A stretch of 64,000 bases of DNA. It comes from Allomuricauda sp. CAU 1633 (GTDB lineage: Bacteria; Bacteroidota; Bacteroidia; Flavobacteriales; Flavobacteriaceae). This document shows positions 1 to 64,000 of this stretch, piece after piece (position 1 is the stretch's first letter; each line of letters begins with the position of its first letter). The translations under genes and the position numbers were made by a program. The DNA is taken from positions 682,001-746,000 of the forward strand of contig NZ_JAFLNE010000002.1 of the NCBI RefSeq assembly GCF_017313225.1, read 5' to 3'. The notes beneath the pieces are model-generated. The model had not been told where the DNA came from. It worked only from the letters and a program-made list of their open reading frames with translations, and made no database searches.

Positions 1-889
1 CCTCCTTTTGTTTTAATGTTAGGAAATCAGCATTGTTAACCGATTGAATTCCAATTGTAATCAGTTCGGGAAATACCATCTGATCACTTCCATACATAAT
101 TCTATCTCCAAACCCAGAATTAATTAACGATTTCAGATAGGTATTCAATTCTTCTTGAGGTAAAATCCAATTGATAAGAGCGATATCGACATACAGGTTA
201 GGGTGTTCATACATCATTGCTTTAAGATCGTCCACATAGGGCCATCCACCATGCATGATAAAAAGTCTTAAGTCGGGATATTTAAACAATACATCTTCTA
301 GCTGTAAGGGATTGGCGTTGTATGCACGCATTCCACCCTGTCCGGGCAAAATGTGAAATCCATAATTTGGGCCTCCTGGTAAAACGTGAAAGCCAATTGG
401 AATATCAAACTCTTGAGCTAATTCAAAGTAGGGTATTTGAGAGGAGTCGTTAGCTAGTATTCCTGCAAAAAAAGGTGTCATTTCAGCAATAGCCTTTACA
501 CTTCCATTTTCAATTTGATTTTTCAACTCATCAATATCCCTAGACGATTTTGCGTTTATAATAATATCTGGAGCTTCCTTTACCCATCCTTGTGCATTTG
601 TTACCAGTGCCTTGACTATATTATGCTCTTTAAACTTGGATAGCATCAAGTTTTTTAGTTCTTCAGCTGATGTTGCTCCCTGAAAAGTTTCGCCACGTAA
701 TGTTGGGGGATGAGTCATACCAAGCATTTGATGCCCCTCATGAAATGCGTGGAGATGCATATCGATAATCGGTCCGGTGTATGTAGTTGAATTGGCATCA
801 TTAATAGTGGAGTTACTTTTCTCTTGTTGGTTATTGCATGAGGTTAGCAAAAGAAGAACTGTTAAAAAGGTAATAGTTTGTGGTTTCAT
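1..889 (-). CDS. Amidohydrolase family 2 lipoprotein (3' end outside window)
   Basis: The reading frame is open from an ATG at 889 to the window edge, so the C-terminus is missing. The N-terminus is a lipoprotein signal (hydrophobic core ending LLLTSCNN), which places it in the periplasm or membrane. The mature part starts with IIDMHLHAFHEG, whose HxH is the first metal-binding motif of the amidohydrolase superfamily. Later IMHGGWPYVDD and MYGSDQ give the downstream metal-ligand His and Asp. This pattern fits the amidohydrolase_2 family (TIM-barrel metal-dependent hydrolases and decarboxylases); the substrate is unknown. It is transcribed in the same direction as the hydrolases at 2.6-8 kb but is separated from them by the broken recombinase gene. 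Confidence 0.85.
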   Translation of the reverse strand, partial: MKPQTITFLTVLLLLTSCNNQQEKSNSTINDANSTTYTGPIIDMHLHAFHEGHQMLGMTHPPTLRGETFQGATSAEELKNLMLSKFKEHNIVKALVTNAQGWVKEAPDIIINAKSSRDIDELKNQIENGSVKAIAEMTPFFAGILANDSSQIPYFELAQEFDIPIGFHVLPGGPNYGFHILPGQGGMRAYNANPLQLEDVLFKYPDLRLFIMHGGWPYVDDLKAMMYEHPNLYVDIALINWILPQEELNTYLKSLINSGFGDRIMYGSDQMVFPELITIGIQSVNNADFLTLKQKE

Positions 890-1036
890 ATTCTTTCATT
901 TATTGCCCATAACTTGATTATATACTGAACTTTGTTGGGCATATACCGCCAATTTGGTTGGCTATGCCCAAGTTTCTTAAATTATTGTTCAGTATAGTTT
1001 CCATTTTTATCTTCTCAGTATGCAATATAAAGATAA

Positions 1037-2212
1037 TTAAAGGTCATCAAATGGGTTGTTGATGTTTTTGATACTATTCTCGGTTACATGGGTATAGATC
1101 ATGGTGGTCTTTGGGTTGTTGTGCCCCAAAAGTTCTTGGATATAACGGATATCGGTTCCACTTTCCAATAAATGTGTAGCAAAACTATGCCTTAACGTGT
1201 GAAGAGTAACCTTTTTCCGTATTCCAGAACTCATAACAGCCTTTTTTAAAACGCTTTGAGCGCTTCTGGCACTATATTTTAATGTTTTTTGACCTTCAAA
1301 CAGATATTCTTTGGGCCTGAACTGTTTATAATACTCCCGAAGAATCTTCAGAAAACTGGCGGAAAGTTAAGTATATCTATATTTTTTCCCTTTTCCGCCC
1401 TTTATGTGTATCAACATTCTTCTACTGTCAATATCATCGATTCTGAGATTCATAGCTTCACCTATTCTTAGCCCTCCAGAGTAGATGAGGGACAATAGTG
1501 TTTTATGTTTTAGGTTGTGGGTGGCATCGATGATGGACCTTACCTCCGCCTTGCTCAGGACAACAGGAAGTTTTTTCTCTTTCTTTGGTCTACTTAGGTT
1601 CAACGCACCAATATCGATACCCTTGAACGAAAAATACTTCTTTTTGCCATTTATACATTGATTTTGATATGATATGGATTTTCCTTCACGGACGATGAAT
1701 TCATAATTAAAGGATTCGACCAACCTTTTTGAGTAGTTTCTAGAATTTCTCAAGATGGTGTACCTGAGAAAAAAACTGGTTACCTCAACGTAGGTGTCCA
1801 CAGTATTGGGACTCAATCTCTTTTCCTCTAACCACCTCCTGAACTTATCCAAGTTTTGTTTGTTCAGTGAATCAATGGGCGGTAAATAAAGTTTTACTTT
1901 CTTTTTAGGTTTATCATTTTGCTTTTGCTTTAATTCGGTATAGTCCACATAGCAATTTATCTTGCACATATGGTTAAATACAAGACTTAAGTTCTGCCCC
2001 GTGTCCTTAATATAAAATTTGCCACTTGAATTGTCTCTATTCAACTCTTTTAGTTGCATAAGATGGTTCTCCAATGTTTCATTGGCATAGAAGCTAACGA
2101 TGATAACATTTTCACCGTTTTGTTTTCCTTGAATCAGTTTTACAGTTTTCATCCAAATTTTTAAGATTCTTGAGGGTATGCTGCGCCAATTATTGGAAAT
2201 ATTATATTTCAA
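1037..2212 (-). pseudogene. Tyrosine recombinase gene split by one in-frame TAA
   Basis: Two open segments lie in the same frame (2212-1367 and 1366-1037), separated only by a TAA codon at 1367-1369. Read through the stop, the product would be about 391 residues: an N-terminal SAM-like core-binding domain (near LDKFRRWLEEKRLSPNTVD) and a XerC/XerD-type catalytic domain. That domain has the Arg box (IYSGGLRIGEAM), the HxxR box ([11 protein letters not shown]) and the Tyr box ([12 protein letters not shown]). The stop sits after GGKGKKYRYT, just where relatives continue with Leu, and one base change (TTA to TAA) explains it. No other lesion is visible, so the inactivation looks recent; occasional readthrough cannot be excluded. 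Confidence 0.85.
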
Positions 2213-2604
2213 ATTACGAAATCAATTCATATTAAGTAGTCATATCTTGTGAAGGATGAATGTTTTTCTAAGTTTTGGACATCCCAAATACCATCGCTGA
2301 AAGAACCGGCCATTGTCGGGCTATCATAAAATTGTTTCTACGATTTTTTGTATCTTAAAGGAATTAAAAGAGAGCAAATTATATCTCCGAAGTTCTTTTG
2401 ATGGTTTTGTTGTGCAATCAGGTGTGCAAAATTTGAGAATTGAGTATAAAATACTGAATAGCAGTATATTGTGTGTGTTAGGCTAGGTCTGCCCCACCGA
2501 CCATCAAGCAAAAGACTGCTAACTTAGTTAGTGGCCTTTTTTGATTTTATCTAGCGCAACGTTATAAAGCTATAATAAATCTAAAAAAGGACGAATTCTA
2601 GTAT
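2213..2604. other. Intergenic region behind recombinase remnant
   Basis: 392 bases without a convincing gene. The only clear element is a terminator-like hairpin at 2510-2540. No second copy of either gene flank and no tRNA-like end was recognised, so an attachment site for the neighbouring recombinase cannot be assigned. Confidence 0.5.
2510..2540. terminator. Bidirectional terminator-like hairpin
   Basis: AAAAGACTGCTAACT pairs imperfectly with AGTTAGTGGCCTTTT, with an A/T run on both sides, so it could terminate in either direction. It lies about 65 bases beyond the end of the minus-strand amidohydrolase pair and would suit as its terminator. Confidence 0.6.
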
Positions 2605-4005
2605 TCATTGCGTTTTTAGAGATGCTTTCAATTCACTAATTTTACTTCGGTCATAAATAGTATTTCCTTTCAAGACCAAATCTATACTTCCGACATTTTC
2701 AATGTTCACTAGTGGATTCTCAGTGAGCATAATTATATGAGCCACCTTGCCAACTTCAATGCCACCATAATATTCCTCAAGTCCAAAGAACTTTGGACCG
2801 CTTATGACTGACGTTGATAAAGCCTCCTTAGACGTGAGTCCCGTTTCAACTAGTAATGCCAATTCGCTATGTAAAGCGCCCCCCGGATAAACATACGAAT
2901 TGGATGGACCACAATCTGATCCAGCTAGAATAGTTATACCCGCTTGATACATCGGTAACACCAAGCTCCGTTCCCGAGTGTCCATATCAAGCATCAATTG
3001 CCTTGCTTTAGGACTACGATTTTGTGCTTGCTTTATCCTTCTTTCGTACGTTTTTTGAATGCCAGGTCCTATCAGCGGTAAAAGGCTATCCACAGTAGGA
3101 TCCATTTTGTCCAGTTGCATAATCACTTGTGAAACATATAAAGTTGGGGTGACATAGAAATCCTCTGAAGCCAGTTTGGCAATAGCATCTCTTGCGAGAT
3201 CTTCATCATAGGTTTCAAGAATTTGTGGGAACATACCAAAACCTTGGTTTTGTTGTCTTAAACTATCCCCAATAGGAGAGGCAAGGCTTAGAAAAGAAAA
3301 AAGGTGTTCAACACCATCAAGGCCCAATTCAACAGCTTTAAAATGATCTGCGGACAAGGGTATATGTCCTGTTACTTTAAGACCGCGCTTTTCGCACGCT
3401 GTTATAATACGGTAATATAGTTCTGGAGATAGTGAACTGGCATAGATTTTCACAAAATCGACTTTTAGGTCTTCCAGTGAATCCAAAGCAGGTAGGATAT
3501 CTTCTAACTTGCCGATTGGAATTGATCCGACCCAAAACGGATCGGCACCGTCAAGCTTTGGCCCTGAGGTAAAAATATTGGGTCCGGTCAGTTGACCTTC
3601 CCTTATTTCATTTCTCCATTGCAGTACCCTTTGTGAAATATCACCTCCCATATCCCTAACAGTGGTCACACCATGGGCAATAAATAGAGGCAATAAGTCT
3701 TTATTTTCGTTGATCAAGGAATCACCACCTCTAAAATGAACATGATTATCCCACAAGCCCGGCATGACAAACTTTTCTTTGGCATTGATAATTTGATTGG
3801 ACTCATACCTATCTGCGGATGCCATATTGGCGACCAATTGAATAGTGTCGTTGTTGATACCTATGATCTTCCCAGGTAAAACCTTTCCACCAGCAACATC
3901 AATAACCGAAGCGTTGATAATTAGTAAATCAAATTTTTCTTTTGCTTTCGGTTGACAGGCAACCATAAGAATCATAACAAAACAATAGAGCGGTAGTTTA
4001 TTCAT
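2605..4005 (-). CDS. Secreted metal-dependent amidohydrolase (imidazolonepropionase-like)
   Basis: 466 residues. A lipoprotein signal ends in MILMVACQP. The hydrolase core follows: a beta-sandwich start (DLLIINASVIDV), then MPGLWDNHVHFRG with the HxH metal motif near residue 88, GHIPLSADHF and DGVEHLFSF with the middle His ligands, and ILAGSDCGPSNSY with the catalytic Asp. This is the amidohydrolase_1 fold used by imidazolonepropionase-like dipeptidases and related enzymes; the substrate cannot be read from sequence. It overlaps the upstream gene by 8 bases, so the two are almost certainly cotranscribed and translationally coupled. Confidence 0.88.
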   Translation of the reverse strand: MNKLPLYCFVMILMVACQPKAKEKFDLLIINASVIDVAGGKVLPGKIIGINNDTIQLVANMASADRYESNQIINAKEKFVMPGLWDNHVHFRGGDSLINENKDLLPLFIAHGVTTVRDMGGDISQRVLQWRNEIREGQLTGPNIFTSGPKLDGADPFWVGSIPIGKLEDILPALDSLEDLKVDFVKIYASSLSPELYYRIITACEKRGLKVTGHIPLSADHFKAVELGLDGVEHLFSFLSLASPIGDSLRQQNQGFGMFPQILETYDEDLARDAIAKLASEDFYVTPTLYVSQVIMQLDKMDPTVDSLLPLIGPGIQKTYERRIKQAQNRSPKARQLMLDMDTRERSLVLPMYQAGITILAGSDCGPSNSYVYPGGALHSELALLVETGLTSKEALSTSVISGPKFFGLEEYYGGIEVGKVAHIIMLTENPLVNIENVGSIDLVLKGNTIYDRSKISELKASLKTQ

Positions 4006-5398
4006 TGTGAATAGGATTAATAACTCCGGATCTCATGACATGGGTTATTGTTCGAAAGTTAGTAATATCAATCGCGGGGTCTTTTTCTAGAATGATAAGA
4101 TTAGCGAACTTTCCTTTTTCCAAGGTTCCAAAATCATCAGCTCTATCCATGGCCATGGCTCCATTTTGTGTAGCCATTACAATGATATCTTTAGGTTCAA
4201 TTCCTGCTTTTTGCATAATTTCCATTTCATCGTATATGGATATTCCATGAAAAGTGCCTGGATTCCCTGCGTCCGTAGCCACTGCAACCCGTATTCCAGA
4301 TTCATGCACTTTTTTCAAGTTGAGCATCATTATAGGTTCGGTTCTAAGACATAGATTCTTTAATAAGCTTATGCGTTCTTCAAGATTAAAATCTTTTGGT
4401 AGCTTATCTAAATAGTCAGTGCTTGTTTCTAAAAAAGTTTTTGCACTAACATCCAATGCATTATTAGCATCATCAAAATCACGTTTTTCCTTAAAGGATT
4501 TAAATGCTTCTAAATAACCTCTAGTTACAGTTATTGTTGGTAGGTAGATAATATCATTCTTTAGGGCCAATTGTATAAATTCTCCATCTACCTCTTTATC
4601 ATCAACACTATGTACCAGAATCTTAGCACCAAGTCGTAACGCTTCTTTTGCTTGGTCTAAACTTGTGGCATGAACAATGAGTTTATTGTTTTGGTTATGG
4701 GTTTCATCCGCAACCGCTTGTAGGCTTTTCATAAAAGAGGAGTCCTTTAGCATAACCCCCCAAACTTTAATTCCTGTGGAACCTAGTTTACTGTATTGTT
4801 TTACGGTTTCCCTTCCCATTTCTGGCGATGACAAATACACCATTTGTTTGGCGTCTGAAGTATTAAAGTAGTCTAGTCGTTTTTCATCAGCACCAGAAAG
4901 TAATGGTCCTGATGCAGCTACATGAGGTGCTTTATAATTGTTTTCAGCATCTTTCTGTCGTGTAATGCTCCATAAAAACCCACCTACGTCATAAACCCCC
5001 GTAACACCGGAACGTAAATAGGCATCATAATAAGATTGAGGATTGGTCTTTAAATCATCTTGAAGTTCGTCAAAATCAAAATAGTCTCTAAAATCTATTA
5101 CGTTTGGTCTTGCATCAAAAAATCCAGTTTGAGCAAAATGAATATGAGAATCTATAAGTCCAGGAGTTACAAATTGCCCAGTAATATCAATTATTTCAGC
5201 TGCTTTTGGAATGTTTACGGTTTTATCGCCAATCTCTACTATTGTACCACCTTGGATAATAATTATTCCATTTTTAATTACGTCACCTTTTCCATTATAA
5301 ATGGTGGCATTTTTTAGTACAATCACATCACTTGGCTTATTTTGTGTGCAACTGCATATAATAACGAGACACATTAAAAAGTAAAATGGTTTTTTCAT
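3998..5398 (-). CDS. Secreted metal-dependent amidohydrolase (imidazolonepropionase-like)
   Basis: 466 residues, the same length as the next gene but clearly diverged from it. A lipoprotein signal (CLVIICSCTQN) is followed by IVLKNATIYNGKG, the metal motif TPGLIDSHIHFAQ, KLIVHATSLDQ, GAKILVHSVDD and VAVATDAGNPGTFHG, which supply the His/Asp ligands of an amidohydrolase_1 enzyme. It is the first gene of a two-gene overlapping operon. The pair may form a heteromer or act on successive products of one substrate; that is inference from the overlap alone. Confidence 0.88.
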   Translation of the reverse strand: MKKPFYFLMCLVIICSCTQNKPSDVIVLKNATIYNGKGDVIKNGIIIIQGGTIVEIGDKTVNIPKAAEIIDITGQFVTPGLIDSHIHFAQTGFFDARPNVIDFRDYFDFDELQDDLKTNPQSYYDAYLRSGVTGVYDVGGFLWSITRQKDAENNYKAPHVAASGPLLSGADEKRLDYFNTSDAKQMVYLSSPEMGRETVKQYSKLGSTGIKVWGVMLKDSSFMKSLQAVADETHNQNNKLIVHATSLDQAKEALRLGAKILVHSVDDKEVDGEFIQLALKNDIIYLPTITVTRGYLEAFKSFKEKRDFDDANNALDVSAKTFLETSTDYLDKLPKDFNLEERISLLKNLCLRTEPIMMLNLKKVHESGIRVAVATDAGNPGTFHGISIYDEMEIMQKAGIEPKDIIVMATQNGAMAMDRADDFGTLEKGKFANLIILEKDPAIDITNFRTITHVMRSGVINPIHNE

Positions 5399-5460
5399 GT
5401 TTTCAAATTATAGCTAACATTCTGAATATGTTGTCTTGGCTGACGATGGGAGGCCATGCA

Positions 5461-6435
5461 TTATCCTCCGTGATATTCCATATTTGGTAATTTTTCTTTT
5501 CTGATCAGGAAGCGATTGAACCATTCTAGGACATCTATTTGCCTTTCTTCACGGTATTCCGAAATACCATGATCCCCGCCTTCGTATAGAATCAGCCGGT
5601 AAGGGACTCGGTATTTACTGAATTCCATGGCCAGTAACAGAGAGTTTTCGGCTCTTACCCGCCAATCAGATGTCCCATGCAAGATCAATATGGGCACATC
5701 TTTGGGAAATCGGTCGGCCCATTTAACGGCTGACCTTCTGTTCAGTGCCGCTGTACGGCTAATCTTATAGTCCGGCATCAAATCCGCAAAAACATTCAAT
5801 TCCATTTCCGGCCGGTTCCGACCGTTCAAAAACAGATCTGAAACCGCTCCGCCTACTACCACCGTTTTTATCTTGTCAGTCCTGATCAAGGTCATATAAG
5901 ACATCATTCCCCCCCGGCTCCAGCCGTACATTCCTACCGACGAGGTATCGATTTCTGGAAAGCTTTGGAGTATATTGATTAGGTTAACTACGTGGTCCAC
6001 GTCCTCTCCACCAAACTCATCTTTCACTTCGCTATTGCTTTCGTCTTTATAATTACAGGCTATAACTGCATACCCGCTTTCCACCAACTTGCCAAATTTC
6101 CTTGGTACTTGATCTGCTGTGAAAGGGTAGAATTTGGCGCTTCCGCCATCATTCCACAAAATCGTCGGATTGTTGGTTGTATTTTCCGGTACGGCCAGAT
6201 ACCCGTTAACTTTTTTATTATTGCTTAAAAAAGAGAAATGATAGTACTTGATTCCTGTCGCTTTTGCATAGTCCGATTGGGCGGAATTCAATTCACTTTC
6301 GGAAAACTCCCATCGCTCTAATAGTTGATTTTCATTGGTCTGACCGTAAGTCAAACCTATTAGAAAAGTGAAAAAAACAACAAATGACTTAATTCGGGCA
6401 ACTTGTTTTATTTTTTCGTTCATAAGAATTACCAT
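5461..6435 (-). CDS. Secreted alpha/beta hydrolase, prolyl-oligopeptidase/dienelactone-hydrolase type
   Basis: 324 residues from the first ATG at 6435; an ATG at 6423 (MNEKIKQ) is an equally good start and leaves a normal signal peptide ending LTYGQ. The nucleophile elbow is MYGWSRGGMMSY (G-x-S-x-G), the acid lies near ILILHGTSDWRVR, and the catalytic His is in YEGGDHGISE, so the Ser-Asp-His triad is complete. The family includes secreted peptidases and esterases that act on small peptides or esters. It lies between the amidohydrolase pair and the M61-like gene on the same strand, with 62 and 97 base gaps, and may share their transcript. Confidence 0.85.
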   Translation of the reverse strand: MVILMNEKIKQVARIKSFVVFFTFLIGLTYGQTNENQLLERWEFSESELNSAQSDYAKATGIKYYHFSFLSNNKKVNGYLAVPENTTNNPTILWNDGGSAKFYPFTADQVPRKFGKLVESGYAVIACNYKDESNSEVKDEFGGEDVDHVVNLINILQSFPEIDTSSVGMYGWSRGGMMSYMTLIRTDKIKTVVVGGAVSDLFLNGRNRPEMELNVFADLMPDYKISRTAALNRRSAVKWADRFPKDVPILILHGTSDWRVRAENSLLLAMEFSKYRVPYRLILYEGGDHGISEYREERQIDVLEWFNRFLIRKEKLPNMEYHGG

Positions 6436-6532
6436 TTATTAATTTGTCATAATGAAGCACAACGTAATACTACATTCAGTAGGCGAGGAAGCTAGCCTAT
6501 TGGCTTGTAGGTACTGTTACATAATATTTTAC

Positions 6533-7924
6533 CTATTCCGGGGCATTTTGCCATTTATTCCAAACCGGACTCAAATCCACACCAGTTGCCTGAGACATTA
6601 TAGACTCAATCTCATTATATTTAAATGCTCTTTGATTTTCATTTGACCAACTAAGCAATCCAAGAATAGCATCTTTAAAGGATTTTTTCCCGTTGCTTTG
6701 TTTTTGAATATAGGTATCTAAATCATAAGCCATTAAAGCTCCCCTTGAAAAAAGATTTTTCCCTATTCTAAAATCGGAGGCATATTGCGTCGAACCCAAA
6801 AGAGATAATTCCTTTAAGGATTTGGTTTTAATAAAATCCGGAGCATTGTCCACGGTGGTCTTCCACCAGTTTAACCTTTCCTCGTTAGTGAGGATTTCTT
6901 GGAAAGAAACATACCATATAAATCCTTCGTTTAGCCAGATTGTCTCTATCAGGGGCGCCACTTGCCATGCAAATGGGCGGTATCCTTCCCCCCAGGACCT
7001 TAATGGAACCCACGAATGTCCCATATGATGTATGATGGTTCCCAAATCTCTATTGGGATAAAATTCCTTTGAAATATCCCGGTGCGCCGTCATGCTATTT
7101 AAATGTTCCATATTAAAACCATAGTCATGTCTCTCTGAAATAGGTGTTAAAAACTCATAAACTAAGGTGTAATGAGGCATAGGAATGTACCCAAAATAAT
7201 CATCCAGTTTCTGCAGCGATAATAAGCCTGTATTTCCAATTCCTTCTAAATCAATGATTGTCTCACTCTCACTATAGGCCACTACAAATAAAGGAATATG
7301 TGCTTCTTCAACACGAATAACCTGGACTCCCTCACCTAAGAGGTACTGAGCATCAACTAATTCGGCATAGTTCTCTACCTCATAATTATCCATCCCATAT
7401 TTTCTTTTGGTGTCTGGCCGTAGAGTACTAAAAATGAGCCATGAAGAATCGGTTTTGATGGTTAATTTGATTGCTTCGCTTTCAAGGCCTTCAATAAATC
7501 CGAACGCGGAATACCCAAACAATCCAAGATAGTCTTCTCTGGCTTTGGAACTCGAAGAGGCATCCAATAAATCAATTTCCATTTTTTGTATGTCGACGGT
7601 ATAACTCACTTTATTCAGAAGGTCATTACTTTCTCCAAATGTAAAGAAGCTTCCGTCCCCTATCATCCCTGATAATTGCTTTCCTGTAGTGGTATAACCG
7701 ATAACATTATCAACAAAGGCCATATAGTTGGTCAGAATATAGGTTCCCGGGGCACTTCTTGGAATTACCAGTTTAGCATCTTTGGTTGCAAATGAATCAA
7801 AATTTATTTCAACGACAGCCTTATTCGAGCTTGTTTTATAGTTTAGAAAATAGGAAACCTTATGCTGAGCACATAAAGAGGCATTAACTATTATGATGGA
7901 AAATAAAACTATAATTCTATTCAT
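6533..7924 (-). CDS. M61-family peptidase-like protein lacking the catalytic Glu
   Basis: The start is set at the ATG at 7924, which gives a clean signal peptide (MNRIIVLFSIIIVNASLCAQ); a frame extending to 8026 adds residues with no leader character. About 463 residues. The N-terminal beta domain (IPRSAPGTYILTNY) and catalytic domain resemble M61 glycyl aminopeptidases. The zinc motif, normally HExxH followed by a downstream Glu, reads HHMGHSW here, while the third-ligand region ETIWLNEGFIWY is kept. His replaces the general-base Glu, so classical peptidase activity is doubtful. It could be a binding or regulatory derivative. A PDZ domain, usual at the end of longer M61 members, is absent. 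Confidence 0.82.
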   Translation of the reverse strand: MNRIIVLFSIIIVNASLCAQHKVSYFLNYKTSSNKAVVEINFDSFATKDAKLVIPRSAPGTYILTNYMAFVDNVIGYTTTGKQLSGMIGDGSFFTFGESNDLLNKVSYTVDIQKMEIDLLDASSSSKAREDYLGLFGYSAFGFIEGLESEAIKLTIKTDSSWLIFSTLRPDTKRKYGMDNYEVENYAELVDAQYLLGEGVQVIRVEEAHIPLFVVAYSESETIIDLEGIGNTGLLSLQKLDDYFGYIPMPHYTLVYEFLTPISERHDYGFNMEHLNSMTAHRDISKEFYPNRDLGTIIHHMGHSWVPLRSWGEGYRPFAWQVAPLIETIWLNEGFIWYVSFQEILTNEERLNWWKTTVDNAPDFIKTKSLKELSLLGSTQYASDFRIGKNLFSRGALMAYDLDTYIQKQSNGKKSFKDAILGLLSWSNENQRAFKYNEIESIMSQATGVDLSPVWNKWQNAPE

Positions 7925-8206
7925 GTTGCAAATGTCGTGTAACACCAAGTGGATATGGCTAGTTGCGTTGCGAACTTGCCAGCAAAAGCAATGGTAGCCC
8001 TTAGATGCAAAATGCATCTGTTGCACAAGTTAGGTAAAAAAGTCCCTGATAATCAATAAAGTATATAAAATCGCCCAACCTTTAAATATGCAGGGGAAAT
8101 GAAGTTCCAAGAAAAGCGGTTTGAATCAAGTATCAAAATTTATTCATATCAAGAAGATGTATTCCATTAAATTTTTAAAGCTGAAAACAAATGGCATAAA
8201 TATTAT

Positions 8207-8214
8207 TATATTTG
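8207..8214 (+). promoter_or_regulatory. Bacteroidota -7 box TATATTTG
   Basis: A perfect TAnnTTTG match, the -7 element of the Bacteroidota primary sigma factor. No clear -33 TTTG is present. Transcription would start near 8221 and run into the terminator at 8379-8415 without meeting a coding gene. Confidence 0.5.
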
Positions 8215-8220
8215 TCGATA

Positions 8221-8418
8221 CTTAAACACATGAGATTTGTGTTCAAAAGTTGTTTATTGCTTTCCGTGTTCTTAACGGGAATACCTTCAAGATTGCAGTG
8301 TTAAAACAATGATTTTCAACAATATAGAATTTAGTCGATGATTCAGTCATCCCGACGAACCACTAAATAGGTGGTATCAAAGCACTGTCAACGGACTGAT
8401 TGACAGTGCTTTTTGTTT
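8221..8418 (+). ncRNA. Candidate small RNA ending in a strong terminator
   Basis: About 195 bases after the -7 box, with no open frame of note. Visible structure: AACACA/TGTGTT at 8225-8243, a second hairpin around 8261-8282 (TTCCGT/ACGGGAA), an unpaired CAGTCATCCCGAC at 8344-8356, and a 13-bp terminator stem. A second locus at 48.1-48.3 kb has the same order: promoter-like box, about 125 bases, the same 13-mer, then a terminator. I do not recognise a named RNA family. Confidence 0.4.
8379..8415 (+). terminator. Rho-independent terminator
   Basis: AAAGCACTGTCAA pairs perfectly with TTGACAGTGCTTT (13 bp) around an 8- to 10-base loop, followed by TTTTG and more T residues. It closes the small-RNA candidate and is not at the end of any protein gene. 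Confidence 0.85.
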
Positions 8419-8572
8419 TTATTGCATTCAATTGAATTCATTTAAAACCATATAAAAGGTGTAGAGTTCGGTGAATGGTTCGGTACGTTCATTGTGCATA
8501 ATTTAGATAGCGTTTGACGCTGTTCATGGGTGTTTTGCAAACCTGTTTTGTCAAACCCGAAAATTATGTATT

Positions 8573-9808
8573 ATGCGCAATTCCAACACTTTAAAAGTAC
8601 TTCTCTTCACGCGGGACATTTCAAATAATCCCCAAAAGTTGACCATTTATGCCCGTATCACCGTCAATGGGAAGAGGGCGGAAATCAGTTTGAAACGCTA
8701 TGTTTCGGTTAATGAATGGGACGAAAACAGAGGAAGGCTTCATGGACTTACCCATAAGGCCCGTTTATTGAACAGCTACCTTGATGAGGTTTATGCTGCA
8801 ATCATGGACACCTATAAGGTATTGTTGCGGGAAGAAAAGGTGATCACGGCACAGGCAATCAAAGCCCGTTATCTAGGGCAGGACGAGCAACATAGTACCC
8901 TGCATGAACTTATCGAGTATCATAATAAAACACAAAAGAGTGTGCTCCGCCCCGGAACAATGAAGAACTATTATGGGACCAAAAAGTATCTTTTTCGCTT
9001 TTTGGAATCCAAATACAAACTCCCCGACATCCGATTGAAACAATTGAACTATAAGTTCATTACTGATTTTGAACACTATCTATTGAACGGCCCACAACTC
9101 CAAAAGGGAAAGAAATGTACCAATAATGGGGCTATGAAACACTTGGAGCGTTTGATGAAAATGGTCAAACTGGGCGTTAAGTTGGAATGGTTGGACAAAG
9201 ACCCCTTCTTAAACTATAAGCTTAGATTTCATAAAACTGAACGAAGTTATCTAACGGAAAGGGAACTTAGGCGCATTGAACAAACGGACTTCACTGGAGC
9301 AGGTTATGAAAAGGTCAAAGATGCATTCCTTTTCGCCTGTTATACTGGCCTATCCTATATCGATGTCCGGGAACTTGAAAAGAATCAACTGGTACTTGGT
9401 ATTGATGGAAACCAATGGATTTATACCAAAAGGGAAAAAACATCGGAAAGTGTAAAACTGCCCTTATTGCCCAAAGCAAAAGAAATCATTGAAAAGTATT
9501 GGGACAGTCCAGAGACCGATACTAAAATACTACCTGTACTCTCGAATCAAAAGACAAACAAATATCTAAAGGAAATTGCTAAGGCTTGTGGTATTTATAA
9601 AACCATATCCTTTCATTCGGCCAGGCACACTTTTGCAACCACGGTAACCCTTTCCAACGGAGTCCCGATAGAAACAGTTTCCAAAATGCTCGGTCATACC
9701 AAACTATCCACTACCCAAATCTATGCCAGGGTATTGGAACACAAGATAGGGGAGGACATGCAAAATCTGATAGAACATATGCAGACCAAAAAAGTAGCCA
9801 AAGGATAA
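8573..9808 (+). CDS. IntDOT-like tyrosine recombinase (integrase)
   Basis: 411 residues, normal for integrases of Bacteroidota conjugative and mobilizable elements. An arm-binding N-terminal domain (KVLLFTRDISNNPQKL) is followed by a SAM-like core-binding domain near 105-210 and a catalytic domain from about 220. The position of the first catalytic Arg reads YTGLSYIDV, with Ser instead of Arg; the CTnDOT integrase has the same known replacement, so the enzyme is probably active. The HxxR box is FHSARHTFAT and the nucleophile lies in STTQIYARV. It catalyses excision and insertion of the element. No excisionase gene was seen next to it. Confidence 0.92.
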   Translation: MRNSNTLKVLLFTRDISNNPQKLTIYARITVNGKRAEISLKRYVSVNEWDENRGRLHGLTHKARLLNSYLDEVYAAIMDTYKVLLREEKVITAQAIKARYLGQDEQHSTLHELIEYHNKTQKSVLRPGTMKNYYGTKKYLFRFLESKYKLPDIRLKQLNYKFITDFEHYLLNGPQLQKGKKCTNNGAMKHLERLMKMVKLGVKLEWLDKDPFLNYKLRFHKTERSYLTERELRRIEQTDFTGAGYEKVKDAFLFACYTGLSYIDVRELEKNQLVLGIDGNQWIYTKREKTSESVKLPLLPKAKEIIEKYWDSPETDTKILPVLSNQKTNKYLKEIAKACGIYKTISFHSARHTFATTVTLSNGVPIETVSKMLGHTKLSTTQIYARVLEHKIGEDMQNLIEHMQTKKVAKG

Positions 9809-9826
9809 TAAGGTAGTATTCATTCG

Positions 9827-9842
9827 GTCCCGCTTGCGGGAC
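9827..9842 (+). terminator. GC-rich hairpin behind integrase
   Basis: GTCCCGC and GCGGGAC form a 7-bp stem 19 bases after the integrase stop. There is no T run, so it is a weak terminator or another structural element of the mobile region. Confidence 0.4.
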
Positions 9843-9859
9843 GTAGGAATAGCAAGAGG

Positions 9860-9883
9860 GTGATGCGCAAATTGCGACATCAC
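9860..9883. other. Inverted repeat, possible oriT
   Basis: GTGATGCGC and GCGACATCAC pair with one bulged A around a short AAATT loop. Hairpins of this kind just upstream of relaxase genes are common in transfer origins. This one sits 190 bases before the mobilization genes. A nick site cannot be identified from sequence alone. Confidence 0.35.
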
Positions 9884-9885
9884 GG

Positions 9886-10053
9886 TTGTTTTCGGGTCTT
9901 CAACAAGTTGAAAACCAGTTGATTGAATTGATTTTGGAATACTGTGCAAAATCAGGGCCTACAGTAATATTTTCCGAAATCTACAGTAAACCCCTTGGGA
10001 AGCCCAATAAACACTGGAAATTTTTGACGAAAAAATTGACGCAATTTCACTAA
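9886..10053 (+). CDS. Possible small protein upstream of mobilization genes
   Basis: A frame open from 9853 to a TAA at 10051-10053, with no ATG; TTG at 9886 would give 55 residues (MFSGLQQVENQLIELILEYC at the start). The composition is protein-like (amphipathic helix, then VIFSEIYSKPLGKPNKHW). It ends 17 bases before the BfmA-like gene. It could be a small accessory factor or the tail of a decayed gene. No family recognised. Confidence 0.25.
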   Translation: MFSGLQQVENQLIELILEYCAKSGPTVIFSEIYSKPLGKPNKHWKFLTKKLTQFH

Positions 10054-10070
10054 AAAATAAAATCGCACAT

Positions 10071-10655
10071 ATGGAAAAGCAATCCACAAACGGTAGAATA
10101 AAGAAAAGAACAGGTGCTTATTCCAATATCACCGTAAGGAAAGAAACGGCCACACGCTTTCGCAATTATTCCAAAAGGTTCAACAATTCCCATAGCGAGG
10201 TCTTGGAAGGAATGATACAATACTTCAAGGAGAACAACCTTGACCCTTTTGGGGAGGGAACAAAGATCATTCTTGATAGTATCAAAAAATTGGAAGTGAA
10301 GATGATGAAAAAAATCGATAGGCTCATCGCCATTATCAAGAACATGGAAAAGACAAGTATCCGGCCCACCTATGAAATGATGTTGATTCTATATGAGGCC
10401 TATGTAAAGGATGGGAGGAAACCGAGACGGGAACCTGTTCAGATTCAGGAAGAGCGAATGGATTTTTTGGAGCCTAGAAACACTGTTCCAAAAGTGGAGC
10501 ATGACAGAATATTGCAAGAATTCAAAGAATATAAAAAACACTGTAATGAAATGCTTCAAAATGTTGAGAAGGTGGAACCCATGATGGGAAAGCCGTATCT
10601 GAAAATCAATATGGGTATCGGGGATTTTGAAAGCCTCAAATACCAATTAAAATAA
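10071..10655 (+). CDS. BfmA/BtgA-family mobilization protein
   Basis: 194 residues. The N-terminus is basic (GRIKKRTGAYSNITVRKETA), followed by a ribbon-helix-helix-like segment (FRNYSKRFNNSHSEVLEGMI) and a long helical region (DSIKKLEVKMMKKIDRLIAI). This layout matches the BfmA/BtgA accessory proteins of Bacteroides mobilizable elements, which bind oriT and help the relaxase. It is followed after 5 bases by the relaxase-like gene, so the two form an operon. Confidence 0.8.
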   Translation: MEKQSTNGRIKKRTGAYSNITVRKETATRFRNYSKRFNNSHSEVLEGMIQYFKENNLDPFGEGTKIILDSIKKLEVKMMKKIDRLIAIIKNMEKTSIRPTYEMMLILYEAYVKDGRKPRREPVQIQEERMDFLEPRNTVPKVEHDRILQEFKEYKKHCNEMLQNVEKVEPMMGKPYLKINMGIGDFESLKYQLK

Positions 10656-10660
10656 CACTT

Positions 10661-11683
10661 ATGTACCTTACCATCTCGGCACAGAAAATGGGCAGTACCT
10701 ACAACTCCAGTGTTGGGAGCTATGTGGACTATCTGGAAAAGGAAAACGAGGACAGGTCACCCGAACTCAGGGAGGAATTCTTTGACCAAGAAAACGACAG
10801 CGTAAGCCCTCAATCGGTAATCGAGGATATAGATGCCAATACGGCCAAATTAAGGCACAAGGATCCGAAATTCTATTCCATAGTAGTCTGTCCCAACCAA
10901 AGAGAACTGAAGGCCATAGGCAATGATCCAAGTATGCTAAGGGAATATACAAGGAAGCTCATGGAGGACTATGCCAAGAGTTTCCATCGCAACCAAGAGG
11001 TCACGGCAGAAAATTTGAAATATTATGCCAAGATAGAGCATGAACGTACCTATCGGGGCTTTGACAAACAGGTACAGGAGAATGCTCCCTATCGAGGGGA
11101 GATAACAAGGCTCAGGAATGAGATTCGCAAAGTGGAACGGGGCGAATCCATCGGGAACGTCAAAGAGCTTGAAAAAAGGATCAAAGAGCAAGAAAGATTG
11201 GCCCCACACAAACAGAACGGGCAGCTGGTGGCCGCAGGGTTGCAAAAAGAAGGGCCACAGACCCATATCCATATCATCGTCAGTAGAAGGGACGTAACGA
11301 ACACCTATACACTTTCACCCATGGCCAAGCATAAGGCCTCCGAAGTGGAACTGAATGGAAAGATGGTAAAAAGAGGGTTTGACCGGGACAGTTTTTACCA
11401 ATCAGCGGAGAAGACCTTTGACAGGACAACGGGCTTCAAAAGGAACTATGTGGAATCCTATGTTGGGAGAAAAGCCCATGCCAAAGAGCCGGGGAAGTTC
11501 TTTGCCAAGGTAATGGGACTGCCCACCAAGGAAAAGGACATGGCCTTTAAACTGCTTAAAACAATGGGAGTCAAAGCTCCCAGTATACCGGCCAATAAAG
11601 TGCAGATGGCTGTCAAAATCATAAAGACTCTTGGGAGGGGTATCGATAAATCAAGGGGTACAGGTGAGGATATGGGTTACTGA
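10661..11683 (+). CDS. DUF5712-family mobilization/relaxase-like protein
   Basis: 340 residues. The N-terminus (MYLTISAQKMGSTYNSSVGS) and the segment GPQTHIHIIVSRRD, whose HxH resembles the metal site of relaxases, fit the DUF5712 proteins paired with BfmA in Bacteroidota mobilizable elements (often called MobB or BfmC). The expected role is nicking and leading the strand during mobilization by a co-resident conjugative system. A helical stretch at about 140-180 (EITRLRNEIRKVERGESIG) is probably coiled coil. No type IV secretion gene is present, so the element would not be self-transmissible. Confidence 0.8.
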   Translation: MYLTISAQKMGSTYNSSVGSYVDYLEKENEDRSPELREEFFDQENDSVSPQSVIEDIDANTAKLRHKDPKFYSIVVCPNQRELKAIGNDPSMLREYTRKLMEDYAKSFHRNQEVTAENLKYYAKIEHERTYRGFDKQVQENAPYRGEITRLRNEIRKVERGESIGNVKELEKRIKEQERLAPHKQNGQLVAAGLQKEGPQTHIHIIVSRRDVTNTYTLSPMAKHKASEVELNGKMVKRGFDRDSFYQSAEKTFDRTTGFKRNYVESYVGRKAHAKEPGKFFAKVMGLPTKEKDMAFKLLKTMGVKAPSIPANKVQMAVKIIKTLGRGIDKSRGTGEDMGY

Positions 11684-11709
11684 ATTCCAAAAAGTAGGTT
11701 GCGCCCTAC

Positions 11710-11755
11710 CGGGTTTTTGCTTTACGATTATCTACCGGAACGCTACAAAAACCCG
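11710..11755. repeat. Inverted repeat after relaxase gene
   Basis: CGGGTTTTTG at 11710-11719 and CAAAAACCCG at 11746-11755 are perfect 10-base complements around 26 bases. It could be the operon terminator or lie close to the right end of the mobile element. Confidence 0.5.
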
Positions 11756-11859
11756 ACAGGATCCATGCGCAAAAGTTGGGGGTAAGATTTGGGGTGCCTA
11801 ATATCTACAGTAGGCGAGAACGAGCTATTACTTATAACTATCTTTGCTGGCAATGGTCT

Positions 11860-12483
11860 TTAAATCTGTTCAATCTTCTGGTAAATTTCTTTTTTAGAGT
11901 TCTCAAATAGTTCTCCACCAAACTCTTCATTGTCCAATGAGATTATTCTAATGTCTTTGATGCCCATAATACCGAAAACAAACTTCAAGTAGGTGGTTTG
12001 AAAATTCATGTGTTCATTTTTTTCGTTTTCTCCATAACCTGTGTCGCCACGACTTGACAGAATGAACATTTTTTTATTTTCTAGAATTCCAACATAATCC
12101 CCGTCTGGTTTGCCTGAACGGAATTTCCAGGTTTCGTTGATTCTCATGAGTTGGTCGATGTAAGATTTAAGTCCACTCGGAATAGACCAGTTATACATTG
12201 GTGTTCCCAAAACATAAATATCATGTGATTTAAACTCCTTTACCAATTCATCGCTAAAGGCAACACCCGATTGGTTTTCTTTTGTTCTTTCACTGGGTTT
12301 GACAAATGCACTGGCAATCCACTCTTCATTTATCGGTGGAACTTCCTCTAATCCCACTTCTCGGTGGGTAAAACTGTCGCCTGGGTTGTTCTTTTTCCAA
12401 GTTTGCTCAAAAAGTTGCGTCAGTTTTCGGCTGTGTGATTTTTCCTTTCGTACACTAGCGTTGATGATCAATACTTTGCTCAT
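11860..12483 (-). CDS. FMN-dependent NADH:quinone/azo reductase-like flavodoxin-fold protein
   Basis: The start is taken at the ATG at 12483 (MSKVLIINASVRKEKSHS); an earlier ATG at 12510 adds residues outside the family fold. About 207 residues. The opening beta strand and SVRKEKSHSRKL match the FMN phosphate-binding loop of the NQO/AzoR flavodoxin-like family, and LGTPMYNWSIPSGLKSYID is its typical second flavin-contact motif. These enzymes reduce quinones, azo dyes or drugs with two electrons from NAD(P)H. The Crp-like regulator upstream on the same strand (65 bases away) may control it. The gene is AT-rich compared with 15-20 kb. Confidence 0.85.
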   Translation of the reverse strand: MSKVLIINASVRKEKSHSRKLTQLFEQTWKKNNPGDSFTHREVGLEEVPPINEEWIASAFVKPSERTKENQSGVAFSDELVKEFKSHDIYVLGTPMYNWSIPSGLKSYIDQLMRINETWKFRSGKPDGDYVGILENKKMFILSSRGDTGYGENEKNEHMNFQTTYLKFVFGIMGIKDIRIISLDNEEFGGELFENSKKEIYQKIEQI

Positions 12484-12547
12484 AATTCTTGATTTTTGAT
12501 TATGAAACAAAGTTCTATATACGAAATAGGAAAAAAATTGACCTAGT

Positions 12548-13129
12548 TCAAGATGCGTTCATTTTTTTGCGCATTCTACTTAAAAATTCGGCTGAAACCC
12601 CCAAATAAGATGCAATCAGATAATTGGGCACTTTCTTTGAGATTTCTGGGTAAGTTTTTAAAAAATCCAAATAGCGTTGTTCTGCATCAAGAGTTTTGTT
12701 TAAGATGATTCTTTTCTGCAAACTCCCCAGATAATTTTCAAGGATGATTCTGAAAAAGCGCTCAAGTTTTGGAATCTGCCCCAACATTTTTTGAAAAGAG
12801 TGGTAGCCAATCTGTAGTAGAACGGTGTTCTCAATGGCTTGGATGTTGTAGATGGAAGGTTGTTGTTTTTGAAAACTTTCAATATCCGTTGCCCACCAAT
12901 TTTCAATGGCGAGATAGAGTATCTCTTCCCTTCCTGTTTCGGGATTGATATAAAAAGCCTTTACTGCTCCATTAACAATAAAATTATCTGTTCTACATGT
13001 TTCTCCGTTTCTTAGAAGATAATCTCCTTTTTCAAGGGTTTTCTCGTCCCAAAAAGTCGCTACAAGGCTTTTTTCATCAGCGCTTAACGCAATGTATTTT
13101 GAAATTGATTTGATGAGTTGCTCTTTCAT
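12548..13129 (-). CDS. Crp/Fnr-family transcriptional regulator
   Basis: 193 residues. An N-terminal cyclic-nucleotide-binding-like beta barrel (LEKGDYLLRNGETCRTDNFI, GREEILYLAIENWW) is joined by a dimer helix (LERFFRIILENYLGSLQKRI) to a C-terminal winged helix (VPNYLIASYLGVSAEFLSRM). The effector is unknown; the barrel lacks the cAMP-binding signature of true CRP, as usual in Bacteroidota. It is the first gene of a likely two-gene unit with the reductase at 11860-12483. Confidence 0.88.
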   Translation of the reverse strand: MKEQLIKSISKYIALSADEKSLVATFWDEKTLEKGDYLLRNGETCRTDNFIVNGAVKAFYINPETGREEILYLAIENWWATDIESFQKQQPSIYNIQAIENTVLLQIGYHSFQKMLGQIPKLERFFRIILENYLGSLQKRIILNKTLDAEQRYLDFLKTYPEISKKVPNYLIASYLGVSAEFLSRMRKKMNAS

Positions 13130-13309
13130 TTAATTTATGTGCAACGGTCTCCTTTAATTTAAATTCATAACTTGATTCAGGAAAAGAGGAGAACTAAAAA
13201 CGACACCGTTTGGTTGGTTGTTTTCTTAAAAGTAGAAAATTAAGTTTAGGATGGGAGAGAACTGAGGGTTTTAGCCAGCTATGTTGTAAGTTATTTATCT
13301 GTCTATTAC

Positions 13310-13568
13310 AAAAGAATTACGTTTCCAATGGGACGGACAATATATCATGGACCAAAGGACTTTATGCTAGAGAGAAATCCAAAATACCCGGAAATACCGG
13401 TGGAGGACCTGGGTTCACCAACATGGACAAACGGATTATCCAACATTTTGCAAACAAGCAGCTGAAGCCGGAGTTGAAAAATGGACCACCCATATGGTTG
13501 AAAAGACCATTACCTATTGGGATAAAAAAGGGCAAAAATTGATTGTTGAGCCCATACCTGAACTTTGA
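13310..13568 (+). pseudogene. DUF1398-family gene remnant with frameshift
   Basis: The frame containing the ATG at 13328 reads MGRTIYHGPKDFML then NPKYPEIPVEDL. From about 13412 the sense continues in another frame as HQHGQTDYPTFCKQAAEAGV and VEKTITYWDKKGQKLIVEPI, ending at TGA 13566-13568. Dropping one G from the GGG at 13411-13413 joins the halves exactly (EDLVHQHGQ). The C-terminal part matches DUF1398/YbcV-like proteins (FC.QAA.AGVEKW). The N-terminal third was not found, so the gene is both truncated and frameshifted. Confidence 0.6.
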
Positions 13569-13602
13569 ACAATGGGGGTGGTACAAACTATAACCATACC
13601 AA

Positions 13603-14271
13603 ATGGAAATTCAAGAACTGAAAATATATACCCAAAGCCTTTTGCGACAGATTGATTTTTATTCAAAAAAAATTGGATTGGATGTAATCGATATGTCCGA
13701 AAATCAAGCAGTTTTTCAAGTGGGGAAATCAAAATTAAGGATGATAAAGAGCGAAAGGTTCCATCCCTATCACTTTGCCATCAACATACCCTGTAACAAA
13801 GAAATTGAGGCTTTGGAGTGGCTACGGAAGCGGGTGGAGATCTTAACGGATGGAATCCGTGAGATCCAAGATTTTAAATCTTGGAACGCTAAGGCGGTCT
13901 ATTTCTACGACCCAGATCATAATATAGTGGAGTTCATCGCCCGCAAGAACTTGAAAAATGAAAGGCAAACGGATTTTGATGCGGCCTCTTTACTGGAGAT
14001 TTCCGAAATTGGAATGCCGGTCAGTGATATAGAAACCGCTTTTAACACATTGTATACTATTGCAAATGTCGAAAAATATGATGGTGGATTTGAGAGTTTT
14101 TGCGCCATCGGGGATGAACATGGGCTGTTCATTTGCATCAATAAGCAGATCAAGTCTTGGTTCCCAATAGGGGACAAGGCCAACTCTGCTGATTTTGAGA
14201 TCAAGTTCAGAGAGCAAGGAGGTAGACATGAAATAGCATTTGTAAATGGTGAAATAAGGGAATTAGGGTAG
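13603..14271 (+). CDS. VOC-superfamily (glyoxalase/ring-cleavage dioxygenase-like) protein
   Basis: 222 residues. Two VOC-like halves are visible: the first from IYTQSLLRQIDFYSKKIGLD through YHFAINIPCNKEIEAL to VYFYDPDHNIVEFIARK, with the usual His and Glu metal ligands; the second, from ISEIGMPVSDIETAF, is shorter. The family includes glyoxalases, extradiol dioxygenases and resistance proteins. FYDPDHNIVEFI is the typical C-terminal motif of the metal-bound half. The substrate is unknown. Gene order (reductase, VOC, cyclase, nitroreductase) suggests small-molecule turnover or detoxification. Confidence 0.8.
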   Translation: MEIQELKIYTQSLLRQIDFYSKKIGLDVIDMSENQAVFQVGKSKLRMIKSERFHPYHFAINIPCNKEIEALEWLRKRVEILTDGIREIQDFKSWNAKAVYFYDPDHNIVEFIARKNLKNERQTDFDAASLLEISEIGMPVSDIETAFNTLYTIANVEKYDGGFESFCAIGDEHGLFICINKQIKSWFPIGDKANSADFEIKFREQGGRHEIAFVNGEIRELG

Positions 14272-14370
14272 GGTATGGACCATGCTCGCTACCATCCTTG
14301 GGATGTCGGAAAGACCATTGAACACGAATGAACAAAACCTATTATTGATCATAGCTGATCGTTCAACTAT

Positions 14371-14955
14371 ATGTATGATGACTTAATCCATAACATCAAA
14401 GAACTTGTCCCCTTGAATGAAAGGGATGTCCAACTTGTCAAAGCTGCTTTTCGGCCCGTAAACCTGAAGAAAAAGGAGTTTTTGCTCCAAATAGGTGAAC
14501 CATCGAACCATATGCGGTTCATAGCCGAAGGGTGTGTCAAGTTGTATAATATAGATGAAACGGGAAAGGAGCACATTCTTCAATTTGGGATCAAGGGTTG
14601 GTGGGTGAACGACCTATATGCCTATCTTACACAAAAACCGGCCAAATTTTTCATGCAGGCCATTACCGATAGCCTTGTTCTACAGATCCATAGGGACCAA
14701 CTCGACACGCTCTTCGATCAAGTCCATATGATGGATCGGTTTTTCAGGATCAAAACCCAGCATGGTTATGTTGCACTGCAGGAACGCACCATTAATTCCA
14801 TGAGCCAAAGTGCCGAGGAACGCTATTCTGAATTTATAAAAAAATACAGGGTCATGGAGCAGCAGATTCCACAGTACATGATCGCTTCTTATTTGGGAAT
14901 AACCCCAGAGCACCTAAGTGCCCTTCGGAAAAATCTTGCGAGAAAGCTTTCTTAA
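14371..14955 (+). CDS. Crp/Fnr-family transcriptional regulator
   Basis: 194 residues with the same layout as the regulator at 12548-13129: effector barrel (LKKKEFLLQIGEPSNHMRFI, GKEHILQFGIKGWW), dimer helix and C-terminal winged helix (IPQYMIASYLGITPEHLSAL). It is 60 bases upstream of the cyclase operon on the same strand and is the obvious candidate regulator. The two Crp-like genes lie about 1.2 kb apart on opposite strands and are clearly diverged, so they are not a fresh duplication. Confidence 0.9.
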   Translation: MYDDLIHNIKELVPLNERDVQLVKAAFRPVNLKKKEFLLQIGEPSNHMRFIAEGCVKLYNIDETGKEHILQFGIKGWWVNDLYAYLTQKPAKFFMQAITDSLVLQIHRDQLDTLFDQVHMMDRFFRIKTQHGYVALQERTINSMSQSAEERYSEFIKKYRVMEQQIPQYMIASYLGITPEHLSALRKNLARKLS

Positions 14956-15015
14956 GATACCTTAATTGATTTGACCTGCGTGGTTTGAAAATTTGCACAA
15001 TCAAATTATCAAATC

Positions 15016-15993
15016 ATGAAAAGTACACGTTTTTTAATGGCCATACTGCTTACCTCGCAGATGGCAACATTTGCACAACAAAAGGAGACCGTGGGCATGA
15101 GCCCATGGGGAAGCGATGATCAGATCGGTGCGCTCAACCTAATGAGCGATGTTTCCCGGGGCAAGGTATTGTCCCAAATTATATCTAGTAAGGTCTATGA
15201 CTTGAGCGTGACCTATTTCGTGGGCATGCCGAGCTTTGATGCGTTGGGCGACCCGGGCTACCAATATTGGCTTACCCATACCCCTCACGGAACGGTGGTT
15301 GACAATCCAAACGGATTGGGCGAAACCATGAACCATAAGGTGAGCTATACCGGGGATGCCATCTCCATGTACACCCATATGGGCACCCACATTGATGCCT
15401 TGAACCATTTTGGACTGGATGGAAAGATATGGAATGGCTTCACGCCCGAAGAGCATCTTGGGGACAAAGGCTGGAAAAAGGCCGGGGCCGAGACCATACC
15501 ACCCATCATTTCCCGTGGTGTGCTGATCGATGTGAAGGCGTCCAAAGGGAGGCTCCCGAAGAATTATCGGATCACTGCCCATGATCTTAAGGATGCACTT
15601 AGAAGACAACGAACAAGGCTGGAACCGGGTGATATTGTCATTATCCGTACAGGTCAGGCCCAGTTTTATCAGGATGCCGATCATTATCTCGACAACTATC
15701 CCGGTATCAGCCTTGATGCGGTAAAGTGGCTCGTTGAAGATAAGGGCATCATGCTCTTGGGCTCGGACAATCTTAGCTTCGAGGCATTCCCTCCCGAAAA
15801 AGAGGATAATTGGGTCCCCGTCCATACCTATCTCTTGGCGGAAAGAGGCGTGATGTTCATCGAACAGATGTACTTGGAAGAACTGGCCCAAGACATGGTA
15901 TATGAATTTGCCTTTATCGCAGCTTCGTTGAAACTGAAAGGAGCCAGTGGTTCTCCCTTGCGACCTTTGGCCATTCCAATCAACACTAAATAA
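15016..15993 (+). CDS. Secreted cyclase-family protein (kynurenine formamidase-like)
   Basis: 325 residues with a signal peptide (FLMAILLTSQMATFAQQ). The cyclase fold (PF04199) shows its signature MGTHIDALNHFG, which supplies His/Asp metal ligands, and PPIISRGVLIDV and PGDIVIIRTGQAQF, as in metal-dependent amide hydrolases of this family (kynurenine formamidase, isatin hydrolase). Export of such an enzyme is unusual next to cytoplasmic partners. It starts a tight operon: cyclase, YdcZ-like transporter (7 bases), GNAT (1 base), nitroreductase (overlap). The segment is visibly GC-richer (31 of 60 bases in the row from 15121) than, for example, 24.1 kb (13 of 60). Confidence 0.88.
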   Translation: MKSTRFLMAILLTSQMATFAQQKETVGMSPWGSDDQIGALNLMSDVSRGKVLSQIISSKVYDLSVTYFVGMPSFDALGDPGYQYWLTHTPHGTVVDNPNGLGETMNHKVSYTGDAISMYTHMGTHIDALNHFGLDGKIWNGFTPEEHLGDKGWKKAGAETIPPIISRGVLIDVKASKGRLPKNYRITAHDLKDALRRQRTRLEPGDIVIIRTGQAQFYQDADHYLDNYPGISLDAVKWLVEDKGIMLLGSDNLSFEAFPPEKEDNWVPVHTYLLAERGVMFIEQMYLEELAQDMVYEFAFIAASLKLKGASGSPLRPLAIPINTK

Positions 15994-16000
15994 TAGATAG

Positions 16001-16447
16001 ATGAACAATCCAGCATTGATGCTTCTCTCTTTTTCGGTTGGAATAATGGTCGTTTTGCAAGGTGGGATCAGCGCCCGACTGGGAACCCTGCTCAATAATT
16101 CGCTGCTGGCCACATCCACGGCATTGACCTTGGGGGCCAGTTTTACCCTGATTACCGTGTTTATTACGGTACGACAGTTTCCAAGCGTGCATCAGCTAAA
16201 GGAGGTTCCATTGTACATGTGGGTGAGCGGTGGACTGTTGAGCTTTATTGCGGTGACCCTTTTCTACTACGTCATTCCGAGATTGGGCATTTCAAAGGCA
16301 GTGACCTTTGGACTGGCGGGGCAACTCATTTTCGCTGCAGTGGCCGGACATTTCGGATGGTTCAACATGCCCATCGAGCCAATTACCATCAAGAAAATTG
16401 TAGGATTGGTGGTGATGATCTCCGGGGCCATTTTAATCAAGTCGTAA
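16001..16447 (+). CDS. YdcZ/DMT-superfamily small membrane transporter
   Basis: 148 residues with about five hydrophobic segments (MLLSFSVGIMVVLQGGISAR, TLGASFTLITVFITV, MWVSGGLLSFIAVTLFYYV, GLAGQLIFAAVAGHFGWF, KIVGLVVMISGAILI). The N-terminal QGGISARLG is typical of DUF606/YdcZ-type members of the drug/metabolite transporter superfamily. Length is normal for the single-repeat form, which works as a dimer. Lying between the cyclase and GNAT genes, it may export or import the compound they process. Confidence 0.85.
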   Translation: MNNPALMLLSFSVGIMVVLQGGISARLGTLLNNSLLATSTALTLGASFTLITVFITVRQFPSVHQLKEVPLYMWVSGGLLSFIAVTLFYYVIPRLGISKAVTFGLAGQLIFAAVAGHFGWFNMPIEPITIKKIVGLVVMISGAILIKS

Positions 16448-16448
16448 A

Positions 16449-17174
16449 ATGGATTTGATCGAAGCGAACATAAACAATCTGACCGGTCTTTGGAGGATAG
16501 CTGGACGTTTGGCGGGACAATACATGGAAGGGCCGGATTTCAGCCTGAGCATTGCGGGAAGTGGTGATTGGCCGAACAAACTCTGGTTTTCCAGGCCTGT
16601 TGATCAGCAAATCGTGGCCGGCATACCGCACAGGCATTTGGATAAGCTGGCGATTCCCATTTGGGGAAATGACCTTTCAACACAGGAGTTGATGCTCAAG
16701 AACCAGGGTTTTTTTGTGAAGTCGGAACAAGTCGCCATGTCCATAAAGTTGGATGAAACGCCCGCTCATTTGGGGCGTTTGGTGGCTCGTAAGGTGACCA
16801 ATGAACGAATGGCCCTTACGTGGTCACAACTTTTTCAAGAAGCTTTTGGTTATTCGATAAGTGCGGATACGGTGATAAAGACCATGTGGGACATTGCCTA
16901 TTTCATTGGTGCGGATGAGGAGGTTCCCGTCGGCACTGCAGTATTATTTATGGATGAATATGGCATAGCCGGTATCCACTCCATGGGAGTGGTTCCATCA
17001 CAGCGTAGGAAAGGGTATGCACGTGACCTACTGGTCCACTTGCTGAATATCGCAAGGATAAAGGGTGCCGCACATGCCACCCTTCAGGCTTCCCAAATGG
17101 GCAAAGGGGTTTATCTGCAAACCGGTTTTCAGGAAGATTTTAATATTAAAACATTTATTAAACATAAAAACTAA
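16449..17174 (+). CDS. GNAT-family N-acetyltransferase
   Basis: 241 residues. The C-terminal GNAT domain shows the acetyl-CoA-binding motif A (IHSMGVVPSQRRKGYARDLL) and the following helix and strand (HATLQASQMGKGVYLQTGF). The N-terminal 110 residues form a less conserved domain seen in two-domain GNATs. It starts 1 base after the YdcZ-like gene, and its stop overlaps the nitroreductase start (TAATG), so it belongs to the cyclase operon. The target is unknown. Confidence 0.88.
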   Translation: MDLIEANINNLTGLWRIAGRLAGQYMEGPDFSLSIAGSGDWPNKLWFSRPVDQQIVAGIPHRHLDKLAIPIWGNDLSTQELMLKNQGFFVKSEQVAMSIKLDETPAHLGRLVARKVTNERMALTWSQLFQEAFGYSISADTVIKTMWDIAYFIGADEEVPVGTAVLFMDEYGIAGIHSMGVVPSQRRKGYARDLLVHLLNIARIKGAAHATLQASQMGKGVYLQTGFQEDFNIKTFIKHKN

Positions 17175-17812
17175 TGGATATGGATTTATTGGACAAACTC
17201 AATTGGCGGTATGCCACAAAAATATTTGATGCCACAAAAGAAGTGTCAAACGAAGAGCTCAATTTTTTAAAGGAAGCCATTCGCCTATCGGTTTCCTCAT
17301 ATGGCCTGCAGATGTACAGGGTGCTTATCATCGAAAACATGGAAATCCGCAAAGAGCTGCGAAAAGCCTCTTGGGACCAGGCCCAGATCACGGATGCGTC
17401 ACATCTCTTTATATTTTGCAATTATACTGTTCATCACGGGCAACATGTGGACAATTACATCCAGCGTATCATGGATACCCAAGATAACTTGGATGCGAAG
17501 GGGCTGCAACGCTATGGGGAGTTCATTAAATCCGACCTTGCGAACAAGACTTCACAGGAACTTGATAGCTGGGCGGAAAAACAGACCTATCTGGCACTTA
17601 ACAATCTTATTGTTGCATGTGCGGACAGGCAGATAGATGCCTGTCCCATGGAAGGTTTTGACAAGCAGGCCTACAATCGTATCCTAGGCCTTGATGAGAT
17701 CGGTCTCAATGCATCAGTCATCGCACCTGTGGGATACAGATCAAGCAAGGATGAAACCCAAAAAAGAAGAAAGGTACGCAAATCTGTCCAAGAGCTGTTT
17801 GAAACAATTTAA
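17174..17812 (+). CDS. NfsB-like nitroreductase (NAD(P)H:FMN oxidoreductase)
   Basis: 212 residues, usual for the family. The N-terminal LNWRYATKIFDATKEVSNE and SVSSYGLQMYRVLII carry the FMN phosphate and ring contacts. ACADRQIDACPMEGFDKQAY and GLNASVIAPVGYRS match the second flavin-binding region. It works as a dimeric FMN enzyme reducing nitro compounds or quinones. It is the last gene of the cyclase operon, with start and stop overlapping. Together with the quinone reductase at 11860 it supports a xenobiotic or quinone-handling role for this stretch. Confidence 0.92.
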   Translation: MDMDLLDKLNWRYATKIFDATKEVSNEELNFLKEAIRLSVSSYGLQMYRVLIIENMEIRKELRKASWDQAQITDASHLFIFCNYTVHHGQHVDNYIQRIMDTQDNLDAKGLQRYGEFIKSDLANKTSQELDSWAEKQTYLALNNLIVACADRQIDACPMEGFDKQAYNRILGLDEIGLNASVIAPVGYRSSKDETQKRRKVRKSVQELFETI

Positions 17813-18033
17813 AAGAATTGAGAATAAGGCAATGGTATCGAGATGCCAAAGAAGTGACAGTTATGATCAAGTATTTGGCATGGCCTAACTTTTTGATTCC
17901 AGTGAATATTGATGCCGGTATCGATGATCTCAGTTTAGTTCTTTTTTGGAGGGTATGTCCTTGAGATGGCTAGAAAGCATGAAATAAGTAGTTGAAAAAT
18001 TAAGTTCCAACACAAAAATCCTACTAACGTGAT

Positions 18034-18963
18034 ATGAACAACGAGATATTTCATGACGGCGAACTTACCGTCCAACGTAAACTGGGAGTGGAGAGGCAGG
18101 CCAGCCGACTCAAAAGGATGGTAGCCCCTGCAATATCTCCTCAGATAGTACCATTTATCGAAACGCAGGCCCTAATCTTTGTTGGAAGCACCGATGCAAC
18201 AGGACAGCCTTGGTCATCGGCCTTATATGGTGAACCAGGATTTTTACAGGTTCCTGAAAGTACCGAGTTGGTAATCGACCAGGAAATGATAAAGAGTCCC
18301 AAGGGGGATATGTTCTTTGCAAATATCGAGACCAATCCAGAGGTGGGCTTTCTTTTCATACACCCCGAGTCTCGGACTCGCTTCCGGGTGAACGGGTATG
18401 TGACACGGCTGGGCAGGAAGATTAAGGTGCGGGTTGGGGAGTCCTATGGTAACTGTCCAAATTACATCCAAGCAGGAAACTTAGTCATTGACAATACCTT
18501 TGATGCCAATCGAGGTACAGTGTTTCAGGGATCGGCCCTTGATGACAGGGGGTTAGAGATGATATCCCGTAGCAATACCTTCTACGTATCCTCAAGAAAC
18601 ACGGACGGAAGGACCGACACCTCGCATCGAGGAGGCAACGACGGGTTTGTTTCCGTGACACCCGAGGGAAACCTTATGATTCCAGACTACCCGGGGAACA
18701 ATCTGTTCAACACCTTAGGCAACATACACCAATATCCGAGGACCGGACTATTGTTCATGGACCACGATAATGGGACAGTACTTCAATTGGCTGGTGAAGC
18801 CCGAGTACTCTATGACAGTGATTCTAAAAAACAACTTACAATCACTGGGGGTACCGGTGTATTTTGGATATTCCGCCCAATAAAGTGGATACGGACAGAG
18901 GGTCATTTTAATGGGACCTGGAATTTTCATTCCTACTCGCCCTTTAACCCAAAAGTAGAATAA
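18034..18963 (+). CDS. Pyridoxamine-5'-phosphate-oxidase-like flavin/heme-split-barrel protein
   Basis: 309 residues. Two split-barrel segments are visible: IETQALIFVGSTDATGQPWS and FYVSSRNTDGRTDTSHRGG, with SRTRFRVNGYVTRLGRKI and GTVLQLAGEARVLYDSD between and after. This matches the PNPOx-like general stress family rather than true PdxH, which is shorter. The expected cofactor is FMN or F420-like; substrate unknown. The N-terminal extension (ELTVQRKLGVERQASRL) is typical of the longer family members. The GAPDH gene follows 51 bases later, with a short hairpin between. Confidence 0.85.
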   Translation: MNNEIFHDGELTVQRKLGVERQASRLKRMVAPAISPQIVPFIETQALIFVGSTDATGQPWSSALYGEPGFLQVPESTELVIDQEMIKSPKGDMFFANIETNPEVGFLFIHPESRTRFRVNGYVTRLGRKIKVRVGESYGNCPNYIQAGNLVIDNTFDANRGTVFQGSALDDRGLEMISRSNTFYVSSRNTDGRTDTSHRGGNDGFVSVTPEGNLMIPDYPGNNLFNTLGNIHQYPRTGLLFMDHDNGTVLQLAGEARVLYDSDSKKQLTITGGTGVFWIFRPIKWIRTEGHFNGTWNFHSYSPFNPKVE

Positions 18964-18968
18964 CAGGT

Positions 18969-18980
18969 CCCCTAGCGGGG
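18969..18980 (+). terminator. Small GC hairpin between PNPOx-like and GAPDH genes
   Basis: CCCC-TAGC-GGGG followed by CATTTT. The stem is only 4 bp, so termination would be partial and the two genes may be cotranscribed. Confidence 0.35.
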
Positions 18981-19014
18981 CATTTTAAATAGTTTATAAT
19001 AATAAATCAAAACA

Positions 19015-20001
19015 ATGAAAAAAATTGGAATCAATGGAATGGGCCGTATAGGAAGGGCGTCCCTGAAGATCATCATGGATACCCCTGGACTTGAGGTCGT
19101 GGCCGTGAACGATATTGCCCCACTTGACAATATCGCATACCTCTTGCAATATGACAGTGTCCACGGGAAGCTGGATCGTAAGGTATCGGTGTCGGAGAAC
19201 GTTCTTACCGTAGGAGACCATGAAATCCGCTTTTATAGTGAAAGAGAACCTAAAAATATCCCTTGGAAGGAGATCGGGGTAGATACCGTAATCGAAAGTA
19301 CCGGAGTTTTTACCAAGGAGGAGGATGCTTCTATGCACATTGAGGCTGGGGCCAAAACTGTTGTAATATCTGGTCCGACGAAAAGTGTAGGCGTTCCCAC
19401 AGTGGTCCATGGGGTGAATACCTCGGACGGAAAGGTATCCATCTTTTCCTGTGCCAGTTGTACTACCAACAACATTAGTCCGGTGATAGAAATCTTGGGT
19501 AGAAGAATAGGTATAAAGAAGGCAATCATGACTACCATCCATGCCGATACGGCATCCAACAGTATCGTGGATTCCCCTTCGGGAAATGTAAGAATGGGAC
19601 GGTCGGGCCTGAACAACATTATCCCCACAACCACTGGTGCGGCAGTAGCTACCACAAAGGCAATGCCGGAATATGCCGGTAAGTTCGATGGAATGGCCTT
19701 CCGTGTCCCGGTGGCTGTGGGATCCGCATCTGATATAACTTTGGTTACCGAGCGGAAAACCTCCGTGGACGAAGTTAACGCTATTTTCAGGGAAGAGGCG
19801 GCAAGCCCACGTTACAAAGGTGTATTTGAAGCAGTGGACCAACCATTGGTATCCAGTGATATTGTAAAGGATCCACATGCCTCTATAGCTGACCTTTCCA
19901 TGACTAAGGTAGTGGACGGAGATCTGTTGAAAGTGGTGACCTGGTATGATAACGAATGGGGGTTTGCTAATCAGATGATACGACAGATACTTGATAATTA
20001 G
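19015..20001 (+). CDS. Type I glyceraldehyde-3-phosphate dehydrogenase
   Basis: 328 residues, slightly shorter than usual (about 330-340). The Rossmann motif is GINGMGRIGRASLK, the catalytic Cys lies in SCASCTTNN, the catalytic His in TIHADTASNS, and the C-terminus has WYDNEWGFANQM. It oxidises glyceraldehyde-3-phosphate with NAD(P) and phosphate. The His region reads HADTASNS where most glycolytic enzymes have HxYT, and it is not in a glycolytic operon. It may therefore be a secondary paralogue, for example for erythrose-4-phosphate or stress. Confidence 0.93.
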   Translation: MKKIGINGMGRIGRASLKIIMDTPGLEVVAVNDIAPLDNIAYLLQYDSVHGKLDRKVSVSENVLTVGDHEIRFYSEREPKNIPWKEIGVDTVIESTGVFTKEEDASMHIEAGAKTVVISGPTKSVGVPTVVHGVNTSDGKVSIFSCASCTTNNISPVIEILGRRIGIKKAIMTTIHADTASNSIVDSPSGNVRMGRSGLNNIIPTTTGAAVATTKAMPEYAGKFDGMAFRVPVAVGSASDITLVTERKTSVDEVNAIFREEAASPRYKGVFEAVDQPLVSSDIVKDPHASIADLSMTKVVDGDLLKVVTWYDNEWGFANQMIRQILDN

Positions 20002-20028
20002 TGTCTTACATGGTGAAGAAGTTTATTT

Positions 20029-20074
20029 CCAAATCCCTATTTAAAGTGCGTTACGTCTTTAAATAGGGAATTTG
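20029..20074. terminator. Terminator between convergent genes
   Basis: CCAAATCCCTATTTAAAG pairs almost perfectly with CTTTAAATAGGGAATTTGG around about 9 bases. It lies between the GAPDH stop (20001) and the end of the convergent PAP2 gene (20148) and can serve both. Confidence 0.75.
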
Positions 20075-20147
20075 GTTACTCCTTTATCTGTTTGACTTTT
20101 TCTACGTGTTATGAAATATTCAGGTTGGTTCTCTTCATAATTTTCGC

Positions 20148-21008
20148 CTAAAAATTCATGGCAACTCCAACACCGCTGGTCTTTAATACCAATCGCCAGC
20201 TCACCCTTTTTTCTAAATTTAATTTTTCCTGTTCTGAGGGATTTCCGTAACGCTTGTCCAGATAATTGTCGATAGCCTCGACCGTTGCTATACTTAGAGC
20301 AACGCTCAATGCAATATCCGTAAGCCAATGGGCACCGTTCCAAAGTCGCGTTAAGGGAGGAATACTGCCCAATAGATAGATACCACCCTTTAACCAAGGA
20401 TTCTTGAATTGCTTGGCCAAAGCATGGGCATTACTGAAAGCGAGTGCTGTGTGCCCAGATGGAAAGGAATGAAAATCAGAATTTCGCTGAAATGGACGAA
20501 AATCATTTTTCTTCAGCCCCGTTCTTGGCCTGGCCCTACCCACCAGTGATTTGGAAATTTGTTGAAGTAGACCGGTAGCTGTAGCAGATGAAATCATTAG
20601 TACTCCAGTTCTACGTATCTTATCGTTGTTGGTAAAAAGGCCAGTGAGGTAAACAATACCGTTAAATGCATAGTTATTTTGTGGATTACCATAATACCAT
20701 CCGTAATCTTCAATCAGTTTAGGTATATGCGGTTCTTGATTCCTGAACCACCTATCAGCTTCATCGTCAATGGTATATAAGCCCAAAGTGCCAATTACAA
20801 CACCTCCAAAAAGCCCAACTTGGTTTTCCTCCCAGGACAATGGACGGACATAGGCATGACCAATACCTCCTACAATGCTGTTCAAATCATAGGTGAACTT
20901 TTCCCAGTTATTATTTTTGTTAGGTGCACTATTATTAATCTGCTGCGTGAATGCCATTGAGGTACAGAACAACAGTGTGGATAGCATGTTGATATAATGA
21001 ATTTTCAT
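20148..21008 (-). CDS. PAP2-family membrane-associated phosphatase
   Basis: 286 residues with a signal peptide (TLLFCTSMAFTQQ). The three PAP2 motifs are complete: KSLVGRARP (K-x6-RP), FPSGHTAL (PSGH) and RLWNGAHWLTD (R-x5-H-x3-D), so it is predicted active. The family dephosphorylates lipid phosphates such as phosphatidic acid or undecaprenyl pyrophosphate; secreted Bacteroidota forms with one hydrophobic core act in the periplasm. The final 30 residues (LEKRVSWRLVLKTSGVGVAM) are an extra C-terminal tail. Confidence 0.9.
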   Translation of the reverse strand: MKIHYINMLSTLLFCTSMAFTQQINNSAPNKNNNWEKFTYDLNSIVGGIGHAYVRPLSWEENQVGLFGGVVIGTLGLYTIDDEADRWFRNQEPHIPKLIEDYGWYYGNPQNNYAFNGIVYLTGLFTNNDKIRRTGVLMISSATATGLLQQISKSLVGRARPRTGLKKNDFRPFQRNSDFHSFPSGHTALAFSNAHALAKQFKNPWLKGGIYLLGSIPPLTRLWNGAHWLTDIALSVALSIATVEAIDNYLDKRYGNPSEQEKLNLEKRVSWRLVLKTSGVGVAMNF

Positions 21009-21096
21009 AATCCAAACCTAATGTCCTTGCACAGACTTTTTTTTAAGGAAATAGGCACCATATTCAATTTTTGCTCATTGTTTTTGGTAGGAAAAA

Positions 21097-21114
21097 CCCA
21101 GACGATAGTCTGGG
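21097..21114 (-). terminator. Terminator of the flavin reductase operon
   Basis: CCCAGAC-GATA-GTCTGGG, 7 bp, with T residues following on the minus strand. It lies 60 bases after the end of the oxidoreductase gene and upstream of PAP2. Confidence 0.8.
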
Positions 21115-21173
21115 CTTTATTATTGAATGATGTGATATGGATTTCTTTAGGCTTATGCTATACGTGAAGATGT

Positions 21174-22547
21174 TTAAAAGTTTATGGGCTTTAATTCACC
21201 CAACATAGTGGGTATGAGTTCTGATACCGTAGGGTGTATATGCACGGCATTCAATATGATTTTGTACGAAGCTTTCACATACATTAAATCCAACATTCCA
21301 TGAATGATTTCATCTCCATTTAGGCCTAGAATGGTTGCACCTAGGATTTGCTCTGTATCCGCATCTATGATGACTTTCATGAAGCCGTTTTCCTCGCCAT
21401 TTTCCCTCGCACGGGCAATTTTTGAAAAAGGTCGGTGCCCTTTTAACAGTTTTCTATTTGTTTTAAGCGCCTCCGTTTCTGTAATTCCAATTCTTGCCAA
21501 AGGTGGATCGGTAAATAGAGCATAGCATGGAATTCTATTTTTTGCCCCTTTATTTGTACCTTGAAAAAGAGTATCTGCCACAATTTCAAAGTCATTGTAT
21601 GCGGTATGTGTAAAAGCTCCTTGGGCATTCACATCTCCCAAGGCCCAAACACCCTCCACATTCGTTCTCAAAAAATCATCAGCTTCTATATAGCCACGCT
21701 TATTCAGGATAATGTCAGTATTTTCCAAACCAAGGTCATGGGTGTTGGGTAATCTACCCGTAGCAACAAGGAGGTGAGTACCGGTCAAAGTTGTTGGTCC
21801 GTTATTTGAAGCAAGTTCTAATTTGATTCCATTAGCATGTGGGAATGCCCGAATACATTTTGCTCCTAAAAGAAATTCAATTTCTTCTTTTTCCAATATT
21901 TTTTTCAGTTCAATGGAAACGTCAGAATCCTCCCTTGGTACCAATTGAGAACTGGACTCAATTACAGTAACTTTGCTGCCAAACCTTCTGTACATTTGAG
22001 CAAATTCCAATCCAATATAGCTACCTCCCAAGATAATCAGGTGTTCCGGTACAAAGTCGACATCCATAATAGTGCTATTTGTGAAATAGGGGATATTATG
22101 GACTTCACTTGGTACTTGCGCCCTGGTTCCAATATTTATAAAGATTTTAGGAGCAGAAAGATGTTTGTTCCCTACTTGGATTATCTTGTTCTCCAAGAAT
22201 TTGGCATGACCTTCAATAATGTCAAGACCAGCGAGTCCTGATAACCATCTATGCAAACCTTGCGACGATCTTTGTACAATTTCATCTTTACGTCTTTTAA
22301 CGGTTTTCATATCCGTCTTCACCGGACTATGTATTGTAAACCCAAATTCGCTTCCTCTTTTTGCTGTATGGATAGCTTTGGCACTTGCAATCAAAGTTTT
22401 GGTTGGGGTGCATCCGTTGTTTACACAGGTGCCACCTAACCATTTTCGTTCAATCAAAGCTACTTTCTCACCCTTTGAGACCAATTTGGCAGCAAGGGAA
22501 GGCCCAGCTTGACCTGCTCCAATTATTATTGCATCATAATGTGTCAT
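21174..22547 (-). CDS. Pyridine nucleotide-disulfide oxidoreductase (mercuric-reductase-like flavoprotein)
   Basis: 457 residues. The FAD-binding motif is AIIIGAGQAGPSLAAKL, and the redox-active pair is GGTCVNNGCTPTKT (C-x4-C). The NAD(P)H site is LIILGGSYIGLEFAQMYRRF, the second FAD motif is GVWALGDVNAQGAF, and the C-terminal interface carries the active-site His region (VHIHPTVSEL). The C-terminal CC pair and the N-terminal heavy-metal domain of true MerA are absent, so mercury reduction is unlikely. The substrate disulfide is unknown. Its ATG overlaps the stop of the small ORF upstream (TAATG). Confidence 0.9.
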   Translation of the reverse strand: MTHYDAIIIGAGQAGPSLAAKLVSKGEKVALIERKWLGGTCVNNGCTPTKTLIASAKAIHTAKRGSEFGFTIHSPVKTDMKTVKRRKDEIVQRSSQGLHRWLSGLAGLDIIEGHAKFLENKIIQVGNKHLSAPKIFINIGTRAQVPSEVHNIPYFTNSTIMDVDFVPEHLIILGGSYIGLEFAQMYRRFGSKVTVIESSSQLVPREDSDVSIELKKILEKEEIEFLLGAKCIRAFPHANGIKLELASNNGPTTLTGTHLLVATGRLPNTHDLGLENTDIILNKRGYIEADDFLRTNVEGVWALGDVNAQGAFTHTAYNDFEIVADTLFQGTNKGAKNRIPCYALFTDPPLARIGITETEALKTNRKLLKGHRPFSKIARARENGEENGFMKVIIDADTEQILGATILGLNGDEIIHGMLDLMYVKASYKIILNAVHIHPTVSELIPTMLGELKPINF

Positions 22548-22774
22548 TATCTTTTTGGTTTAATGTGTTGTGGAGAATTATGCGGAATATGCTCCTGATT
22601 ACTTGGTTGATCTGGATATGTTATGGATAAATCGATTGTTAATTTTTTCACCCTTGCTTTGATCCTCCGCAATATTTCAATCATTTTTATGCCCACGTAG
22701 TAAAAATGTAGTTGTAGGTTTGACCAAGTTTTCCATATAACTTCATTGCTAATTCCCATTCCACCAATTTTCAT
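22547..22774 (-). CDS. Small basic protein coupled to sigma factor and flavin reductase
   Basis: 75 residues from the ATG at 22774 (a later ATG at 22759 is possible). It starts inside the end of the sigma-factor gene (26-base overlap) and its TAA overlaps the oxidoreductase ATG as TAATG. The middle is helical and hydrophobic-aromatic (WSNLQLHFYYVGIKMIEILR), followed by a basic patch (RIKARVKK). Sigma genes are often followed by a small anti-sigma gene, but no zinc-finger or membrane anti-sigma signature is visible. The overlaps on both sides are the main evidence that it is real. Confidence 0.55.
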   Translation of the reverse strand: MKIGGMGISNEVIWKTWSNLQLHFYYVGIKMIEILRRIKARVKKLTIDLSITYPDQPSNQEHIPHNSPQHIKPKR

Positions 22775-23306
22775 TTAGATATTGATGAAGTTTCTTCCTA
22801 GCCCTATGTAGCGATACCCAGCAAAGCGATTGGCTAATTTGTAATTCTTCACAGATTGCGTCTGTTTTAAAGCCTTTTTTCTTTAGTTCCAAAACCTGAT
22901 GCTCACGTTTGGATAAATTGCTCATCCCAGAATTAAGAACCAATTCCAAATCATTTTCATTGATGCTTTCTGGAATTGGGTCATAGGTAAATTCATAATT
23001 GTATTCCATTTTTCTATCCGAACTCAATCTGGATTCTATGTTTTCCCTGATATGGTACTTTTTATTATTGTTGCCACGATAGTGGTCTGCGATTTTGTAC
23101 TTTAAAATAGCCGTTAACCATACTCTTTCACTGGAGGCCCCTTTAAATCTATGCGCGGAATTCAATGCGGCAAGAAATGTATCCTGCACAATGTCTTCCA
23201 CCATGTCATGGGGTAGTTTTTTATATGCGAAATTGAATAAGTATCCTTTGTACTTGTGTACCCAATTTTGGGGTTCTAATTGCTGAATGGAATGATTGGT
23301 TTGCAT
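22749..23306 (-). CDS. RNA polymerase sigma factor, ECF-like sigma-70 family
   Basis: 185 residues. Region 2 (FNFAYKKLPHDMVEDIVQDT, then SSERVWLTAILKYKIADHYR) and region 4 (LSKREHQVLELKKKGFKTDA, ISQSLCWVSLHRARKKLHQY) are present without region 1.1 or 3, as in extracytoplasmic-function sigma factors. The Trp-containing motif of region 2.4 and the helix-turn-helix of region 4 are clear. It is the first gene of a tightly coupled trio with the small ORF and the flavin reductase, so it probably controls a redox-related response and itself. Confidence 0.9.
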   Translation of the reverse strand: MQTNHSIQQLEPQNWVHKYKGYLFNFAYKKLPHDMVEDIVQDTFLAALNSAHRFKGASSERVWLTAILKYKIADHYRGNNNKKYHIRENIESRLSSDRKMEYNYEFTYDPIPESINENDLELVLNSGMSNLSKREHQVLELKKKGFKTDAICEELQISQSLCWVSLHRARKKLHQYLNENWWNGN

Positions 23307-23324
23307 TGTTGATGTAATTGGTTA

Positions 23325-23657
23325 TTAATTAAAATTTTGTTTTGAAACTTCTGTTCTTGGACTTGTCCTAATTGAATTTTGTAATAGCTTGTTCGATTTG
23401 AGGTGTTTCATTATGGAAGGGTTTTGGGTGTAAACCTCATAATCCATTCTACGGGCATGAACCATTATTCGCTCAATCAAAGCCAGTATAACCTCTTCAG
23501 CCAAATATTTAGATTTGTTGATGTTCAAAAGCATTAGCTGGTTTTTATTTACGAATCGATACTCGATGGAAGCGGATTGGCCATTCAGTACAAACTCATA
23601 AAACAATTTATCGTCATCGCTTCTGAATATGAGGGGAATTATGGCGTTCTCGTACAT
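23325..23657 (-). CDS. Small GNAT-like (YjdJ-type) protein, tentative
   Basis: 110 residues. The order YEFVLNGQSASIEYRFVN, LMLLNINKSKYLAEEVILAL and MDYEVYTQNPSIMKHLKSNK recalls the single-domain YjdJ-type GNAT proteins, in which a short beta sheet is followed by an acetyl-CoA helix and a C-terminal strand. The usual R/Q-x-x-G-x-G/A loop is not evident, so acetyl-CoA binding is uncertain. It lies 19 bases upstream of the sigma-factor gene on the same strand and may be the first gene of that operon. Confidence 0.55.
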   Translation of the reverse strand: MYENAIIPLIFRSDDDKLFYEFVLNGQSASIEYRFVNKNQLMLLNINKSKYLAEEVILALIERIMVHARRMDYEVYTQNPSIMKHLKSNKLLQNSIRTSPRTEVSKQNFN

Positions 23658-23801
23658 GATCTTTTTTTTCTTATGCTAAAGCTCCCGATTATTTAAGATG
23701 TAATTCTGGCAGATTATGCTGTTCTGTTCTCAAATTGCTCTCTGTATTGGGTTAAAAAGAACTAGAATTATTTTGTATAGATTTATATGGGATATAAAAA
23801 C

Positions 23802-23836
23802 AAAGAAGGAGTAGATTATTGGTCTACTCCTTCTTT
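23802..23836 (-). terminator. Strong terminator after YHS gene
   Basis: AAAGAAGGAGTAGA pairs perfectly with TCTACTCCTTCTTT (14 bp) around a 7-base loop. On the minus strand it is followed by GTTTTT. It ends the YHS gene transcript. Confidence 0.88.
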
Positions 23837-23907
23837 CAAGGGGTTTTTAAGGAAACCTAATTACAGTAAATGGCAGTGCAAAATTTATGCTTTTCCATCC
23901 AGTGAAA

Positions 23908-24396
23908 TTAGCTTTTGAATTTTTCCATTGAATCCCAATTCTTATCTGCTTGGGAGATATGCTTGCCATTGCCTTCTTTTTCCCAAACCTCTACAAAATC
24001 CCCTTCAACATTTTTAGTGAACATGTAGAGTTTTCCGTTCACGATTCTGAATCTTGATGGGTCTGGCTGGAATTTTGCACCAAGAGAGACTGCAAATGCG
24101 CACCAACCCCCATATTGCGGTTTGTATTTTAAAGGATTTGCATCAAAAGTTTCTTTTTGCTTTTTGTTGGTAAAATAATACGCCACTCCGTCATAAGTGG
24201 ATTTGTATTTTTTGTTGCCTAGTTCTGCCTTTTCCAAATCAACATAGGAAACAGGACTATACCCTTCCAACGCAATTTTACTGTCATCAATACTGTAACT
24301 ATGGGATTGTGCGGAAAGTACACCAAGACCCATGAATAGGATAACAGCAAACCCACTTACTTTTTTAATTAAATTAAGATTGCCAATTGTTTTCAT
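23908..24396 (-). CDS. Secreted YHS-domain protein
   Basis: 162 residues. A signal peptide (FAVILFMGLGVLSAQ) precedes one YHS-like domain: IALEGYSPVSYVD, YDGVAYYFTNKKQKETFDAN and PQYGGWCAFAVSLGAKF. YHS domains resemble metal (copper/heavy-metal) binding modules; the single Cys lies in GGWCAFAV. The tail (EVWEKEGNGKHISQADKNWD) is typical of the secreted Bacteroidota type. A second, clearly homologous gene lies at 47545-48006. The function is unknown; a metal-handling role is inference. Confidence 0.85.
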   Translation of the reverse strand: MKTIGNLNLIKKVSGFAVILFMGLGVLSAQSHSYSIDDSKIALEGYSPVSYVDLEKAELGNKKYKSTYDGVAYYFTNKKQKETFDANPLKYKPQYGGWCAFAVSLGAKFQPDPSRFRIVNGKLYMFTKNVEGDFVEVWEKEGNGKHISQADKNWDSMEKFKS

Positions 24397-24523
24397 TTGA
24401 TATATTTTTTATGAATGAATATGATTTGGGGTAAAAGTATGTTGGTGATCAAGATGGAAATTTAGTCTACTAACCCTCTTATCAAATACTTGCTCTTTTT
24501 ATTCAGTGTTTTGACGGAAATAA

Positions 24524-24557
24524 AAAAAGCAGGATGTTGTTGGCACCCTGCTTTTGT
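24524..24557. terminator. Terminator after DUF1348 gene
   Basis: AAAAGCAGG and CCTGCTTTT pair, with an extended stem and about 15 bases between, and A/T runs on both sides. On the minus strand it follows the DUF1348 gene by about 25 bases; it may also act in the other direction. Confidence 0.75.
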
Positions 24558-24581
24558 CTTTCCCAGTTTCTGTGGCACCGT

Positions 24582-24989
24582 CTATAGCTTTCGCTCTGAT
24601 TTCAAAATAGAAAGGTCATTGATACTTGCATACCTTTTTCGCATAAGACCATTTTCATCAAACTCCCAATTCTCGTTTCCATAAGCTCTGAACCATCCAC
24701 CAGACCGATTGCGATATTCATACTCAAATCGGACTGCAATTCTATTCTCCGAGTGAGCCCAATATTCCTTTTTCAATTTATAGTCCAATTCATTTTCCCA
24801 TTTGCTTGCCAAGAACTTCTGAATTTCCTCTCGGCCGTTGATAAATTGGGAACGGTTGCGCCATTCGCTATCAATGGTGTATGCCTCTGAGACTTTTATT
24901 GGGTCTTGACTGTTCCAGGCATCTTCCGCCAATTTTATTTTCTCCTCGGCACTTTCGCGTGTAAAAGGGGGTATAGGATTTTTTATCAT
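24582..24989 (-). CDS. DUF1348 (SnoaL/NTF2-like) protein
   Basis: 135 residues. The N-terminus [20 protein letters not shown], then [40 protein letters not shown] and [19 protein letters not shown] match the NTF2-like DUF1348 family, which has a conserved Trp/Arg/Glu-rich pocket. No catalytic function is established for the family. It has its own terminator, so it is probably monocistronic. Confidence 0.88.
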
Positions 24990-25273
24990 TTTAATATGTA
25001 GGTATTGTTACAATAAAATAGGTCATCCGGACAACCTTGCTAACTACTAACTCAAACTAACTATTTATGTGCAATGTCTTTAAGTTTAAGGAGTTCTTGA
25101 CAAATATCTTGGAAAGGTTTGGCACAAAACGTTTGCTTTATGCTTCTCTATTCTGTAATTGCCTTTTTGTCTCTGGGGACGAATTGTTTTGTGATTGGAA
25201 AGTACTCCTGAAATATACAAATAGGGTAGGGAAGAGGGAATTTCGACTTAATAATGATTTGAGGCAGTAAGTG

Positions 25274-25912
25274 TTAATCTGCTGATGGATTTGCAGTAAA
25301 TCTTAGATACGCTGCTTTTTTGGTAACTTTAAACGGATATTGTTTTTCAGCCTCTTGATCACTTAAGGAAGGACTTACGATAACATCTTCACCTTGTTTC
25401 CAGTTGGCTGGTGTGACAACCTGATGTTGGCTGCTTAATTGTAGTGCATCGATCACGCGAAGAATTTCATCAAAGTTTCTGCCAACGGACATAGGATAAG
25501 TCAAATGCAATTTTATTTTCTTATCAGCCCCAATTATAAAAACAGATCTAATTGTATGTTTATCAGAACTATCTTTATGAATCATTTCATATAATTGGGC
25601 AATTTTAGCATCCTCATCAGCAATTATGGGAAATCCGATTTTGACATTCATCGATTTTTCAATTTCCAATTTCCAACCGTTATGGGACTCCAAACTATCC
25701 ACACTAAGAGCTATTGCTTTGACGTTTCGGTCACTGAATTCTTGTTCCAACTGCGCTACAGCTCCCAACTCGGTTGTACAAACAGGGGTGTAATCTTCAG
25801 GGTGGGAAAATAGTAAGCCCCAAGAGTCTCCCAACCAATCATAAAAATCAATAGGTCCAATTGTGGTCAATGCCTTAAAATTAGGCGCACTGCTTTCCAA
25901 TCCTAATGCCAT
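25274..25912 (-). CDS. 1-Cys peroxiredoxin (Prx6 type)
   Basis: 212 residues, the usual Prx6 length. The peroxidatic Cys lies in HPEDYTPVCTTELGAVAQLE (PVCTTE), and the substrate-binding Arg in HTIRSVFIIGADKKIKL. The C-terminal domain of the 1-Cys type continues with ALQLSSQHQVVTPANWKQGE and EEAEKQYPF-like sequence (here SDQEAEKQYPFKV). No resolving Cys is evident. It reduces hydrogen peroxide and organic hydroperoxides in the cytosol. Confidence 0.93.
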   Translation of the reverse strand: MALGLESSAPNFKALTTIGPIDFYDWLGDSWGLLFSHPEDYTPVCTTELGAVAQLEQEFSDRNVKAIALSVDSLESHNGWKLEIEKSMNVKIGFPIIADEDAKIAQLYEMIHKDSSDKHTIRSVFIIGADKKIKLHLTYPMSVGRNFDEILRVIDALQLSSQHQVVTPANWKQGEDVIVSPSLSDQEAEKQYPFKVTKKAAYLRFTANPSAD

Positions 25913-26003
25913 GCTAATCTTCTGATTATAAACCCTAAATTAACATATTACTTTTATTTAATTTATATTTAAAAAAATAATTGTTTCAAATACTCGGAAA
26001 TTG

Positions 26004-26756
26004 GTGGAAATACGAGCAGTTATAGTGGATGACGAGGAAAGGCACCACAACATATTGGGAAAAATGCTAAAGAATTTTTGTCCTGGAATACGTGTTGTGG
26101 GAAATGTCTTCTCAATAAGTGAAGCCATTCCACTGGTTGAAGGTGAGAAGCCAGACTTGGTCTTTTTGGACATTGAAATGCCCGGAGGAAATGGATTTAC
26201 AATTTTTGATCATTTTGAAGAACCACCGTTTCAAGTCATTTTTACCACAGCCTTTGATCTTTATGCCATAAACGCCATTAAATATGCAGCTTTGGATTAC
26301 CTGTTGAAACCGATTAACATTGGGGAATTGAAAAATGCCGTAGCAAGGGCGGAAAAGATACTTGAAAAGCAAAGCAAGGTAAACCTAGAAAAAATTCAAG
26401 TCCTTAAGTCAAATATTCAACTTGAAGATAGAAGTTTGACCAAAATAGCGTTGCGATCTTCTGAAGGGATTGATTTTGTGGAAGCGCAAGATGTGATTCG
26501 TGTTGAGGCCAATCAGGTCTACTCCAATTTCTACCTCCAAAATGGAAAAAAAATCTTGGTGTCCAAACCTCTGGGTGAATTTGAAAGTATGTTGGAATCC
26601 TGCAATTTTTTCAGGGTGCACAAATCACACATGATCAATCTTGACCATATTGTTAAATACGTAAAGGGCAAGGGAGGATATGTGATTATGAAAGATGGTT
26701 CAAATGTTGACGTTTCTGTTCGTAAAAAAGACAAATTTCTTAAAAGGTTTGTGTAG
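26004..26756 (+). CDS. LytTR-family response regulator
   Basis: 250 residues from GTG at 26004; the codon before it (TTG at 26001) could also start. No ATG fits, since the receiver domain opens at once with VEIRAVIVDDEERHH. The phosphoacceptor Asp lies in LVFLDIEMPGGNGF, and the receiver ends with ALDYLLKPINIGEL. From about 140 a LytTR DNA-binding domain follows (IDFVEAQDVIRVEANQVYSN, FFRVHKSHMINLDHIVKYV). LytTR regulators pair with His_kinase-family sensors such as the one encoded convergently at 26967-28016, so these two are probable partners. Confidence 0.92.
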   Translation: MEIRAVIVDDEERHHNILGKMLKNFCPGIRVVGNVFSISEAIPLVEGEKPDLVFLDIEMPGGNGFTIFDHFEEPPFQVIFTTAFDLYAINAIKYAALDYLLKPINIGELKNAVARAEKILEKQSKVNLEKIQVLKSNIQLEDRSLTKIALRSSEGIDFVEAQDVIRVEANQVYSNFYLQNGKKILVSKPLGEFESMLESCNFFRVHKSHMINLDHIVKYVKGKGGYVIMKDGSNVDVSVRKKDKFLKRFV

Positions 26757-26966
26757 ACTTTTCTTTTACCAGAAGTTTTAAAATCTTAATTCAATTCATT
26801 TCTTTTTTGGCTTATATTAAAAATTGATGTTTAGAGTTGACAGCTTGGACGCGTTAGGGATTTGAGAAAAAAGGAAGGCAATTAAAATATTGACAGACGA
26901 TAACGATAAAACTATAACGGTTAACCAATTTGCAAGAAGGGTGGTTTAGAGGGTGTTTCTCAAAGA

Positions 26967-28016
26967 TCAGTGTAGATCATTTGGAAAGCACAACAATACT
27001 ATTGTTCCTGCAGGCGCATCATTTTCATATAGATCCTCGATTTCCACTTTAAATTCCTTCATTCTTGCATCGATATTGAGCAATTCCAACCTAGCTTCAA
27101 TATTGGACATTGCAATCGATTTGTACTTTTTTGGATTGTTCTTTTCAGCCTGCTTTCTGCCGATTCCATTGTCGGTAATGATACAGTGAACTCTATCGTC
27201 CTGTTCTTTGAGACTCAATGTCAATTTACCCATACGATCTACCTTTCGTAAGCCATGGATTATGGCATTTTCCAAATACGGTTGAATGATCATGGGTGGA
27301 ACCATGATGTCCTGAAACTCGTCAATTTCCAGAATGATTTCAAAATCAAATGAATTGTTGAACCTTGTCCGCTCCAATTTTAAATAGGTTTCCAGAAAAC
27401 GCAGTTCTTCCACTAATGTAATGTATGGTACTAATGAATTTTCAAGGTTTTGACGCATTAAACCAGCGAACTCGGATACATAATCTATGGCTTTATCTGT
27501 TTCATTGGATAAAATGAATTCTTGGATAGAAGAAAGTGCATTGAATATAAAATGTGGATTCATTTGTGAAGACAGCATGTTCATTCGTGCCTGAAGGGCC
27601 TCATCACGTTCATTTTTAATCTGGTTCAAATGAAATCGAGAAGCAGAAATAACCGATGAAACACGAACTTTAAGAACCAAATGGTTAATGGGTTTCCTTA
27701 TATAGTCCTGTGCGCCCAAGTCAAAACATTTGGTCAGGGTAGTATCTTCATCTTCCCCTGTAATTATGATAACAGGAAGATTGTGGTATTTGGGATGTTT
27801 CCTAATTTCCTTCAACAAATCATAACCACTGATTCCAGGTAGATTTACATCCAGCAAAACTAGGTCAAAATCTTGTCTGTCCAGTCGTTGGAAGAGAAAC
27901 TCACCTTTAGGTATAAAGGAGATGTCAAATCCCTCTTCGGCCAATATATGATTGACTTGTTCCAACACTTGGCGGTTATCGTCCACCACCAAAATTTTAG
28001 CAAAGTTATTGGGCAT
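26967..28016 (-). CDS. Receiver-histidine kinase (LytS/His_kinase type)
   Basis: 349 residues. A receiver domain (ILVVDDNRQVLEQVNHIL, Asp in LVLLDVNLPGISGYDLL, Lys in DYIRKPINHL) occupies residues 1-125. A His_kinase domain follows, with the phosphoacceptor His in LSSQMNPHFIFNALSSIQEF and an ATPase end (MIIQPYLENAIIHGLRK, CIITDNGIGRKQAEKN). There is no membrane segment, so it is a soluble relay. Its start lies inside the 3' end of the giant kinase gene (11-base overlap), implying coupled translation. Signal would run from the giant kinase's receiver to this protein and then to the LytTR regulator; that order is inference. Confidence 0.92.
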   Translation of the reverse strand: MPNNFAKILVVDDNRQVLEQVNHILAEEGFDISFIPKGEFLFQRLDRQDFDLVLLDVNLPGISGYDLLKEIRKHPKYHNLPVIIITGEDEDTTLTKCFDLGAQDYIRKPINHLVLKVRVSSVISASRFHLNQIKNERDEALQARMNMLSSQMNPHFIFNALSSIQEFILSNETDKAIDYVSEFAGLMRQNLENSLVPYITLVEELRFLETYLKLERTRFNNSFDFEIILEIDEFQDIMVPPMIIQPYLENAIIHGLRKVDRMGKLTLSLKEQDDRVHCIITDNGIGRKQAEKNNPKKYKSIAMSNIEARLELLNIDARMKEFKVEIEDLYENDAPAGTIVLLCFPNDLH

Positions 28017-31000
28017 TTATAGTATTTGATAAAAGTATTCTCAATCCTTCATCATCACCCGAATAAATTGCTTCTTCAAGTTTGTTGAATTCATCTGGGG
28101 GTAAGATCGAATTTAGCGGTTCGGCTGCAACAACCAATTTTTCAGTTTCAAAAATTGGTAGTCGATTAAGCAAATTGAACGATTTGTTCAGTATTTGTAT
28201 TTCTTCTTTGTTTAATATTTTAGTTACTTGTTGCTTATCTTCAATCTCCACAAACAGGTATTTTTTCAATACCCTAACCAGTTCAGATACCTGAATTGGT
28301 TTGGTTAGATAATCACAGAATCCTGAATTAAGCGCTATTTCCCTGTGTTCCGTAAAGGCATTTGCGGAAAGACCAATTATAGGGGTTTTATTGTTCATTT
28401 TTCGAATTCGCTTTACGGTTTCGAAACCATCCAAATTGGGCATATGTATGTCCATGAAAACAATCTCAGGATTATACTTTTCGGTGATTTTGATTCCAGA
28501 TTCCCCATCTTTGGCCAACATGATTTCGGATCCCAACTCAGCGAATAAGGCCCTGATCATTTCCTGGTTCATGGCATTGTCTTCAACCACCAGGATTTTT
28601 TTGTTGGGCGGAATCTTGAAATCTGCCAAGGATGTCTCTTTGTCCTCGACCCAAGAATTCTTGGCTTGCTCATAGGGCAGGTAAATCTTAAATGAAGTTC
28701 CATGGTCCAATTGACTTGTAACTTCAATTTTGCCATTCAGCAATTCTATCAAATTTTTGGTAATGGTCAATCCCAATCCAGTTCCACCAAATTTGCGATC
28801 AATTCCGGCATCAGCCTGTATAAAGGGATTGAAGATTTGTTGCAACTGATTTTCCGGGATGCCAATTCCTTCATCCTCAACGGTAAAAACAATAAAGGAT
28901 TTTTCAAGTTTCGCATCAACATAAACGTTCTTTTTTTCTGGCGTAAACTTGATGGCATTGCCAATTATGTTCATCAAAATCTGTTTAAGCTTACTGCCAT
29001 CCGTATGGATGTATTTAGGAAGGTTGGAGCGGAAATTACACATTAGATTTACTTCCTTTGATTTACCCAAACCCTTATTGATACGGCACACGGAAGTCAC
29101 CATTTGGTTTAAATTGATGTCCTCTTTGGTAATTGTAAATTTACCGGCTTCAATTTTGGACAAATCCAGAATATCATTGATCACTTCTGAAAGTGATTCG
29201 GCACTTTGGTGAATGTTATTCAAGTATCTTTCAAATTTCTGGGTCAAATTCAAATCTTTGCCTTGGTTCAATAAAATTTGAGTGAAACCTACAATTGCAT
29301 TGAGAGGTGTTCTTATTTCATGACTCATATTGGCAAGAAATTGTGATTTCGCCTTGTTGGAACTGTCTGCGTCGTTTTTTGCGAAGAGAAGCTTTCTTTC
29401 AGCTTCTTTTCGCATTTCTATTTCTTGTTGTAGATGTTTTGTTCGTTGCTTTATTCGCTCTTCCAGGGCAACATTCACCTTTGCTAGCTCTTCTTGGGAA
29501 ATGGCCAACTTTTTGTTCAGGGCCATAGCTTTTTCGAATAGTACGGAATTTGTTATGGAAATAGCAGCTTGGGAAGCAATTACCCGCAATACTTCTAGAT
29601 CACCTTCGGCAAAAAGTCCGGGAACCTGACGATTTTCGAGATAAACCATTCCAACAAGATCATTCTGTTTCAACAAGGGCAACAAAACCAACGAGGCTAT
29701 TTGCTTGGATTTGAAGTAACTTTCCTTTTGGGAACAGATTTGGTCAACATTGTTGATTTTAATTTCTTTAACGTTGGTTATTGCATGTTCTATAAGGTTT
29801 GTGGGGAGGTCATGGAAAGACTCCAATTCAAGTTTTTGGAAATTATCCTTTTTGTGGTCTTTGGTGTCTATAAGCGCCTCTACATGTGGTATTTTATTTT
29901 TTATGAGAACTAGAGCGCCCTTATCAGCACCCGCATTCTCCATGACAATGGTTAAAAGACGTTGCACTAATTTGTCCAAATTAACTTCCGCGGATATAGC
30001 CTGAGTAGCCTTTATTAAGCTTTGAGCGTCAAAGCTTGCCATGGGTTTTTTATCAAGCCTTTCACCACGTGTCATCTTCAGACCTTGGAAATCTGAATTG
30101 ACAAAATCCTTGGGCTTTGATACGTCTTCAAAGGCCATCTCTTGCATACGGGATTTTAGAAAGCCATACTTTCTATCAGGTAATAAGGTGCTCCCCAATT
30201 TGAATATCAGAGCGCGGATGGTTTTTAGATTTCCATCTTCTGACCAACGGAGGGAATCCTCAAGATGGAGCACGGCCGACTCGTAGTTGTGGCGGCTGCA
30301 ACTTATCAAAAACTCCACCATCATTGTTTCCGCCCTAAAATTCTCTTGTGAACTATTGCACCAACCCCGTAATCTAGCCTGACGCTTATCTATGTTGTCT
30401 AGAAATGCTTCAGAAGGATTATTTTCCAGCATTAACTCACAAACCGATTTTAAAATCTCATTTCTAAAATAATGTGGCTGTGAAGTGGCATAGAGAATGA
30501 ACTTTTCATTCAATTTAATTTGTTCATAAGCCTCGTCATATTTTCCTAGAAGACAATAAACCAAGCATTTGTGTACATAGTGTTCGGCCAGCTCGGCAAA
30601 TAGCTTGTTTTCCAATAGAAAGTCAATGGCATCTTGCTCAATTGCTTTGTTCCACTTTGAATCGCCATTGTGAAGTAACTGAAGGTTATTCTCAAAAAGT
30701 GAGATTTGGAAATTAATATTTCTTTGGTACAAACTTGATAGAAAATTCGTCGCTTTCGAAGACTTGATGAGGTATTCGGAAAAAGCCGAATCGGATAACA
30801 TCTGGTTCCTCAACTTAATTTTTAAAAAGGCGTATGTACACGCCATATCCCCGGAATCCATACAGAGCGATGTCCAATTATCTAAATCAGGGTGGATTGT
30901 GTCAAATGAGCTTCTAAAATGCCCAATAAGATTGTAAAAAATTGAAATCGTGCGGGATTTATACCTGTCAGATTTTAGCTTCTCGGCAAGAGTAACGCCT

Positions 31001-33834
31001 TCATTTGCGAATTTCAGCCCTAGATCAAACTTACCATATCTGGAAATCAACAGCGATCCCAGATGTACCAGTGCTAATGATGTGGAATCGGTAACTCCTT
31101 TTTTGAGTGAATGATTGACCATTTTCAGCACAATCAAGGGGTACAGGTCTTGGTTGTTAAATAGTGCAGAAGAAGACATATTGGCCAGTACTTCCATGAA
31201 GATCAGATCATCTTGATCTTCAATATGTTCTGTAGGAACAAGCTCATTTATCGGTAACTGCTCTATCATTGCGCTTAGCGAAAGATATTCACGTTGAATG
31301 AGTGATTCCAGGATGCCGTTGTTAAAGATATCTTTTGTCCCTTTTCCCAATAGCTCAAGGGCCTTCAGTCCTGCATTTATATTATCCTCATAATGTGCAT
31401 GAACTTCATAAAATTTCATGCACATCAGCAAGGTCTCTACTTCTTGTAAAACATTTCTTGCTTCGGCCATGGCCTTTTTGGCAAGGGTATTTCCCTTAGC
31501 CATGTCATCTAATAGAAATTGGGTTTTCGCAAGACCCAGTAGTAATGCAAATCGATGTTTGGAAATATTGAATTGTCGACTCAGGGATAAACCAAAACTC
31601 AAATAGGCATTAGCTGTAATGGGGGAATTGGAATCATTTGCAGCATCCGCGGCTTTAATGACATATTCAAGGGCTTGAAGAGCGGTATTTTTGGAGTAAA
31701 GCCCCTTCGCCTTCATGAGATGATCAACGAGTTGATTTAACTCCAGCGAACTTTGGGTTTTACCCTTGGCAATTTTGTATTGAGCAATATTGAAATGTAA
31801 TTCTTCAGGATTCAAGTCAAATCCAGGAATATCCAAGAATAATGCAACCTGCTGGATTTTAGTATGATTAAAAGCAAAAGTCCCCTTGGATGAATCAACT
31901 TTGGATAGTAAGCCTGCTTGATACAGGATTTCCAAAAGAAGATGAACAATCTTTTCTGGAAACCCACAAATTTCAACGAGCAATGGAATATCAAAAACCC
32001 CATTGTTATAGGCTGCTACCTTAAGTAAAACTTGTGCCTGATAAGATTGCAACGCAATTTGGGATTCTATTATAGGTACTACATTTTCTGCTACCTCTAG
32101 CTCCTTCACCTTTATGAATTCAAAATCCCACCTATGGGCCTTATGGTCGAAAGTGAGAACCTTTTGGTCATAAATAAGCTTTAGGAAATGATTTATATAA
32201 TATGGATTTCCACGGGTCTTCTCAAAGATTACCTCGGCAAGTTGATTGATGTTTTTACCTTTTTCGGACAGCGTTTTGCCGACTATTCGTTTGACAGCTG
32301 GTTTAGTGAGTGATTTTAGCCGAATAGTGGCCGTCAAACTCTCGGTGTCTTCCAATTCTTTTTGTAATTGTAGCAAGGGATGATTTTCATCGATGTCGTT
32401 CGGATTATATGCCAAGACAAACATGACCCTGGATAAGGAGGCGCCCATCAAATAGCTAACCAATCTTAGGGAAGGTAGATCTGCCCAGTGTGCGTCATCT
32501 AAAAAAATTACACGCTTCAGACTAAGCGAATCTAAGACACGACAATATCTTGCAAAAACATTTATGAACCTATTCTGGGTTTCTATGGGATCTAACCTTT
32601 CTGGGGGAGGTATCTTCCCTATTAGTTCCTCTAGGTCGGGCATAACATCATAAAGAAGGGACAGATCGGAACCCAATCCTTCTTTAAAAGCCTCCGCAAG
32701 TTCCTTATGGCCGCACCCAGATTGTATGAAGATCCTTTGGACGACATTTTGAAAGGCTGTTTGAAACCCTAGATATGCAGGTGTGTAGTATTTATCAAAC
32801 TTTCCGAATGAAAACAGGACACCGGGACCAACAATGTTTTCAGCAAAGGCCTTGCCAAAACTCGATTTGCCCATTCCCTCACCTCCTTCAACGAAAACAA
32901 CTCCAGACGCCCCATTTTTTACATCATTGTAAACGGAAACCAATTTTTCCAACTCCTCCTGTCGCTCACAATAAACCTGATCTAGCTTTAAAACACCTGG
33001 ATTATAATCCAAACTCAATTTTATATTACCTCTACGGTTTCCTGATCGGTTCAATTCTTTAATGTTGCTTAAATCCTTAATAATACCCAATGCGGAATGA
33101 TATCTTTCGGAAGGATTCTTGCGTAACATTCCGGAAATAATCTTAAAAATACCTGTTTCGCTCCAGGGACAATCATTGGAAGCTTGGTAGCTTTTGGTGA
33201 GATGTTGATGCATTATTGCTTGACCGTCTGATCCGTCGACAAAGTAATTTCCCGTCAACCAATAATTTAGCAATATCCCTAGGCCATAAAAATCTGCTCT
33301 TTGATCAGGAATGTGATTGGTCCTTGAATTAAATTCTGGTGCAGCATATCGATATACTGATTTGCCATATTCTGTAACATTTAAGCTGTCGTATTTTTTT
33401 CTGATGGCACCAAGTCCTGTGATAATAAGATTTCCATTTCCATCAGGCAAAAAACGTTCTTCGTTCAATAATCCAAAGCAATAGCCTGCTTGGTGGACGG
33501 CCGAAATTGATTTGGAAATGGTCAAAGCCAACTCCAAAAAGTATTTAAATTCAGATTTGTTCTTAGGTGGAGAGAATGCATTTGTTTTGTACGTAGGTAT
33601 GGAATAGGAAATCTCACCGCTCTCTTTGATCGTTATATCCTGAATGGAACAGTAATCAAAAAAACCAAGTTTCCTCAGGACCTCTATGGCATGTGGCTCA
33701 ATTTCTTCATTTAAACGCTCTACAACAAAATACCTATTGGACAGGTCGTCTTTCTTAAGGTCCACATACAAAGATTTTGACGCTATCATTGGGAATAATT
33801 TAATCTTCAATGTAGTGAATTTATGTGAAAACAT
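28006..33834 (-). CDS. 1942-residue pseudokinase-ATPase-GAF-hybrid histidine kinase
   Basis: The domains in order are as follows. Residues about 30-265 form a Ser/Thr-kinase-like fold (SAVHQAGYCFGLLNEERF, YRYAAPEFNSRT, RADFYGLGILLNYWLTG), with the HRD motif replaced by FGL and DFG by TGL. Residues about 285-700 form a STAND-type ATPase with Walker A GGEGMGKS (317-324) and Walker B VIFLDDAHWAD (442-452), followed by helical repeats to about 1200. A GAF domain lies at about 1265-1435. A HisKA domain (FLANMSHEIRTPLNAI, His near 1503) and HATPase (GGTGLGLTITKNLIELL) follow. A receiver has its Asp in VFMDIHMPNLDGF near 1793. The ATG at 33834 and the one 15 codons later are both possible. Active relatives are known as trifunctional kinases; here only the ATPase and histidine kinase look functional. 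Confidence 0.93.
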   Translation of the reverse strand: MFSHKFTTLKIKLFPMIASKSLYVDLKKDDLSNRYFVVERLNEEIEPHAIEVLRKLGFFDYCSIQDITIKESGEISYSIPTYKTNAFSPPKNKSEFKYFLELALTISKSISAVHQAGYCFGLLNEERFLPDGNGNLIITGLGAIRKKYDSLNVTEYGKSVYRYAAPEFNSRTNHIPDQRADFYGLGILLNYWLTGNYFVDGSDGQAIMHQHLTKSYQASNDCPWSETGIFKIISGMLRKNPSERYHSALGIIKDLSNIKELNRSGNRRGNIKLSLDYNPGVLKLDQVYCERQEELEKLVSVYNDVKNGASGVVFVEGGEGMGKSSFGKAFAENIVGPGVLFSFGKFDKYYTPAYLGFQTAFQNVVQRIFIQSGCGHKELAEAFKEGLGSDLSLLYDVMPDLEELIGKIPPPERLDPIETQNRFINVFARYCRVLDSLSLKRVIFLDDAHWADLPSLRLVSYLMGASLSRVMFVLAYNPNDIDENHPLLQLQKELEDTESLTATIRLKSLTKPAVKRIVGKTLSEKGKNINQLAEVIFEKTRGNPYYINHFLKLIYDQKVLTFDHKAHRWDFEFIKVKELEVAENVVPIIESQIALQSYQAQVLLKVAAYNNGVFDIPLLVEICGFPEKIVHLLLEILYQAGLLSKVDSSKGTFAFNHTKIQQVALFLDIPGFDLNPEELHFNIAQYKIAKGKTQSSLELNQLVDHLMKAKGLYSKNTALQALEYVIKAADAANDSNSPITANAYLSFGLSLSRQFNISKHRFALLLGLAKTQFLLDDMAKGNTLAKKAMAEARNVLQEVETLLMCMKFYEVHAHYEDNINAGLKALELLGKGTKDIFNNGILESLIQREYLSLSAMIEQLPINELVPTEHIEDQDDLIFMEVLANMSSSALFNNQDLYPLIVLKMVNHSLKKGVTDSTSLALVHLGSLLISRYGKFDLGLKFANEGVTLAEKLKSDRYKSRTISIFYNLIGHFRSSFDTIHPDLDNWTSLCMDSGDMACTYAFLKIKLRNQMLSDSAFSEYLIKSSKATNFLSSLYQRNINFQISLFENNLQLLHNGDSKWNKAIEQDAIDFLLENKLFAELAEHYVHKCLVYCLLGKYDEAYEQIKLNEKFILYATSQPHYFRNEILKSVCELMLENNPSEAFLDNIDKRQARLRGWCNSSQENFRAETMMVEFLISCSRHNYESAVLHLEDSLRWSEDGNLKTIRALIFKLGSTLLPDRKYGFLKSRMQEMAFEDVSKPKDFVNSDFQGLKMTRGERLDKKPMASFDAQSLIKATQAISAEVNLDKLVQRLLTIVMENAGADKGALVLIKNKIPHVEALIDTKDHKKDNFQKLELESFHDLPTNLIEHAITNVKEIKINNVDQICSQKESYFKSKQIASLVLLPLLKQNDLVGMVYLENRQVPGLFAEGDLEVLRVIASQAAISITNSVLFEKAMALNKKLAISQEELAKVNVALEERIKQRTKHLQQEIEMRKEAERKLLFAKNDADSSNKAKSQFLANMSHEIRTPLNAIVGFTQILLNQGKDLNLTQKFERYLNNIHQSAESLSEVINDILDLSKIEAGKFTITKEDINLNQMVTSVCRINKGLGKSKEVNLMCNFRSNLPKYIHTDGSKLKQILMNIIGNAIKFTPEKKNVYVDAKLEKSFIVFTVEDEGIGIPENQLQQIFNPFIQADAGIDRKFGGTGLGLTITKNLIELLNGKIEVTSQLDHGTSFKIYLPYEQAKNSWVEDKETSLADFKIPPNKKILVVEDNAMNQEMIRALFAELGSEIMLAKDGESGIKITEKYNPEIVFMDIHMPNLDGFETVKRIRKMNNKTPIIGLSANAFTEHREIALNSGFCDYLTKPIQVSELVRVLKKYLFVEIEDKQQVTKILNKEEIQILNKSFNLLNRLPIFETEKLVVAAEPLNSILPPDEFNKLEEAIYSGDDEGLRILLSNTINAQ

Positions 33835-34045
33835 GGTTACTTTAAGAAGCTTAACAGCTACGTTAAGAAGATCTTTTTTGACGAATTATTATTTCATTTC
33901 AACTCGATTTTCAAAGACTCCTAAGAAGTTTTACGCTTATTAGAAAAATGCCTACGCTTAAACACTTCAGCTAGTAACGCCACGATTGTTAAACTAGTTT
34001 TGGGTCAACGAACAATAGTCAAGGAACTCAATAAAATCAGTAACC

Positions 34046-34828
34046 ATGGAATATGTAAAGAAACTTAAGGAAATTATAGAGGTGAAGCAAAGCGTAAGAA
34101 AATTGGCCCATAAAAAGAGCGTATTTCTTTTTCTGATAAGCAATAGGAATAGTCAGTTGGAATCCGATGCAAACAAGGATTATCAATTTCTTTTTCACTT
34201 GGAAGTTTTGGATGATACTGTTGTTGAAGGGCCATTGGTGATAGGTATGTACAATGGCGTATTTGGAAAGATGAATCTAGATATGGAGTATGATAGTTTT
34301 CAAAAGCAGTCCTTTTTGGATGATGCATTGAGCAATCAACTGGCCATTTACTTGACACAAGAGCTCTTATACAGACCAAGTGAAGATAAATGGTATTTGG
34401 AGAATATGGTTGTCACCATGGCCGATTATTTGGTGAAACAGATTTCAAGGAGCCTGGCCAAAAATGATGGGCATAAAATGGGTATAACACCATTTCAAAT
34501 GCAAAAATTAAAACATCATATCATAGAAAATATGGATCATCAGATTAGCACCACTGATTTGGCGTCCTTGGTAAAGTTAAGTGTGCATCATTTCATTAGA
34601 ATGTTCAAGCGGACTACTGGTGAGACTCCACAACAGTTTGCGAAACGGTTGAAGATGCAACGCGCTAAGGAGCTACTGCTGTACTCTGAAGATAACATCA
34701 TACAAGTGGGTATGGGCATAGGTTGTGATAATGCCAGTCATTTTACGCAATTGTTCAAAAGTAGCTACGGTATCACCCCGTTGAAGTTTAGGAAAGCACA
34801 TCGGCAAATGACCCGTGCTGCTTCTTAA
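34046..34828 (+). CDS. AraC-family transcriptional regulator
   Basis: 260 residues. The C-terminal AraC/XylS domain has both helix-turn-helices (ISTTDLASLVKLSVHHFIRM, NIIQVGMGIGCDNASHFTQL) and the signature tail SYGITPLKFRKAH. The N-terminal 160 residues show no recognisable sugar-binding cupin. It is divergent from the giant kinase gene, with 211 bases between the starts, and is the likely regulator of the genes around it. Two unannotated small ORFs follow on the same strand. Confidence 0.9.
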   Translation: MEYVKKLKEIIEVKQSVRKLAHKKSVFLFLISNRNSQLESDANKDYQFLFHLEVLDDTVVEGPLVIGMYNGVFGKMNLDMEYDSFQKQSFLDDALSNQLAIYLTQELLYRPSEDKWYLENMVVTMADYLVKQISRSLAKNDGHKMGITPFQMQKLKHHIIENMDHQISTTDLASLVKLSVHHFIRMFKRTTGETPQQFAKRLKMQRAKELLLYSEDNIIQVGMGIGCDNASHFTQLFKSSYGITPLKFRKAHRQMTRAAS

Positions 34829-34858
34829 TTATGAAGTTCAAATTCTAATTCTGTGAAA

Positions 34859-35002
34859 ATGAAATACCAAGGAAACTACAATGAGTTGAATGAGAAAAAA
34901 TTCAAAATGGTCAATGTCCATGAAGATTTTGCGCCACTTATGAAACGTATTAAGAGACATATTGAAGAATCGAGATTCGATTGTATCATTTGCTTGAATT
35001 AA
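34859..35002 (+). CDS. 47-residue small ORF
   Basis: ATG at 34859 to TAA at 35000-35002, 30 bases after the AraC stop. It encodes a charged peptide beginning MKYQGNYNELNEKKFKMVNV and ending ESRFDCIICLN. It has an A-rich leader (TGTGAAA) and ordinary codon use, but no recognised family. It could be a truncated gene, a small regulatory peptide or chance. Confidence 0.35.
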   Translation: MKYQGNYNELNEKKFKMVNVHEDFAPLMKRIKRHIEESRFDCIICLN

Positions 35003-35063
35003 CATTGACGGGAAACACCCCATAAAATCAGTATAGATCAATAATCGAAATCAAAATCCAATC

Positions 35064-35231
35064 ATGAAAATCAAAGAACTACTTGCAACAATTCCATTTA
35101 ATCACCGGGTATTGGATTTATTCCGTAATCAAATAAAAAGCACACCTGAGGTCAGCAGTCACAATACCAATTATTGTGATTCCGGTAATCAAATAGATTA
35201 TTACTGCGATGAGAATGGATGGTTTATTTGA
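35064..35231 (+). CDS. 55-residue small ORF with Cys-rich aromatic tail
   Basis: ATG at 35064 to TGA at 35229-35231. It begins MKIKELLATIPFNHRVLDLF and ends NYCDSGNQIDYYCDENGWFI. A helical leader-like N-terminal half followed by a short Cys- and aromatic-rich end recalls peptide precursors, but no modification enzyme is nearby, so that remains a guess. It is followed by the hairpin at 35312. Confidence 0.4.
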   Translation: MKIKELLATIPFNHRVLDLFRNQIKSTPEVSSHNTNYCDSGNQIDYYCDENGWFI

Positions 35232-35311
35232 AACCAGAAGTATCCGTTTTTATGTGACCTTATCATAAAACTTCACGCTCTAGCTTTAATGGGATTCTCT
35301 TCTTTTCCCAA

Positions 35312-35343
35312 AAATCACCTTTGGATCGTTCCTTGGGTGATTT
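35312..35343 (+). terminator. Terminator-like hairpin
   Basis: AAATCACC and GGTGATTT (8 bp) around a 16-base loop, followed by CTTATTTT. It would end transcription from the AraC gene and the small ORFs. Confidence 0.55.
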
Positions 35344-35563
35344 CTTATTTTAATTTGAAACTATTGAAATCTCTAAACACCGCAATTAAGAAGCAAACAT
35401 GGAACATCTCAGCTAAGATTGCACAAATTCAGCTATTTGCTGAGGCTACTTTTGGGTTAAATAACAATGGGATTACTAGATGACATCTTCCTCAACGCGA
35501 ATAAAATGTCGTTCTATAATCCATCGAAAAATTAAATGAACATTTAACGCAAAATCAAAAAAA

Positions 35564-36295
35564 ATGAAAAGTAAGATTACAAAAACTCTTTTATTGTTAG
35601 CTGTATTAATAAGTTCAAGCTACAAGCTCAGTGCGCAAATCCCGGATCCAGGATTCAAAGTGGATAAAACTACCGCAATTGTTATAACGGATCCACAAAA
35701 TGACTTCTTAAGTCCAGATGGAGTAACATGGGGTGTAATTGGAGAAAGTGTTATGAAGAACAAAACCGTGGAAAACTTGGAAACATTGTTCAAAATAGCA
35801 GAATCAAACGGTATAAAAGTATTTATTTCTCCCCACTATTATTACGAGCATGACCACAAATGGCAGTTTGAAGGAGCGCTTGAAAAATTAATGCATGATA
35901 TAGGGATGTTTGATCGCGGAGATCAATTGAACAAAGAAGGTTTTGAAGGATCTGGAGCCGATTGGTTGCCGAGATATAAAAAGTATATTGAGAAAGATTT
36001 TGTAACTGTTGTTGGTCCTCACAAAGTCTATGGTCCTGAGCAAAATGATTTGTCCCTTCAGTTGAGAAAGCAAAAAATTGACAAAGTGGTATTGGCCGGA
36101 ATGTCAGGTAACCTTTGTGTGGAATCCCATCTTCGAGAATTATTGGAAGACGGTTTTGAAGTAGCTGTTGTAAAGGACGCTACAGCTTCGGCTGTCGCTC
36201 CAGGTTTTGATGGCAATATAGCGGCCGAAATCAACTATAGGTTTGTTGCCAGCCATGTATATACTACTAAAGAGTTTGAATCGCTCTTTAAATAG
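35564..36295 (+). CDS. Secreted isochorismatase-like cysteine hydrolase
   Basis: 243 residues. A signal peptide (TLLLLAVLISSSYKLSAQ) precedes an isochorismatase-fold domain: the Asp of the triad in AIVITDPQNDFLSPDG, the catalytic Cys in VLAGMSGNLCVESHLRELL, and a conserved cis-peptide region before it. Such enzymes hydrolyse amides (nicotinamidase, N-carbamoylsarcosine amidase) or isochorismate. Export to the periplasm is atypical and suggests an extracytoplasmic amide or ester substrate. It is likely monocistronic. Confidence 0.88.
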   Translation: MKSKITKTLLLLAVLISSSYKLSAQIPDPGFKVDKTTAIVITDPQNDFLSPDGVTWGVIGESVMKNKTVENLETLFKIAESNGIKVFISPHYYYEHDHKWQFEGALEKLMHDIGMFDRGDQLNKEGFEGSGADWLPRYKKYIEKDFVTVVGPHKVYGPEQNDLSLQLRKQKIDKVVLAGMSGNLCVESHLRELLEDGFEVAVVKDATASAVAPGFDGNIAAEINYRFVASHVYTTKEFESLFK

Positions 36296-36446
36296 GCTGT
36301 GCAATTGTGTTTAGTGTGTTGGGGCAGGGTGAAAACCCTGTCCTTGTGCATCATGGTGCACTAAGGTGGTTTAAAGAGAATTCTTTTGGGTGTATTCTGT
36401 AACATTGTTGCCATTGAATAGTTTCCGGATTAAATTCTTTATTGCT

Positions 36447-37274
36447 ATGAAAAATAGTTCTCCCTTCTTTTTAGGTGTAATTATAATTTTTACAATTTTT
36501 TTTATAATGCTCATCCCTATCGATGTGTTTCTTTCCGATGGTTATTGGTCACCATTTCAGATTGAATATACATCGCTGGCTATCAAAATGTCATTGATTT
36601 TTATAGTGGCCATGATAGGGATAAAAAGGTTAAAACTTTTTTCCTTAGCTGGGTTGTCCCGAAACAACAAGTGGACTTCTAAGCTCCTAAATACAATACC
36701 CTTTTACCTATTTCTCATAGGTATTTCTTCTGTGATTGGTAAAGATTTATCAGGAATAAGTATAACTAATCTTTTATTATTGCTTTTCGCCTGTTTATCC
36801 GTTGGATTTGCGGAGGAATTTATGTTTAGAGGTTTTCTTCAACCATTTTTTATCCAAAAGTATGTATCAAAGAAAAATGGTCTTTTTAAAAGTATTATGT
36901 TTTCGGCAATGTTCTTTGGAGCTTCCCATCTAATTAACTTAATGGTCAATGACAATGTTCCACAAGTGCTAGGGCAATCAATTTATGCCATATTGATTGG
37001 CTTCTTCTTTGGAGTACTTTTATTGAAAACGAATAAATTGTTTCCTATAGCTATCACACATGGGCTCATCAATTTTTTCTTTTTGTTTAATTCACTTCCA
37101 AGTATAAAAAGCAGTATGCCAATAGACATTGAACCTCAAACGAACTCTACATTGGTTGAACAAATACAAGTGAGTTTGCTGCCTATCATTATGTTTTTGC
37201 CACTTTTCATTGTCGGTTTGTTGGTGTTTAAGAAAATTGACAAAGAAAAGATCCTAGACAAGTTAAATGGATAG
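36447..37274 (+). CDS. CPBP-family intramembrane glutamic endopeptidase
   Basis: About 275 residues from the ATG at 36447 (MKNSSPFFLG); an upstream GTG in the same frame lacks leader character. Eight or so hydrophobic segments are present. The conserved motifs are FAEEFMFRGFLQ (EExxxR), FFGASHLINL (FxxxH) and PIAITHGLINFFF (H-x3-N), the active-site set of the CPBP (Abi/Rce1-like) family. Roles range from bacteriocin immunity to processing of membrane-anchored peptides. The substrate is unknown. Confidence 0.88.
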   Translation: MKNSSPFFLGVIIIFTIFFIMLIPIDVFLSDGYWSPFQIEYTSLAIKMSLIFIVAMIGIKRLKLFSLAGLSRNNKWTSKLLNTIPFYLFLIGISSVIGKDLSGISITNLLLLLFACLSVGFAEEFMFRGFLQPFFIQKYVSKKNGLFKSIMFSAMFFGASHLINLMVNDNVPQVLGQSIYAILIGFFFGVLLLKTNKLFPIAITHGLINFFFLFNSLPSIKSSMPIDIEPQTNSTLVEQIQVSLLPIIMFLPLFIVGLLVFKKIDKEKILDKLNG

Positions 37275-37743
37275 AAAAACTGGCCATTGCGTAACCCTCC
37301 CTAAAAATTGGACAGGTTGGTATTTAGTCAATAATGTGGCATGTTAATTTTTCCTTTCGGGCACCAACTTTACCATTTTGGAGTCATATTATAGATTTAT
37401 AACCATTTGATATTCAGTCTTTTTTGTTTTAGAGCGTAGCCTTCACCTCGCGCCAAGCATTATAAAATTGAATTAAAAGGCTATCTATCTCTTCAAACCT
37501 TAAACTATCATCCCTAGGCTCCGGGCTATCCAATCGTGTTTGAATGATAGAATGGCAGTATATTTTTAAGAGGGTGGCCCAAGATTTATTGATGTTTGAA
37601 CATGGAGGAGTAAAGACCTGAATAGCCAAAGAAAATTCTACTTTACAACCTGTAACTTCAAATCGTATTCTTCAGATATCCTTTGGTTATAGAATGGGCT
37701 AATTGGTTTGAAATCACGTATTCGAACGTGTTTGCCATGAGCA
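37275..37743. other. Intergenic region before the Rieske operon
   Basis: 469 bases. It holds a minus-strand frame (37429-37629) of uncertain status and the promoter region of the Rieske operon. No perfect TAnnTTTG box was seen close to 37744. No terminator with a strong stem was recognised after the CPBP gene. Confidence 0.4.
37429..37629 (-). CDS. Uncertain small ORF
   Basis: 66 residues from a TTG codon at 37629, open further upstream to about 37665 without an ATG. It ends IDSLLIQFYNAWREVKATL. The composition is protein-like but no family is recognised. It may be the tail of a decayed gene, since the only available start codons are weak. Confidence 0.2.
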   Translation of the reverse strand: MAIQVFTPPCSNINKSWATLLKIYCHSIIQTRLDSPEPRDDSLRFEEIDSLLIQFYNAWREVKATL

Positions 37744-39417
37744 ATGACTTTATTTGTCACATACGCAAGAAAATCGGGTATGGGCAACAAAACCAAAATT
37801 GAACAACGAATTCAGGTAGTGGAAGTTTCCAAATTGGAAAGTAAAGTTCCATTTTATGCCAAGGTGAACACCATTGACCTAGTCGTGATCAAACACGAAA
37901 AAGGGATTTCAATACTTTATGGTAGATGCCATCACAGAGGTGCTTTGCTTGCGGATGGGTATATCGATGGAAAAAACCTGATATGTGGGTTACATGGATG
38001 GGACTATAGATACGAAACAGGCATTAGCGAATACAATAATGCTGAGCGACTTCACAAGTTTAGCGAAACTATAGAAAATGGTTTTCTATATGTTGATGCC
38101 AATGAAATTGATGAGTTTGAATGGAAACACCCCCAACCCTTTAATACAGACAAGTATCTAGGGTTATATGCGGACACAAACCCAGAATCCACGGAACCAT
38201 ATACATTACAGATAAAAGAGCTAGCTCAAAATGGACTGAAGAATATTGGACATCATGGCTTTTCGGCATCAATGGGCGTAGATCGTGATACTTTGCCCAA
38301 GTGGGAAAACCTACAGTTTTTACCGGCCCAGTTGGCTAGAAAACCATTGTTGGATGATGCTGAGGTTTCAACCAAGGTAATCATAGGTCCAAATGCAAAT
38401 AGACCATTGGAACTGGATATTCCTTTGTTTGTAAGTGATATGAGTTTCGGAGCCTTATCCAGAGAAGCAAAGATTGCACTGGCCAAAGGGGCAGAAATGT
38501 CAGGTACGGGTATTTGTTCAGGAGAGGGGGGGATGTTGCCCGAAGAACAGCAAAACAATTCAAGGTATTTCTATGAACTGGCATCTGCCAAGTTTGGTTT
38601 TTCATGGGATAAGCTCAAACAAGTACAAGCCTTTCATTTTAAGGGAGGCCAAGGCGCAAAGACGGGAACAGGAGGGCATTTGCCGGGAAATAAAGTTAGC
38701 AAGGAAATAGCCAAAGTGAGGGGTTTGCAAGCGGGTGAAACGGCCATATCACCTTCAACATTTTCAGAATTTAATGGAGTCCAGGATTTCAGGAATTTTG
38801 CGGATAAGGTAAGACAACACACAGATGGAATCCCCATAGGATTTAAGATTGCGGCCAGCCATATAGAAGAAGACCTTCAGTTTGCCCTTGATGTAGGCGT
38901 GGACTATATCATATTGGATGGTAGGGGAGGCGGTACGGGTTCTGCCCCAACTATTTTAAGGGACAATATCAACATACCGACCATTCCGGCTTTGGCCAGG
39001 GCCAGAAAATATTTGGATCAAGCGAAAGCCACAGGAGTTTCCCTCATTATAACGGGTGGACTTCGGGTTGCGGATGATTTTGTAAAAGCCTTGATGTTGG
39101 GTGCCGATGCTATTGCCGTTTCCAATTCTGCATTGCAGGCAATCGGATGTTTGGGAATGCGGGCCTGTGGCACCAATAATTGCCCAGTGGGAATTGCCAC
39201 GCAAAAAGAATCCCTCAGGGAACGGTTGATCATTGCCTCTTCAGCAAAACAATTGCACAACTTTTTTGATGCTTCAAACAGTTTGATTGAAGTAGTGGCC
39301 AGAGCATGTGGTTACGACGATATATCAAAATTCAACCAGGAGGATTTGACCACCTTCAATTGGGATATGCACAAGTTGACAGGAATAAAATACGCGGGAA
39401 TCACGACACATGTTTGA
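37744..39417 (+). CDS. Rieske [2Fe-2S]-glutamate synthase-like FMN/[3Fe-4S] fusion protein
   Basis: 557 residues. Residues about 20-115 form a Rieske domain: C62-x-H64 in GRCHHRGALLADG and C81-x2-H84 in CGLHGWDYR. From about 180 a glutamate-synthase large-subunit-like barrel follows, with FMN-binding segments VDYIILDGRGGGTGSAP and LIITGGLRVADDF. The [3Fe-4S] Cys pattern is GCLGMRACGTNNCPVG (C-x5-C-x4-C). The amidotransferase domain is missing. Archaeal and bacterial stand-alone GltB-like proteins exist; the fusion to Rieske is unusual. The ATG at 37744 is used, although one at 37780 is possible. It is the first gene of a six-gene operon and overlaps the next by 8 bases. Confidence 0.9.
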   Translation: MTLFVTYARKSGMGNKTKIEQRIQVVEVSKLESKVPFYAKVNTIDLVVIKHEKGISILYGRCHHRGALLADGYIDGKNLICGLHGWDYRYETGISEYNNAERLHKFSETIENGFLYVDANEIDEFEWKHPQPFNTDKYLGLYADTNPESTEPYTLQIKELAQNGLKNIGHHGFSASMGVDRDTLPKWENLQFLPAQLARKPLLDDAEVSTKVIIGPNANRPLELDIPLFVSDMSFGALSREAKIALAKGAEMSGTGICSGEGGMLPEEQQNNSRYFYELASAKFGFSWDKLKQVQAFHFKGGQGAKTGTGGHLPGNKVSKEIAKVRGLQAGETAISPSTFSEFNGVQDFRNFADKVRQHTDGIPIGFKIAASHIEEDLQFALDVGVDYIILDGRGGGTGSAPTILRDNINIPTIPALARARKYLDQAKATGVSLIITGGLRVADDFVKALMLGADAIAVSNSALQAIGCLGMRACGTNNCPVGIATQKESLRERLIIASSAKQLHNFFDASNSLIEVVARACGYDDISKFNQEDLTTFNWDMHKLTGIKYAGITTHV

Positions 39418-40639
39418 GATAATAATTGGAATAGTGGCCTTGGCGGCATTGTTGAGCTTCATCAATGCAAAAGCACTTAAATTACCTGAAACCATTGGGG
39501 TAATGCTACTCTCCATTGCCGTTTCATTGTTTCTGGGAACTTCTTCATTTTTACACCGGACCACATTTGCGCAGATCTGCCAAATAGTGGATCAGATAGA
39601 GTTTAGGGAAATCCTGTTTGATTTTTTACTTGGGATATTGTTGTTCGCTGGATCAATCCATGTGGATTTAAGCTATTTGCTTAAACAAAAATTGCCAATA
39701 ATGCTCTATGCAACCCTTGGGGTAATCCTTTCAACATTTCTGATAGGCACACTTTTTTATTATGTGACCTTAGGTGTGGGACATCCCATGGATTATTTGT
39801 TCTGTTTGGTTTTTGGTGCTTTGATTTCCCCAACCGATCCCGTAGCTGTGTTGGCCATTTTAAGAAAGGCCAACGCACCAAAAAGAACTGAGATAAAGGT
39901 AGTGGGGGAATCCCTTTTCAACGATGGGGTGGGGATAGTGGTTTTCCTGTCCATTTATTCCTTGGCCACTATGATGCAAGAGTTTGAGCTATCACACATT
40001 GTCAAAGAATTTTCCCTAGAGGCAGGCGGAGGAATACTTATGGGTGCATGTTTGGGTTTTTTGGGAAGGACATTGGTTCAAAAGGTGGTCTCGGAACCCA
40101 TCATTGCTGTTCATATCTCCCTAGCAATCGTCTTGGGTGGTTATAGCCTCTCCTCATTGTTGCATGTGTCCGGGGCCCTTGCCATGGTTGTGGCAGGATT
40201 GATCATGGGACAGGGACTCAGTTTGGAAAAAACTCCGGAAAAACTCAAACAACATATGGGTATTTTTTGGAACGTATTGGATGAAATTTTCAATGCGGTG
40301 TTATTTGTTCTGATTGGCATCGAGGTCATTTCCTTAAAGTTTGAACTGGTTTATCTGCCTATTTCCATACTATCCATTTTGATTATAATCCTATCAAGAT
40401 ATGTTGTGATTTTTGTTTTGGAACCCTTTTTACCAAAGGCACAAAGAGCTGGCAAGAAAGAGAGAATGGTCCTTACCTGGGCTGGATTAAGAGGGGGAAT
40501 ATCCATTGCATTGGCATTGACCTTGCCCGAAAGCGAAATAAGGGATGCCATTGTTTTTACAACATACATTGTGGTAGTTTTTTCCATTGTGGTACAGGGC
40601 CTTACCATAGAAAAACTTCTTATGCGCACATATAAATAG
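39410..40639 (+). CDS. CPA1-type Na+/H+ antiporter
   Basis: 409 residues with about 12 hydrophobic segments. FGALISPTDPVAVLAIL and VGESLFNDGVGIVVFL are the ion-binding motifs (ND pair) of NhaP/NHE-type cation:proton antiporters, and LTWAGLRGGISIALALTLP is the conserved C-terminal Arg motif. It exchanges Na+ or K+ for protons at the inner membrane. Its presence inside a redox operon (8-base overlap before it, 6-base gap after it) suggests that pH, sodium or membrane potential is linked to the flavo-Rieske enzymes. Confidence 0.92.
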   Translation: MFEIIIGIVALAALLSFINAKALKLPETIGVMLLSIAVSLFLGTSSFLHRTTFAQICQIVDQIEFREILFDFLLGILLFAGSIHVDLSYLLKQKLPIMLYATLGVILSTFLIGTLFYYVTLGVGHPMDYLFCLVFGALISPTDPVAVLAILRKANAPKRTEIKVVGESLFNDGVGIVVFLSIYSLATMMQEFELSHIVKEFSLEAGGGILMGACLGFLGRTLVQKVVSEPIIAVHISLAIVLGGYSLSSLLHVSGALAMVVAGLIMGQGLSLEKTPEKLKQHMGIFWNVLDEIFNAVLFVLIGIEVISLKFELVYLPISILSILIIILSRYVVIFVLEPFLPKAQRAGKKERMVLTWAGLRGGISIALALTLPESEIRDAIVFTTYIVVVFSIVVQGLTIEKLLMRTYK

Positions 40640-40645
40640 AAAACA

Positions 40646-42595
40646 ATGAAGAAAGAAATGGTTTGGCATAGAGTATTGGACAACAAGCGGGAGCTACCCG
40701 AAGGTAGGGTAAAAACGGTGACTGTGGACAACCGAGACCTATGCCTCACCCATTTCAAGGGAAAATTTTCCGCTTTGGATAACAAATGCCCACATCAAGG
40801 AGGGCCATTGGGAGAGGGTTCCATCGAAAATGGTATGCTAAGATGCCCTTGGCATGGTTGGGATTTTCATCCATGTACGGGAAAACCTCCAGGAGGCTTT
40901 GATGATGGTGTGGAAACTTTCGTGGTTAAGGAAGAAGGAAACCAAGTGTATGTTGCCATTGCTTCACAAAAGGAACATCAGCCAACCATTGCCGATGAGA
41001 TGATGGAAACCATGGTGAATTGGGGAGTTGAGACTGTTTTTGGAATGGTTGGACACAGCAATCTAGGAGTAGCCGATGCTATGAAAAGGTTGGAACAAAA
41101 AGGAAAGCTGAAATATTATGGAATCCGACATGAAGGCGCGGCCGCATTTGCTGCATCCGGCTATGCAAAACTAACAGGTAAACCAGCTGCGTGTCTGGGA
41201 ATAGCAGGTCCCGGGGCGACCAATATGTTTACGGGAATGTGGGATGCCAAAGTAGACCGTGCTCCCATGCTTGTGCTTTCAGGGCAAGTCGAAAATCAGG
41301 TTTTTGGAACGGGAGCTTTTCAAGAAGTCGATTTGGTAAGGGCATTCCAAACCGTTGCAGATTTCAATCACGCCGTTCAAGAAAATTCAAAACACAGCGA
41401 ACTCATGTCCCTGGCCATCAAAAACGCATTGTTGAAAAGGGAAGTTTCGCACATTACATTTCCCGATGAGGTGGCATTTGCTCCTAAGCAATCCAATTAT
41501 AGGCCCCAAAATCCTGATGGGAGAATAACACCGACCAATATTGGCCCACCCCGTCTAATGCTGGATAAAGCCATCAAAATGCTTGGGCAAAGCAGACGAC
41601 CTGTGATCATAGTTGGGCATGGGGCACGGTTTCATATGGAGCAAATAATCCGTTTTGCCAAAATTTTGAAGTGCCCTGTAATTACAACCTTCAAAGGAAA
41701 GGGACAAATCCCTGACAATCATGAATTGGGTTGTGGCGTATTGGGCCGAAGTGGGACCCCGATTGCTTCATATTTTATGAATGAAAGTGATCTGATCTTG
41801 GTATTGGGGGCTTCTTTTTCCAACCACACAGGAATCACTCCTAAAAAACCACTGATCCAAATAGATTTTGATCCTATGGCTCTCAGCAAATTCCATAAGG
41901 TCGATGCCGCTTTGTGGGGAGAAATTTCAGAAACCCTCTCCTTGATAGAGGAACGCACCCAAAATGCCATCGATACGGTTGACCAAAGGCCAGAAATTGC
42001 ACAGCGATGGTCTATTTGGAGAGAAGAAAAAGAAAGTAGACTTAAGGATAATCGTGGTCATGGCATAAGTTCCATTGCCGTGTTTGATGCCATGAACCGT
42101 ATAACGCCCGAAGATGCCATAATTGCTGTTGATGTGGGAAACAACACCTATTCCTTTGGACGTTATTTTGAAGCCAAACAGCAATCGGTATTGATGTCGG
42201 GCTATCTTGGATCCATAGGTTTTTCGTTACCAGCGGCCATGGGGGCTTGGGCAGCGCAAGGAGATAAAAGACCCGTTTGGTCCGTTTCAGGTGACGGGGG
42301 ATTTGCCCAATATATGGCAGAGATGATGACCTTGGTGAAATACAACATGAACATAAAGCATGTACTGTTGAACAATTCCGAACTGGGAAAAATCTCCAAG
42401 GAACAAAAAGCGGCCAATCTTCAGGTTTGGCAAACCGGACTCCACAATCTGAATTTTGCTGAATATGCAAAAAACTGTGGTGCTTTGGGAATTAGGGTTG
42501 AAGATAGAAAAGATTTGGAATCCGCAATGATACAGTTAAGGAACCACGATGGTCCTGGACTGTTGGATGTAAGATGCGATGTAAACCTTATATAA
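40646..42595 (+). CDS. Rieske domain fused to ThDP-dependent 2-oxoacid decarboxylase-like enzyme
   Basis: 649 residues. Residues 1-105 are a Rieske domain with C48-x-H50 (NKCPHQGGPLGEG) and C67-x2-H70 (RCPWHGWDFH). From about 112 the three domains of an acetolactate-synthase/pyruvate-oxidase-type enzyme follow: the catalytic Glu163 in GIRHEGAAAFAASGYAKLTG, the middle domain (RRPVIIVGHGARF), and the ThDP-binding SGDGGFAQYMAEMMTL near 548 with LLNNSELGKIS about 25 residues on. The reaction is probably decarboxylation of a 2-oxoacid with electron release through the [2Fe-2S] cluster; the substrate cannot be told. Confidence 0.9.
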   Translation: MKKEMVWHRVLDNKRELPEGRVKTVTVDNRDLCLTHFKGKFSALDNKCPHQGGPLGEGSIENGMLRCPWHGWDFHPCTGKPPGGFDDGVETFVVKEEGNQVYVAIASQKEHQPTIADEMMETMVNWGVETVFGMVGHSNLGVADAMKRLEQKGKLKYYGIRHEGAAAFAASGYAKLTGKPAACLGIAGPGATNMFTGMWDAKVDRAPMLVLSGQVENQVFGTGAFQEVDLVRAFQTVADFNHAVQENSKHSELMSLAIKNALLKREVSHITFPDEVAFAPKQSNYRPQNPDGRITPTNIGPPRLMLDKAIKMLGQSRRPVIIVGHGARFHMEQIIRFAKILKCPVITTFKGKGQIPDNHELGCGVLGRSGTPIASYFMNESDLILVLGASFSNHTGITPKKPLIQIDFDPMALSKFHKVDAALWGEISETLSLIEERTQNAIDTVDQRPEIAQRWSIWREEKESRLKDNRGHGISSIAVFDAMNRITPEDAIIAVDVGNNTYSFGRYFEAKQQSVLMSGYLGSIGFSLPAAMGAWAAQGDKRPVWSVSGDGGFAQYMAEMMTLVKYNMNIKHVLLNNSELGKISKEQKAANLQVWQTGLHNLNFAEYAKNCGALGIRVEDRKDLESAMIQLRNHDGPGLLDVRCDVNLI

Positions 42596-43225
42596 ATGTT
42601 GGTCTTGATACATATAGTGTTGGTGATTTTGGCAATCTATTTTTGCATTGGGTTATGTTTTGGTATCTATTTTGTACTTGCCGGGGCGGCCAAAATAGAC
42701 CCACTTATAAAGGAAAGCAAATTCAATGTTCGATTTTTGCTGGCACCGGGAAGCGTGGCCACTTGGCCCGTTTTGATGTTGAGACTACTTGGGAAATCAA
42801 CAGGTGCCAAAGGGGTAAACTTGATTAAAACGCATCGAATCATCTGGTTGTCCATTGCAATCATTGTTCCCGGCCTATTGTTTTTATCCATAGAGAACCT
42901 AAGTTTTCAAAATATTGATGTACCAACTTCAGACAGACCACAAAGTGAGTATGAAAAAGTTTTGAAATCCAAGGAGAACAGATTCTTGATAGCATCAATT
43001 GTGCACGTTCAGGATAACAAGATGCAACTGGACGTGACAGTGAAAAAGTCTTTGGAGTATCCTACCCTGACCCTATACGCCATTGGAGAAAATGGAGATC
43101 GAAATAAACTGATTGGGCAAATTGGCTCAAAGGGAACATACCGCTTTACAATAGAAGATAATATAAATGGCATTTTACTTTATGATGCCCTTAAAAAGAT
43201 AACAGTAACAAAATTTGAATTCTGA
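42596..43225 (+). CDS. Small membrane protein of the Rieske operon
   Basis: 209 residues, starting directly after the ThDP-enzyme stop. One hydrophobic segment lies at 2-30 (LIHIVLVILAIYFCIGLCFG, continuing IYFVLAGAAK) and another near 83-103 (IIWLSIAIIVPGLLFLSIEN). Between them is a short loop with FLLAPGSVATWPVLMLRLL. The soluble C-terminal part (FLIASIVHVQDNKMQLDVTV) is beta-rich and probably extracytoplasmic. No family recognised. The tight fit in the operon suggests a subunit or anchor for the redox proteins. Confidence 0.75.
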   Translation: MLVLIHIVLVILAIYFCIGLCFGIYFVLAGAAKIDPLIKESKFNVRFLLAPGSVATWPVLMLRLLGKSTGAKGVNLIKTHRIIWLSIAIIVPGLLFLSIENLSFQNIDVPTSDRPQSEYEKVLKSKENRFLIASIVHVQDNKMQLDVTVKKSLEYPTLTLYAIGENGDRNKLIGQIGSKGTYRFTIEDNINGILLYDALKKITVTKFEF

Positions 43226-44262
43226 TGGGACTGGACTATCAATTTGTATTGTGGAACAGAAATAAAAAGAGATATGACATCATCATTGTCTTTGGAATGT
43301 TGTTCTATCTCTTCCTGTTTACGGGTTTAACATTGATATTCAAGTCACAAACAACAATGGAAACCCTTTTGATACGCGCTTTTGGAACCTTGGCATTGCT
43401 GATGTTGCATATCATCTTGGCAATAGGGCCACTGTGTAGGTTGAATACAGCTTTTTTGCCCTTGTTATATAATCGACGGCATTTGGGGGTCAGTATGTTT
43501 TTGGCTGCGTTGGTTCATGGGGGATTTTCCTTGTTTCAATTCCATGCCTTGGGCAATACAAATCCAATTTACTCGCTTTTTACCTCAAACATGGATTATG
43601 GCTCACTCACCAATTTCCCGTTTCAGGTTATGGGCTTTTTTGCATTGCTCATTCTGTTTGCCATGGCGGCAACAAGTCATGATTTTTATTTGAAGAATCT
43701 TTCGCCCAAAATTTGGAAAGGACTACACCTAATGGTCTATATAGCATATGTTTTCATATTGTTCCATGTTTTCTTGGGAGCTTTTCAGCAAGAAACATCT
43801 GTACTTACCGTGTCTTTTATGGGATTGGGTTTTCTAAGCCTTGTTACCTTGCACATTATAACCGGAATCAGGGAAGCTGGAAAGGAAAAACAGGAATATG
43901 AAATCAATGTAGATCAATGGTTGAAGGTATGCCATGTGTCCGATATAAAAACGAACAGGGCTAAAATATGCACTATTGATAATGGGCCAGTGGCCATCTA
44001 CAAATACGATGGAAAAATTTCCGCCATACATAATACCTGCAAACACCAGGGAGGCCCTCTTGGAGAGGGGAAGGTCATAGATGGATGCATTACCTGCCCA
44101 TGGCATGGGTATCAGTATTTGCCTCATAACGGACAATCGCCACCACCTTTTACAGATAAGGTCCAAACCTATCAACTTAAACTGGAAAAAGGTATTATTT
44201 ATTTAAACCCGAGAGCTTTGCAGGAAGGGACTTACGTGGAACCGATACAGATAGAAAAATGA
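43225..44262 (+). CDS. Ferric-reductase-like heme membrane protein with C-terminal Rieske domain
   Basis: 345 residues. Residues 1-225 hold about six membrane segments with paired His residues (LLMLHIILAIGP, NRRHLGVSMFLAALVHGGFS, GLHLMVYIAYVFILFHVFLG), as in ferric-reductase-like b-heme proteins. Residues about 235-335 are a Rieske domain: NTCKHQGGPLGEGK (C-x-H) and ITCPWHGYQYLPHNG (C-x2-H). Such a protein could pass electrons across or into the membrane from a soluble Rieske enzyme. Its ATG overlaps the preceding stop (TGATG), and it overlaps the next gene by 4 bases. Confidence 0.88.
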   Translation: MGLDYQFVLWNRNKKRYDIIIVFGMLFYLFLFTGLTLIFKSQTTMETLLIRAFGTLALLMLHIILAIGPLCRLNTAFLPLLYNRRHLGVSMFLAALVHGGFSLFQFHALGNTNPIYSLFTSNMDYGSLTNFPFQVMGFFALLILFAMAATSHDFYLKNLSPKIWKGLHLMVYIAYVFILFHVFLGAFQQETSVLTVSFMGLGFLSLVTLHIITGIREAGKEKQEYEINVDQWLKVCHVSDIKTNRAKICTIDNGPVAIYKYDGKISAIHNTCKHQGGPLGEGKVIDGCITCPWHGYQYLPHNGQSPPPFTDKVQTYQLKLEKGIIYLNPRALQEGTYVEPIQIEK

Positions 44263-45056
44263 GGGAAGATAAAGAGTTTTATGTGGGCTATTTTGATGAA
44301 ATGGGCCCAAATACGAAAAGAAATATCAAGGGATTCATTGTGCTTGTGGTCTTGATAGTAGTATTCTGCGCCATGGTCTTTGGTTTGTCGCAGCGACCAT
44401 TTGCGAACAGTACATTCGAATTTGGCTCTGATACCGAAATTACTGGGATTTACCATGAAATGCCCTATCCTATGTTACGTGTTGAAGTTGCCGAAAATGA
44501 ATACAAGAACATCGTTCTTTTAGGTTTTGGCAAATCGAGCATAAACCCCTTTTTGAAAAAGATTAGAAGGAAGGGAACCCGACTTACGGGAAAGATTTTG
44601 ACCATCAAAGGAAATTTGATCTATTATAACGGGAAAACCTTGATTCAACTTACCGATGAAGAAAATGTGAGCATTAAAAACCAGTTGTTTGTTTCAGAAT
44701 TACCAATAAAGGATGAGATGGGCAGGGTTTCTTTTATGGGGGAAATTGTAGACCCCAAATGTTATTTTGGGGTAATGAAACCCGGTTATGGTAAAATTCA
44801 CCGTAGTTGTGCTGTGCGGTGTATTTCTGGAGGTATTCCTCCGGTTTTAGCCACTAAGGATAATGAAGGGAACGATAGATATGTACTATTGACCGATTCC
44901 TCTGGAAACCCAATCAATGAAGCCATTTTAAACTACATTGGAAAACCCGCCAAAGTAACCGGTCACTTGGAAAGAATGGAGGATTGGGATTTTTTGCGTC
45001 TCAATACAGGTGACATTGAAGTTTTGGATCAAGAATCCGGAATTTACGTACAGTAA
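44259..45056 (+). CDS. Membrane-anchored protein with Cys/His signature, last gene of Rieske operon
   Basis: 265 residues. One membrane segment at about 25-44 (FIVLVVLIVVFCAMVFGLS). The C-terminal half has the strongly patterned stretch GEIVDPKCYFGVMKPG, then GKIHRSCAVRCISGGIPPVL. Three Cys and a His in one short span suggest a metal or cluster site, or disulfides. Beta-rich regions flank it, like two OB-fold-like copies (ITGIYHEMPYPMLRV and PAKVTGHLERMEDWDFLRL). I do not recognise a named family. As the last gene of the operon it is probably an extracytoplasmic partner of the heme/Rieske protein. Confidence 0.75.
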   Translation: MREDKEFYVGYFDEMGPNTKRNIKGFIVLVVLIVVFCAMVFGLSQRPFANSTFEFGSDTEITGIYHEMPYPMLRVEVAENEYKNIVLLGFGKSSINPFLKKIRRKGTRLTGKILTIKGNLIYYNGKTLIQLTDEENVSIKNQLFVSELPIKDEMGRVSFMGEIVDPKCYFGVMKPGYGKIHRSCAVRCISGGIPPVLATKDNEGNDRYVLLTDSSGNPINEAILNYIGKPAKVTGHLERMEDWDFLRLNTGDIEVLDQESGIYVQ

Positions 45057-45187
45057 ATCTTCAAAACAGTTACAATAAGGTAAACTTCTGAAATCCTAAC
45101 GTAACCAACTGAAATAGAAAGAGATTATTTTTATATTTATGGGCATCTTGCGCTTTTTTGGGCAATCCATTTTTTTCTTTCTCTTTC

Positions 45188-46252
45188 ATGAACATAGGAA
45201 TTCAGAATATTGTACCTATCCTGATTGTCTTTCAGAGCACTCTTTTTGCGATTTACCTGTTCACCTATAAGGGCCCAAAAAAAGTCAGTAATCGAATCTT
45301 GGCTTTTTTCTTGGCTGTTCTTGCCCTACAGTTTCTTGCCCTTTTGAACCTAATGGGGCAGACCCGTTTGGAAGAAGTGTTTGCCATACGATGTATTTTT
45401 GGGTTTCTATATGGTCCACTCCTGTATTTGTACAGCAATTCCCTTATCTATGATTATTTTAAGCTAAAAAAAAAGGATGTAGTACATTTTATACCCGCCC
45501 TGGTCATTTTGGTGGCACCAATGCTGGGCCATTATCTATGTGATAGAGCAGTGCCCCTGATGTATGTCATTTTGATTGGCTATATACTATTTGCAATTGG
45601 GGAAATCATTTCCTACCGAAGAATTATGCTGCACACCCATTCTTCCATAGATCGGGTGGATTTGAGTTGGGTGATTTGGACGATGACTATTTTTTGTTCT
45701 GCACTTCTCATGGACATTGTCAGCCAATATTTGATTAACATTAATAGGGTATTAGATATACCACTAGTACATATTTTTGTGCTGTTCTTGGTGAACTGGA
45801 TGTTCTATAAAGGATTGAAGCAGCCCCAGATATTTTCAGGCATTTCCAGAATAGATGAGATGATTGTGCGCCAGCGACTGGAAAAGGATGAAAAGGACAT
45901 GGAGGGCATAGATCTGGAGATGGAAAGAATTGAAAAGTTTATGGAGTCAGATCAACCCTTTATTGACTCAGATTTATCCCTTAACGGGCTGGCCCATAAA
46001 CTACAGATGCCAGCACGGAAATTGTCCAATGTCATCAATCATGGGTTTCAGAATAATTTTATGGGCTTCATCAATGATTACCGTATTGAATTGGCCAAGG
46101 AAAGGTTTGAAAATCAATCTGACCCCAAGGAGACCATATTGGAGGTGATGTTCGATGTAGGTTTTAATTCCAAATCCTCTTTCAATACCATTTTTAAGGA
46201 AAAGACCGGGTTGACACCTTCTGAGTACAAGAAAAAGGTTTCCTCTATATAG
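45188..46252 (+). CDS. Membrane-bound AraC-family transcriptional regulator
   Basis: 354 residues from the ATG at 45188 (MNIGIQNIVPILIV); a frame extending upstream to a TTG adds ten residues without leader character. Seven hydrophobic segments fill residues 1-225, followed by a cytoplasmic AraC domain with ISDLSLNGLAHKL-like first helix-turn-helix (DSDLSLNGLAHKLQMPARKL) and second (ILEVMFDVGFNSKSSFNTIF), ending EKTGLTPSEYKKKV. This 7TM-AraC layout is common in Bacteroidota. It follows the Rieske operon by 131 bases on the same strand and is its likely sensor-regulator. Confidence 0.9.
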   Translation: MNIGIQNIVPILIVFQSTLFAIYLFTYKGPKKVSNRILAFFLAVLALQFLALLNLMGQTRLEEVFAIRCIFGFLYGPLLYLYSNSLIYDYFKLKKKDVVHFIPALVILVAPMLGHYLCDRAVPLMYVILIGYILFAIGEIISYRRIMLHTHSSIDRVDLSWVIWTMTIFCSALLMDIVSQYLININRVLDIPLVHIFVLFLVNWMFYKGLKQPQIFSGISRIDEMIVRQRLEKDEKDMEGIDLEMERIEKFMESDQPFIDSDLSLNGLAHKLQMPARKLSNVINHGFQNNFMGFINDYRIELAKERFENQSDPKETILEVMFDVGFNSKSSFNTIFKEKTGLTPSEYKKKVSSI

Positions 46253-46383
46253 GTTCACTTTAATGAATTCTTAAATACCTACTCATTCCATCCCTTTCAA
46301 TACGTTTGAATTCGTGTTTCCGAACGATTTACGGGCATTTATACCATTATTTTGCTTAATAAATAACTGTTGACCAAATAGCC

Positions 46384-46896
46384 ATGATCAATAAAGTGAC
46401 CCTTGAACATTTGAACCAGCTTAGAGGAATATTGGTACAGCTGACCGACGAACAATTTGCCGAAAAGCTATCTATAATGGAAGGTGCCTCGATTGGAAGC
46501 CATACTAGACATGTGCTCGAGTTCTATAACTGTTTGTTCAATGCCATTGAGCAAGGGGAGCTTTGTTACGATCGAAGACAGCGTGACAAGGAAATGGAAG
46601 TTAGTGTGAACAAGTGCATTTCGTCCATTGATGGCATATCTGAAATATTGCAATCAGGCCCAAAGGATTTTCAGCTTCTGCTCACTGCTGATTTTTCGTT
46701 AGATGAAGAATCTGGGCAAAAAATTGCCACGCAAACTACATACCACCGGGAATTGCTGTACAATATTGAACATATGGTACATCATTTGGCCATCATTCGG
46801 ATAGGTGTTAAGTCCATGCCGTTTCCTGTTCATTTTGATGATACTGTGGGAGTGGCAGCATCAACCATTAGAAACAAAAAAATATGTGTACGGTAA
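46384..46896 (+). CDS. DinB-family four-helix protein
   Basis: 170 residues. The first metal-ligand His lies in IGSHTRHVLEFYNCLF, and two more in YNIEHMVHHLAIIRIG, giving the three-His metal triad of the DinB/YfiT family, typically Ni or Zn. Members include thiol transferases and damage-inducible proteins of unknown role. It is the first gene of an overlapping run (13 bases into the NRDE gene). Confidence 0.85.
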   Translation: MINKVTLEHLNQLRGILVQLTDEQFAEKLSIMEGASIGSHTRHVLEFYNCLFNAIEQGELCYDRRQRDKEMEVSVNKCISSIDGISEILQSGPKDFQLLLTADFSLDEESGQKIATQTTYHRELLYNIEHMVHHLAIIRIGVKSMPFPVHFDDTVGVAASTIRNKKICVR

Positions 46897-47582
46897 GCTA
46901 TGTTCCATTTAAGGAGGGGTATATTTTAACCTCAAACCGAGATGAAAATCCGCTAAGGGTCACCAAACTGCCCAATAAGATTGCTTTGGAAAACGGAACC
47001 ACGATTACCACCCCTACAGATGTGGCTGGAGGTGGGTCTTGGATAGCATTTGATGAAACTGGGAGAGTAGCCTGTCTGTTGAACGGCGCATTTATAAGGC
47101 ATATCCGCAAATCCCATTATCGGGAGAGTAGGGGCAGATATGTAATTGAAGCTTTTGAAAGAACTTCTTTTGAGGATTTTGCCCAATCTGCTTATTTGGA
47201 AGACATTGAACCCTTTACACTATTACTGATCGAACCGAAGAGAATACAAAAACTTATATGGGATGGGGACAAGAAATATCTATGGGAATTGTCTTCCGAC
47301 TCGGTCCATCTATGGTCGTCGGCTACCCTGTATACTTCCAAGGATCAGCAGGAGAAAGAACATTACTTTATTAACACGCTCAATGACAATGGTATTGGAG
47401 AAGAACAGATTCTTCAAATACATGGAAGAGACCACAATACTCCATTCATTATAAATCGCCACAATGTTAAAACGGTTAGCATAACACAATTGGTTTACAA
47501 TGGAGAGAAATCAAACTTGGAATATATTTTAAAAAAAGAACGTAATGAGAAAATTGTACCTACTAGCTTTCATCTTAGCTAG
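46884..47582 (+). CDS. NRDE/TANGO2-family protein
   Basis: 232 residues. The N-terminal MCTVSYVPFKEGYILTSNRD carries the Cys2 and the NRDE signature (SNRDENPLR), with GGGSWIAFDETGRVACLLNG following. The exposed N-terminal Cys makes it a possible Ntn-like amidohydrolase; the family is linked to heme or lipid handling in other organisms, but the bacterial role is not settled. It overlaps the preceding DinB gene by 13 bases and the following YHS gene by 38 bases. Confidence 0.88.
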   Translation: MCTVSYVPFKEGYILTSNRDENPLRVTKLPNKIALENGTTITTPTDVAGGGSWIAFDETGRVACLLNGAFIRHIRKSHYRESRGRYVIEAFERTSFEDFAQSAYLEDIEPFTLLLIEPKRIQKLIWDGDKKYLWELSSDSVHLWSSATLYTSKDQQEKEHYFINTLNDNGIGEEQILQIHGRDHNTPFIINRHNVKTVSITQLVYNGEKSNLEYILKKERNEKIVPTSFHLS

Positions 47583-48006
47583 TTTTAATGGATTGTATGC
47601 ACAAAAAACCGAGAAGAAGCACATTAACTATGAAAATGGGCTGGCTCTTCAGGGGTATGATGCTGTAAGTTATTTTATGGGAAAGCCCATGAAAGGAAAA
47701 TCTGAATTTTTGGCAAACCATAATGGAGTCAAATACTTATTTGGAAGCGCTGAGAACCAAAAAAAATTTATGGAATCTCCAGAAAAATATCTCCCCAAAT
47801 ATGGGGGATGGTGTGCCTATGCTGTGGGAGCCAAAAATGAATTGGTGAACGTAAATCCCGAAACATTTAAGATCATCAATGGGGAGCTTTATCTTTTTTA
47901 CAATGCCTATTTCAACAACACATTGAAGAAATGGAACGCAAATGAGAAAGAGCTTCAAACAAAAGCAGAGGAAAACTGGGAGCATATTTTCAAAGATGAC
48001 CAATAA
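47545..48006 (+). CDS. Secreted YHS-domain protein
   Basis: 153 residues. A signal peptide (MRKLYLLAFILASFNGLYAQ) is followed by one YHS-like domain: LALQGYDAVSYFMGKPMKG, NHNGVKYLFGSAENQKKFM and KYGGWCAYAVGAKNEL. It is a paralogue of the protein at 23908-24396. The coding frame begins inside the end of the NRDE gene, so that 38 bases encode two proteins; the signal peptide confirms the start. Confidence 0.88.
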   Translation: MRKLYLLAFILASFNGLYAQKTEKKHINYENGLALQGYDAVSYFMGKPMKGKSEFLANHNGVKYLFGSAENQKKFMESPEKYLPKYGGWCAYAVGAKNELVNVNPETFKIINGELYLFYNAYFNNTLKKWNANEKELQTKAEENWEHIFKDDQ

Positions 48007-48147
48007 TTAGACTTGGGTAATATTGGGATATAATATGGATAAAGACCTTGTTTTTTGTAATCCAAATCAAGAAGGATTCAAAATTTTAAAGAGATGTAAT
48101 TCAAAAAAATATTTTAAAAGAATTTCATTAAATTTACTTTGTAAAAC

Positions 48148-48310
48148 ATCCATAAGTTTTGCCTCTGAATGTGCTGTTTTACAGACAGTTTAGAGTTCGG
48201 TTAATCAGCTTTAGAACACAGTATAAGGCGTTGATTGTTAGTTGTTTGTAAATACATCTTTCTTCCAGTCATCCCGACATACAAAAGCCGAACATATGTT
48301 CGGCTTTTTT
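48148..48310 (+). ncRNA. Candidate small RNA, second locus
   Basis: A TACTTTG box at 48135-48141 (an imperfect -7 element) is followed by about 125 non-coding bases, then CAGTCATCCCGAC at 48266-48278 and a terminator. Inside are CTGTTTTACAG and GTTC...GAAC pairings. The 13-mer, its place just before a terminator and its distance from the promoter box match the locus at 8.2-8.4 kb, but the bodies are not obviously alike. Confidence 0.4.
48283..48310 (+). terminator. Rho-independent terminator
   Basis: AAAAGCCGAACAT and ATGTTCGGCTTTT form a perfect 13-bp palindrome followed by more T residues. It ends no protein gene: the YHS gene stops 277 bases earlier. Confidence 0.88.
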
Positions 48311-48596
48311 TTGTTTTATCCTCCCATCTTTTCAATCAAAAGCAATCCAAGAGATTTGAAACACTTGTGGTACTTCGCAATACTCTTATTGATCCTTGGT
48401 TTTCTAATTTAAGGAGAAGTCACACTGTAGTGTTATGGTGAAACAGGAGCATATGGTTTTTTTGACTATCTTATTGAGGTATTTTCAGGCATTTTAAACA
48501 CTGACCGTTATAGGAAAATTACAATCCATCCAGTTGGCTTGGGCCGCAGGATGCTGAGCATTACGCTAATTTTCAATAAGCAGACTTCCCCCTTCA

Positions 48597-48638
48597 AAGA
48601 AACCTCGGTCGAATCCATGGGTTCGCTTCTGGTTTTTT
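48597..48638 (+). terminator. Nested hairpin with T run
   Basis: Outer AAACC/GGTTTT and inner GAATCC/GGGTTC pairings, followed by TTTTT. It lies 110 bases before the barrel gene and may end an unannotated transcript. Confidence 0.45.
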
Positions 48639-48750
48639 GACTCTTCTAAAAAATCGGTCTATAGGTAGACAAAAATGAATGATTTTTTTAGTCATATCGA
48701 TGCATAGTAATTCAATAAAAGATATCTGTTGCTATACTAATTTGACCTCT

Positions 48751-49458
48751 ATGAAGAAGTATATTGTTTTCCCCATACTGTTTTTTTTGACCTCCATGGT
48801 TATGGCTCAAAATCATAAGGCAGACTCAATTACCAAAAATATTATCCAAGGCAGCAAATATTTGAATATATCTTTTTCGCTGGATCAACGAAAGGCCGAA
48901 AATGAAAACCAATTGTTGCGGGATGTGGTCAATCAAGATAAATTAAACTATGATGTAACCCTATCGAGCGGTTATGCCATCAAAGAAAATTTTACCTTGG
49001 GTCTGGGTTTAAGTTATGGGCGACAAAGGGAGGACATTGTGTTCCTCAATGAGGAAAATCAGGAAATCACCAATAAAAGTTTAGGACAGGATTTCTCCAT
49101 TATACCCAATATGCGAAAGTATATTCCCCTTGGAAATGGGACCTTCCAGATTTTTGTGCAAACAGACCTTCGCTTCACGTATGGGGAATCCCTGCAAAGG
49201 AATTTTTTGGTCAATGAAGTCGAGAAAATAGAAACCGATTTTTTTGAATTGCGTTTTGGTGTACAGCCAGGTGCAATCATTTTTTTCGATAAAAATTTTG
49301 CGTTTGAAACCTCTGTAGGTTTGGTGGGCTTGTCCTCAAAATGGAGCAGCAAAACCGTTAATGGCGATGTTGACAATCAAACAAAAATAACCGAGAACAA
49401 CATAAACCTGGATTTGAACCTATTATCCCTTCAATTAGGAGTGGCCTATTATTTTTAA
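48751..49458 (+). CDS. Outer-membrane beta-barrel protein
   Basis: 235 residues from the ATG at 48751, which gives a signal peptide (MKKYIVFPILFFLTSMVMAQ); an in-frame upstream ATG at 48679 is not needed. The mature part consists of alternating amphipathic strands (YDVTLSSGYAIKENFTLGLG, FQIFVQTDLRFTYGESL, FAFETSVGLVGLSSKWSS) and ends in an aromatic residue (LLSLQLGVAYYF), typical of small Bacteroidota barrels. Specific transport or binding cannot be stated. Confidence 0.85.
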   Translation: MKKYIVFPILFFLTSMVMAQNHKADSITKNIIQGSKYLNISFSLDQRKAENENQLLRDVVNQDKLNYDVTLSSGYAIKENFTLGLGLSYGRQREDIVFLNEENQEITNKSLGQDFSIIPNMRKYIPLGNGTFQIFVQTDLRFTYGESLQRNFLVNEVEKIETDFFELRFGVQPGAIIFFDKNFAFETSVGLVGLSSKWSSKTVNGDVDNQTKITENNINLDLNLLSLQLGVAYYF

Positions 49459-49484
49459 ATGAGCAATGTCCAAAACGGAAAACT

Positions 49485-50543
49485 ATGAGAAACGTATTCT
49501 TCACCATGGGCTGTACTTTTTTAATGGTACTATGCTTGGGCTGTATTAAGGAGGATAAATTTGGTCTCTCTGATTATAAAGAGATCAAATCCTTTGAAAT
49601 TACAGGTCAGGCAGCAACTACAACCATCAATGCCGAAGAACGCACCATATCCATTCCCTTTAATGAGGGAGAGGATGTTTCCGCCAAAGCTCCTTCCAGA
49701 ATAGAGATTTCAAATATGGCCACCATTTCACCCGCTGCAGGTGAGGCTCAAGACTTTGGTAATCCAGTTATATATACCGTTACTGCAGAGAATGGCTCCC
49801 AAGCCACTTGGACTGTTTCGGCCGTTGTGGCTGAGTCCCAACCTCAAATTTCCAATAGCAATTTTGATGTGTGGTACGATGCCGGGGGATACCAACAGCC
49901 CGGTGCTTCGTCCGATGATACTGTCTGGGACACCCCTAACAAAGGCATAGCCATTGTTGGAGACCCAAATACCACCCCGGAAGATCTTGGCAACGGGGAT
50001 TATGCGGCAAAAATGGTAAGTGTCAGTGCTCCTATCTTGGTTCGTATGGCAGCAGGGGCCTTGTACACAGGTTCTTTTACCGATGGTTTGTTGAACCCAG
50101 CCGACCCTGCATCAAATGTAAATTTGGGGATTGTATTTACGGCCCGTCCAGATGCTTTTAGTGTGGATTATAGATATCTTCCCGGGGAAGAATATCTCGA
50201 TGCCGATGGAAACCCCTTGGAGGGTGAAGATCATATGGATATCTATCTATTGCTCGAAAAAAGGGAGGGCGATCAAGTCGCTAGAATTGGAACAGCATGG
50301 TACCGAAGTGATGCCACCGTTGAAGATTGGACAAACTTGCAGGTGCATATCAAGTACGGACAATTGAATGCATCCGACCCTGAGTTTGAATATGCAAATA
50401 TTAAAGCGGGAGAAACATGGGCATCCCCAGATGAAACCCCAACACATATAACCGTGGTGTTCACCTCGAGTGCTTTGGGCGACTTTTTTACAGGAGCCAT
50501 TGGCAGCGAGCTTTGGATCAATAATTTTGAGCTGATCTATTGA
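49485..50543 (+). CDS. PCMD-domain surface lipoprotein
   Basis: 352 residues. Lipoprotein signal (MVLCLGCIKEDKFGL). An N-terminal Ig-like domain of the DUF5018 type (IKSFEITGQAATTTINAEER, YTVTAENGSQATWTV) is followed by a PCMD domain (ISNSNFDVWYDAGGY; VNLGIVFTARPDAFSVDYRY), a putative carbohydrate-metabolism beta-sandwich found in Bacteroidota surface proteins. It starts 26 bases after the barrel gene and may be carried to the surface with it. Confidence 0.88.
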   Translation: MRNVFFTMGCTFLMVLCLGCIKEDKFGLSDYKEIKSFEITGQAATTTINAEERTISIPFNEGEDVSAKAPSRIEISNMATISPAAGEAQDFGNPVIYTVTAENGSQATWTVSAVVAESQPQISNSNFDVWYDAGGYQQPGASSDDTVWDTPNKGIAIVGDPNTTPEDLGNGDYAAKMVSVSAPILVRMAAGALYTGSFTDGLLNPADPASNVNLGIVFTARPDAFSVDYRYLPGEEYLDADGNPLEGEDHMDIYLLLEKREGDQVARIGTAWYRSDATVEDWTNLQVHIKYGQLNASDPEFEYANIKAGETWASPDETPTHITVVFTSSALGDFFTGAIGSELWINNFELIY

Positions 50544-50847
50544 ATTGGTATATACCTTATTAAAAGCCCCGCTTAAAACTGAATTCAAATGAAAAAAATC
50601 AGGGGATAATCGGGGATGGTATATTTTTTTTCTTTAAATTGAAGTACCGAATCTTCTTACAAATATGAGATTGCACACGCTTTTGCTACAACAATTGCAT
50701 TTCTTCCCCCACACGCAATCCATAGCGTGGTTTTTTATGGCATAGGTGAGGTTGAGTATAGGACGGTTGGCTTCTAAAAACCAAGAGCATCTTTTTAGAA
50801 AATGAATAATGATGTTGGTCCGGTTACAAATGCCAAGAAAAACATAT
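50544..50847. other. Intergenic region before BamA-like gene
   Basis: 304 bases. A weak terminator (CACGC/GCGTG at 50712-50729, then TTTTTT) lies in the middle. The rest shows no gene; an in-frame extension of the following gene back to 50809 adds no leader sequence. Confidence 0.5.
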
Positions 50848-51924
50848 ATGAACACAAAAACTGTTTTTTTGACACTATGTATTATGGGGGCCAGTATGGC
50901 TTGTTCCCAAGATTTGGATGCACAACAGGATGAAACAGCCAACGAAAAAGGAGAATTCAACGTAGTGCCCTATTTTAGCTATAACTCTACTTTGGGTGCC
51001 GGTTTTGGAGCGGTTTCCCTATACTCTTTCCATGTCAATAAAGAAGATGAGATTTCACCAAAGTCAACGGTGGGAGTGGCGGGCATTTATACGACCAACA
51101 ACACCCTGGCTGCCTTGGGGTTTGGGAGTTTTTATTTGGATGAGGATAAGTGGCGGGTCATGTTTGGAGCTGGTTACAATGAATACAACTTTCAAACCTA
51201 TTTTGATGCGCAAGACTACAGGGGCTCATTTGTAAATTACGACACCAAATCGTTCTTGGCAGCAATCCTTGTTCGACGAAAAATCATCCGGAAACTATAT
51301 TTTGGATTGGGTTACATTTTTCAGGACTCCAAAACGGAATTTGAGAACAATGTACAACCCGAAATCACTACCACCCTCAACACCCTCAATTTTGAGTTGT
51401 TCCGGGATGTACGCGATGATGTTAACTATCCCAGACAGGGCAGCCTGGCCGTATTGCAATGGAGAAACACGCCAGAATGGTTGGGCAACAACGAAACCAT
51501 CAACGTACTTTTTGCCAATTACAACCAATACATAGGAGTTCAAGGCAATCGGGATGTTTTGGCATTTCGGTTTCATCTCAAAGCAGGCTTGGGTGAACTT
51601 AACTTTCAACAACAACCCGTTTTGGGAGGGATTGACCTTAGAGGGTATTCGCAAGGAAAATATAGGGGCGATGGCATTATGGATATCCAGGGCGAGTACC
51701 GCTGGAATTTTGAAAACAAATTGCGATTGAGTGCCGTGGGCTTTGCAGGAGTAGGAACACTGTATGGGTCGGATACGGAAGATTTTAACTGGAAGGCCTA
51801 TCCAAGTGTAGGTGCCGGTATCCGATGGACAGCCCTTACCAGCAACCATTTTAACGTAGGGATAGATGCTGGGTTTGGTAAGGACGACTGGGGCATCTAT
51901 TTCCGATTTAATGAAGCATTTTAA
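50848..51924 (+). CDS. BamA/TamA-type (surface antigen D15) outer-membrane barrel
   Basis: 358 residues from the ATG at 50848 (MNTKTVFLTLCIMGASMACS). There are no POTRA domains. The barrel strands (FNVVPYFSYNSTLGAGFGAV, RQGSLAVLQWRNTPEW) end with the Omp85-like motif GGIDLRGYSQGKYRGD followed by GIRWTALTSNHFNVGIDAGF and a terminal Phe. It resembles the barrel-only Omp85 relatives (bacterial surface antigen family) common in Bacteroidota. Role unknown; it could be a lipoprotein or phospholipase-linked pore. It precedes the sulfatases by 45 bases. Confidence 0.85.
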   Translation: MNTKTVFLTLCIMGASMACSQDLDAQQDETANEKGEFNVVPYFSYNSTLGAGFGAVSLYSFHVNKEDEISPKSTVGVAGIYTTNNTLAALGFGSFYLDEDKWRVMFGAGYNEYNFQTYFDAQDYRGSFVNYDTKSFLAAILVRRKIIRKLYFGLGYIFQDSKTEFENNVQPEITTTLNTLNFELFRDVRDDVNYPRQGSLAVLQWRNTPEWLGNNETINVLFANYNQYIGVQGNRDVLAFRFHLKAGLGELNFQQQPVLGGIDLRGYSQGKYRGDGIMDIQGEYRWNFENKLRLSAVGFAGVGTLYGSDTEDFNWKAYPSVGAGIRWTALTSNHFNVGIDAGFGKDDWGIYFRFNEAF

Positions 51925-51969
51925 TACATCAAGTAATAATGAACCTTTTGTAAACTAAATTCTTGTAAG

Positions 51970-53535
51970 ATGAAACAAATTATTCTAGCTTTTGTGGCAC
52001 TTCTTTCGGTTGGAGTTGCCGTGGCCCAAAGCGCGGACAGACCGAATATCTTGGTAATCATGGTTGACGATGTTGCGCCAAATTCGCTTGGAGCATACAC
52101 TATGGGAATGCAGTATCCAACACCCAATATTGACCGAATCGCTAAAGAAGGTGCCCTGTTTACTGACCATTATTCACAGCCCAGTTGTACGGCGGGTCGG
52201 GCAGCATTTATCACGGGGCAGAAACCCGTAAGAACAGGATTGACCACTGTTGGGCAACCGGGTAATCCGCTTGGTTTAAAAAAGGAAGACCCCACTTTGG
52301 CCGAATTGCTAAAACCATTAGGGTACATGACAGGTCAATTTGGGAAAAACCACTTGGGTGATCGCAATGAACATTTACCTACAGTGCATGGTTTTGATGA
52401 ATTTTTTGGAAACCTCTATCATTTGAATGTTTCCGAAGAGGAAGAACAGGCCGATTACCCTAAAAGCGAAGAGTTTTATGCCAAATATGGCCCTCGGGGT
52501 ATTATAAAATCCTATGCATCAGATACCTATGATTCCACCGAGGACCCACGATTTGGCGTCATTGGAAAACAAAAAGTGACCGATGTAGGTAAGCTTACCT
52601 CCAAACGTATGGAAACCTTTGATGAGGAGTTAGTGGCCTTGTCAAAAGACTTTATGAAACGTGCCAAAGATGCCAATAAACCGTTCTTTATTTGGCACGC
52701 CACAAGTCGTATGCATGTGTACACCCACTTAAAGGAAGAATCCAGAAACTTGGCTACGCCCATCAGTACCGATATGGATCTTTTTGGTTCGGGTTTAATG
52801 GAACACGATCAGCATGTAGGCGAGCTGTTGGATTATCTCGAAGAATTAGGTGTTGATGAAAATACCATTGTTATTTATACTACTGATAACGGACCTGAGC
52901 AAAGCACCTTCCCTCATGCCGGGGTTACTATGTTCAGGGGTGAAAAAATGACCACCTGGGAAGGAGGGGTTCGTTCCCCGTTTTTGGTAAGATGGCCCAA
53001 AGAGATTCCTGCAGGATTGATACGAAATGGGATATCGGCCCACGAAGATGTGTTTCCCACCCTAATGGCGGCCGTTGGAAACAATAAAATCAAAGATGAA
53101 CTTAAAAAAGGCAAGAAGATTGGCGACATGACCTATAAGGTCTACATTGATGGATTTGACAATCTGAATTATTGGACCGGAAAATCAGATACATCTGCCC
53201 GCAATTATTTCTTCTACTATTACGAATCTGGCTTAACGGCCATGCGCGTAGGGCCATGGAAAATGCACTTTGCAACCAAGGAGCGCTATTTTGATGATAT
53301 GGTTTCCCACACTATGCCACAATTGTTCAACTTGCGCAAAGACCCTTTTGAAAAATACGACGACATTACCGGGTTTCATTTGATTATGGAAAAGTCGTGG
53401 GTAATGCAACCTGCTATTGGTTTGTTGAATGAGCACCTATTGACCTTTAAAGATTATCCCCCACGCCAAGCAGCGGCTTCTTTGGACATCAATAAGGCCA
53501 TTGAGGCCATATTGCAATCAGACACAAGAAAGTAA
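51970..53535 (+). CDS. Secreted sulfatase (FGly-type)
   Basis: 521 residues. A signal peptide ends SVGVAVAQS. The metal pair lies in LVIMVDDVAPNS, and the formylglycine motif is SCTAGRAAFITGQ (C73-T-A-G-R), matching C-x-P/A-x-R. The second metal site is TIVIYTTDNGPEQ, and the Lys/His residues of the sulfate pocket follow (FGKNHLGD). The family hydrolyses sulfate esters; the substrate is unknown. The next gene is a paralogue: a 25-base run at 51996-52020 is identical to 53597-53621 across the signal-peptide coding region. It should need the FGE encoded at 60407 for activation. Confidence 0.93.
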   Translation: MKQIILAFVALLSVGVAVAQSADRPNILVIMVDDVAPNSLGAYTMGMQYPTPNIDRIAKEGALFTDHYSQPSCTAGRAAFITGQKPVRTGLTTVGQPGNPLGLKKEDPTLAELLKPLGYMTGQFGKNHLGDRNEHLPTVHGFDEFFGNLYHLNVSEEEEQADYPKSEEFYAKYGPRGIIKSYASDTYDSTEDPRFGVIGKQKVTDVGKLTSKRMETFDEELVALSKDFMKRAKDANKPFFIWHATSRMHVYTHLKEESRNLATPISTDMDLFGSGLMEHDQHVGELLDYLEELGVDENTIVIYTTDNGPEQSTFPHAGVTMFRGEKMTTWEGGVRSPFLVRWPKEIPAGLIRNGISAHEDVFPTLMAAVGNNKIKDELKKGKKIGDMTYKVYIDGFDNLNYWTGKSDTSARNYFFYYYESGLTAMRVGPWKMHFATKERYFDDMVSHTMPQLFNLRKDPFEKYDDITGFHLIMEKSWVMQPAIGLLNEHLLTFKDYPPRQAAASLDINKAIEAILQSDTRK

Positions 53536-53570
53536 ACACTATAAATTCTATAAACTTTAATTTAAATGGT

Positions 53571-55115
53571 ATGAAAAAGTTGATTTTAGCTTTTACGGCA
53601 CTTCTTTCGGTTGGAGTTGCCCTGGCCCAAAGTAAAGACAGGCCCAATATTCTAATTATTTTTCCAGACGATGTAGGTTGGAGTAACGTAAGTGCCTATG
53701 GTCATGGTGTAATGGGGTATACTACGCCCAATATAGACCGTATTGCTGAACAGGGGGTTATGTTTACCGAACACTATGCACAACCCAGTTGTACCGCAGG
53801 ACGGGCCGCTTTGATTACGGGCCAATATCCTATTAGAAGTGGAATGACAACGGTTGGTAGACCAGGAGGCCCTCTAGGTTTAAAGAAAGAATCTCCCACG
53901 CTGGCCGAGGTGCTTAAGGAACAAGGGTATGCCACGGGTCAGTTTGGCAAGAACCATTTGGGAGACCTTAACTCACATCTTCCTACGGTACATGGTTTCG
54001 ATGAATTTTTTGGCAACCTATACCATTTAAATACACAGGAAGAGTACCAACAAAAAGATTATCCACAAGATCCAGAATTCTTTAAAAAGTACGGCACCCG
54101 TGGTGTTTTGCACACCTATGCAACTAATACGGAGGATACAACGGTAGATCCACGGTTTGGTAAAGTGGGGAAACAACGCATAGAGGATACAGGTCAACTT
54201 TCCAAGGAGCGAATGGAAACCGTAGATGAAGAGTTTATGGCCGCTTCCCTTGATTTTATTAAAAGGGCGCAAGACGATGATAAGCCATACTTTGTATGGT
54301 TCAACCCCAGTAGAATGCACATGTATACGCATTTAAAACCGGAACATCGTTATTTAGCACAGCCTTATACCACAGAGCACGACTTTTATGGCAGTGGAAT
54401 GATGGAACATGATATGATGATAGGTGAACTGTTGGATAAATTGGAAAAAATGGGGGCTTTGGAAAATACCATTGTTATCTATTCTACGGATAACGGTCCT
54501 GAGCACAGTGCCCGTCTGCATGGTGGCACCACACCATTTAGAGGTGAAAAAATGACCACTTACGAAGGTGGCGTTCGTGTACCTATGTTGGTCATGTGGA
54601 AAGACCATATTCCAGCTGGTAGAACACTTACTGGTATTCAATCCCACATGGATATTTTTACTACGCTGGCGGCGGCAGCGGGAGTACCTAATGTGGCTGA
54701 TAAAATGTTGAAAGAAAGAAACCAGCCTATTGACGGAGTTAACAATTTAGACTATTGGTTGGGCAAAAGTGAAAAGAGTAATCGTAATAATTTTATTTAT
54801 TATTACGAATCTACCGTGAAGGCTATTAGAATTAATCAATGGAAAGTACACTTTGAAACAAGTGAAAACTATTACGCACCCTATGAAAAACAGAAGTTTC
54901 CAATCATGTACAACATCCATTTTGACCCATATGAAAGTTTTGATAATCTAACGGATCGTTCGGATATAGTACAGAAAAAACAATTCTTAAATGAACCGAT
55001 GCAGGAAATATTGGGAGAACACATTCAATCCCTTCAAGACTGTCCTCCGGTTCAAAAGGCGGCGACGTTTGACTTTTCAGAACTTGTAAAACAATTGCAG
55101 GCTGGCAAGCAATAA
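53571..55115 (+). CDS. Secreted sulfatase (FGly-type), paralogue of the preceding gene
   Basis: 514 residues. Signal peptide (LAFTALLSVGVALAQS), metal pair in LIIFPDDVGWSN, formylglycine motif QPSCTAGRAALITGQ (C74-T-A-G-R), and downstream TIVIYSTDNGPEHS and FGKNHLGDLN. It closely resembles the previous protein throughout but differs in loops and the C-terminus (PFEKYDDITGF there against PYESFDNLTDR here), so it probably has a related but different substrate. It starts 35 bases after the first sulfatase and ends before a terminator at 55130. Confidence 0.93.
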   Translation: MKKLILAFTALLSVGVALAQSKDRPNILIIFPDDVGWSNVSAYGHGVMGYTTPNIDRIAEQGVMFTEHYAQPSCTAGRAALITGQYPIRSGMTTVGRPGGPLGLKKESPTLAEVLKEQGYATGQFGKNHLGDLNSHLPTVHGFDEFFGNLYHLNTQEEYQQKDYPQDPEFFKKYGTRGVLHTYATNTEDTTVDPRFGKVGKQRIEDTGQLSKERMETVDEEFMAASLDFIKRAQDDDKPYFVWFNPSRMHMYTHLKPEHRYLAQPYTTEHDFYGSGMMEHDMMIGELLDKLEKMGALENTIVIYSTDNGPEHSARLHGGTTPFRGEKMTTYEGGVRVPMLVMWKDHIPAGRTLTGIQSHMDIFTTLAAAAGVPNVADKMLKERNQPIDGVNNLDYWLGKSEKSNRNNFIYYYESTVKAIRINQWKVHFETSENYYAPYEKQKFPIMYNIHFDPYESFDNLTDRSDIVQKKQFLNEPMQEILGEHIQSLQDCPPVQKAATFDFSELVKQLQAGKQ

Positions 55116-55129
55116 TTGAGATTTAAAAA

Positions 55130-55152
55130 GGCAGACAATTGAACTGTCTGCC
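55130..55152 (+). terminator. Terminator after second sulfatase
   Basis: GGCAGACA/TGTCTGCC stem with A residues before and GTTTTT after. It separates the sulfatase pair from the amidohydrolase gene, although partial readthrough is possible. Confidence 0.8.
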
Positions 55153-55176
55153 GTTTTTAACAAAAACTATAAAGTC

Positions 55177-56940
55177 ATGAAAAGAAAAGGGATACTCATA
55201 GCTTATCTCAGCACATTTTTGCTGCTGTTTTCTTGTAAGGATTCAACAAAGAAAAGTGGTTCACAAAACGCCAAAGCCGAACCTTATCAACTTAGGCAAA
55301 CGCTGTATTATGGGGGCAATATCATCACTATGGAAGGGGATCAACCCCAATATGCCGAAGCCGTAGTGCAGCGTGAAGGCAAGATTGTTTTTGTGGGCTC
55401 AAAAGAAGAGGCCTTCAACCAATTTAAAGAAAAGGCAGACGAGGTTGATTTACAGGGCAAAACCATGGTTCCGGCTTTTGTGGATGGCCACGGTCATTTT
55501 TACAATACAGGATTTGCCTCCATTGTCGCCAACCTTTTGCCGCCACCAGACGGGCCTTGCGGAAGCATTCAAGAAGTTGTGGATGCTACCAACAAATGGA
55601 AGGAAACCGAAGATGGAAAATTTGTTTTGAATAAATTCGGTTGGATTATCGGACACGGTTATGATGATTCCCAACTAACCGAAAAAGACCATCCGAAAGC
55701 CACCGACCTCGACAAAATAAGCGAGGATATTCCAGTACTGTTGATCCACCAATCCGAACATTTGGGAGTGATGAATTCAAAAGCACTGGAACTTTCAGGT
55801 TACACCAAGGATGCCAAAGACCCTGAAGGCGGGCATTTACGGAGAAATCCAGACGGAAGTCCAAACGGTGTTTTGGAAGAAAAAGCCATGTACAATATTT
55901 TGTTTCCATTGCTTGGTAAGGCCGATGAAGAGTTTGCTATGAAATGTATTGAAAAATCGCAGGAACAATACGCCCAAAATGGTTATTTAACGATTCAGGA
56001 CGGACGAACCACTGCGGCCCAATCTAAAATCCTGAACAAGGCGGCCACCAAAGGGAAATTTTATTTGGATATTATTTCGTATCCCGATATTGATGAGCAA
56101 GGCTTCACAATGGATGAAGAATATTACAATAAAAACCAGTATAAAAACCATTACCGTGTAGGTGGTGTAAAATTGACTTTAGACGGTTCGCCCCAAGGAA
56201 AAACGGCTTGGCTAACGCAGTGCTATCATGTAAACCCGGTAGGTAAGGATGGCTGCTACAAAGGCTTTCCCATCATGAATGATGAAAAGGCAAAACAATA
56301 TGTCGACCAAGCCTTTCAAAACCAATGGCAAATCATTTGTCATACCAATGGCGATGCGGCCATAGATCAGTATTTGATGGCCATTGCAGATGCAGAGGAA
56401 AAATATGGTTATCCAGACCATAGAACCACCATTATTCACGGACAGACGTTGCGCAAAGACCAAATTCCGATGGTAAAAGAGCTTGATGTGTATTGTTCAC
56501 TTTTTCCGACCCATACCTTTTATTGGGGCGATTGGCATAGAGAATCCGTTTTAGGTGAACCGCGTGCCGACTATATTTCGCCTTGTAGGGATGTGATCGA
56601 TGCCGGTATCAACCTTACTTCTCATCACGATGCACCTGTAATTTTCCCAAACTCGATGCGGGTTTATGATGCCACGGTAAATAGAGTAACCCGTACTGGT
56701 TATGTATTGGGCCCAGATCAAAGGGTAACACCTTACGAAGGACTTAAAACTTTGACGATTTGGGGAGCAAAACAAAACTTTGAAGAAAACACAAAGGGAA
56801 GCATTTCCGAAGGAAAATTGGCCGATTTAGTGATTTTGGATAAAAACCCATTGAAGATAGACCCAATGGACATTCACAATATACAAGTGTTGGAATCTAT
56901 TAAAGAGGGGAAGACAGTTTATTCAAAAGAAAAAAAATGA
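55177..56940 (+). CDS. YtcJ-like amidohydrolase, lipoprotein
   Basis: 587 residues. Lipoprotein signal (LLLFSCKDSTKK). The amidohydrolase_3 (YtcJ/LAF3-like) fold opens with YYGGNIITMEGDQPQYAEAV, the metal motif VPAFVDGHGHFYN (HxH), IICHTNGDAAIDQYLMAI, TTIIHGQTLRKDQ and the Asp-bearing NLTSHHDAPVIFP. Members hydrolyse N-acyl or cyclic amides. It is the first gene of a run (porin, HAD, DUF481) with gaps of 3, 3 and an overlap. It may work on the organic part released by the sulfatases; that is inference. Confidence 0.9.
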   Translation: MKRKGILIAYLSTFLLLFSCKDSTKKSGSQNAKAEPYQLRQTLYYGGNIITMEGDQPQYAEAVVQREGKIVFVGSKEEAFNQFKEKADEVDLQGKTMVPAFVDGHGHFYNTGFASIVANLLPPPDGPCGSIQEVVDATNKWKETEDGKFVLNKFGWIIGHGYDDSQLTEKDHPKATDLDKISEDIPVLLIHQSEHLGVMNSKALELSGYTKDAKDPEGGHLRRNPDGSPNGVLEEKAMYNILFPLLGKADEEFAMKCIEKSQEQYAQNGYLTIQDGRTTAAQSKILNKAATKGKFYLDIISYPDIDEQGFTMDEEYYNKNQYKNHYRVGGVKLTLDGSPQGKTAWLTQCYHVNPVGKDGCYKGFPIMNDEKAKQYVDQAFQNQWQIICHTNGDAAIDQYLMAIADAEEKYGYPDHRTTIIHGQTLRKDQIPMVKELDVYCSLFPTHTFYWGDWHRESVLGEPRADYISPCRDVIDAGINLTSHHDAPVIFPNSMRVYDATVNRVTRTGYVLGPDQRVTPYEGLKTLTIWGAKQNFEENTKGSISEGKLADLVILDKNPLKIDPMDIHNIQVLESIKEGKTVYSKEKK

Positions 56941-56943
56941 TGC

Positions 56944-58176
56944 ATGAAGTATAACGTGCAGCTTATGGTGTTGCTATGTTTTGCGCTTTCAATACTATCG
57001 GCGCAGGACATAACACAACGTAACTATTTGTTGGGAAATTGGAATGGTTTAAGGGATAGCTTGGAAGCCAAAGGTCTGTATATTCAGCCGCGGGTAACTG
57101 TTTTTAACCAGAATTTTGTTTCCGGTGAAGGTTCCAACAAAAGCGTTTTCAACGGAAAGACACAGTTGGATGTTAAATTCAATGGAAAAACACTGGGCCT
57201 AAACCGTTGGACATTGGTTACCAAAGCCGAATATAATTTTGGGAACGCCCTTGATGGGTCAGGGCAGGTATTGATTCCCAAAAATACAGCAATCACATTT
57301 CCAGGCTTTGAAAGTGGTGAGCGGTTCGATATAAGTAATGTGTATTTGGTATACGGCTGGAAACCCGGTAACCAAGTTGTTTTTGGTAAAATCAACATGG
57401 TGGATATGGCTGCAGGAACCAAATTTAGTGGAGGTGCAGGTCTTGATGCATTTTGGAATTTAGGTTTTGCAGCACCTGTTTCGGGGATTACCCCGCCGTA
57501 TTTGTTCGGTGCTATCGCTTCTGTTGGCAACGAAAAATTAAGATGGACGTTTATGGCGTACGACCCAGTGAGTGTGGTGGGTAAAACAGGCTTTGAATCC
57601 CCTTTTGACGAAGGTATTGTGCTGTCAGCCTCACCATCGCTCAATGTGAAAATTGGGAAACTAATGGGTTCACACTCGTTACGTTTTGTTTACAGCACTC
57701 AAGATGGAACCAATTTGTATGCACTAGGTGATATAAGCTCGCCCGTAACCATTCCGATCAGCGATAAAAAACATCGATTTTATGGAAGTTATGCCATTAG
57801 TCAGCCCATAATGAAACTAAATGAAGACCCATCGAGAAGTTGGGGATTCTTTGGGCAAATTGCATTTTCGGACGGCAACCCCAATCCGGTCGATTTTAGC
57901 TTTTTCGCAGGTGTTGGAGGCAACAGTTTTATTAGAAACCGTTCACAAGATAAATGGGGAATTGCCCTTTACAACTATTCATTAAGTACTATTGTTGATG
58001 ATATAGCAGACTCAATGGGCATGCCATTGCGGAATGAGATGGGACTTGAGGTTTTTTATCAGTATTGGGCAACAAATTGGTTTTCACTAGGTGCCGATTT
58101 GCAAATTACCGATCCCATTATTAAAAATAATGCGACTGCAACATTTTTAGGATTGAGGTCGTCGATTAAACTGTAA
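56944..58176 (+). CDS. OprB-like carbohydrate-selective porin
   Basis: 410 residues. Signal peptide (LMVLLCFALSILSAQ). The N-terminal motif LLGNWNGLRDSLEAKGLYIQ and the strand pattern (WTLVTKAEYNFGNAL, QVVFGKINMVDMAAGTKFSG) fit the OprB family of outer-membrane sugar porins; the end (NNATATFLGLRSSIKL) is a normal barrel terminus with a late hydrophobic strand. It starts 3 bases after the amidohydrolase stop, so it is likely cotranscribed and could serve as the substrate entry channel in place of SusC/SusD. Confidence 0.85.
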   Translation: MKYNVQLMVLLCFALSILSAQDITQRNYLLGNWNGLRDSLEAKGLYIQPRVTVFNQNFVSGEGSNKSVFNGKTQLDVKFNGKTLGLNRWTLVTKAEYNFGNALDGSGQVLIPKNTAITFPGFESGERFDISNVYLVYGWKPGNQVVFGKINMVDMAAGTKFSGGAGLDAFWNLGFAAPVSGITPPYLFGAIASVGNEKLRWTFMAYDPVSVVGKTGFESPFDEGIVLSASPSLNVKIGKLMGSHSLRFVYSTQDGTNLYALGDISSPVTIPISDKKHRFYGSYAISQPIMKLNEDPSRSWGFFGQIAFSDGNPNPVDFSFFAGVGGNSFIRNRSQDKWGIALYNYSLSTIVDDIADSMGMPLRNEMGLEVFYQYWATNWFSLGADLQITDPIIKNNATATFLGLRSSIKL

Positions 58177-58179
58177 AGA

Positions 58180-59202
58180 ATGATAGGTATGGTCAGCACA
58201 AAGTATGTAATGGCATTGTTTTGTATGATTTTGGTAATGCCGTCATGCAAAAACAAGCATGAAGAAGCCCAATCAAAGGAACCTGTTGAAAACCCACTAC
58301 CTTCTTTTAACGATGTACAATCAAAAACCGACATCATCAATTTTGTAACATTAGTGACCGATTCTTCCGGTACGCAGTACGTAAGACCTGAAGACCGGAT
58401 TGTTTGTTTTGATAACGACGGTACACTCTGGGCAGAGCAGCCCTTGCCATCGCAATTGTATTTTGTGTTTGATAAGGTAAAGGAATTATCGCAAACCAAT
58501 TCAAAATACAAAACCGAAAGTCCCTATAAGGAAGTGGTTGAAAACGATGTGGAAGGATTAATGAAAGTCGATAAAACCAAATTGATAAGCATGATCGGTG
58601 AAATCGATTCGCTCTATCACGAAAATTACAGTGAAACCGTCAACAAATGGCTCGGTACCGCAAAACACCCTGTATTAAAGCGGACATATACCAAGACGGT
58701 CTACCAGCCTATGTTGGAATTGTTGGACTATCTGCGCGCCAATAACTTTACCATTTATATTGTTTCGGGAGGTGGTGCCAAGTTTATGCGTGCATGGCAA
58801 CCCCAAATTTATGGTATTGAAGAAAATCATATTATTGGGTCAACCTTCAAAACAGAAACGGTTCAACTTGAGGATTCCATAGCGGTTGTACCCACGTCTA
58901 CATTTGACTTTTACGATGACCATCTGGGAAAAGTCATCAATATTGAAAAAATAATTGGCAAGAAACCCATTATGGTTGTGGGAAATTCTGATGGGGATTT
59001 GGAAATGATGGAATACGCTTCTACCAATAATCCGCATCCAACTTTTATGCTGTACCTAAACCACACGGACGGCAAGCGTGAATTTTTATACGATGAAAAA
59101 ACTCCGGCTGGTCGTTTGGAAGAGGGAATGGAAATCTCGAGAAAGCAAGGTTGGACCCTAATTGATATGAAGCAGGATTGGAATAGGGTCTTTGTTGATT
59201 AA
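58180..59202 (+). CDS. HAD-superfamily phosphatase-like lipoprotein
   Basis: 340 residues. Lipoprotein signal (FCMILVMPSCKNKHEE). The HAD motif I is IVCFDNDGTLWAEQ (D-x-D-G-T), motif II lies near IYIVSGGGAKFMR, and motif IV is IMVVGNSDGDLEMMEYA (G-x-x-x-D). It is related to phosphoserine-phosphatase-type HADs, but it is exported, unlike the cytoplasmic members. Periplasmic HADs of this kind are often general phosphatases. It starts 3 bases after the porin and overlaps the next gene by 1 base. Confidence 0.85.
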   Translation: MIGMVSTKYVMALFCMILVMPSCKNKHEEAQSKEPVENPLPSFNDVQSKTDIINFVTLVTDSSGTQYVRPEDRIVCFDNDGTLWAEQPLPSQLYFVFDKVKELSQTNSKYKTESPYKEVVENDVEGLMKVDKTKLISMIGEIDSLYHENYSETVNKWLGTAKHPVLKRTYTKTVYQPMLELLDYLRANNFTIYIVSGGGAKFMRAWQPQIYGIEENHIIGSTFKTETVQLEDSIAVVPTSTFDFYDDHLGKVINIEKIIGKKPIMVVGNSDGDLEMMEYASTNNPHPTFMLYLNHTDGKREFLYDEKTPAGRLEEGMEISRKQGWTLIDMKQDWNRVFVD

Positions 59203-60260
59203 TGAGATATGGGAAAATGAAAAAAGGGATGATAAAATTTTTACGCTACGTTTGCTTTTTACTACTTGCTTTTTCTGGGCTAAAAATCCATGCCCAGTCC
59301 GATACCATTGTGCTCAAAAATCAGGACAAACTTGTTGGTGAAATAAAGCGCATGTCCAAAGGTGTGCTGACCATGGAAACCGATTATAGCGATTCCGATT
59401 TTGAAATTACATGGTTGGAAGTACTCTCAATGTCTAGCGAGCAGACCTATTTTGTAACCCTGACCAAAGGGTATCGGTTTGAAAGTAAAATCAGGGCCGA
59501 ACAAAATGAACATGGTGTGATCTATTTAAAAAGGGTGGATACCTCTTGGGTAAAAGTTCCCGTTCAGGACGTGGTGGAGTTCAAGGCGGTGAAATCCAAC
59601 TTTATAAGCCGGATTTCCACGAGTATTTCGTTGGGCTACAATTTTACCAAAAGCAATAATTTAAGCCAGTTTGTTGTAAACGGCACTTTAAGTTATGTAG
59701 GCTTTAAATGGGAAGCGGATGCCACTTACAATTCAGTGGTAAGCAAACAAGAGGATGTGTCGGGAACCAAACGTATTGATGCTGGATTGAACTTCAGGTA
59801 TTTTTTGGAAAGGGATTGGTTTTTGGATTCCAATGCATCTTTTCTCTCGAACAATCAAATAGACTTGGATTTACGTACCAACCTACGTGCTGGGGTCGGT
59901 AAATACCTAGTGCACAACAATAGCCTATATCTAGGGCTGGGAGGTGGACTGGCCTGGAACAACGAACAGTATTTGACCGCTCAGGGTGCCGACAAAAACT
60001 CGTTTGAATCGTATGTGGGGTTGGAATTTAATATGTTCGACATGGGTGATTTGGATTTTTTTACCCGAATGCTTCTATATCCCAGCTTAACTGAAAGTGG
60101 GCGACTAAGAAGCGACATAACTGCCAATTTAAAATATGATTTGCCCTTGGATTTATTTATAAAAATTGGATTTACATACAATTATGATAATCAACCCGCA
60201 GAAGGATTTTTAAAAGACGATTATGTATTCAATACCACCTTTGGTTGGGAATTTAATTAA
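59202..60260 (+). CDS. DUF481 outer-membrane barrel protein
   Basis: 352 residues from the ATG at 59202, which overlaps the previous stop (TAATG); ATGs at 59217 and 59229 are also possible. Signal peptide (VCFLLLAFSGLKIHAQS). An N-terminal LPS-assembly-like beta segment (IVLKNQDKLVGEIKRMSKG) is followed by a DUF481 (YdiY-like) barrel: ISTSISLGYNFTKSNN, RYFLERDWFLDSNASF, LDLFIKIGFTYNYDNQ, ending FNTTFGWEFN. DUF481 proteins are salt-induced barrels of unknown function in enterobacteria. Confidence 0.85.
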   Translation: MRYGKMKKGMIKFLRYVCFLLLAFSGLKIHAQSDTIVLKNQDKLVGEIKRMSKGVLTMETDYSDSDFEITWLEVLSMSSEQTYFVTLTKGYRFESKIRAEQNEHGVIYLKRVDTSWVKVPVQDVVEFKAVKSNFISRISTSISLGYNFTKSNNLSQFVVNGTLSYVGFKWEADATYNSVVSKQEDVSGTKRIDAGLNFRYFLERDWFLDSNASFLSNNQIDLDLRTNLRAGVGKYLVHNNSLYLGLGGGLAWNNEQYLTAQGADKNSFESYVGLEFNMFDMGDLDFFTRMLLYPSLTESGRLRSDITANLKYDLPLDLFIKIGFTYNYDNQPAEGFLKDDYVFNTTFGWEFN

Positions 60261-60406
60261 AAACAGGGCTGTGAACAGAACCAAAAAAACTAGAAAACCT
60301 ATTCAATTAACGTAACTTAAGCAAGGGAAAGGTTACTTCGGCATTCAATACCGATAACACGATAGTCCTTTCCTTCATGTTTTAATGGAATAAAGAACCT
60401 ACCCAA

Positions 60407-61594
60407 ATGAAGATTACTACGTACAAAGTTCCAAGCTTGCTATTTTTTGCACTATTGCTCACCATGTGCAAATCGGAAAAAAAGAAGGCCGGGCCAGAAC
60501 TTGTTTCGGCAAACCACTATTGCTATGTTCCTTCAGATTCCCTTATGGGAAAACAATATCTGGACGGCAAAGCCCTGGCAAACATTGGAAATATTCACCC
60601 AGATGAAAACAGATTGACGAACACTTCCGGAATGGTGCTCATAAAAGGAGGCATATTTGATATGGGGGGCGATATGCCCTCAAACCCAGAAGGCATGCCA
60701 GCCACAGCATTGCCACAGCCCGATGAATTTCCCAAACACTCCGTTCAAGTTTCTGATTTTTATATGGACGAACATGAGGTAACCGTTCGCGAGTTTTTGG
60801 AATTTGTTGAGGCAACAGGATACAAGACTGTGGCCGAGTATGATGTGGATTGGGAAGAATTAAAAAAGCAAGTCCCCCCTGGAACACCCAAACCAGATGA
60901 TGAAATGCTAAAAGCGGGTGCTTTGGTGTTCCATTATGTGCCCAAGGGTACGCCAAAGGACAATTTGGCCAACTGGTGGTCATTTCAAACAGGGGTAAAT
61001 TGGAAGAATCCTGATGGTGGCAATCCAGCATTGGATGCCATTTTAGATATGCCCGTTACCCAAGTGTCGTGGTACGATGCCATGGCCTATGCCAAATGGG
61101 CCAATAAACGCTTGCCCACCGAGGCAGAATACGAATATGCCATGCGGGGCGGTAGCAATAACACCATGTATCCCTGGGGCAATGAAATAGTGCACGATAC
61201 TGATCTGAGAGGGAATTTTTTACAAGGGGATTTTCCTTACGAAAATACAGTGGAAGATGGTTTTAAAGCATTGGCGCCCATAAAATCATTCCCCCCCAAT
61301 GCCTATGGTTTATATGATATTTCCGGGAATGTGTGGGAATGGACTTTGGATTGGTATGGCGCCGATTATTATCAAACTTTGAAAGATAAAGGGCAAACCG
61401 TCTTGAACCCAAATGGCCCGGAAAGGACCAATGAGGTCTTTAACCAACAGGCCACCAATAAAGTGGTTCGGGGAGGGTCATTTTTATGCAATGATGGGTG
61501 GTGTTCCGGGTTCAGGAATTCCAGAAGAATGCGTTTAAGCCCAGATTCCGGTATGCAACATGTCGGCTTTAGATGTGTTAGGGAAGTGAGATGA
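60407..61594 (+). CDS. Formylglycine-generating enzyme (SUMF1/FGE-type), lipoprotein
   Basis: 395 residues. A lipoprotein signal (LLFFALLLTMCKSEKKK) puts it in the periplasm. The fold opens with MVLIKGGIFDMGGD and DFYMDEHEVTVREFLEFVE, continues with TQVSWYDAMAYAKWANKRLP and SGNVWEWTLDWYG, and ends with the active site: SFLCNDGWCSGFRNS supplies Cys361 and Cys366, equivalent to the copper-binding pair of true aerobic FGE. Then GMQHVGFRCVREVR. It oxidises the Cys of C-x-A-x-R to formylglycine and fits the two sulfatases 5 kb upstream. Both Cys are kept, so it is a genuine FGE rather than a structural relative. Confidence 0.9.
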   Translation: MKITTYKVPSLLFFALLLTMCKSEKKKAGPELVSANHYCYVPSDSLMGKQYLDGKALANIGNIHPDENRLTNTSGMVLIKGGIFDMGGDMPSNPEGMPATALPQPDEFPKHSVQVSDFYMDEHEVTVREFLEFVEATGYKTVAEYDVDWEELKKQVPPGTPKPDDEMLKAGALVFHYVPKGTPKDNLANWWSFQTGVNWKNPDGGNPALDAILDMPVTQVSWYDAMAYAKWANKRLPTEAEYEYAMRGGSNNTMYPWGNEIVHDTDLRGNFLQGDFPYENTVEDGFKALAPIKSFPPNAYGLYDISGNVWEWTLDWYGADYYQTLKDKGQTVLNPNGPERTNEVFNQQATNKVVRGGSFLCNDGWCSGFRNSRRMRLSPDSGMQHVGFRCVREVR

Positions 61595-61783
61595 TGGAAC
61601 TGCACATCCTTATGAGGGTGCAGTAGAAAAGAAATAGGGGTAAAGCCTTAATTTTCAATACTATTTGATGCACATAAATAGTGTTTTTTACCGAAAAATA
61701 TGCTAAATTGAAGACAGTATGATACTCAATTAGTACGTTTCTGGAGACCAGAGTTCGCCTGCTTTAATTAAAACTAAAATATC

Positions 61784-62452
61784 ATGAAATCAACCTCATT
61801 ACAATGTTCGACAATACTATTGTTGACTGCTTTTTTGTTTACAGGATGCGCTAGTACAATAAATTTAAAAGGCTCTTGGAGCGAAGATGCCTTACAAAGT
61901 AAATTGGAAGAGGGCAACAACCTGATTCTTGTAAAGGTCAACGATAGAAATGCCCGATATGTCTTGGAAGAACAGTTTAAGGTTAGACTTGCCGAAAAAG
62001 GGATTCAATCCGAAACAGCCTCAATTAAATTTCCACCCTTAGATCCCAACAAAAAAACAACCGAAGATCAGGTCAGTGAAACTGCCCAAATGTTTAAGAG
62101 TGAGAACATTGATCTTGTGGTATTGACCACATTAAAGGAAATTGACCAAACTGTACACACCCAAACCAGTGGAGGGTATTATGCGGGCGGAGGGTATTAT
62201 GCACCACCTTACCGAAGATTTTCAAGGTATTACTACAGTTATTACGATCCAGGGGTGTATGTACCCTTGAGCAGTACTACATCAGTTTCAAAAAATTATC
62301 ATTTGGAGACCGTCGTCTTTGATCTAAACGGTAATGAAAATGAACAATTACTATCGGTAACGTCGGTAGAGGTAAAAGACCCCGGAAATATAGAAAAGGT
62401 TGCTGCAAAGTATGCCCAATCTGTGGTGGATAGGATATTAGGCAGTGAATAA
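61784..62452 (+). CDS. Lipoprotein with DUF4136-like domain, tentative
   Basis: 222 residues. Lipoprotein signal (LLTAFLFTGCASTINL). The layout NLILVKVNDRNARYVLEEQF, FKSENIDLVVLTTLKEI and a C-terminal KVAAKYAQSVVDRILG recalls the DUF4136-like lipoproteins. The middle holds a Gly/Tyr-rich insert (SGGYYAGGGYYAPPYRRFSR) of low complexity. It is cotranscribed with the next gene (8-base overlap of the frame). Confidence 0.65.
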   Translation: MKSTSLQCSTILLLTAFLFTGCASTINLKGSWSEDALQSKLEEGNNLILVKVNDRNARYVLEEQFKVRLAEKGIQSETASIKFPPLDPNKKTTEDQVSETAQMFKSENIDLVVLTTLKEIDQTVHTQTSGGYYAGGGYYAPPYRRFSRYYYSYYDPGVYVPLSSTTSVSKNYHLETVVFDLNGNENEQLLSVTSVEVKDPGNIEKVAAKYAQSVVDRILGSE

Positions 62453-62462
62453 GCAAGAAGCT

Positions 62463-63161
62463 ATGAAGGCAAAGGTATTTCTTCTGTTTGCATTTTGTGT
62501 CCTTTTCGGCTATGGACAAAATATGAACCATGTTAGTGCAGATATATTCCTTCCCGTTTTTGGTACTGCACAATTCCAATATGAGCGTGGTTTTAACAAA
62601 AATATGACTGCTAGCCTTTCCATGGGAGGAAAATTCTCCTCTGGAATCTTTAGGGTTGAAGGTATAGATGGGAACCGTATTATGACGGACGACTTCAACT
62701 TTAAAGGGTTTAAGTTAATTCCTGAATTCCGATGGTATGTGCAGAAAACCAGCACACCATACTATGGATTTTATGTAGGGGCCTATGCCAAATTTCAACG
62801 AACCAAGGATGAAATTAAAGGCATTTACATCGCTGAGGACGAAACTCAACATGAGTTGCAAATAGATGCCAAGATAAGAACCTTTGGATACGGCCTTCAA
62901 GTGGGCTATAAATTAGAGGTGTACAAATCCTTCTTTGTCGATTTCATCATTTTTGGTCCGGGATTGACCTTCAACACTTTTGAACTAAAGGAGAAAGTAC
63001 CAGTTCCTGAAGCCTTTTATGATGACCTTTCCGAAGCTTTGTCCAACTATGGGATTTTTGAACAATGGGGAGCGGATTTCGAAATCAATCCCAATGGAGA
63101 AACAGAAAGAATTGCCTTACCGGCATTGCGATACGGTATCAAAGTTGGGTATTCTTTCTAA
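62463..63161 (+). CDS. DUF3575-like outer-membrane barrel protein
   Basis: 232 residues from the ATG at 62463 (MKAKVFLLFAFCVLFGYGQ), which gives the signal peptide; a GTG at 62445 adds six residues without leader character. Strands such as ADIFLPVFGTAQFQYERGFN, KLIPEFRWYVQKTSTPYYGF and YGLQVGYKLEVYKSFFVDF are typical of DUF3575-type barrels, with an aromatic end (RYGIKVGYSF). Role unknown. It is 31 bases upstream of the last, partial gene. Confidence 0.75.
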   Translation: MKAKVFLLFAFCVLFGYGQNMNHVSADIFLPVFGTAQFQYERGFNKNMTASLSMGGKFSSGIFRVEGIDGNRIMTDDFNFKGFKLIPEFRWYVQKTSTPYYGFYVGAYAKFQRTKDEIKGIYIAEDETQHELQIDAKIRTFGYGLQVGYKLEVYKSFFVDFIIFGPGLTFNTFELKEKVPVPEAFYDDLSEALSNYGIFEQWGADFEINPNGETERIALPALRYGIKVGYSF

Positions 63162-63192
63162 TAGCATAGATCAATCATTTTAATTCAATATC

Positions 63193-64000
63193 ATGAAAAC
63201 TCAAAACCTCTCGGAAGCATTAAAATTTGTTCTAACGTTCATTATTTCATTGAGCACGTGTCTTGTTGCATATTCTCAGGACCAGCAAACCTCCAATGCT
63301 GATGAATTGGCAAAAAAATTGCAGAATCCGGTAGCAAGCCTTATCAGTGTTCCATTCCAGGGAAATTTTGACTTTGGGATTGGTCCGGCCGATGGAAGTC
63401 GCTTTACCTTGAACATTCAACCAGTGATTCCCATGAGCCTAAATGAAGATTGGAACCTTATAGCTCGGGTTATTATGCCGATTACCTTCCAGAGTGATGT
63501 TTTTGGGGACAGTGGTTCCCAATCCGGATTGGGAGATGCCACAATAAGTGCCTTCTTTTCCCCGAAAGAGCCAACATCCGGTGGTTTAATTTGGGGTGTG
63601 GGTCCAGCACTCCTGATTCCTACTGCGACAGATGATCTATTGGGAACAGGGAAATTTGGCGTGGGACCTACTGCGGTAGGATTAAAACAAATTGGAAATG
63701 TAACAGTTGGAACGTTGGTAAACCATATTTGGTCCATTGCGGGCGATGCGGATAGGGGCGATGTGAGCGTTACCTTTTTTCAACCTTTTATCGCAAAAAA
63801 CTTCTCTGGAGGCTATGCCATGGCATTGAACACCGAATTGACCCAAAATTGGGATGCCCATTCAACCTCAGGGAATCTAAATCTCGTTGGTTCCAAAGTA
63901 ATTTCACTGGGAAGCCAGTTGGCGCAAGTGGGCGGTGGACCTAGAATTCCCTATGGAAATGGCAATACGGCAGAATGGGGCTTTAGGGTCATCCTAGTGC
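63193..64000 (+). CDS. Outer-membrane barrel protein (neuromedin U-like family), 3' end outside window
   Basis: ATG at 63193, open to the window edge (269 codons). A signal peptide (FIISLSTCLVAYSQ) is followed by ADELAKKLQNPVASLISVPF, the N-terminal signature of the bacterial proteins annotated as neuromedin U or transporter-like barrels, then LNIQPVIPMSLNEDWNLIAR and strand repeats (GVGPALLIPTATDDLLGTG). The family is an uncharacterised outer-membrane group; the name does not imply a hormone. Confidence 0.8.
   Translation, partial: MKTQNLSEALKFVLTFIISLSTCLVAYSQDQQTSNADELAKKLQNPVASLISVPFQGNFDFGIGPADGSRFTLNIQPVIPMSLNEDWNLIARVIMPITFQSDVFGDSGSQSGLGDATISAFFSPKEPTSGGLIWGVGPALLIPTATDDLLGTGKFGVGPTAVGLKQIGNVTVGTLVNHIWSIAGDADRGDVSVTFFQPFIAKNFSGGYAMALNTELTQNWDAHSTSGNLNLVGSKVISLGSQLAQVGGGPRIPYGNGNTAEWGFRVILV

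Follow-up and report, generated by a model that had tools for sequence, protein, structure and literature searches.

The window analysed here, a stretch of 64,000 nucleotides from the genome of the marine bacterium Allomuricauda sp. CAU 1633, contains six open reading frames in one run on the forward strand at 37744-45056 (Table 1). An earlier note on this DNA had read the run as a six-gene operon, and the ORF coordinates reproduce its junctions exactly. P1 and P2 overlap by 8 bases, P2 and P3 are 6 bases apart, P3 and P4 abut with no gap, and P4/P5 and P5/P6 overlap by 1 and 4 bases. Upstream of P1, no match to the flavobacterial promoter consensus was found. The recurrent gene set does not end at 45056 but includes AraC, DinB, NRDE and YHS genes, the last of which ends at 48006. 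A TANGO2 match was seen in the homologue of the NRDE-like gene at locus L018.

Table 1. Genes of the operon and its downstream neighbourhood (window coordinates).
Feature	Position	Strand	Description
P1	37744..39417	+	N-terminal Rieske [2Fe-2S] and glutamate-synthase-like FMN/[3Fe-4S] domain; may begin at 37780 instead
P2	39410..40639	+	CPA1-type cation/H+ antiporter (PF00999, 9e-63), optional member
P3	40646..42595	+	N-terminal Rieske and ThDP enzyme, closest to pyruvate oxidases
P4	42596..43225	+	Membrane protein; combines p4n (~70 aa) and p4c (~130 aa), two small proteins
P5	43225..44262	+	Six-helix ferric-reductase/MsrQ-type heme domain and C-terminal Rieske (Pfam, residue pattern)
P6	44259..45056	+	N-terminal TM helix and two OB folds, Cys/His motif in the second
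AraC-family regulator	45158..46252	+	Same sequence cluster adjoins P1 in L059 and L072
DinB-like, TANGO2/NRDE-like and YHS (seleno)protein-family genes	46384..48006	+	Recur beside the operon in relatives

Three of the five Rieske matches in the genome lie inside the operon, in P1, P3 and P5, and Pfam confirms that each is fused to a different partner. As the earlier note had expected for the homologues of each fusion, the ligands C-x-H...C-x2-H are retained, in 54/54 clustered sequences of P3, 90/90 of P5 and 49/51 of P1. The description of the three motifs as near-identical applies to P3 (CPHQG/CPWHGW) and P5 (CKHQG/CPWHGY), which are close, but not to P1 (CHHRG/CGLHGW), whose Rieske domains form a separate clade in a tree built on few columns. 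Recent shuffling of near-identical Rieske domains is unsupported, given the separate P1 lineage in this tree; further trees were quick builds with some long branches.

P1 (557 aa) matches PF01645 (2.8e-86) and Rieske (2.4e-11), with no amidotransferase domain in the Pfam scan. In an alignment with GltS, the C-x5-C-x4-C cluster ligands correspond, and this motif is present in all 51 clustered homologues. The GltS substrate loop PPPHHD reads PSTFSE in P1, and of four positions that correspond to the 2-oxoglutarate site, three are kept. Homologues align mostly from residue 20-23 onward, hence the start of P1 may be Met13. Two P1 homologues from other lineages carry a rubredoxin instead of the Rieske domain and adjoin rubrerythrin, which suggests that the small domain acts as a swappable electron carrier.

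P3 matches the N, M and C domains of TPP_enzyme together with Rieske (8.6e-16). The best NCBIfam model is pyruvate oxidase PRK08611 at 395 bits, below the cut-off of 742. The alignment with E. coli PoxB (structures 3ey9 and 3eya) covers PoxB residues 3-525; P3 is without the C-terminal tail, with 7 residues past the aligned end against 47 in PoxB. The RHE motif, which is the context of the catalytic Glu, and the GDG..N motif are found in 54/54 clustered homologues. The flavin expected in P3 is probably FAD.

P5 is the sole PF01794 match of the genome (Ferric_reduct 3.4e-12, Rieske 2.4e-17). Residues R84, H98, H168 and H181 are all conserved in 90/90 clustered homologues and fit the YedZ/MsrQ pattern of an Arg and three His, described for YedZ within the ferric reductase domain superfamily (PMC3591440). 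P5 is thus predicted from its sequence to bind heme. A structural search with the AF2 model (mean pLDDT 79.8) placed dioxygenase ferredoxins as the best folds among the matches listed, which include carbazole dioxygenase ferredoxin-oxygenase electron-transfer complexes. The C-terminal Rieske domain is of the dioxygenase-ferredoxin type. All 50 matches listed are Rieske proteins, so the ferric-reductase fold rests on the Pfam match and the histidine pattern.

The remaining two proteins may be membrane partners of P5. P4, described earlier as a small membrane protein, is indeed one, but joins two proteins that most relatives encode separately; it has no Pfam or NCBIfam match. The reading of P6 as a membrane-anchored Cys/His protein holds. 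The protein (AF2 mean pLDDT 81.3) has the TM helix and both OB folds, and the second fold has an invariant K-C-x3-4-M-x4-9-H-x2-C-x3-C motif in 86/86 clustered sequences. PDB sequence and Pfam searches found no characterised homologue of P6: there was no PDB sequence match, Pfam matches were weak with none over the cut-off for the window protein, and NCBIfam gave none. A fold search returned SSB and other generic OB folds, at TM-scores of about 0.2. The second P6 domain also has single-domain secreted relatives, and for the three scanned, Pfam found nothing and NCBIfam gave no match over the cut-off. Records with Bacteroidota, KSB1 or Acidobacteria in their names contain the P6 family next to P5.

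Relatives in Flavobacteriaceae and Saprospiraceae share the gene set, as do more distant groups. Recurrence in many genera and several families excludes chance as its origin and supports the genes forming a conserved unit. P5 loci were drawn from the best 80 of at least 580 P5 matches, so that shares favour close relatives, and nine additional loci were selected by a P6 match. L017-L020 and L022 were removed as duplicates of L045, L043, L066, L041 and L046, respectively, whose contigs are equal to theirs in length. Locus L021 (genome G328), which keeps P1 and P3 and has no P4-P6 in that locus, is not counted among the 90 loci. The antiporter P2 is present in 35/90 loci and in only 30/90 same-strand runs around P5, and is therefore optional; a subtilase adjoins the core in 9/90 runs. 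Neither P1 nor P3 is found in 28/90 P5 loci, some of them cut by contig ends. Among 12 searched genomes without P3 at the P5 locus, eight carry P3 elsewhere (61-67% identity) and four have no P3 at all; several of these genomes are MAGs, for which gaps or mixed assemblies are possible. In the Acidobacteria Mor1 genomes G361 and G362, P1 adjoins P3 outside the retrieved P5 locus.

Co-occurrence across Bacteroidota, which the earlier note had proposed as a check, is strong in 296 genomes of the phylum, even where the genes are unlinked. P5 and full-length P6 occur together in 10/10 genomes (Fisher 8e-19), and P1 in nine of these ten (Fisher 3e-8). Of the eight genomes with P3, five have P5 (Fisher 7e-7) and seven have P1 (Fisher 2e-6); all co-occurrence p-values ignore kinship. 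The counts exclude 10/47 P1 matches not covering the Rieske part and 6/16 P6 matches with one domain. In G183 and G254, P1, P3 and P5 each sit on a contig of their own, which indicates that co-occurrence does not only reflect linkage. The genes also occur apart, the outcome that the earlier note had named as a refutation. P1 is found in 37/296 genomes, 28 of them without P5, and 3/8 P3 genomes are without P5. P3 is absent from 5/10 P5 genomes, and at the thresholds used G219 contains P5-P6 but lacks both P1 and P3. P1, P3 and P5 are hence each found separately, yet co-occur above chance.

An FMN reductase family protein (c30, PF03358) stands in the place of P1 in eight relatives. c30 occurs in 8/90 P5 loci and never with P1; it is absent from all 42 loci with P1 and P3, as opposed to 8/12 loci with P3 without P1 (Fisher 5e-7, ignoring kinship). 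In 8/8 loci it precedes P3 and shares its strand, and the eight genomes contain no Rieske-GltB protein at E 1e-40.

These observations are most economically read as one electron path, shared through P5. We suggest that P4-P5-P6 form a transmembrane heme relay with a Rieske tail docking P1 and P3 and most likely taking their electrons, a proposal to which we give an even chance. The relay would work like MsrQ across the inner membrane. P5 would have its Rieske tail on the cytoplasmic side, and its six-helix heme-b domain would connect this tail to the outer face of the membrane, where the anchored P6 might serve as dedicated partner. P1 and P3 would be soluble cytoplasmic redox enzymes, using FMN and [3Fe-4S], and ThDP and probably FAD, respectively. 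Their own Rieske domains could exchange electrons with the P5 tail by Rieske-to-Rieske contact, most likely passing on electrons from their substrates. P2 may balance charge or pH. More tentatively, the set might represent an undescribed transmembrane redox pathway, in which unrelated cytoplasmic metabolic enzymes, one ThDP-type and the other GltB-type or an FMN reductase, discharge via Rieske plugs into one Rieske-heme membrane protein, which in turn reduces a new membrane-anchored OB/Cys-His family outside the inner membrane, with cation/proton exchange being optional.

Electrons could instead flow in reverse, from the membrane or periplasm via P6 or quinol and P5 to the Rieske domains, driving a reductive amination-like reaction in P1 and carboligation or reductive use in P3. 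Glutamate synthases run reductively with ferredoxin-type donors, and the residues retained at the 2-oxoglutarate site of P1 would fit such a role. However, the enzymes that P3 most resembles are oxidative pyruvate oxidases, and the PoxB tail is absent, as expected if the Rieske domain replaces it as electron exit. That an FMN reductase family protein can stand in for P1 also better fits an electron-input enzyme, making reverse flow unlikely. Still less probable is a quinone-linked PoxB variant, in which P5 carries P3 electrons to menaquinone and P6 is structural or a cofactor chaperone. MsrQ-type proteins have been linked to the quinone pool, and the flux would be the same as in PoxB, along most of which P3 aligns. 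Yet among the 296 genomes, all ten with P5 also have P6, but only half of them have P3, which argues for P6 as the conserved exit. A similarly low likelihood applies to P1, P3 and P4-P6 being independent redox proteins under one regulator with no shared electron path. The many P1 genomes without P5, the P5-P6 pair alone in G219, variable neighbours and the separate lineages of the Rieske domains would all be explained, but co-occurrence in trans, Acidobacteria included, and the Rieske ligands, which almost every homologue of each fusion keeps, argue against it. A defence system is ruled out, as PADLOC models match 0/8 window proteins at 1e-5.

Were the relay through P5 to P6 correct, it would constitute a new class of cytoplasm-to-periplasm electron relay beside MsrPQ and bacterial NOX, with Rieske domains as interchangeable plugs on central-metabolic enzymes. 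The P6 family, for which neither Pfam nor NCBIfam gave a matching model, would gain a function. Rieske-tagged enzymes may be an undescribed way of moving electrons between the cell interior and the membrane.

The earlier note knew of no described system with this gene set. No description of the set or its fusions was found in open-licence PMC papers, but a ferric reductase domain model with Rieske, M4, was catalogued in 2013 (PLoS One, PMC3591440). The M4 legend also lists FMN, and the parts of that paper presenting the model give no gene neighbourhood, partners or function. The glutamate synthase large subunit (1ea0, 2vdc) shares the FMN barrel and the C-x5-C-x4-C cysteines with P1, which is without the amidotransferase domain, has an altered substrate loop and adds a Rieske domain. 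PoxB shares its three ThDP domains and the RHE and GDG..N motifs with P3, which adds the N-terminal Rieske, is without the PoxB tail and scores below NCBIfam cut-offs. In ferredoxin-oxygenase couples, a Rieske ferredoxin is known to pass electrons to a Rieske domain. The P5 Rieske is of the same ferredoxin type as in carbazole dioxygenase; the oxygenase present there is absent from the operon genes. A Rieske oxygenase chain is ruled out, with no mononuclear-iron oxygenase alpha domain detected by Pfam in ten proteins (34046-46252). MsrPQ proper is excluded as well, since the operon has no PF00174 (MsrP-type) gene and has P6 as partner instead. PF00174 has a single match in the genome, on a different contig; this 406-aa ORF precedes a CxxCH protein and by eye resembles a sulfite dehydrogenase. 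MsrQ itself shares with P5 a membrane heme domain with an Arg for the first canonical His and three His, and works with a donor in the cytoplasm and a partner in the periplasm, as proposed for P5. MsrQ has a separate flavin reductase, in place of which P5 has its C-terminal Rieske. We regard the system as a variant of MsrQ-like relays.

The most economical reading of the operon is that P4, P5 and P6 would form an MsrQ-like membrane relay with a Rieske inlet, whose cytoplasmic partners would be exchangeable. This reading is favored because a Rieske domain is present in both P1 and P3 and P1 is replaceable by a flavoprotein, and because the P5 Rieske domain is of the ferredoxin type, which in dioxygenases serves as electron donor to further Rieske domains. 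It is also favored because P5 is the sole match to a ferric-reductase domain in the genome and because the operon contains no MsrP-type gene. The six open reading frames have gene-end junctions exactly as the earlier note stated. Pfam and NCBIfam assign Rieske and Glu_synthase domains to P1, Na_H_Exchanger to P2, Rieske and ThDP enzyme domains to P3, and Ferric_reduct and Rieske domains to P5, with no match for P4 or P6. The whole genome has five Rieske matches, three of which fall in the operon.

Coordinates and loci of the features discussed
Feature	Locus	Position	Remark
Window	G000:C12	682001-746000	host genome of 4.26 Mb
Six-gene operon, P1-P6	window	37744-45056	plus strand
AraC, DinB-like, NRDE and YHS genes	window	45158-48006	downstream of operon
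Subtilase/CBM48-like gene upstream of p4-P5	L084, L086, L093, L097, L099, L101, L104, L107		without P1 or P3; 8/9 runs
Subtilase/CBM48-like gene downstream of P6	L089		with P1 and P3; 1/9 runs
Rubredoxin + GltB-like fusion protein	L136	9331-10830	rubrerythrin gene adjoining
Rubredoxin + GltB-like fusion protein	L138	4201-5790	rubrerythrin gene adjoining
c30 flavoprotein gene	L033, L044, L046, L056, L060, L064, L067, L109
PycTM-like 2TM protein (PADLOC models)	L050	16716-17345	cluster in 7/90 runs

The predicted structure of P5 comprises six long membrane helices followed by the Rieske domain. Residues R84, H98, H168 and H181 are kept in all 90 P5 loci, as are H86, H107 and H152, and the former set corresponds to the YedZ/STEAP1 pattern described in a section of PMC3591440. 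Among the 50 structural matches listed for P5, the fold neighbors are Rieske proteins, with dioxygenase ferredoxins on top and no ferric-reductase-type protein. P6 is predicted, at a mean pLDDT of 81.3, to have a single transmembrane helix followed by a pair of OB folds, and a K-C-x3-4-M-x4-9-H-x2-C-x3-C motif is found in 86 of 86 clustered homologues. Charges near the helices, judged by eye, read as placing the P5 Rieske domain in the cytoplasm and the P6 domains outside. Small, apparently secreted single-domain proteins with a P6-type Cys/His OB domain occur in five further loci (L011-L013, L015, L016); the three scanned had no Pfam match, and the neighbors in L015 resemble superoxide dismutase and IscA by eye.

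P1 keeps the glutamate synthase [3Fe-4S] cysteines (C-x5-C-x4-C), as do 51 of 51 clustered homologues. In the alignment with chain 2vdc_A, P1 retains the residues matching Q934, K937 and R957, while it has His for Q943 and an altered PPPHHD loop; in the numbering used in the literature, these four positions of the 2-oxoglutarate site are Q969, K972, R992 and Q978. P3 aligns along E. coli PoxB 3-525, and 54 of 54 clustered homologues carry the RHE and GDG..N motifs, with 273 positions at least 97% conserved. The C-terminal tail of PoxB binds the membrane; past the aligned end, PoxB has 47 residues and P3 has 7.

Neighborhoods were counted at 90 P5 loci after removal of 5 duplicates, some ended by contig ends; most are the best 80 of 580 P5 matches, with nine more chosen by P6 match, and the shares favor close relatives. 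Same-strand runs around P5 in these 90 loci include P6 (83/90), p4n (66/90) and p4 (58/90), then P3 (47/90), P1 (41/90) and P2 (30/90), followed by YHS (27/90), DinB (23/90), c249 and LysE (21/90 each) and NRDE (20/90). Anywhere in the locus, P3 occurs in 54, P1 in 51, both in 42 and neither in 28 of the 90. Among the matches listed, P5 loci are found in Flavobacteriaceae, Saprospiraceae, Cyclobacteriaceae, Chitinophagaceae, KSB1 and Acidobacteria. A gene encoding a subtilase with a CBM48-like C-terminus adjoins the core in 9/90 runs, and P2 has an ion-channel gene as its neighbor in eight runs, all from Flavobacteriaceae; the one such gene scanned matches PF07885. GNAT genes, in some loci with PlsC-type acyltransferase genes, follow P5-P6 in L029, L030, L031, L100 and L106 and are reminiscent of lipid acylation pairs; in L030 the GNAT is PF13444, and DinB and an alpha/beta-hydrolase-VTT fusion are also present. 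The PycTM-like protein of L050 is possibly unrelated.

The NADPH-dependent FMN reductase family protein c30 (PF03358) occurs in 8/90 loci, none with P1, and always shares the strand of P3 and lies upstream of it, the position otherwise taken by P1. Searching these eight genomes at E 1e-40 gave no Rieske-GltB protein; two of them have only a GltB-like match (34-35%) outside the Rieske part. Two P1 homologues (41% and 48% identity), those of L136 and L138, have rubredoxin in place of Rieske, so that the two domains appear interchangeable on the same flavoprotein. A third (L137) has an N-terminal rubredoxin-like stretch by eye and no rubrerythrin neighbor. Of 20 stretches fetched for P1 away from P5, the gene caller labeled P1 in 19; P5 and P6 are absent from all 19, P3 is present in one (L114) and c249 in five. 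By hhalign, c249 is distantly related to DUF5996 (probability 98.9), which itself is in the vicinity of P1 at two loci, L120 and L121, and adjoins P3 in L132. Among 12 genomes searched (from 13 loci whose P5 neighborhood lacks P3), eight carry P3 elsewhere at 61-67% identity and four have no detected P3. P1 adjoins P3 outside the fetched P5 locus in G361 and G362.

The co-occurrence of gene families, a check suggested in the earlier note, was counted over 296 genomes of the phylum, taking P1 only if the match covers the Rieske part and P6 only if full-length, with P-values uncorrected for kinship. P5 and P6 occur in the same 10 genomes (Fisher 8e-19), P3 in 8 and P1 in 37; P1 is present in 9/10 P5 genomes (3e-8), and P3 genomes also have P5 in 5/8 (7e-7) and P1 in 7/8 cases (2e-6). 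P1 and P3 also exist without P5, and P5-P6 without P1 or P3, which speaks against a strict pathway. P1, P3 and P5 lie on three different contigs in G183 and G254, P3 and P5 on a contig other than that of P1 in G175, and G219 has P5-P6 with P1 and P3 not found at the thresholds used. Within the genus, P3 (at least 67%) is present in 7/36 genomes, own genome included, hence the trait is accessory; in one of the seven, G328, the locus comprises P1 and P3 and no P4-P6.

In both the P3 and P5 trees (41 loci), the window copy is placed apart from the cluster of named Flagellimonas copies and near other lineages, which hints at horizontal transfer. In the P5 tree it forms a pair (support 89) with the copy of L072, from Saprospiraceae, and it groups with Aquimarina- and Dokdonia-type copies in the P3 tree. 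The AraC-linked gene order is common to the window and L072, and the four genes downstream of the operon recur beside it in L072 (4/4) and L059 (3/4). In a tree of 12 Rieske sequences each from P1, P3 and P5, bootstrap supports the P1 (99/99) and P3 (90/99) domains as groups; the P5 grouping is weak (52/99) and deeper joins are unsure.

An open-licence literature search found no paper describing this gene set. According to the figure 3 legend of PMC3591440, from 2013, one of the cataloged ferric-reductase-domain models includes Rieske (and FMN). Apart from P4, P6 and the c249/DUF5996 family, all parts have known relatives. Because of these relatives, we would class the operon with the known membrane electron relays, as a variant.
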